Shown here: piece by piece, positions 1 through 22,183 of the stretch | How the letters are laid out: each line of letters starts with the position of its first letter | How positions within the stretch are numbered: position 1 is the stretch's first letter | DNA from: a virus | IMG/VR virus record: IMGVR_UViG_3300023278_001631 | Location: 1 to 22,183 of that record | Length of the DNA: 22,183 nucleotides | Strand: one strand, 5' to 3' | The notes under the pieces: model-generated | What the model saw: only the letters and a program-made list of their open reading frames with translations | Database searches by the model: none | Told to the model about the DNA's origin: nothing | Translations under genes and position numbers: made by a program

Positions 1-100
1 TTAGTTTTTCTACACTATTTAAAAAAGTGTCTACTATTTCTTCAAGTTCTTTTACTGAACGTACTTGTAATTGTTTTTCTATTTGATTTAGTTCTTGCAT
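1..100 (-). CDS. Partial small protein, probably helical (runs off left edge)
   Basis: An open minus-strand frame starts at ATG (98-100) and is still open at the left edge after 33 codons, so only the N-terminus is visible. The residues are rich in Glu, Lys, Gln and Leu with heptad-like spacing (MQELNQIEKQLQV, then VKELEEIVDTFLNS), suggesting a coiled coil or helical protein. There is no Shine-Dalgarno; the bases before the ATG are A-rich, as usual for Bacteroidota and their phages. It follows the other minus-strand genes in the same direction. I do not recognise a family. Confidence 0.5.
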   Translation of the reverse strand, partial: MQELNQIEKQLQVRSVKELEEIVDTFLNSVEKL

Positions 101-170
101 GGTTTTAGTTTTTATCGTATAATAATTCAGTTAAATTAGGTTTCATAGTTCATCTAGTTTAGTTCGTTAC

Positions 171-287
171 TTAATCTTCGCAGTCATCAAACTCTGCCCA
201 CTCAAGGCATGCACCGCATAATTCATCGCTTAAATAGCTAGGCTCAGCGCCACAACAGTTGCTTACATACTCACTATTCCTCCTCAT
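171..287 (-). CDS. Tiny cysteine-ribbon phage protein (38 aa)
   Basis: The 38-residue frame contains VSNCCGAEPSYL followed by LCGACLEWAEF. Two cysteine clusters (CC near residues 11-12 and CGAC near 24-27) form a probable zinc-knuckle. Proteins of the pattern SNCCGA...C..C are, from my knowledge, common small conserved phage proteins of unknown function. The frame overlaps the C-terminal codons of the next gene upstream (274-735). Five in-frame ATGs lie in the CAT repeat at 285-299; I chose the innermost, which gives the shortest overlap. An AGGAGG tract lies just inside the frame and may serve no initiation role here. The acidic C-terminus is FDDCED. Confidence 0.6.
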   Translation of the reverse strand: MRRNSEYVSNCCGAEPSYLSDELCGACLEWAEFDDCED

Positions 288-735
288 CATCATCATCATA
301 GTTTTCTTGTTCAAATCTTAATAAAACTAAACCATCTTCAAACACAGGTTGCATGATGCCATTTGTGTCTAATATCTCTTCATCAATAAGAATCTCAAGC
401 CATCCCTCAAACTCTCTAAGTATGAAGTTGTATTCTTTTAGTCCAATAGATATTAGTTCTTGTGTAATCTCACCAGCATCCCACCATCCTATTTCTTCTG
501 GCGTAATGATGAGGTTAGCTTCTCTTTGTATAATGAATGGTTGCACTGGATAACCATTCTCGTAAATTAGAAACTCATCAGATATATCATTATCTAAATG
601 TTGTTCTGTAATTTCCCACACTTCTGATATTTGTTTATCAGGGTTATTTGGGTAAAGGTCATTGAGAAATAACATTCCTGCTTCTATTTTCTCAGGTTGG
701 TAGTGTCTAAAGACAAGTTCACATTCTATCCACAT
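274..735 (-). CDS. Hypothetical acidic protein (153 aa)
   Basis: A complete frame from ATG (733-735); a GTG one codon earlier is possible. The protein is acidic and ends in a run of Asp and Glu (DDDDEEE). The middle has alternating hydrophobic and acidic segments (EVWEITEQHLDNDIS, EFEGWLEILIDEEIL), with no transmembrane segment and no recognisable catalytic motif. The start overlaps the end of the small cysteine-ribbon gene at 719-853, and the 3' end overlaps the 38-residue gene at 171-287, so these three are probably translated from one message. I do not recognise the family. Acidic early phage proteins sometimes mimic DNA or bind host proteins, but nothing here proves that. Confidence 0.7.
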   Translation of the reverse strand: MWIECELVFRHYQPEKIEAGMLFLNDLYPNNPDKQISEVWEITEQHLDNDISDEFLIYENGYPVQPFIIQREANLIITPEEIGWWDAGEITQELISIGLKEYNFILREFEGWLEILIDEEILDTNGIMQPVFEDGLVLLRFEQENYDDDDEEE

Positions 736-853
736 CACTTATAAATTTAATACCACAGGAAACACATGTTGTTGTATTTGTGGTGTAGTTAAACAATTGT
801 ATGCTTTTTAATGAGCAATCTGGACACATAATGTAAGGATAATCATTGTTCAC
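719..853 (-). CDS. Small zinc-ribbon protein (44 aa)
   Basis: This frame carries CPDC and, 16 residues later, CVSCG, a classic two-knuckle zinc ribbon filling almost the whole protein. The likely start is GTG (851-853), directly preceded by GAGGAG and overlapping the stop of the methylglyoxal synthase gene (843-845). An internal ATG at residue 9, just before the first CxxC, is an alternative. The 3' end overlaps the start of the 153-residue gene downstream. Such mini-ribbons in phages may bind nucleic acid or host proteins; the exact role is unknown. The paired CxxC spacing is the main reason to believe it is a gene. Confidence 0.5.
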   Translation of the reverse strand: MNNDYPYIMCPDCSLKSIQLFNYTTNTTTCVSCGIKFISDVDRM

Positions 854-1259
854 CTCCTCGTAACTGTTTCTCATGATGTTTTTGGTTTTTAGATTTATAA
901 TACTTAATTAAAATATGTGCTGACTTGTAATTAGTGGCTAAAGGCACCTCGTGCACATCACAAAGCCTCATAAGCATACTAATATCTACATCATGTGGAT
1001 GTTTGTCCAGTGGATCTCTAAAGAATATTACAGCATCCACCTCTTTACGTGTCACCATTGCTCCAATTTCTGCATCACCTCCCATTGGACCACTTGCTAC
1101 ACGTTCCACTTTAGTTACACCAGCGTTAGTTATCATACTTCCTGTTGTACCTGTTGCAACAATGTATACATCATCAAGCTTAAAGAATTCTAAACGCTTC
1201 ATTACAAAGCTCACCATTGATGCTTTTTTACCGTCGTGTGCTATAAGTGCTATTTTCAT
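843..1259 (-). CDS. mgsA: Methylglyoxal synthase (EC 4.2.3.3)
   Basis: The enzyme converts dihydroxyacetone phosphate to methylglyoxal and free phosphate in the cytoplasm, a bypass of lower glycolysis. The 138-residue protein matches the family from end to end: AHD (residues 7-9), ATGTTG (35-40), GPMGGD (57-62), FFRDPL (79-84), PHDVD (88-92) and PLATN. Residues equivalent to the catalytic Asp71, His98 and Asp101 of the E. coli enzyme appear present (Asp62, His89, Asp92), so it is predicted to be active. I chose ATG 1257-1259 rather than an ATG seven codons earlier, because it begins at the conserved MKIALIAHD and overlaps the upstream stop as ATGA, implying translational coupling. The extra tail past LIKYY is basic and His-rich. 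An auxiliary metabolic gene among phage early genes. Confidence 0.93.
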   Translation of the reverse strand: MKIALIAHDGKKASMVSFVMKRLEFFKLDDVYIVATGTTGSMITNAGVTKVERVASGPMGGDAEIGAMVTRKEVDAVIFFRDPLDKHPHDVDISMLMRLCDVHEVPLATNYKSAHILIKYYKSKNQKHHEKQLRGGEQ

Positions 1260-1480
1260 AATAGTACCACCTCTACCCATCCTTTCTCAGAATGTTGTGC
1301 CTCAGCACTAAATCCTTCATCATTAAGTTCTTTTTCTAAAATGAGTGCTGCTTCCCACAGTTGTGGTTCAGGTATTTCATCATGATCATCATCATAATAA
1401 ATTGCACCTCTACATTCATACATTTCGTTATCATCATCCCATCTGAATGTTCTTCCTTTAACTATTCTTATTTGTTCCAT
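1256..1480 (-). CDS. Hypothetical small acidic protein (74 aa)
   Basis: A complete 74-residue frame that shares ATGA with the start of the methylglyoxal synthase gene and begins four bases after the MazG-like gene stops. It is acidic in the middle (YYDDDHDEIPEPQ), has a predicted amphipathic helix (LWEAALILEKELNDEGF) and ends with a beta-like WVEVVLL. No cysteine clusters, signal peptide or membrane segment are visible. The tight coupling places it in one operon with MazG and MgsA, but that says little about function. I do not recognise a family. Confidence 0.7.
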   Translation of the reverse strand: MEQIRIVKGRTFRWDDDNEMYECRGAIYYDDDHDEIPEPQLWEAALILEKELNDEGFSAEAQHSEKGWVEVVLL

Positions 1481-1484
1481 GATG

Positions 1485-1784
1485 TTAGTCTTTTACAAAT
1501 TGTCCATTAATCATTTTACCAGTTCGTTTACTAATTACATTGTAAGCACTCTCAAGACAGCTCTCTAAGCTCACACCTTGCATCTTAGCTTGTATAATTA
1601 GTGTCACCATAATATCACCCATAGCATCAATTATCTCCTCTCTATCGTTGTTATTTATAGCCACACATAGTTCTGTGGTTTCTTCAAGAGTTTTAAGAGC
1701 TTGTGCCATTGGTGTAGCTTTTTCAAGAATTCCTTTTTTTCGTGCCCAATGCTCCACTTTGCATTCTAATTCAAAATAATCCAT
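1485..1784 (-). CDS. MazG-like NTP pyrophosphohydrolase (99 aa)
   Basis: Members of the all-alpha MazG/dUTPase-like superfamily hydrolyse nucleoside triphosphates to monophosphates and pyrophosphate, using Mg2+ held by acidic residues on two helices. Visible here are LEETTELCVAI (about residues 33-43), giving the ExxE element, and IDAMGDIMVTLIIQAKM (about 52-68), giving the second acidic (D)xxxD element. A length near 100 fits a single-domain phage MazG. In phages such enzymes have been linked to nucleotide-pool control or lowering of (p)ppGpp; the exact substrate cannot be read from sequence. It lies in the same tight minus-strand cluster as methylglyoxal synthase, suggesting a metabolic-modulation group. 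Confidence 0.82.
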   Translation of the reverse strand: MDYFELECKVEHWARKKGILEKATPMAQALKTLEETTELCVAINNNDREEIIDAMGDIMVTLIIQAKMQGVSLESCLESAYNVISKRTGKMINGQFVKD

Positions 1785-1790
1785 AATGTT

Positions 1791-1895
1791 TTAAAATATA
1801 TATATAATTGTTTCTAGTTCAAAATATTTATTATATAGTTGCTTCCATTGTTTTAGCAACCTGGTCTTATCACGTGTTTTCTGTGTCTTAATCAT
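1791..1895 (-). CDS. Possible tiny basic protein (34 aa)
   Basis: ATG at 1893-1895 lies inside the last codons of the gene upstream (1888-2073) in another frame and opens a 34-codon frame filling most of the gap to the MazG-like gene. The product is strongly basic at the N-terminus (MIKTQKTRDKTRLLKQWKQ) and aromatic/hydrophobic at the C-terminus (LYNKYFELETIIYIF). Support comes from the coupled start and from filling an otherwise empty gap; there is no family match. It could be a chance frame. Confidence 0.35.
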   Translation of the reverse strand: MIKTQKTRDKTRLLKQWKQLYNKYFELETIIYIF

Positions 1896-2073
1896 GAAAT
1901 CTTTGTCTTAATCCATGTTCTCGTGCAACGTAGTTAACGTGTTTAGTTGTTGTTACACTCCAAACACCATGAACAATCAAATGTCCAGCTGGTTCATCAA
2001 TTGTAGCAACATGTGTATCATAACTGTACACCTTGTCACCTTCTATCTTTAGATTCTTCTTATATCTATCCAT
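1888..2073 (-). CDS. Small conserved-type phage protein (61 aa)
   Basis: The start is taken as ATG at 2071-2073 (MDRYKKNLK); an in-frame TTG two codons earlier is less likely. The ATG overlaps the stop of the 52-residue gene upstream by a few bases. The pattern VYSYDTHVATI followed by GVWSVTTTKHVNYVA resembles small single-domain phage proteins with a Y-x-T-x-VA strand and a later S-x-TTxKHxN strand. I recall such proteins as widespread but functionally uncharacterised. No cysteines and no membrane segment. Confidence 0.65.
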   Translation of the reverse strand: MDRYKKNLKIEGDKVYSYDTHVATIDEPAGHLIVHGVWSVTTTKHVNYVAREHGLRQRFHD

Positions 2074-2224
2074 TTCCAAAGTATTTAGATTTCATTCTTT
2101 TCCACCACAGATTGATAGTCATTAACTTGTTATATTGTTCTTCTTTGTAAACATGTACATGTCCCTTATCATCAATAAGACAATGTAAGCCTGTTGGAAG
2201 TATCTTGTGTTCTTTAATATTCAT
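2066..2224 (-). CDS. Hypothetical small protein (52 aa)
   Basis: A 52-codon frame from ATG (2222-2224) to TAG (2066-2068). It begins inside the last codons of the gene upstream (2214-2462) and ends inside the start of the gene downstream (2073), so it fills the gap exactly with short overlaps at both ends, a strong sign of a real gene in this operon style. The N-terminal half is beta-like (KILPTGLHCLIDDKGHVHVY), the C-terminal half basic and aromatic (LWWKRMKSKYFGNG). Function unknown. Confidence 0.6.
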   Translation of the reverse strand: MNIKEHKILPTGLHCLIDDKGHVHVYKEEQYNKLMTINLWWKRMKSKYFGNG

Positions 2225-2462
2225 GTCCATAATGTGTATTTAATATGTTAGTTTCTATTTCTTGAATTTGTTCATAACTCAATAGATCTATGATGTCTTG
2301 TCTATCACACTGAACTGTGTATATTTCAAAATCAGCTGGTGCTCCTGGATAACCTGATAAGTCTGCATTATACATCACTCTCTTTTCTTCAGAACTGTAG
2401 TATCCTGTAACAAGTAAATTAACACCACAGTATTCTATTTCACAATTCTCTTTTTTAGCCAT
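2214..2462 (-). CDS. Hypothetical small conserved-type phage protein (82 aa)
   Basis: Starts MAKKENCEIEYCGVNLLVTG, followed by YYSSEEKRVMYNADLSGYPG and a C-terminal helix DIIDLLSYEQIQEIE. The two cysteines, Gly-rich turn and mixed beta then helix layout suggest a small globular cytoplasmic protein. I have an impression of similar small proteins in other phage early regions but cannot name a family. There is no Shine-Dalgarno; the upstream bases are an A/T repeat. The tRNA-like element lies just upstream in the same direction, so both may be on one transcript. Confidence 0.7.
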   Translation of the reverse strand: MAKKENCEIEYCGVNLLVTGYYSSEEKRVMYNADLSGYPGAPADFEIYTVQCDRQDIIDLLSYEQIQEIETNILNTHYGHEY

Positions 2463-2488
2463 AATATATATATTTATTTATTAATTAG

Positions 2489-2598
2489 AGCCTCAGGTTG
2501 GATTCGAACCAACAATTTCATACAACAATACAAATTTAACTAACCTAAAACCTTTTAACAATATTATGAAAAAAGAATATGTATTGTTCACTGAGGCT
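2489..2598 (-). tRNA. tRNA-like element with atypical interior
   Basis: Read on the minus strand, GCCTCAG (2597-2591) pairs perfectly with CTGAGGC near the 3' end, giving a 7 bp acceptor; A2598 can add an eighth pair with the terminal T. A textbook T arm immediately precedes the 3' acceptor strand: stem GTTGG/CCAAC around the loop TTCGAAT. CCA is not encoded. Between these arms I cannot fold a normal D arm or anticodon arm. Instead AACAATAC (2588-2581), two bases after the acceptor, pairs perfectly with GTATTGTT (2531-2524), enclosing 49 AT-rich bases. This could be a decayed tRNA, a tRNA with an insertion, or a tRNA-mimicking RNA. No anticodon identity is claimed. Confidence 0.45.
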
Positions 2599-2605
2599 AA
2601 TGTTC

Positions 2606-2719
2606 TCACATTAATAGTTGCACCACTGATAGGAACACATAAACTCCTACCAATATCATCACTGCAGATACAATGATGGTGAAACTATCTTCGTACTTTT
2701 TGTTTCTATTACTTTTCAT
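2606..2719 (-). CDS. Small single-pass membrane protein (37 aa)
   Basis: ATG 2717-2719 to TGA 2606-2608. A basic, polar N-terminus (MKSNRNKKYEDS) precedes one long hydrophobic segment (FTIIVSAVMILVGVYVFL, about residues 13-30) and a short tail, fitting a one-span inner-membrane peptide with its N-terminus in the cytoplasm. It begins one base after the lipoprotein gene ends, forming a cassette of three small envelope proteins. The function is unknown; superinfection exclusion and lysis control are the obvious candidates by context only. Confidence 0.5.
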   Translation of the reverse strand: MKSNRNKKYEDSFTIIVSAVMILVGVYVFLSVVQLLM

Positions 2720-2720
2720 A

Positions 2721-2891
2721 TTAGTCTATTTCGTGAATATAATCCAATGTTTCTAAGTAATAACCTTGTTCTTGTTCTTCCATGATTTCTATATTTATTT
2801 GTCCGTAATATTTATTGCTGTTTCTATTTATGTTGCATTTGTATGTGTTGCACGAGGCAAACAACATAGCTATTATAATTGTTCTCCCCAT
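2721..2891 (-). CDS. Small putative lipoprotein (56 aa)
   Basis: ATG (2889-2891) opens a 56-codon frame starting MGRTIIIAMLFASCN: a short basic N-terminus, a hydrophobic stretch and a lipobox-like LFASC, so lipidation at Cys14 by signal peptidase II is predicted. The mature part would be about 43 residues: first polar and Asn-rich, then acidic (MEEQEQGYYLETLDYIHEID). The start lies inside the last codons of the membrane-protein gene 2873-3055, out of frame. A lipoprotein overlapping a membrane-protein gene recalls Rz/Rz1 spanin pairs, but the partner lacks a periplasmic coiled coil, so a superinfection-exclusion lipoprotein is equally possible. Confidence 0.55.
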   Translation of the reverse strand: MGRTIIIAMLFASCNTYKCNINRNSNKYYGQINIEIMEEQEQGYYLETLDYIHEID

Positions 2892-3055
2892 AGTTTCTTG
2901 TATAATTGATAGAACACTATAAGAATAACAATGCCTATTGATTTAATAATTATGAATGTAAAAATGTCGAATGTTCCCAAAGGTTCAGAGAGTGTAAGAA
3001 ACAATCCCACCCCAAGAAGAAACATCATACCTAAGAATATAATAAATGATTTCAT
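2873..3055 (-). CDS. Small two-span membrane protein (60 aa)
   Basis: Two hydrophobic helices are clear: FIIFLGMMFLLGVGLFLTL (about 4-22) and FTFIIIKSIGIVILIVFYQL (about 32-51), joined by a short acidic turn and followed by a basic tail (YKKLWGEQL). It is therefore an inner-membrane protein with almost no soluble domain. The 3' end overlaps the lipoprotein gene, implying coupled translation. It is first in its transcription unit after a 351-base non-coding gap. A holin-like or superinfection-exclusion role is conceivable; sequence alone does not decide. Confidence 0.6.
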   Translation of the reverse strand: MKSFIIFLGMMFLLGVGLFLTLSEPLGTFDIFTFIIIKSIGIVILIVFYQLYKKLWGEQL

Positions 3056-3406
3056 AATGTATATTTATTTGTGTTAGTGTATACTTAATGCTATATGTAT
3101 TGTGGGTGAATGTCAAATTTTTATAGGTGGAATAATGTGGGAATAAGTGGTGAGGGTGTACACTCCCACACTATTTCACACCCTATACATATACATTTCT
3201 TTGAAGAATTCTCAGTAAAACTTACATTTCATTGTATTATTCTCAATAAAAGTTTGTTTCTCTCGAGAACAAATTGTGATATTCGCAATATTGTATGTTT
3301 CTCCTATATATAGGTATTGTTTTTAATAGTCCACACCCTATTGCTTTCTGCCCACCCTATATATAAGGAGAGAGGTGTTACCCTCCCTCCCTCCCCAATT
3401 GATTGC
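3056..3406. promoter_or_regulatory. Non-coding gap with repeats and inverted repeats
   Basis: I find no convincing gene in these 351 bases. A plus-strand 67-codon frame at 3110-3313 starts at a non-ATG codon and looks like chance. The gap contains the 10-mer CACACCCTAT at 3177-3186 and 3332-3341, with a one-mismatch copy at 3351-3360. It also has a 12-base palindrome CCTATATATAGG at 3303-3314, a similar CCTATATATAAGG near 3356-3368, the palindrome GTGTACAC in 3150-3170, and a small ATATT-CGC-AATAT hairpin near 3280-3295. It separates two minus-strand units, so it should hold the promoter for the genes at 3055 and leftward and the 3' end of the 3407-3802 transcript. I could not find a clear TAnnTTTG box on the minus strand. 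Confidence 0.4.
3381..3396 (-). other. Perfect G-quadruplex motif 3' of the 131-aa gene
   Basis: On the minus strand this is four G-runs separated by single A residues (G4-A-G3-A-G3-A-G3), a canonical short-loop quadruplex motif, starting about 11 bases after the stop codon of the gene at 3407-3802 and on its coding strand. In such an AT-rich genome this is conspicuous. It could act at RNA level as a 3' barrier or stabiliser, or as a replication or packaging signal in DNA. No U-run follows, so it is not a standard intrinsic terminator. Confidence 0.55.
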
Positions 3407-3802
3407 TTAGAAAGCAACCAAATCAGATGGCTCAAATGTTTCAGGCACGTACTCTGCAACCGCAGAAATCTCACCTGCATCAACTAACCCTTGGCCACTT
3501 GGCATTTGGATTTGTGCAAACAACTCTCCGTCTTTTGACACAGCCTCACAAATCGGAAAGCCTGCAAGTTGGGAAATAGTAATGGTCTTAGCTCTTACAC
3601 CATTACCAACGTTTGGTGAACAGGTGAAAGATGCACTTGTGTTATCAGGACGCTTTAGCACAACGTACAAACGCTTGTCGGCATTCAAGAAATTATCCTT
3701 GATGAAACTAATTGTTGCGCCTTTGCCTGCAATCTCTGCTACAGTTCCTAACTCTTCTCTTTCTGTCTGAGCTCTCTGCTCGAATTTAATTAAGTTTTCC
3801 AT
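3407..3802 (-). CDS. Hypothetical protein (131 aa), single-gene transcript
   Basis: A complete frame from MENLIKFEQRAQTEREELGT to the C-terminus EPSDLVAF. The first helix-like segment is followed by a beta-rich body (ATISFIKDNFLNADKRLYVVL, SASFTCSPNVGNGVRAKTITI, ELFAQIQMPSGQGLV). No membrane segment is visible. Start context CAGAACAAAA before ATG is A-rich without Shine-Dalgarno. It stands alone between two non-coding gaps, with alternative hairpins in its leader and a quadruplex motif after its stop. This suggests a separately regulated, perhaps strongly expressed, product. A small DNA- or RNA-binding beta protein is possible, but I do not recognise a family. Confidence 0.75.
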   Translation of the reverse strand: MENLIKFEQRAQTEREELGTVAEIAGKGATISFIKDNFLNADKRLYVVLKRPDNTSASFTCSPNVGNGVRAKTITISQLAGFPICEAVSKDGELFAQIQMPSGQGLVDAGEISAVAEYVPETFEPSDLVAF

Positions 3803-4077
3803 TTTTGTTCTGTTTTTTTATGGATTAATACTAACACAGGGGGACTACCCCCACTGCGCAATTTTTTAGTGGGGTCTTTGTTGGAAGGGGTCTATTCTCC
3901 TATACACACGATGGGGGGAGTATGTTTTAAAAAAAAGTTTTTGTAAATTTTGGTAGCTTAAGAAAATTTGTTATATCTTTGGCTGGGTGGGCGGGAAACA
4001 TATTTCCTCTTTAGGGGTATATGAGTTTTTATAAAAAAACACTTTTGGTGTTAAGTTGAATAAAGAATTGTGATGTT
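3803..4077. promoter_or_regulatory. Divergent intergenic region with G-tracts and competing hairpins
   Basis: About 275 bases separate the leftward and rightward transcription units. Plus-strand G-tracts stand out: GGGGG at 3839-3843, AGTGGGG at 3868-3874, AAGGGG near 3895, six G at 3913-3918, three GGG runs at 3985-3995 and AGGGG near 4014. GGGGG-ACTA-CCCCC (3839-3852) can form a hairpin that competes with CCCCACT (3849-3855) pairing with AGTGGGG (3868-3874). In the leftward transcript these would lie in the 5' leader of the 131-residue gene. The region probably holds promoters for both directions and could also hold a replication origin; the latter is only a guess from its position and skew. 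Confidence 0.5.
3949..3981 (+). promoter_or_regulatory. Bacteroidota-type promoter for the rightward operon
   Basis: TTTG at 3949-3952, a 21-base spacer and TATCTTTG at 3974-3981 match the -33/-7 consensus described for Bacteroides and Flavobacterium (TTTG then TAnnTTTG, about 19-21 apart). Transcription would start near 3988, inside the GGG-T-GGG-C-GGG cluster, giving a leader of about 90 bases before the GTG at 4078. Use of this box implies recognition by the host primary sigma factor. Confidence 0.6.
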
Positions 4078-4548
4078 GTGAATAATACAAGTTCTGATAG
4101 AGTAGTTGTACAAAGGTTACAAAAAGGATTAGATGATGAATATCTTATAGCTGAGAAGTATTACTCTATACTATCAGCAGTGAATAGTCTTAGTCTTACA
4201 AAGAGAGAACTAGAGTTGGTAGCATACACAGCTGTTAGAGGTAGCATATCTTATGCTAATACAAGAACAGACTTTTGTAAGAGGTATGGTACAACAACAG
4301 CCACTATAAATAACATTGTGTCTAAGCTTAAGAAGATTGGTATATTTGTTAAGGAGGATGGGAAGATAAAGGTGAACCCTTTGATTACACTTCCTTTTAA
4401 GAAGAACTTAAATTTAGTGATAAAGTTGGTGCATAATGAGACAACGGGTAAAGAAGCTTTCAGTGAAAGAGACAGTGGTGAAAAAGCTGTCAAGGGACAA
4501 GGTGATTTCAGAGAAGGTGATAAACCAAGTGATCAAGCATCAGTTTGA
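4078..4548 (+). CDS. Probable winged-helix DNA-binding protein (156 aa)
   Basis: The start is GTG at 4078; the nearest upstream ATG (4073) is followed at once by a stop in its frame. Residues ~1-30 are polar. Then LTKRELELVAYTAVRG (about 39-54) and TDFCKRYGTTTATINNIVSKLKKIG (about 63-87) read as helices with a helix-turn-helix, followed by the strand-turn-strand IFVKEDGKIKVNP of a wing. The last ~35 residues (from NETTGKEAF) are low in complexity and overlap the next gene in another frame. It is first in the rightward operon, so it may be a regulator of late transcription or a DNA-recognition subunit for packaging. I cannot name a family. Confidence 0.65.
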   Translation: MNNTSSDRVVVQRLQKGLDDEYLIAEKYYSILSAVNSLSLTKRELELVAYTAVRGSISYANTRTDFCKRYGTTTATINNIVSKLKKIGIFVKEDGKIKVNPLITLPFKKNLNLVIKLVHNETTGKEAFSERDSGEKAVKGQGDFREGDKPSDQASV

Positions 4549-4801
4549 TAGTGCTCACGAGGCATTAAAGAATAACAATAGTGTAGAGATTTCTGGATTT
4601 GGTAAGTTTCTGTTTAATGTAAAAAAAACAGAGAAAAAAATTAAGAAACTTGAAAGTATTAAATTAGCATACGAAAAGAAAATAGCCAGTGGAGAGCTAG
4701 AGCCAAAGCACGAAGCCTTAATAAAGAGTAAGTTGAGTGCGCTAATAATTACGCTAAATTCCCTAAAACCAAAACTAGATAATAATGAAAAAGCTATCTG
4801 A
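4436..4801 (+). CDS. IHF/HU-like DNA-binding protein (121 aa)
   Basis: The segment DKVISEKVINQVIKHQFDSAHEALKNNNSVEISGFGKFLF (given here as a region, about residues 20-59) has the HU/IHF layout: two N-terminal helices, then S-V-E-I-x-G-F-G-K-F, the signature beta turn. The usual DNA-gripping beta arm is replaced by a long charged helical tail (KKTEKKIKKLE... to EKAI). IHF-like subunits near the packaging genes are characteristic of crAss-like phages. ATG 4436 gives a 113-base out-of-phase overlap with the upstream gene; one of several later in-frame GTG codons could be the true start. The 3' end overlaps the next gene by 17 bases. Likely role: bending phage DNA for packaging, replication or transcription. 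Confidence 0.72.
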   Translation: MRQRVKKLSVKETVVKKLSRDKVISEKVINQVIKHQFDSAHEALKNNNSVEISGFGKFLFNVKKTEKKIKKLESIKLAYEKKIASGELEPKHEALIKSKLSALIITLNSLKPKLDNNEKAI

Positions 4802-5093
4802 AATCTATGAAGGCTGGAGAAACAACATCATTCCTCCAGAGCACCTAAAGGAGCAAATAGATGAGGTGAGTAGAGAGAGAATGTCTATATGTGAGCAATG
4901 CGAGCATCATTCTAAACATCATAAAACACCTGCTAGACCAGATGCACATTGTACTAATTGTGGATGCACACTAGCTGCAAAAACTAAATGCCTTTCCTGC
5001 GCCTGTCCTATTAGTAAGTGGACGGTTGTTTTAAGTAATGAACAGGAAATGGAGATTATAAAAGAAAATGTCAAAGACAGTAAGACTGAATAA
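4785..5093 (+). CDS. Zinc-ribbon phage protein (102 aa)
   Basis: Cysteine spacing dominates the centre: ICEQCEHH (about 35-42), then HCTNCGCTLAAKTKCLSCACP (in pieces: CTNCGC near 56-61, KCLSCACP near 68-75), then SKW. The order CxxC ... CxxCGC ... C-x-x-C-x-CP-x-x-KW is one I recall as a widespread small phage protein family of unknown function, probably binding one or two zinc ions. An N-terminal helix (LSEIYEGWRNNIIPPEHLKEQ) may mediate interaction. It overlaps both neighbours (17 and 26 bases), so it is part of the pre-packaging operon and may act in virion assembly. Confidence 0.7.
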   Translation: MKKLSEIYEGWRNNIIPPEHLKEQIDEVSRERMSICEQCEHHSKHHKTPARPDAHCTNCGCTLAAKTKCLSCACPISKWTVVLSNEQEMEIIKENVKDSKTE

Positions 5094-5313
5094 AATCCCT
5101 ATAACAACACTACTTCAAATACTGTCTCAGTTATTTGAAGAAGGCGCAGACTATATAGATATTGAAGGAAAGCCTGAAAAAGATAGTGAGAGTGATGTTT
5201 TAAAGGTGACAGTTAGACCAGAATACTATTCAAAAGATTTAGATATTGAAGAAATTAAAATAGAACAGTTTAACAAACAACTATCAGATGAAGACATAAA
5301 TGATTTAATATGA
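5068..5313 (+). CDS. Hypothetical small acidic protein (81 aa)
   Basis: The N-terminus MSKTVRLNKIPITTLLQILSQ resembles an amphipathic helix; then LFEEGADYIDIEGKPEK and DVLKVTVRPEYYSK are strand-like, followed by an acidic C-terminal part (DIEEIKIEQFNKQLSDEDIND). The layout (helix, LFEEGADYIDI, KVTVRPEYY) suggests a small alpha/beta fold. It overlaps the preceding gene by 26 bases and shares ATGA with the following gene, so translation is coupled. Function unknown. The position upstream of terminase fits a packaging accessory, but that is context only. Confidence 0.68.
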   Translation: MSKTVRLNKIPITTLLQILSQLFEEGADYIDIEGKPEKDSESDVLKVTVRPEYYSKDLDIEEIKIEQFNKQLSDEDINDLI

Positions 5314-5585
5314 AAGCTGAATTCTACAGGAAGATAATAAATGTGCTACTGGAGCTTAAAAAAACTAATCCAGAATATAACCTTGGAAAACATATAGCAA
5401 CAGCAGTTGACTCATCTTCCACAACAAAGGACTTATGGGGAATGTCCGATAAAGAATTATACGCTAGTATAAAGAACTATCAGCTAGCTATAGAGTTAGA
5501 TGACTTTAATGATTCTGAACTAGAGAAAATATTAAATGAAGGAATGCATCTAGGTAGGATATTGGAAGAGGATGATGAGTACTAA
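5310..5585 (+). CDS. Hypothetical small helical protein (91 aa)
   Basis: The ATG overlaps the upstream stop as ATGA. The protein begins MKAEFYRKIINVLLELKKTN, then NLGKHIATAVDSSS, a DLWGMSDKELYASIKNYQLA helix and an acidic tail (ILEEDDEY). The NLGKHIATAVDSS followed by LWGMSDKELY pattern reminds me of short proteins in Bacteroidota phage packaging modules, but I cannot assign a named family. No cysteines and no membrane segment. About 27 bases separate it from the next gene. Confidence 0.68.
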   Translation: MKAEFYRKIINVLLELKKTNPEYNLGKHIATAVDSSSTTKDLWGMSDKELYASIKNYQLAIELDDFNDSELEKILNEGMHLGRILEEDDEY

Positions 5586-5612
5586 GTGATTTAATTTTCA
5601 TACATTATAACC

Positions 5613-5942
5613 ATGGCAAATAAAACTACATACATTAATGCAGAACTTGATTGGGCAGAACAACAACTTAATTCTTGGAAAGAATATGTTGATGCTAATC
5701 CTTTGCACAAGCTTGAAGATAGAGTGAAATACAAAGAAACATCTAATGGAGGATCTATTCCTATGGTTGTTGCAAGTATTGAATCTCAAGGAAAGTTTGT
5801 ACAAGATACAATGAAAAACTACTTGTCTCTTCTAGAACAAGTTGATAAACTTCGTGAAAAAGAAGAAAAGAAAAAGATAGAAACTAGAGGCGGTCAAGAG
5901 TTAGGATCTATGGCTGAAGAGTTTATCAAGAGCAGAAAATAA
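5613..5942 (+). CDS. Candidate small terminase subunit (109 aa)
   Basis: This gene sits directly before the large terminase and shares TAATG with it, the usual place for a small (DNA-recognition) terminase subunit. The sequence is helical: ELDWAEQQLNSWKEYVDAN (about 10-28), a middle SNGGSIPMVVASIESQGKFVQD, then a strongly coiled-coil-like YLSLLEQVDKLREKEEKKK, ending in a charged tail. Coiled-coil oligomerisation fits the ring-forming small terminases, but no clear helix-turn-helix is visible. The call rests on synteny, size and predicted helices only; another packaging accessory is possible. Confidence 0.45.
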   Translation: MANKTTYINAELDWAEQQLNSWKEYVDANPLHKLEDRVKYKETSNGGSIPMVVASIESQGKFVQDTMKNYLSLLEQVDKLREKEEKKKIETRGGQELGSMAEEFIKSRK

Positions 5943-7963
5943 TGGAATTAAAAAGCATAGACTATAAGGATTGGATGATCAATCAGAAGAGAGTTCCTGA
6001 TAAGGATTCTGATGAATACAAACCTTTCTATGACTTCCATAAAGAGGTATGCATGAACGGATGCATGATGAATGGAGTTTACATAAACCCATTCCTATAC
6101 TGGCATTTAAATGCATGGCATACAGAGGTTGACATTATAGATGAATATGGTAGAATTAACCAGAAATATGCCAATCCACTACTTAGAGATAATGAGTGGC
6201 TGGTAACAAGTGAGATAGACAGAGCACATAAAGAAAAGAAAGGACTTGTTATATTAGGAATCAGACGTTTTGCTAAGTCTGTTATAGAAGCAAGTTACAT
6301 AGCACATGGTGCAACATTTGATGAGAACTCACAAAACATCATTGCTGGACTGAATGCTCCCGATATTAAACTTATTACAGATAAGATAGATAAAGGACTT
6401 AACTTCTTACCAAAAGCGTGGAGATGGCAAAGAGTGGAAGATAACTGGAAGAACCAAGTGACACTCGGAATCAAAACTAGAGGTGGAGAACGTATCCCTT
6501 TCTCACAAATCCTGATTCGTAACTTAGATGAGGGTAATAATGAAGAAGCTATTGCAGGTACAAAGCCTCGTAGACTTATTATTGATGAAATTGGTAAAGG
6601 AAGCTTCTTAAGAGGTTTTCAAGCTGCTGTTCCTGGATTTACAACACCATTTGGTTGGGGATGTAGTCCTATTCTTACAGGAACAGGTGGTGACATGAAG
6701 AAATTCATGGATGCAAAGAGTTTGATGTTTGACGTAGACAATTTTAATTTTCTTACGTATAATAACTCAAAAGATGAGAAACGTGTACATGGATTGTTTA
6801 TTTCTCACAAATATAGAATGGAAGCCAAGGAAGAAAGCTCTCTTGGTAAATTTTTAGAACAACCTGCAGATTCTCCACTCAACGATGTACCTATGATGGT
6901 ATCTAATGAGGAGAAGGCTACAGAGATAACCAATAACAACTTAGAGCGTCTAAAGAAAGCAGGTGATAGACTAGCCTACTTAAAAGAGAAGATGTATTAC
7001 CCACAAGAAGTGGATGACATATTCTTAAATGAAGACACAAACATTTTTGACATAGAGGCAGCAAAGCGTCAAAAGTCTAGAATTACAGAAGGAGAAAGAA
7101 CAGGCACGCCTGTTATACTATATGATGATGGTGAAGGTGTAAAGCATGAATTTACAGATAAGTTACCCATAAGTAACTTTCCACTTAAGAATACAGATTT
7201 AAAAGATGCTCCTATAGTTATTTATGAGTTTCCAGTGACAAATCCACCATATGGACTATATGTGGCGGGCATTGACCCTTATAGACAAGGTAAATCAGCT
7301 TACAGTAGTTCATTAGGTTCTGTGTATATATACAAACGTATGCATTCTATATCTGGTGAGAAATACCAAGATATGTTTGTAGCAAGCTACTGTGCACGTC
7401 CTGATAAAAAAGAAACTTGGGAAAATCAAGCTCGCTACCTCATTAAGTATTATAATGCAAGAGCACTATGTGAGAATGATGAGATTTCTTTTATTGATCA
7501 CATGATTAGTAAGGGTGATGCTCAATATCTAGAGAGACAACCTAACTGGTTGAAGGAGATTGTACCAAACACCACTGTAAGACGTGACTATGGTATTCAT
7601 AGATCATCACAAAAGATTAGAGATTTCTTACATGGTTGTCTTAAAAAATATTCAGAAGAAATAATCCATTCCGAAACTAATGAAGAAGGTGAGATTGTTT
7701 CTAAAACAAAAGGAATGGCAAAGATACTTGACCCTCTTTTACTAGAAGAGATGATTCAGTATAACGAAACTGGTAACTTTGACCGAATCATTGCAGCTGA
7801 GTTAGCAATAGCTCTAGCAATGAAGCTTGATCCCATTATTGGAAGAGTGGGAGATAAAGAAGACCCTAGACTAACTTCCTTACACAATAAAAACAAACGA
7901 AACAAACTATTTACAGAGTCTAGAGGACTCTTTAATAGATCAAAAAACAAAATGTTCTTATAA
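5942..7963 (+). CDS. terL: Terminase large subunit (673 aa)
   Basis: The DNA-packaging motor: an N-terminal ATPase that pumps DNA into the prohead and a C-terminal nuclease that cuts the concatemer. ATPase signs: LVILGIRRFAKSV (about 102-114) as Walker A, with Ala in place of the usual second Gly of GKS, and RRLIIDEIGKG (about 210-220) as Walker B with the catalytic Glu. RNase H-like nuclease signs: YVAGIDPYRQG (Asp near 445), ALCENDEISFI (acidic residues near 509-511) and FDRIIAAELAIALAM (Asp near 614). The length fits crAss-like large terminases. Coupled to both neighbours through TAATG overlaps. Confidence 0.9.
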   Translation: MELKSIDYKDWMINQKRVPDKDSDEYKPFYDFHKEVCMNGCMMNGVYINPFLYWHLNAWHTEVDIIDEYGRINQKYANPLLRDNEWLVTSEIDRAHKEKKGLVILGIRRFAKSVIEASYIAHGATFDENSQNIIAGLNAPDIKLITDKIDKGLNFLPKAWRWQRVEDNWKNQVTLGIKTRGGERIPFSQILIRNLDEGNNEEAIAGTKPRRLIIDEIGKGSFLRGFQAAVPGFTTPFGWGCSPILTGTGGDMKKFMDAKSLMFDVDNFNFLTYNNSKDEKRVHGLFISHKYRMEAKEESSLGKFLEQPADSPLNDVPMMVSNEEKATEITNNNLERLKKAGDRLAYLKEKMYYPQEVDDIFLNEDTNIFDIEAAKRQKSRITEGERTGTPVILYDDGEGVKHEFTDKLPISNFPLKNTDLKDAPIVIYEFPVTNPPYGLYVAGIDPYRQGKSAYSSSLGSVYIYKRMHSISGEKYQDMFVASYCARPDKKETWENQARYLIKYYNARALCENDEISFIDHMISKGDAQYLERQPNWLKEIVPNTTVRRDYGIHRSSQKIRDFLHGCLKKYSEEIIHSETNEEGEIVSKTKGMAKILDPLLLEEMIQYNETGNFDRIIAAELAIALAMKLDPIIGRVGDKEDPRLTSLHNKNKRNKLFTESRGLFNRSKNKMFL

Positions 7964-10548
7964 TGGCAATTATTAGATATACAAAAGACGAAAACATTAG
8001 GTATGCCTATCTGAACATCTTTCCTGACCAGTTCAAAACTGAGAAACAAAAGAAAGATGAAAGTTGGATAAAGAATACCATGGACTACTTTGCAAACAAA
8101 TCGTATGCAGAGTATGTAAGAAGTAGAGACACATTTGTAAAGAACTACGACTTAATGAAAGGAATCTTAAGAAAAGAAGATTTCTTAATTGAGGAACCTG
8201 AAGTTAAGAGTTTTACAGACATGCTTACAGCAGATATTGATCTGCCAGCATATGTAAAGCACTACTCAATTATCACCACTCCTGTAAATGAGTTGGTTGG
8301 TGAGATATCAAAACGTCCAGATAGTTTTAGAGTGAAGGCTTTTGATGACGATAGTCAAGCTCAAGAATTACAATTTAAGACAGATACACTAAAAGCTTAC
8401 GTAATCAATCAAGTGAAACAGCAAGTTATGGCTAAAGCAGCCATGTCTGGACAAGAGGTTTCTATGGAAGATATTGAGAAGATTACAATGGAACAGGTTA
8501 AGGATCAGCTAGATAGCTATACATCTGTAGCTGAGAAGTGGGCAAATCACACACTCACAGCTCAAAAAGCTGAATTCAACCTTAAAGAAAAAAGTGAAGA
8601 TGCCTTTAGAGACCTACTTGTTTCTGCTAGAGAGTTCTATCACATTTATGAAGACAACTCAAAAGTTGGATTTAATATAGAGGTGGCTAATCCAAAGAAC
8701 ACTTGGTTCCTTACAACACCAGATAAGAAATACATTTCTGACCCTACAGGTAGAGCCCAAGGAGCGTATGCTGCTGGTACTGTGGAAGTTATGGAATTGT
8801 CACAGATTATTGAGACATTTCCAGATTTAACAAAAGAAGAAATTGATCACCTAAGAAGCTCATTACAAGACTATGGACTTATCAATGTAAGAGAATCTAA
8901 TTTAGGCAATCCAGATGCTATTCCAGGAAATGACTCAGTTATCTATGACACTTATGATCCTCTTGTGTTACAAACACGCATGATTATAGAGAGTGAGATG
9001 AAAGATAATGATGATGGACTAAGAGACTTTTTAGGTCTTACATCTAATGTGTCTTCATTTGGATACAAGTATGTTGTTGTAAGAAGCTATTGGATTTCTA
9101 AAAAGAAGATAGGTAAGCTTATTTATATTGATGAGATGGGTAATGAGCAGTCAACTCTTGTTGATGAAACATACAAGTCAGGAGACATGCCCACACAGCA
9201 ATCTCTTGAGTGGGGATGGATTAACCAATGGTACCAAGGAGTTAAGATTGGACCAGACATTTATCACATCAAACCTTTTACACTTCTAAACTACTGTCCA
9301 ATCATTGGTACTACGTACGAAGTAAAGAACACAGAGGCACGATCTTTGGTAGACCTAATGAAACCCTTCCAGGTGATATATAACGTCTGTATGAACCAGT
9401 TATATAAGCTGCTAGAGAAAGAGGTTGGTAAGGTGCAATTAATGTCTCTACGACACATTCCTGTTCCTAAAGATGGTGATGCACAAGATGCATTAGATAT
9501 GTGGGAAATGGAAGCTCGTGAAAGAGGAGTGGTGTTTATTGATGACAGTCCAGAGAATTTAAAGAGTCCAAGTTCATTTAACCAGTTTACATCTTTAGAT
9601 CTTACACGTACACAAGAAATACAAGCTCGTTATACACTAGCACAACAAATGAAGATAGAGTGCTGGGAACTTATTGGTATGTCTAGACAGCGTATGGGCT
9701 CCATAGCTGCCTCAGAAACAGCCACAGGTACAAATACTGCAATGCAACAGAGTTACTCGCAGACAGAGCCTCTATTCATCGCTCACGAGTATGTAATGGG
9801 TCAACTATATCAAGCAATTGTAGATGCTGCCCTGTATATTGAAAGTAGTAAACCACAATCTACCCTGTCATATATAACAAACGAAGGTGAGTCTGCATTC
9901 GTTCAAGTGAATGGAACAGACTTACAACTTCGTGATTTGAAAGTGTTCTTGACCAATCGTCCAGAAGACACTCAAATGTTCAACGAACTTAGACAACTAT
10001 CTCAGGCACTCATCCAAAATGGTGGTAGCTTATATGATGTAATTGAGCTTTACAGCACTAAGTCTATGAGAGAAATGAAGAAAACTTTCAAGGATCTTAG
10101 AGATAGACAAGTGCAACAGCAAGAGCAACAGATGCAATTGCAACAACAACAGCAAGAGCAACAAGGTCAAATTGCACAAGCTCAAATAGAAGAGGCTGCA
10201 AGAATGGCTGAACAAAAGGTGGCTAACGATAACTATCAAAATGAGCTTGACCGTATCAACAAGAAAGAGATTGCTATGATAAATGCAATGTCTAAAGAAG
10301 GCGGAGCATCTGCTGATCTTGATCAATCAGGTACGCCAGATGCACTTGAGATAGAAAAACTTGCATCTCAACAAACAAAAGCTCAGAAAGACTATGATAG
10401 CAAAATGGCTGACATTATGTCTAAAAACACTATAGCTCAACAAAAGCTACAGATTGAAAGAGAGAAGATTAAACTAGCTCGTGACAATCAAGCAAACGAT
10501 CTTGCTGTAGCAAAAGAAAACGCAAGAGGTAGAAATAATAAAAACTAA
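7963..10548 (+). CDS. Portal protein (861 aa)
   Basis: The portal dodecamer is the DNA channel at one capsid vertex and docks the terminase and neck. The assignment rests on position (directly after terL through TAATG, before a scaffold-like gene and the capsid gene), on length, and on typical layout: a helical N-terminus with YAEYVRSRDTFVKNYDLMKG, a central alpha/beta core (STIITTP-like SIITTPVNELVGEIS, then WGWINQWYQGVKIGP), a long helix rich in RERGVVFIDD and SRQRMGSIAASETATGTN, and a C-terminal helical crown. The end carries a glutamine-rich stretch (about 705-735: VQQQEQQMQLQQQQQEQQ) followed by a long charged coiled coil, as in other portals with extended barrels. Large size matches crAss-like portals. 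Confidence 0.82.
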   Translation: MAIIRYTKDENIRYAYLNIFPDQFKTEKQKKDESWIKNTMDYFANKSYAEYVRSRDTFVKNYDLMKGILRKEDFLIEEPEVKSFTDMLTADIDLPAYVKHYSIITTPVNELVGEISKRPDSFRVKAFDDDSQAQELQFKTDTLKAYVINQVKQQVMAKAAMSGQEVSMEDIEKITMEQVKDQLDSYTSVAEKWANHTLTAQKAEFNLKEKSEDAFRDLLVSAREFYHIYEDNSKVGFNIEVANPKNTWFLTTPDKKYISDPTGRAQGAYAAGTVEVMELSQIIETFPDLTKEEIDHLRSSLQDYGLINVRESNLGNPDAIPGNDSVIYDTYDPLVLQTRMIIESEMKDNDDGLRDFLGLTSNVSSFGYKYVVVRSYWISKKKIGKLIYIDEMGNEQSTLVDETYKSGDMPTQQSLEWGWINQWYQGVKIGPDIYHIKPFTLLNYCPIIGTTYEVKNTEARSLVDLMKPFQVIYNVCMNQLYKLLEKEVGKVQLMSLRHIPVPKDGDAQDALDMWEMEARERGVVFIDDSPENLKSPSSFNQFTSLDLTRTQEIQARYTLAQQMKIECWELIGMSRQRMGSIAASETATGTNTAMQQSYSQTEPLFIAHEYVMGQLYQAIVDAALYIESSKPQSTLSYITNEGESAFVQVNGTDLQLRDLKVFLTNRPEDTQMFNELRQLSQALIQNGGSLYDVIELYSTKSMREMKKTFKDLRDRQVQQQEQQMQLQQQQQEQQGQIAQAQIEEAARMAEQKVANDNYQNELDRINKKEIAMINAMSKEGGASADLDQSGTPDALEIEKLASQQTKAQKDYDSKMADIMSKNTIAQQKLQIEREKIKLARDNQANDLAVAKENARGRNNKN

Positions 10549-10693
10549 CAAATTAGATTACAAGAGTAGGAACCATTAATGCTATATTATGCAAAAAAGT
10601 TTTCCAAAACGGCTTAATTAGTTTTGATATTAAATAGTCTTATTCTAATTTTATTCAAAATAAAACCAATTTATTAATAAAAGTTAACTACAT
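10549..10693 (+). promoter_or_regulatory. AT-rich spacer with a weak promoter-like box
   Basis: This 145-base gap before the scaffold-like gene contains TAGTTTTG at 10619-10626, matching the TAnnTTTG -7 box, but no convincing TTTG lies about 21 bases upstream. A 12-codon frame at 10579-10617 is not convincing. The gap may provide an extra promoter for scaffold and capsid, which are needed in high amounts, but support is weak. Confidence 0.25.
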
Positions 10694-11971
10694 ATGTCTG
10701 ATAATTTAGATAAGGTCGGTAATTTTGGTATTCAGGACACTATGGAAATGGGTGCTGGAGATACACAATTATTAAATGATTTATTCTCTCCAGAAACTGC
10801 TTCAGGTGATCCTGATGATGTCACACCAATAGTAAATGAAGTGGATGCACCAGTAGAAGAATCTAATGATGCGCCACCAAAAGGTAAAGATATCATCCCT
10901 CCTAAAAGCGTTGATGGTAAAACTGATGAAGAAAAGATGTCAGGAGAATCATTAGTCGCTGATTTCTTAAGTGGTGTTGAAGAGGATGAAGAGGATGAAG
11001 AAGTTGTTGTAAAAGAGAAACCTAAGAAAAAAGAATCTGTTGCTGAAGAAGAAGTTCTTAGTGAGGATGCAAGTGATGATGAAGATGTCACAGAATTCTC
11101 TGCACTAGCAAACGATCTTTTTAATTTAGGAGTTTTTACTAAAGGAGATGAAGATGAAGATGTAGCAATCAACACTCCTGAAGAATTTCTAGAACGCTTT
11201 AATGCTGAAAAGAAAAAAGGAGCTTCAGAAATAATCCAAAACTTCATTGGCCAATTTGGAGAAGATTACCAAAATGCTTTCGAATCCATCTTTGTAAAAG
11301 GTGCTGATCCAAAAGAGTATTTTAATACATACAACCAAGTTGTAAGTTTCTCTCAAATGGACCTATCTAATGAGAAGAATCAAATGTCAGTGATGCAAAA
11401 AGCATTATCTGATCAAGGATTTGAACCAGAAGACATAACCACAGAAATTGAAAGATTGCAAAACTATGGTGATTTAGAAACTGTAGCTGCAAGACATCAT
11501 AAAGTGTTAGTTAAGAAAGAAGCTAAAAAGCTTCAAGAAATACAAAAAGAGGCTGAACAAGTTCAACAACAAAAAGCTGCTATTAAAAATCAGTATGTAG
11601 GCAACGTTCAATCAATTTTATCTGAAAAGCTAAAAAGTAAAGAATTTGATGGCATTCCTATCAACCCTAATTTGGCAAACGAACTACAAGACTTCCTATT
11701 AGTGGACAAGTGGAAAACTCCTGCTGGAGAAACTCTCACTGATTTTGATCGTACCATCTTAGATTTGAAAAAACCTGAGAACCATGAAATGAAAGTGAAG
11801 GTTGGTCTTTTACTAAAGATATTAGAAAAAGATCCTACACTGTCTACAATTCAAAGAACCGGAGTTACTAAAAGCTCTAATAAACTCTTTGGGGAAGTTG
11901 CAAGACAAGTTCGTAAATCAGGATCAACCTCATCAAAGAGTAATAGTAAACCAAATTCATGGTTTTTATAA
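10694..11971 (+). CDS. Probable scaffold / capsid assembly protein (425 aa)
   Basis: The gene lies between portal and major capsid, the standard place for a scaffold. The N-terminal ~150 residues are disordered and very acidic (EEDEEDEEVVV, SDDEDVTEF), interrupted by KEKPKKKE. The middle is helical (EEFLERFNAEKKKGASE, YFNTYNQVVSFSQ) and a long coiled coil follows (KKEAKKLQEIQKEAEQVQQQ, about 275-294). The basic Ser-rich C-terminus (RQVRKSGSTSSKSNSKPNS) could bind the capsid shell, as C-termini do in known scaffolds. No protease motif is visible. The final WFL is unusual but conserved significance cannot be judged. Confidence 0.68.
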   Translation: MSDNLDKVGNFGIQDTMEMGAGDTQLLNDLFSPETASGDPDDVTPIVNEVDAPVEESNDAPPKGKDIIPPKSVDGKTDEEKMSGESLVADFLSGVEEDEEDEEVVVKEKPKKKESVAEEEVLSEDASDDEDVTEFSALANDLFNLGVFTKGDEDEDVAINTPEEFLERFNAEKKKGASEIIQNFIGQFGEDYQNAFESIFVKGADPKEYFNTYNQVVSFSQMDLSNEKNQMSVMQKALSDQGFEPEDITTEIERLQNYGDLETVAARHHKVLVKKEAKKLQEIQKEAEQVQQQKAAIKNQYVGNVQSILSEKLKSKEFDGIPINPNLANELQDFLLVDKWKTPAGETLTDFDRTILDLKKPENHEMKVKVGLLLKILEKDPTLSTIQRTGVTKSSNKLFGEVARQVRKSGSTSSKSNSKPNSWFL

Positions 11972-12001
11972 TAGTAAATTAATAACAAAAAAAAATAAGA
12001 A

Positions 12002-13555
12002 ATGGCAATTCAAACTATTCCAGGTCTAACTGGTTTTACTTATGCACGAGTAGCTTCTATGGATAAGCGTGCTGTAGGTAAACTAACAGACGCAAATCAC
12101 TTAGAGTCTTTCCACACTACTGAGCCCGCAGACTATGATAAAAAGATCATCAGTCTTTACACACAATCTTCATTGTATAGCAATGATTTCCTTGACATGA
12201 TTAACAAGAGCACTCCGTATTATATTGATACGAACAGTGATTCTTGGAAATGGGATATCGCTGTACCATACAAATTCCCAAAAATCATTGAAGTTCCTAC
12301 ACAAACGTCGGATCTATCAAAGCCAGGTATTGATGGTCAAGAGTTCCAACTTATTTTGGATACTAATGAGTTTTCTAAAAACGCTATCATTTCTGTAGGA
12401 ACTCGTCAGTATGGTCCTCGTTTCTATGTAATCAAAGATCCTCAGCCTTATAACGCTGGATTCTTGTACACTTTTACATTATTAAGTGACAACCCAACTG
12501 TTGACTTTGTATCTTCTACATTCTTACAAGCTGGTCTTGAACTAGAATTGATCGATGCTGCAATTGGAGAATTTGATCAAGACTTGTTAGGTCTTCCTCG
12601 TTTGGGTGAGAAAATCACTATGTTTGAATCTCTTGGTTCTGCATATGGATATGAGCACAAAATTACTGAATGGGCTGATGACAAAATGTTACGTGACTCT
12701 TCAGGTAAATCATTAGACATCTTAGTATATGCTCCACAACGTCGCAATCAACTTCCTTTAACTCGTAACGATGTTAAGTGGGAACCATTTGTTGAGTTCT
12801 GGATGCGTAAATCTATGATAGAATTAAAAGTTAAGCGCATGATCTGGGCTAAGCCTGGTACAGTGAAAACTAACGGTTCTCGTCAAGAAGTTAAGCGTAC
12901 GTCTGCTGGTGTATATCACCGTATGCGTAACAATGGTAACTTGGTACAATACAACCGTGGAGAATTCTCTGCTAACTTGATTCGTTCAGTATTTGGAGAT
13001 TTGTTCTATCGTCGAGTGGATGTTAAAGATCGTCGAGTTAAAATGTATACTAATGAAGCTGGATTCGATGTATTCCAACAAGCTCTTAAGAATGATGCAC
13101 TTAACTCTGGTCTTACCTTCATGGCTGATTCTGGAAATCGCTACCTACAAGGAGAAGGACAGTCTATCACTTACAACTTTGCATTTGATGCAATGGTAAC
13201 TCGTGAGACTGGACGTGTAGAACTTATGCACTTGAAAGAACTAGATTTACCACAAACTAATCTAGAATTCGGACAAAACAAGAAGTCTACTCCTGTATTC
13301 ATGGTATTTGATGTATCTCCTGAATCTGATGGATCAATGATTAACAACATCCGTGAAGTACGTATGAAGGGTGCACCTTCTATGACTTGGGGTTATATTG
13401 ATGGAACTCGTCACCACTTAGGATTTGCTAAGTCTCAAGGTATGAGCTCTGCTAATAAATTCCCAGGGTACGAAATCTGGATGAAGGATCGTTGCGATGT
13501 ATTCATTGAGGATTTATCTAGAACTGTGTTAATTGAAGAAATTCCACAATTCTAA
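12002..13555 (+). CDS. Major capsid protein (517 aa)
   Basis: Forms the icosahedral shell. Position after terminase, portal and scaffold, the ~500-residue length and the beta-rich composition with few low-complexity parts support an HK97-fold capsid protein; size and order resemble crAss-like capsids. Notable segments: ITMFESLGSAYGYEHKITEW (near 200-220), FVEFWMRKSMIELKVKRMIW (a long spine-like helix, near 262-281), and the C-terminus GYEIWMKDRCDVFIEDLSRT. Start ATG follows an A-rich AATAACAAAAAAAAATAAGA leader without Shine-Dalgarno. Codons here use more CGT and GGT than the neighbouring genes, fitting high expression. A hairpin terminator follows. Confidence 0.82.
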   Translation: MAIQTIPGLTGFTYARVASMDKRAVGKLTDANHLESFHTTEPADYDKKIISLYTQSSLYSNDFLDMINKSTPYYIDTNSDSWKWDIAVPYKFPKIIEVPTQTSDLSKPGIDGQEFQLILDTNEFSKNAIISVGTRQYGPRFYVIKDPQPYNAGFLYTFTLLSDNPTVDFVSSTFLQAGLELELIDAAIGEFDQDLLGLPRLGEKITMFESLGSAYGYEHKITEWADDKMLRDSSGKSLDILVYAPQRRNQLPLTRNDVKWEPFVEFWMRKSMIELKVKRMIWAKPGTVKTNGSRQEVKRTSAGVYHRMRNNGNLVQYNRGEFSANLIRSVFGDLFYRRVDVKDRRVKMYTNEAGFDVFQQALKNDALNSGLTFMADSGNRYLQGEGQSITYNFAFDAMVTRETGRVELMHLKELDLPQTNLEFGQNKKSTPVFMVFDVSPESDGSMINNIREVRMKGAPSMTWGYIDGTRHHLGFAKSQGMSSANKFPGYEIWMKDRCDVFIEDLSRTVLIEEIPQF

Positions 13556-13567
13556 ATTATATATATG

Positions 13568-13602
13568 CCTACCGCACATAGTGCACTAGAGTAGGTCTTT
13601 TT
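13568..13602 (+). terminator. Intrinsic terminator after the capsid gene
   Basis: CCTAC (13568-13572) pairs with GTAGG (13591-13595), with an inner GCAC-ATA-GTGC hairpin (13574-13584), followed by TCTTTTT (13596-13602). It lies 13 bases after the capsid stop codon, so it probably ends or attenuates the head transcript. Confidence 0.6.
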
Positions 13603-13604
13603 CA

Positions 13605-13655
13605 GAGAAGTGTCCCCTCACATCCCTGTCCCTCCTCAGAGGGGACATTCTTCTC
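13605..13655 (+). repeat. Long GC-rich hairpin in the post-capsid gap
   Basis: GAGAAGTGTCCCCTC (13605-13619) pairs with GAGGGGACA (13639-13647) and CTTCTC (13650-13655), giving 15 base pairs with a two-base TT bulge. The loop contains a second C-rich strand (TGTCCCTCC, about 13627-13635) that could compete for the same GAGGGGACA. No T-run follows, so it is more likely an mRNA 3' stabiliser, processing site or protein-binding element than a terminator. Further on, AGAGTGAT (13664-13671) pairs with ATCACTCT (13699-13706). Confidence 0.55.
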
Positions 13656-13748
13656 AGAAACACAGAGTGATGAATTAAGTTTCTACCCATTCAATTGGAT
13701 CACTCTACAAATAAAATAAACCAATAACTTATTTAATTAAACTACATT

Positions 13749-14717
13749 ATGGGTAAAATAGGAAAAATCTCTACGATTAAAAGAGAATATAATAGCTCTC
13801 AATTGCAGACAATGGACAGTAACCTTGCGCAACGAGGAATGAGTAGAATTCCTGGTACAGGAGTGTTTAAGTATCCCTATAAAGAATTAGATGGTAAATA
13901 CAGAACAGGATTAGACCCTACTGCTGGATATATCCAACGAATTCAAGATCCAACAGAAAAAGAGTTGGAAATTGAACGTGTAACTAATCTTCGTGATAAG
14001 CTTCAATCTGCTTTAGGAGATGTTGATTTAGGACCACGAGCTAAGTTCTGGAACTATGGACTATCTACTGGAACAGATGATTCATTACATGTAAAGCCTG
14101 TAAAGCTTTTAGATGGCGATAACTTCTATGATTTATCACAACCATTTCAAGAATTATCTTTTGCATGGTTAAGAGTACATCCAACTATTGCATCAAGCTA
14201 TCAAGCTTGGGAGCGAGGAGAATTTCCTGCAGATACACAATTTTATGTTGTTAACGATGATATCGAAAGCGCAATTGTGTACAAGAAAAAACAATTGATT
14301 AATCAAGCAATCATTAAGTTTGATTCTATGAGTCCTGAAAAGAAACGTAAAGTTGCAAGACTTCTAGGACTTCCGATTAGTAATGAAACAAAAGAGGAAG
14401 TTGTTTATAATCAAGTAGATAGCATGTTAAAAGAATCAGAAGTTAGATCTGGTAATTTCAAAGGATTAAATCCAGTTGAAGTATTCAATCGATTTGCTGA
14501 CATGAAAGAAAGTTTACTCCATATTAAAGATTTAGTTAAACAAGCAGTTACTCACTCCATCTACAGGATTAAACCTAGCGGAAGAGTTTACGAAGGTGAA
14601 CTTGAGATAGCGACAGATGAAGAAGAATTGGTTAAGTTTCTAGCTAACGAAGATAACCAAGATGAGTTACTAACCTTAGAAGGAAAGTTAAAAACTAAAA
14701 AACTAGCTGCGATATAA
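13749..14717 (+). CDS. Structural-module protein of unknown role (322 aa)
   Basis: First gene after the capsid gap. The N-terminus is basic and flexible (MGKIGKISTIKREYNSSQLQ), followed by GMSRIPGTGVFKYPYKELDG and TGLDPTAGYIQRIQDPTEKE. The middle contains LSFAWLRVHPTIASSYQAWE and IVYKKKQLINQAIIKFDSMS, then a helical stretch SPEKKRKVARLLGLP and an acidic C-terminal part (EIATDEEELVKFLANEDNQD). No enzyme motif is apparent. Position suggests a minor head or head-to-tail joining protein. I do not recognise a family with confidence. Confidence 0.68.
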   Translation: MGKIGKISTIKREYNSSQLQTMDSNLAQRGMSRIPGTGVFKYPYKELDGKYRTGLDPTAGYIQRIQDPTEKELEIERVTNLRDKLQSALGDVDLGPRAKFWNYGLSTGTDDSLHVKPVKLLDGDNFYDLSQPFQELSFAWLRVHPTIASSYQAWERGEFPADTQFYVVNDDIESAIVYKKKQLINQAIIKFDSMSPEKKRKVARLLGLPISNETKEEVVYNQVDSMLKESEVRSGNFKGLNPVEVFNRFADMKESLLHIKDLVKQAVTHSIYRIKPSGRVYEGELEIATDEEELVKFLANEDNQDELLTLEGKLKTKKLAAI

Positions 14718-14745
14718 TGAGTTAGTTTTCTAAATATAATTAAAC

Positions 14746-15477
14746 ATGATATCAGTAGATAGTTTATTGTATAAAATAGATCAACGACTAAATAAGCTAT
14801 CAACTAACGAGCATCAACAAATTCAACTGGAAGACAAAATCCTAGCCTTGAATGAGGCTCAGATTAAGTTGATAAAACAAAAGGTTGATGGCTTTAGTGT
14901 ACCAAGTAAGTTGGGAATGGATTCCTTTAAAAAAAGGTATGAAGATTTACAAAATCTAGTTATAGGTTACAATCACCAACCTCTACCTCTTACACTATCT
15001 AATTCAGAACTAAATCAATGGGATGCTAATATAACAGTGTTGTCACCAAAATACATGTTTTATGTAGACAGCTATGTTACAGCAGATAAAGGAAAGTGTA
15101 AAGATCGAAAAGTTTGGATTAACAAAGATCTTGCAAAGCATGGAGACTTAGCTTTATTACTTAATAATGAGCACTATAAGCCAAGTTTCGAATATCAAGA
15201 AACTATAATCACTTTAAGTTCTGATAAGATGAGTGTTTACACTGATGGAACATTCACTCCTACTTCCCTAAATTTAATGTACATGAGATACCCTGTATAT
15301 ATTAATAAAACAGGATATATTATGTTAGATGGTTCACCCTCCATTAATCAAGATTGCGAACTAGAAACATATTTAGAAGATGAGCTTCTAGATTTAACAG
15401 TTCAAAATCTTGCAATGTACACAGAAAATGCAGCTGCAGTACAAAGTGCTCAGTTCAGAATACAAACAAACGAATAA
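14746..15477 (+). CDS. Putative neck / head-tail connector protein (243 aa)
   Basis: The first ~60 residues are helical (LYKIDQRLNKLSTNEHQQIQ ... AQIKLIKQK). The middle is beta-rich (NITVLSPKYMFYVDSYV, KDRKVWINKDLAKHGDL, TIITLSSDKMSVYTDG). The C-terminus has LNLMYMRYPVYINKTGYIML, DGSPSINQDCELETYLEDEL and LDLTVQNLAMYTE. The order 'YxRYP...GY...DG...ELxxYLxDELLDLxVxxxAM' is what I associate with connector or ring proteins in phages that resemble crAss-like viruses, where the final helix packs in the neck. This is a family impression and not a proof; it fits its place between head and tail-type genes. Confidence 0.5.
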   Translation: MISVDSLLYKIDQRLNKLSTNEHQQIQLEDKILALNEAQIKLIKQKVDGFSVPSKLGMDSFKKRYEDLQNLVIGYNHQPLPLTLSNSELNQWDANITVLSPKYMFYVDSYVTADKGKCKDRKVWINKDLAKHGDLALLLNNEHYKPSFEYQETIITLSSDKMSVYTDGTFTPTSLNLMYMRYPVYINKTGYIMLDGSPSINQDCELETYLEDELLDLTVQNLAMYTENAAAVQSAQFRIQTNE

Positions 15478-15499
15478 TAACCCCTTAAAATAAATTAAA

Positions 15500-16654
15500 A
15501 TGGCGGATTTTTCATTAACCACATTATTTGTGGTTCCAGTAGGTCAGACAACATGGCCTAGCTCTGGTTCAACTCAGGACTTAACTCCTGGAGAAGTAGG
15601 ATTTTTTGGTCCTGATTACACAACACTTGATCCAAACGATGGTGATCTTGACGGAGGAGCGTATTTCTATGTTGCACAAGGTAGACAAAACACTTATCTT
15701 CAAGGATCTAAAAGATCTGGTAAGATAGCTGTTAAAAACAGTAACGCTCCTAGTTACACAGACAATATCACAGAGCTTTACTCTATTAGAGGTTGTGCAA
15801 CAGCACTTAACCAAGTGACAGAAGTAGATGGTTGGAATGTAACTTGTGGTGAGATTGTAACTTTAACATTACGTGCTCACTCTTCTTACATTGACACTCT
15901 TTATTTCAATGGATTCACTCGTTCAGTTACTGTAAACGCACCTTGTTGCGATTGTGGAGCTGATCCATGTGAAACTGTTGATGTACCAGCATTGATTGAT
16001 TCTATGATTGCTAAACTAGAGCAAAGTGCTCCTGGAAACAATCCAGACAACATTAGCTTTAACAGTTTCTACACATTCAGTAGAGTAGGTAATAATGAAA
16101 ATGCAAAACTAGTAATTACAGGTAAACCATTAACTAAATATGGACAACCTTGTGATGTAGCAGCATTTCCATTTGAGTATGACAAAATGCGTTTCAGTAC
16201 TTTTGTATATTCAGGACCTGCAACCACTGCAGACTTTATTGTAGCTGACAATTGTAACATTGTAGCAAATGCTTTAGTAGTTCAAGAGTCTTCTTATCCA
16301 CGAGGAACTTCTGACGAAATTAAGCAACTAGAAAAGAATTTCTATAGCTATCAAGCAGGTTACTTAAAGCACTTGTTCCGTATGAACGGATTCAACCAAA
16401 ACTTTGAATCTTATGTTACAGATGGTGTTATCTATGATACCTACTACATCAAGTTCAACGAGTATGACAGGTCAGCTTACCAGTGGGGAGACTATGTAAT
16501 GCAAGATCAAACAGTAATTATTGCTGTTCCAACAGGAACTACTCTTTCTAACGATATACTAGAAGGATTAATTCAAGATGAGGACGGTGTAGAATATGGT
16601 GGTAGTTGTCCAACAACATCAACTACATCATCAACTACTTCTCAACTTCCTTAA
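15500..16654 (+). CDS. Structural protein with Thr/Ser-rich C-terminal tail (384 aa)
   Basis: Starts MADFSLTTLFVVPVGQTTWP, then GEVGFFGPDYTTLDPNDGD and AYFYVAQGRQNTYLQGSKRS, beta-rich sequence typical of shell, tube or decoration proteins. A Cys-rich insert lies near 154-164 (CCDCGADPCETVD). The C-terminal part carries YQAGYLKHLFRMNGFNQNFE, YDTYYIKFNEYDRSAYQWGD and IIAVPTGTTLSND. The last residues (CPTTSTTSSTTSQLP) are a Thr/Ser tail similar to those on later genes. It could be a major tail or tube protein or a head-decoration protein; I cannot decide. Its gene is followed by a strong terminator, implying an abundant product. A five-codon frame starts at the overlapping TAATG. Confidence 0.62.
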   Translation: MADFSLTTLFVVPVGQTTWPSSGSTQDLTPGEVGFFGPDYTTLDPNDGDLDGGAYFYVAQGRQNTYLQGSKRSGKIAVKNSNAPSYTDNITELYSIRGCATALNQVTEVDGWNVTCGEIVTLTLRAHSSYIDTLYFNGFTRSVTVNAPCCDCGADPCETVDVPALIDSMIAKLEQSAPGNNPDNISFNSFYTFSRVGNNENAKLVITGKPLTKYGQPCDVAAFPFEYDKMRFSTFVYSGPATTADFIVADNCNIVANALVVQESSYPRGTSDEIKQLEKNFYSYQAGYLKHLFRMNGFNQNFESYVTDGVIYDTYYIKFNEYDRSAYQWGDYVMQDQTVIIAVPTGTTLSNDILEGLIQDEDGVEYGGSCPTTSTTSSTTSQLP

Positions 16655-16688
16655 TGGCAGTAAGTAAGTAAAATAATTAATATAACCT

Positions 16689-16736
16689 ATACCAGAGGTG
16701 AGAGGATAAAAACTCATATCCTCTGGTATTTTTTTT
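16689..16736 (+). terminator. Strong intrinsic terminator, possibly bistable
   Basis: ATACCAGAGG (16689-16698) pairs perfectly over 10 bp with CCTCTGGTAT (16720-16729), followed by eight T (16729-16736). An inner AGAGGATA (16701-16708) can pair with TATCCTCT (16717-16724), sharing bases with the outer 3' strand, so two hairpins compete. It separates the capsid/neck transcripts from the tail/adhesion block. Confidence 0.85.
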
Positions 16737-16746
16737 AAACAGCATT

Positions 16747-17304
16747 ATGGCAGTAACGATATTGGACTTTATTGTACCACCAACATATAACGTAAACCTT
16801 CTTGCAGTTACAGATGCGTCTATTTACGTAGGTGGTGTTCCTACATTAGGAACGCTTTATATAACTCCTCCTGGATTTGATGAAGTTGATGTTGCATTTA
16901 CACCAGAAGAGACAAACATCTATGGATCTAATAATTTAGAAATAACTGAGCCAGACTGTAGAGAACCTTTACCAGACGGTATATATCGTATTAAATACCG
17001 AATCAGCTCACCAGTAATTGCTGAGGTGACTAAAAGTGTATTGCGTGTAGATAAACTACAGGAGAAGTTCGACAATGCATTCTTACATCTAGATTTAATG
17101 GAGTGTGATGGTGCTCTCACTACACAAAATAGTGTTAACCTCAACACAATAAACTTTTTCATACAAGGAGCTATTGCTGCAGCAAATAATTGTGCAGAAA
17201 AAGAAGCTCTAAAATTATACGACCAAGCAAATAAAATGCTTGATAGATTTATGAAATGTGGATGTGGTTGTTCAGGAAACAACTATGTTATAAACTTTAA
17301 GTAA
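16747..17304 (+). CDS. Structural protein, beta domain plus Cys-ended helical domain (185 aa)
   Basis: The N-terminal ~95 residues look like a beta-sandwich (VPPTYNVNLLAVTDASIYVG, GTLYITPPGFDEVDVAFTPE, LPDGIYRIKYRISSP). The C-terminal ~90 residues are helical (LDLMECDGALTTQNSVNLN, FFIQGAIAAANNCAEKEALK, LYDQANKMLDRFMKCGCGC), ending with a Cys-rich turn (CGCGCSGNNYVINFK). The first strand-rich domain ahead of a Cys-bearing helical end is a layout I recall from uncharacterised structural proteins of Bacteroidota phages. Immediately downstream is a 34-residue cysteine protein. Probably a neck, tail or adhesin adaptor. Confidence 0.6.
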   Translation: MAVTILDFIVPPTYNVNLLAVTDASIYVGGVPTLGTLYITPPGFDEVDVAFTPEETNIYGSNNLEITEPDCREPLPDGIYRIKYRISSPVIAEVTKSVLRVDKLQEKFDNAFLHLDLMECDGALTTQNSVNLNTINFFIQGAIAAANNCAEKEALKLYDQANKMLDRFMKCGCGCSGNNYVINFK

Positions 17305-17305
17305 C

Positions 17306-17410
17306 ATGGCCCAGTGTGCAAATTGTGGTGCAAAGGTGGGATGTGGATGTCAGCTAAAAGCTGGTCTATGTGCCTATTGTCACGGTAAATTAAACAAAAA
17401 CAAGAAGTAA
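17306..17410 (+). CDS. Tiny cysteine-rich zinc-binding protein (34 aa)
   Basis: One base after the previous stop, ATG 17306 opens MAQCANCGAKVGCGCQLKAG followed by LCAYCHGKLNKNKK. The CxxCGAK...CGCQL...CxxCH arrangement is a compact zinc knuckle that I recall as a common tiny phage protein next to structural genes. It ends one base before the next ATG, so the three genes are tightly packed. Probably virion-assembly related by context; the function is unknown. Confidence 0.72.
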   Translation: MAQCANCGAKVGCGCQLKAGLCAYCHGKLNKNKK

Positions 17411-17411
17411 A

Positions 17412-17822
17412 ATGCTAGGACCTAAAACAACATGTTGTAAAGAGGGTGGGGATATTCAAGATTTACTCAAAAGAATAGACTGTAAGTTAGCAGAGCTAGG
17501 TAATGACCTATACAACAATGTTGTATTTATGTTGAATAGACCGGTGTATGCTAACAAGGTTATACAAATTCTTACATACAAGCGCATCCTAACATCTAAA
17601 TACTACAACATAGAGTATGCAAGTAAGTATACAGTTGAAGATATTGCTAGTAAGGTGATTAGATTAACTGCAGGATGTGTAAGGAGATGTCCTGAGATAC
17701 CACCTGTCTGTGAAACTACTACTACAACAAGTACTACAGAGAATCCTTACAATTGTACATTTGAAGTGGACATTGTTTGTATACCAACAACAACTACCAC
17801 TACTAGTACGATACCAGTATAA
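17412..17822 (+). CDS. Structural-module protein with two poly-Thr tracts (136 aa)
   Basis: The first ~95 residues form a compact, probably helical domain with Cys near the N-terminus (TTCCKEGGDIQDLLKRIDCK) and NNVVFMLNRPVYANKVIQIL, YKRILTSKYYNIEYASKYTV. After CVRRCPEIPPVCE comes TTTTTSTTE, a short spacer (NPYNCTFEVDIVCIP) and a terminal TTTTTTSTIPV. The Cys-flanked spacer between the tracts may be disulphide-bonded. The terminal 'TIPV' recurs exactly on the 46-residue protein at 18932-19072. No family recognised; adaptor or surface protein by context. Confidence 0.65.
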   Translation: MLGPKTTCCKEGGDIQDLLKRIDCKLAELGNDLYNNVVFMLNRPVYANKVIQILTYKRILTSKYYNIEYASKYTVEDIASKVIRLTAGCVRRCPEIPPVCETTTTTSTTENPYNCTFEVDIVCIPTTTTTTSTIPV

Positions 17823-17856
17823 AATAAAAAATAATCTCTACTAAAACATATATATA

Positions 17857-18930
17857 ATGTCAAACACTTGCACAAATTGTTACAACGGATGTGCTGAAAT
17901 TACTTCAGACAAGTGCGTAAAATATACAGGAGTAGATATTCCTGAATTAGGAATACAGAGTGGTGACACTCTACTTCATGTAGAGCAAAAGATCATGGAG
18001 TTTTTAACTAGTACATTAAATGGAACAGGGATCTTTCCAGAAATTCCATCTAATGTTATTTGTGATCTAGTTCAGGCAAATCTACCACTAACTGGTCCAC
18101 TAACATTAAATGACTATTTAACTGGAGTTATAGAAACTTTATGTGATTTAGAAAATAGAATACTTGGACTTGAAAATCAAAACCCAAACAGATTATATGA
18201 TGTAGACTGTTTAACTCCTACATCAAACACAGATACTCACGAAGTTCTTCAAAGTGTAATATACAAAGTGTGTACACTTGCTCAGCAGTTAACTGACTTT
18301 GTAACATATGTAGATGCTACGTACGTAAAGATATCAGATATTAATACGTACATCCAAAACTATCTAGATACACAACCAACTGAAAACCTTATAAGCAACC
18401 GTATGGTTCCTAATGCTGTTGTTGCATATACAGGATCTTTAACAAACTTTGATATTACTGGAGCTGGTTTAGGAAATTGGGACAGAATATTCTTGTGTAA
18501 TGGTCAAAATGGAACTCCAGACTTAAGAGGTAGAGTGCTTGTTGGAGCAAATTCAGGAATGGGTGGAGGACCACTTGATGCTGCAGTGAATCCAGCAATA
18601 CTTGGAAATCCTACATATGCACTCGGATCTACACATGGAACAAATAGTGTTGTTCTTACTCAAGGTCAGCTTCCTTCTCATACGCACACATCAACTGTTT
18701 CAACAGAGCCAGACCACACGCATGATTTTTCAAATAATCTAATTGGACGTGGTACAGGAGGAGGTGATGCTCTCACTAATCAAGACAACATTTCAAGTAA
18801 TGACTACACTGAGACTGATCCAGCTGGAGAACACACTCACACTGTAACAATTGGTAACACTGGTGGTGGATTAGGACACCAGAACTACCAACCAGGTCGA
18901 GGTATTTATTACATAGTTTATAAACCTTAA
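17857..18930 (+). CDS. Tail collar-type fibre / receptor-binding protein (357 aa)
   Basis: A Cys-rich start (MSNTCTNCYNGCAEI, residues 1-15) precedes a helical middle likely to trimerise (HEVLQSVIYKVCTLAQQLTD). The C-terminal ~170 residues carry a phage tail-collar domain: NWDRIFLCNGQNGTPDLRGR (about 207-226), LTQGQLPSHTHT (about 267-278), then DHTHDF and EHTHTV, and GHQNYQPGRGIYYIVYKP at the end. In T4 gp12 and relatives, HxH motifs from three chains bind a metal ion along the fibre axis; here there are three HTH pairs. Likely a tail-tip or adhesin protein. The N-terminus may attach to other Cys-rich neighbours. Confidence 0.8.
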   Translation: MSNTCTNCYNGCAEITSDKCVKYTGVDIPELGIQSGDTLLHVEQKIMEFLTSTLNGTGIFPEIPSNVICDLVQANLPLTGPLTLNDYLTGVIETLCDLENRILGLENQNPNRLYDVDCLTPTSNTDTHEVLQSVIYKVCTLAQQLTDFVTYVDATYVKISDINTYIQNYLDTQPTENLISNRMVPNAVVAYTGSLTNFDITGAGLGNWDRIFLCNGQNGTPDLRGRVLVGANSGMGGGPLDAAVNPAILGNPTYALGSTHGTNSVVLTQGQLPSHTHTSTVSTEPDHTHDFSNNLIGRGTGGGDALTNQDNISSNDYTETDPAGEHTHTVTIGNTGGGLGHQNYQPGRGIYYIVYKP

Positions 18931-18931
18931 T

Positions 18932-19072
18932 ATGGAAAACGCATTTTTACCCGTAAACCCTGATTGTGACAATGTAGTGCTAAACTGGCCCTGTGGCTGT
19001 AGAACTACATATGTTAGAGGTGTTTCTAGTGGGAATATTTGCACAGATATAACAACAACAATCCCAGTATAA
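18932..19072 (+). CDS. Small Cys-containing protein with TTTIPV tail (46 aa)
   Basis: ATG 18932 follows the fibre stop by one base and ends just before the holin-like gene. The product MENAFLPVNPDCDNVVLNWP continues CGCRTTYVRGVSSGNICTD and ends ITTTIPV. The four cysteines resemble a small zinc- or disulphide-stabilised module. The tail repeats the TIPV ending of the gene at 17412. Because the frame fits the gap exactly and shares this tail, I consider it real. Function unknown; a surface or adaptor peptide is likely. Confidence 0.68.
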   Translation: MENAFLPVNPDCDNVVLNWPCGCRTTYVRGVSSGNICTDITTTIPV

Positions 19073-19073
19073 C

Positions 19074-19307
19074 ATGGCATTTTTAGATATATTTAAAGAC
19101 GAAAATGATGTTAACGAGAAAAACGTTATAGGATTTATATCATTTACAGTAATGGTTACGTTTGCTATTGTAGACCTAGTCACTGGATATTTTGGTAAAG
19201 ATCTCATCATCCAAGAGTTTATATATAACTCATTTGTAATAGTAACATTAGGATCTTTTGGCATTGCAAGCTTAGAAAAAGGACTAGGAAGAAAAGAAAC
19301 AAAATAA
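19074..19307 (+). CDS. Holin-like small membrane protein (77 aa)
   Basis: After the acidic FLDIFKDENDVNEKN start come two hydrophobic helices: VIGFISFTVMVTFAIVDLVT (about 18-37) and FIYNSFVIVTLGSFGIASLE (about 49-68), then a basic tail GLGRKETK. Two spans, a short loop and a charged C-terminus fit class II holins, which open the inner membrane for lysis. Holin function is not proven; no endolysin is seen in the window. The start is one base after the previous stop. Confidence 0.5.
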   Translation: MAFLDIFKDENDVNEKNVIGFISFTVMVTFAIVDLVTGYFGKDLIIQEFIYNSFVIVTLGSFGIASLEKGLGRKETK

Positions 19308-19326
19308 TAAATAGCTACTTAAAAAG

Positions 19327-19515
19327 ATGTATTATAAAATAGAAATAACACTCGTATCTCTTATGTTATTATTGGGAAATGAAATACTAGGAACATTAGT
19401 AGCATTAACTACATTAATATACTATGGATCCATGCTAAAGATTAATGTTATAGATACACGTTATGATGGTAGCTGGATTAAATACTTTAAGTCGTTCCTC
19501 ACTCGTAAATCATGA
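19327..19515 (+). CDS. Small membrane protein (62 aa)
   Basis: One to two hydrophobic spans are seen (EITLVSLMLLLGNEILGTLV, then ALTTLIYYGSML), followed by a soluble basic C-terminus (YDGSWIKYFKSFLTRKS). The stop overlaps the next start as ATGA. It could be a second lysis protein (for example a regulator of the holin) or an anchoring protein for the adhesion block. Adjacent placement of two membrane proteins suggests a lysis cassette, unproven. Confidence 0.5.
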   Translation: MYYKIEITLVSLMLLLGNEILGTLVALTTLIYYGSMLKINVIDTRYDGSWIKYFKSFLTRKS

Positions 19516-19766
19516 CAGTAGAAATAACACTAACTACAGCTGGAGCTGATGCTACATTGTTTGATTTGTATTCAGATATTGATGGATTCACCACACCATT
19601 TGAAACAGATGTACCTGTAGCGTCTCTATTAGCAGGATATAGCTCAGCATTGGTTCCTGACTTTACAACTATTGTAAGGGTACAGGCTAAAGGAGACTGT
19701 GTTAACTATATAGATATTGAGTGTACAGAACCAACAACCACCACTACAACAACCATAATATTATAA
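19512..19766 (+). CDS. Adhesin-like domain with C-terminal poly-Thr tail, copy 1 (84 aa)
   Basis: One small beta-rich domain (about residues 1-70) followed by seven Thr and IIL. Motifs: FDLYSDIDGFTTPF, LLAGYSSALVPDFTTIVRV, GDCVNYIDIE. The next gene has exactly the same length and aligns without gaps; by hand count 36 of the first 74 residues are identical, so this is a tandem duplicate. The third related domain starts the gene at 20027. Translation is coupled to the membrane-protein gene by ATGA. No signal peptide. Likely a virion surface or fibre-associated protein; the fold and ligand are unknown. Confidence 0.72.
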   Translation: MTVEITLTTAGADATLFDLYSDIDGFTTPFETDVPVASLLAGYSSALVPDFTTIVRVQAKGDCVNYIDIECTEPTTTTTTTIIL

Positions 19767-19770
19767 TAGC

Positions 19771-20025
19771 ATGACGGGAGTAATAGAGGTAACAACAATT
19801 GGAACAGACGCTGATAACTTTTATTTATTCTCAGATGTCAATGGTTTTACATCAGCATTTGCTGTAGGTGTAAGTGCTGCTGAATTAGCGGCTGGCTATG
19901 CAACAGATCAAATACCTAACGGAACAACAATTGTTAGGGTGTTATCAGATGGCCCATGTAACAGTTATATCGACATAGCAATTACTACCAAAACAACCAC
20001 AACCACAACAACAATAGTAGTGTAA
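19771..20025 (+). CDS. Adhesin-like domain with C-terminal poly-Thr tail, copy 2 (84 aa)
   Basis: A paralog of the previous gene with the same 84-residue length: FYLFSDVNGFTSAF, LAAGYATDQIPNGTTIVRVL, GPCNSYIDIA, then seven Thr and IVV. The conserved points are F-x-L-[YF]-S-D, GF, L-x-x-GY, P-x-x-TT-x-V-R-V, G-x-C-x-x-Y-[IV]-D. Divergence outside these suggests that the copies are not a recent duplication or have diversified under selection. Four bases separate it from copy 1 and one base from copy 3. The function is probably the same as copy 1: surface exposure or adhesion, inferred from context. Confidence 0.72.
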   Translation: MTGVIEVTTIGTDADNFYLFSDVNGFTSAFAVGVSAAELAAGYATDQIPNGTTIVRVLSDGPCNSYIDIAITTKTTTTTTTIVV

Positions 20026-20026
20026 T

Positions 20027-20959
20027 ATGATAAGCATAGAAATAACAATAACAGAAACCACAGCTGGACCATTTAATCTGTATTCAAATGCAGACTCATT
20101 CTTAGTTCCTTTTGAGACAAGTGTTCCTGCTTCAAGTCTTATTTCTGGATACACTACATCTGCTCCAGATGGGACAACTTATGTAAGAGTGTTGTCTACA
20201 GGAGATTGTAAAAACTATGTAGATGCAGTTCTTCCATGTAGCATCACCACTACAACAACAACTACTGCTGTTGAAACTGTTGCTATTAACTGGGAACTAA
20301 TTACAGGAGAACCTGATAACATCGGATTTGTAAATCTTAAAATATTTATAAATGGAATTGAGCAAGTTAATGCAACTATTTCTGATGGAAACCTTGTTGA
20401 GTCTGGTGTAATAAATGTAGTGCCAGGAGCACTCATGACTGCAACAATGGTTAATAGCAATCTTGGTATATGGAACTTTGGAAACAAGATATTAAAAGAC
20501 TTAGTTCTATATCAACCACAAGATAACTGTTTTAGTTGCCCAAACAGCTTAGAGACATCAATGGATTCAGCATTATTTATAATTGCTAACACTGACTTTA
20601 TATTCCAAGGAGATGTCAATGATCCAACAGCCCCACCAACAACCACAACAACATCAACCTTACCTCCTACAACCACAACAACTACTACTGCTGGAGCTAT
20701 TGCTTGGCCAATCACTGCGGAGTATCTTGATAATCCAGCGGTAGCTTGTTCAGATACTACATACATATCAGTAGTTTATGTTGAGAATGACATATGGCAA
20801 CTAGGAGATGTAGTGTATACAGATGCTGCTAAAACTATACCTTATGTACCCACCCCTGGTGGAGACCGATTCTTTCACGTAGATACTGGTGGAGTTGGTA
20901 TTGCTATAAGTGTAAGAGAGGATGGCACTGGTATTATCAAGGGTGCAGTAAGTTGCTAA
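20027..20959 (+). CDS. Three-domain adhesin-like protein with poly-Thr linkers (310 aa)
   Basis: Domain 1 (about 1-72) is the third paralog of the preceding two proteins (FNLYSNADSFLVPF, LISGYTTSAPDGTTYVRVL, GDCKNYVDA). Where the earlier copies end, the Thr run (ITTTTTTTAVE) is read through. Domain 2 (about 84-200) is a beta-rich module (VAINWELITGEPDNIGFVNL, LKDLVLYQPQDNCFSC). A second Thr/Pro linker (PTTTTTSTLPPTTTTTTT, about 205-222) leads to domain 3 (about 225-310: LGDVVYTDAAKTIPYVP, RFFHVDTGGVGI, DGTGIIKGAVSC), a small module whose start recalls repeat domains of Bacteroidota phage and surface proteins. It is the last gene before tandem terminators. Probably a modular surface adhesin or fibre. 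Confidence 0.68.
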   Translation: MISIEITITETTAGPFNLYSNADSFLVPFETSVPASSLISGYTTSAPDGTTYVRVLSTGDCKNYVDAVLPCSITTTTTTTAVETVAINWELITGEPDNIGFVNLKIFINGIEQVNATISDGNLVESGVINVVPGALMTATMVNSNLGIWNFGNKILKDLVLYQPQDNCFSCPNSLETSMDSALFIIANTDFIFQGDVNDPTAPPTTTTTSTLPPTTTTTTTAGAIAWPITAEYLDNPAVACSDTTYISVVYVENDIWQLGDVVYTDAAKTIPYVPTPGGDRFFHVDTGGVGIAISVREDGTGIIKGAVSC

Positions 20960-20965
20960 AGAATA

Positions 20966-20997
20966 AAAATCTTGTTTTGTTGGTTTTACAAGATTTT
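20966..20997 (+). terminator. Terminator hairpin 1 after the adhesion block
   Basis: AAAATCTTGT (20966-20975) pairs perfectly over 10 bp with ACAAGATTTT (20988-20997), with a 12-base T/G loop. It is AT-rich with A and T runs at the stem base. It is directly abutted by a second hairpin, so the two act in tandem. Confidence 0.55.
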
Positions 20998-21031
20998 CTC
21001 CTAGGGTTATAATATAGCCCTGGGAGTTTTT
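20998..21031 (+). terminator. Terminator hairpin 2, GC-rich with T-run
   Basis: CTCCTAGGG (20998-21006) pairs with CCCTGGGAG (21018-21026), nine pairs including one T-G, followed by TTTTT (21027-21031). This is a classical intrinsic terminator and ends the late tail transcript ahead of the next promoter. Confidence 0.8.
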
Positions 21032-21079
21032 ATTTATAATGAAATTAATTATAAAGAATAACCTCCCTTAGTGAATTTA

Positions 21080-21112
21080 TTTGTAATTTCCAAAATATTT
21101 TCCCTATCTTTA
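21080..21112 (+). promoter_or_regulatory. Bacteroidota-type promoter for the phosphoesterase gene
   Basis: TTTG at 21080-21083, 21 bases, then TATCTTTA at 21105-21112 (one mismatch to TAnnTTTG). The spacing is identical to the promoter at 3949-3981. The start of transcription would be near 21119, giving a leader of about 20 bases before the ATG at 21141, which fits a new transcription unit after tandem terminators. Confidence 0.55.
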
Positions 21113-21140
21113 CCATATTTTGCAACTAAATAACTACTAG

Positions 21141-22183
21141 ATGTCTTATAATCCACAATTACTAAATGAACTACAGTCATTACTCAGCTGGAAAAAAAGT
21201 AAAAAGTTTTATGCTGAAAAGCTTCAAATAACTGAAGATGAGGTGAATGAACTAATAGCAGAAATTAAGAAGAAGGACGATGATGAGGATACAAATTTTG
21301 CAAAAATGTACGATGGTAACTTTGAATGTGTTAAAAAAGTTAGCAATGATAAGGGAACTATTGAAAGTACAATAACTCTAGACTTTGAACCAAAGAATGA
21401 CATAGAGCTTGCTAAGCTACATAAGATAGACTTAGAGAAATATGTTATAACAAACTACTGGTCTAAGGTGCTTCCTAGTGGGAAGTTTACATCTTCAGTG
21501 TTCTCACGAAGAAAGAGTCCTAAAGACTACACACCAGAAGACTTTAGTAAGTTTTTAGAAAACTATAAATCAAACTACATTCCGATTCCTTTACCAGAAA
21601 GAAACAGTAATAAGTCTGTTACAGATATTGAGTTGTCTCTTTCTGACTATCACTTAGCAAAACAATATGTTGATGATGATAATGATCCCTCTGTTAGAGC
21701 AAGAAGATTCTTCACTGTAGCAGAGAACTTAATCTCTAAGGTTAAAAGTGTGTATGATATAAATAAAGTGGTATTTCCAATATCAAATGATTTCTTTCAT
21801 ACAGACAACTATCAGAACTCAACTACTAGCGGAACACCTCAAGATACTATTTTAGATTATGCCTCTGAATACGAGCTTGGCTTTGCCATTCTTGCAGACA
21901 CTATAAAGATGCTAAAAGCTAACTCTAGAGAAGTGGAGGTTATATTAGTTCAGGGGAACCACGATAGAACTAAATCATTCTATCTAGCCCATGCACTAGA
22001 CATATTCTTTAAACAAGAAGAAAGCATAAAGTTTATTAGAGAACATAGTGTTGTAAAAGGCACAATGGTTGGTGAAACTTTTATTGGTTACCATCATGGC
22101 AATTGTAAGATAGATCAGCTACCACTTCTATTTGCTACACATCCAAAATACTCAGAGATGTTTGGTAAAGCTAAATATAGAGA
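21141..22183 (+). CDS. Metallophosphoesterase, partial (runs off right edge)
   Basis: The frame is open from ATG 21141 to the window edge (over 340 codons). Calcineurin-like metallophosphoesterase motifs are in order: LSLSDYHLAKQ (DxH metal-binding), then VVFPISNDFFHTDN (equivalent of GDxxD, with Asn-Asp here), then LVQGNHDRT (GNHD, near residue 275) and YHHGNCK further on. The ~165 residues before the first motif hold an N-terminal helical part (SLLSWKKSKKFYAEKLQI) and a charged region. Family members cleave phosphoester bonds, including nucleic acids (as in SbcD/Mre11) or nucleotides. Phage members are usually linked to DNA metabolism; the substrate is unknown. The last metal-binding motif should lie beyond the edge. 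Confidence 0.75.
   Translation, partial: MSYNPQLLNELQSLLSWKKSKKFYAEKLQITEDEVNELIAEIKKKDDDEDTNFAKMYDGNFECVKKVSNDKGTIESTITLDFEPKNDIELAKLHKIDLEKYVITNYWSKVLPSGKFTSSVFSRRKSPKDYTPEDFSKFLENYKSNYIPIPLPERNSNKSVTDIELSLSDYHLAKQYVDDDNDPSVRARRFFTVAENLISKVKSVYDINKVVFPISNDFFHTDNYQNSTTSGTPQDTILDYASEYELGFAILADTIKMLKANSREVEVILVQGNHDRTKSFYLAHALDIFFKQEESIKFIREHSVVKGTMVGETFIGYHHGNCKIDQLPLLFATHPKYSEMFGKAKYR

Follow-up and report, generated by a model that had tools for sequence, protein, structure and literature searches.

Enzymes secreted by bacteria and fungi have Thr/Pro-rich (PT-rich) linkers as spacers between independent domains, and we know of no fixed block length in them. Virion modification is, to our knowledge, established in only a few phages. 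In mycobacteriophages, glycans are found at the C-termini of capsid and tail-tube proteins (PMC12619734), and in virion glycosylation of the Che8 type phage-encoded glycosyltransferases modify capsid and tail C-termini (Freeman et al. 2023, as summarized in PMC12619734 and PMC11256854). In phicrAss001, gp36 sits on the outer capsid layer (PMC10172136). The threonine (Thr) blocks described below resemble PT-rich linkers in separating independent domains, although PT-rich linkers sit on secreted enzymes. Thr tails share their placement with the modification in phages such as Che8, as those summaries present it, but in the present case the tag consists of a block of seven Thr, it occurs on many proteins and also as a linker, the glycan is a predicted one, and the linked gene is phrog_4417, whose function is unassigned.

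The window, by which we mean the whole 22,183-nucleotide stretch that was analysed, covers part of the genome of a crAss-like phage. Thr tracts are present in 5 of the 10 genes at 15500-20959, and 3 of those 5 are tandem paralogues. The features are as follows.

15500..16654, + strand: predicted auxiliary capsid protein of 384 aa, gp36-like in fold and ending in a Thr/Ser tail; assigned from fold match, crAss001 synteny and homologue tails
16613..16642, + strand: Thr/Ser tail TTSTTSSTTS, residues 372-381 of the 15500 gene, followed by QLP-stop
17412..17822, + strand: 136-aa protein placed where crAss001 has gp39 (tail hub B), with a two-tract C-terminal extension; assigned from position
17715..17738, + strand: tract TTTTTSTT, residues 102-109 of the 17412 gene
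17787..17810, + strand: tract TTTTTTST, residues 126-133 of the 17412 gene, followed by IPV-stop
19052..19060, + strand: TTT followed by IPV-stop in the 46-aa ORF 18932-19072, below block length
19512..19766, + strand: 84-aa protein, anchor domain (residues 1-70) and T7-IIL tail
19734..19754, + strand: T7 block, C-terminal tail, residues 75-81 of the 19512 gene
19771..20025, + strand: 84-aa protein, anchor domain and T7-IVV tail
19993..20013, + strand: T7 block, C-terminal tail, residues 75-81 of the 19771 gene
20027..20959, + strand: 310-aa protein, anchor domain, T7 linker, beta domain 2, T5ST-LPP-T7 linker, domain 3
20246..20266, + strand: T7 block, linker 1, residues 74-80 of the 20027 gene
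20639..20659, + strand: TTTTTST block, linker 2, residues 205-211 of the 20027 gene
20669..20689, + strand: T7 block, linker 2, residues 215-221 of the 20027 gene

The tracts that an earlier note had read from the letters are real, and lie in the genes at 15500, 17412, 19512, 19771 and 20027. Its count of at least six consecutive proteins does not stand: the genes at 16747, 17857, 19074 and 19327 are tract-free, and that at 18932 has TTT only. The T(n)-I-x-V/L ending that it singled out is a local form; in the clade at large T7-hydrophobic-x-P is the most frequent ending, and 27/117 C-terminal tracts have LIP. Fusion by frameshifting at the window tracts was considered and rejected: where downstream frames overlap the previous gene at all they do so by 5-20 nt, and therefore no long fused product can result.

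The carriers look external, judging from predicted fold and synteny. The model of the 15500 protein (pLDDT 75) matches 7qof chain a by Foldseek (E 4.8e-9, TM 0.45/0.51) and is predicted to have the two-domain PH + FliD-like fold of the Crassvirales auxiliary capsid protein gp36. The genes also follow one another as in crAss001 (capsid, gp33-like, ring, AUX, then a phi17:2 gp58 homologue), with gp33 and ring links that are weak by sequence. Fold and gene order are thus those of phicrAss001 gp36, but sequence homology between the two proteins was not detectable and gp36 is without a Thr tail. Among homologues of the 15500 protein, 70/75 have the Thr/Ser tail. The 17412 protein gave no sequence match to gp39, and most of its homologues stop at 87-91 aa and are tract-free. 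In this family of crAss-like phages, blocks of about seven Thr, controlled in length, are found on many predicted outer particle proteins.

This control is apparent in the run lengths: pure-Thr runs of 5, 6, 7, 8 and 9 residues number 2, 6, 145, 41 and 6, a quantised distribution, and blocks recur every 10-11 residues. The rule is looser in Gram-positive phages. In the codon test, Thr and Ser are kept while synonymous codons are mixed and changing, and therefore selection acts on the protein and not on DNA repeats. Slippage at the tracts is rejected on the same codon statistics, as identical neighbouring codons occur less often than shuffling would give (z -2.4 and -3.5). The earlier note had allowed for DNA-level ACA/ACC/ACT repeats that help domain shuffling; such ACN repeats would be hot spots of slippage or recombination, and poly-Thr a by-product. 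Shuffling of domains across tracts does occur, and the wobble bases of T7 show some bias by position, but in view of the codon results we consider this explanation very improbable.

The tracts are also confined in position. Among relatives, tract genes make up 187/825 of those downstream of the major capsid gene and 0/627 of those upstream, so that Thr tracts are far from equally frequent in unrelated genes; they make up 0/142 of the minus-strand ORFs, and T7 matches fall on a single strand in 12/12 clade records taken whole. Related phages without Thr tails were found only at a distance: Lbo-JY46, phi17:2 and crAss001 are tract-free. T6 was absent altogether from eight sister-clade records and from nine crAss-type genomes, cultured or from the gut. 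Within the clade, at least five protein modules that are not related to one another have the block behind them, and unrelated phages have it on their capsid and tail proteins, in agreement with the portable tag first proposed.

Our main result, which is new here, is that Thr blocks are linked to phrog_4417 in two unrelated phage groups. In related records, phrog_4417 adjoins a Thr-block gene at 16/19 sites, and in nine records 38-652 bp separate it from a T7 tract, a proximity reached by 0/20,000 random placements. One copy is at 1477-2490 on the minus strand of record L239. The gene is present in 13/14 clade records that are 90 kb or longer, versus 0/17 tract-less relatives; in L248 and L249 it is present with no neighbouring tract. 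It was not found in the window fragment, nor in the records of the closest relatives of the window, which are partial, and the window virus itself would be expected to carry it elsewhere. In cultured phages of Lactobacillus, Enterococcus and Lactococcus, phrog_4417 homologues adjoin capsid or tail proteins with Thr tails, one example being the major tail protein of Lactococcus bIL285, which ends ...SKTTTTTTTTTRHD. In this phage, a prophage of Lactococcus lactis IL1403, the phrog_4417 gene is orf45; orf13/orf14 of Lactococcus phage 1706 make up another such case. Thr tracts lie beside phrog_4417 in 11/12 inspected cultured phages having the gene, and three homologues of the major tail protein, from phages that lack the gene, have no Thr tail. 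The literature searched contained no link between phrog_4417 and Thr tails, and nothing relevant on poly-threonine or threonine-rich tracts in phages.

The family adjoining Thr-block genes, phrog_4417, is listed as of unknown function. Comparison with Pfam, NCBIfam and PDB sequences gave no match to any known enzyme. Its DxD motif is invariant, with both Asp in 23/23 sequences, and by this motif only it looks like a sugar-attaching enzyme, a glycosyltransferase. It may resemble plant peptidyl glycosyltransferases, a resemblance not counted as evidence.

These observations bear on two further explanations. Thr blocks could be unmodified, extended hydrophilic spacers comparable to PT-rich linkers, with phrog_4417 doing another job nearby. 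They do behave as linkers between domains, spanning 11 to 79 residues, and the C-terminal tail end is modelled at low confidence; this reading is nevertheless unlikely, given lengths kept at seven, the 10-11-residue repeat, the phrog_4417 linkage in unrelated phages, and a VWP/LIP tail that is conserved on the capsid protein with nothing beyond it. That tail, with its invariant VW-P centre, together with the fixed length and the conserved hydrophobic-x-Pro end, would suit a docking or assembly tag for one partner, for example through a beta strand contributed to the capsid, to the anchor domain or to phrog_4417 in the role of an assembly factor. We think this rather improbable, as the same block is used as a linker between domains and phrog_4417, which has an enzyme-like DxD motif, is not known as a virion part.

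The blocks adjoin one conserved enzyme-like gene in near-complete clade members and in unrelated viruses of Gram-positive bacteria, and are therefore probably virus-decorated linkers. The explanation we favour, with some confidence, is that they are display linkers and tails on external virion proteins, modified by a phage enzyme, O-glycosylation being the likeliest modification. As C-terminal tails and inter-domain linkers on auxiliary capsid and modular decoration or fibre proteins, these protein-level tags, each held near seven Thr, often then hydrophobic-x-Pro, and repeated every 10-11 residues, would hold or terminate displayed domains. A phrog_4417-family enzyme, encoded beside the tagged genes, would act in the cytoplasm, ahead of assembly or in the course of it, and modify the side chains of Thr and Ser, most likely by O-glycosylation and perhaps with elaboration by other glycosyltransferases of the phage. 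The products would be stiff, protease-resistant, sugar-coated stalks and tails.

Ser/Thr-rich C-terminal ends are present on capsid or tail proteins, as in virion O-glycosylation of the mycobacteriophage type. A GT2 glycosyltransferase gene is found in 11/12 near-complete clade records versus 1/17, and is absent from the window fragment; its distance to the tracts (P 0.03 with a circular map, P 0.61 with a linear one) was not counted as evidence. The option of glycosylated stalks suggested earlier is strengthened, but not by way of the Bacteroidota system invoked for them; the linked gene is phage-encoded. General O-glycosylation by such a host would fit a host that is probably Bacteroidota, on the basis of distant crAss-like kinship and AT-rich starts without Shine-Dalgarno sites. 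Its known sequon, D-(S/T)-hydrophobic, starts with D, which precedes only 5/598 tracts; the same tag occurs in Gram-positive phages, the nearest isolate infects a cyanobacterium, and virions assemble in the cytoplasm. We give this alternative very little credence.

It is possible, and we advance it tentatively, that T7 and phrog_4417 form a mobile two-part system in unrelated Bacteroidota and Gram-positive phages, a tag for almost any external virion protein plus a dedicated new family of modifying enzymes, with a modification or purpose not described before. If the explanation we favour is right, the tag (seven Thr, often hydrophobic-x-Pro) and the marker phrog_4417 would predict chemically modified virion proteins, both in environmental crAss-like phages and in cultured phages of Lactococcus, Lactobacillus and Enterococcus. 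Such modification matters for how antibodies recognise a virion, for its adsorption and for its stability. Tag peptide and candidate enzyme could also be tried for decorating bacterially made proteins.

The carriers had been said to differ in their domains, which is right only in part, the exception being the 19512, 19771 and 20027 genes. These tandem paralogues have in common an N-terminal anchor domain of about 70 aa, a new domain, which is joined to 34 unrelated C-terminal domains. It was not found in cultured phages, and among genomes it occurs in one short MAG contig. Against the PDB, the 310-aa protein gave weak Foldseek matches to Gram-positive pilins (TM about 0.2), on which we place no interpretation. 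Its beta domain 2 is conserved in 15 loci.

This viral fragment of 22,183 bp carries terminase, portal and major capsid genes of crAss type, and among isolates its terminase is closest to those of Leptolyngbya phage Lbo-JY46 (40%) and then Cellulophaga phages phi4:1 and phi17:2 (31%). Lbo-JY46, the closest cultured relative by terminase (window 5942-7963), has a cyanobacterial host, not one among the Bacteroidota. IMG/VR holds at least 598 stretches coding for relatives of the window capsid protein; the best 80 of these (91-95% identity) were retrieved. ORFs in relatives were called by a simple longest-ORF method.

The threonine tracts described in the earlier note lie where it placed them, but they do not occupy six consecutive genes. 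With a tract counted as six or more Thr/Ser, 5 of the 10 genes over 15500 to 20959 are carriers, including the tandem paralogues 19512, 19771 and 20027 (genes are named by start coordinate). Gene 18932 has TTT only, and 16747, 17857, 19074 and 19327 have no tract. Among the relatives, tract genes account for 187 of 825 genes downstream of the capsid gene, as opposed to 0 of 627 upstream, and for 0 of 142 minus-strand ORFs. Runs of seven ACN codons were found in 12/12 records of the clade (the tract-bearing crAss-like relatives), always on one strand only; a run of six was absent from all nine crAss-type genomes examined (cultured or gut) and from all eight records sampled in the Lbo-JY46 sister clade.

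A fold model of the 384-aa product of 15500, built from 40 relatives, gave as its top PDB match chain a of 7qof, a phicrAss001 capsid structure (E 4.8e-9). At 333 residues this chain is as long as gp36, the auxiliary capsid protein, of which nine copies per asymmetric unit lie on the outer capsid layer of phicrAss001 (PMC10172136). Sequence comparison did not detect the similarity, so 15500 is predicted to belong to the gp36 family from its fold and gene order. Of 75 complete homologues of 15500, 70 keep the C-terminal tail, most commonly as C-[VI]-TTTSTTTTVWPSTSTTTTLIP.

The lengths of pure-Thr runs are quantised: runs of 5, 6, 7, 8 and 9 residues occur 2, 6, 145, 41 and 6 times, and one has 10 or more. 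When Ser is allowed, lengths of 11-14 are almost missing and the next mode is 18. Long tracts start with about five Thr and close with about seven after Ser; blocks recur every 10-11 residues, separated by spacers of mostly three residues (VWP, VAP, ATP and similar), with flanks rich in Pro and Cys. When the tail of the capsid protein is compared over its 33 distinct DNA versions, most of the Thr columns are invariant while their codons vary, and position 4 stays Ser through either TCN or AGY codons. Identical adjacent codons are rarer there than in shuffles. T7 wobble bases (T7, a run of seven Thr) are nonetheless biased by position, chiefly at codons 1 and 7. Constant residues, varying codons and few identical neighbors indicate that selection acts mainly on the protein.

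The three paralogues share an N-terminal domain of ~70 aa, which had no match in Pfam, PHROGs or 50,697 phage records except phrog_21885, a family that matches three longer members only; in BFVD it occurs in Virus NIOZ-UU157 proteins that are listed as uncharacterised. We examined 150 unique proteins that have the domain: in 76 it is followed by a tract and a C-terminal domain, the latter of 34 unrelated kinds, 27 end in a tract tail only and 29 are the domain alone. The domain looks like a virion anchor with exchangeable displayed parts, and we infer a surface position for the tract carriers. By eye only, some tract-joined domains resemble a von Willebrand A domain (L024:11813-14791), a beta-propeller-like repeat protein (L073:15358-17010) or a lectin (L115:1666-2580). 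In one relative (L025:8246-14292), several separate genes of the window have as their counterpart one ORF with many T blocks, which reaches the end of the fetched locus and is at least 2,015 aa long, so linker and tail may interconvert through gene splitting.

When all viral contigs were scanned for T7 followed by two codons with a middle T, then Pro and TAA, 21 stretches emerged, 20 of which belong to the clade or carry the anchor domain; the record of the remaining one (L222) has phrog_4417, a family of ~338 aa annotated as function unknown. A second family of T-block proteins, in which T7 blocks come after a ~48-aa module (KAYVRFDGSGR...ECC), directly adjoins phrog_4417, and a third module also bears T blocks (MAIPSRQIGW...LLWQISKQLE).

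Loci with T blocks on the ~48-aa module or the third module
L186:3380-3856
L192:10050-10475
L201:9367-10509
L238-L254

phrog_4417 is present in 13 of 14 clade records of at least 90 kb versus 0 of 17 outgroup records. In 16/19 records it abuts a gene encoding a short N-terminal module and then T blocks, and in nine a T7 tract lies 38-652 bp away; none of 20,000 random placements came as close to T7. Clade records L248 and L249 have phrog_4417 without an adjoining tract, and it was not found among the scanned proteins of the window fragment or in the incomplete records of the nearest relatives of the window. Of 12 clade records that reach 90 kb or more, 11 had GT2 glycosyltransferases above the cutoff, versus 1 of 17 outgroup records, counts that are not phylogenetically independent; phrog_4417 is the more telling. 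One record (L079; loci L186-L191) has GT11 in addition to GT2, together with sulfotransferases, APS kinase, a sugar kinase and nucleotide-sugar genes, including one for an epimerase or GDP-mannose dehydratase type enzyme, a set that would fit a phage-made sulfated or fucosylated glycan.

The simplest account is that the Thr blocks would be modified, most likely O-glycosylated, by the phrog_4417 product. GT-A glycosyltransferases characteristically carry a DxD-type motif with other invariant residues. In 23/23 phrog_4417 sequences both Asp of a D-[SC]-D motif are invariant, as are W, Q, H and K residues; this motif is the source of the likeness, and the family had no match in any sequence library searched. 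The tracts do not conform to the Bacteroidota O-glycosylation sequon. There is a precedent in mycobacteriophages, whose capsid and tail-tube proteins are described as bearing glycans at their C-termini (PMC12619734).

Homologues of phrog_4417 occur in 74 cultured-phage records, mainly of Lactobacillus, Enterococcus, Staphylococcus and Lactococcus phages. In 11 of 12 inspected, runs of five ACN codons lie within 690 bp of the gene, mostly within 40 bp, and the encoded Thr runs sit on capsid, tail or neighboring proteins; the block-length rule is looser here. In iLp84 the major head protein ends ...VPTTTTTTTSK and the major tail protein ...GETTTTTTTSK, the 4995_1 capsid protein ends ...GTTTTTTKPTTTTTTTQA and the phiFL1A major tail protein ...SSTTTTTTTQASSK; the major tail proteins of bIL285 and 1706 also carry tracts. 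Homologous major tail proteins of Javan47, phiJL-1 and Bassarid, in which phrog_4417 is absent, have no Thr tail. In several of these Gram-positive phages a tract beside phrog_4417 lies just beyond the stop codon of a capsid or tail gene, in frame in bIL285 and in a shifted frame in nattely, 9183 and TPWB06. This position suggests that some of the capsid or tail subunits gain a Thr tail through recoding.

Thr tracts beyond stop codons in cultured phages
L266 about 2944-2985
L268 about 2740-2900
L257 about 2300-2420
L269:2720-2926
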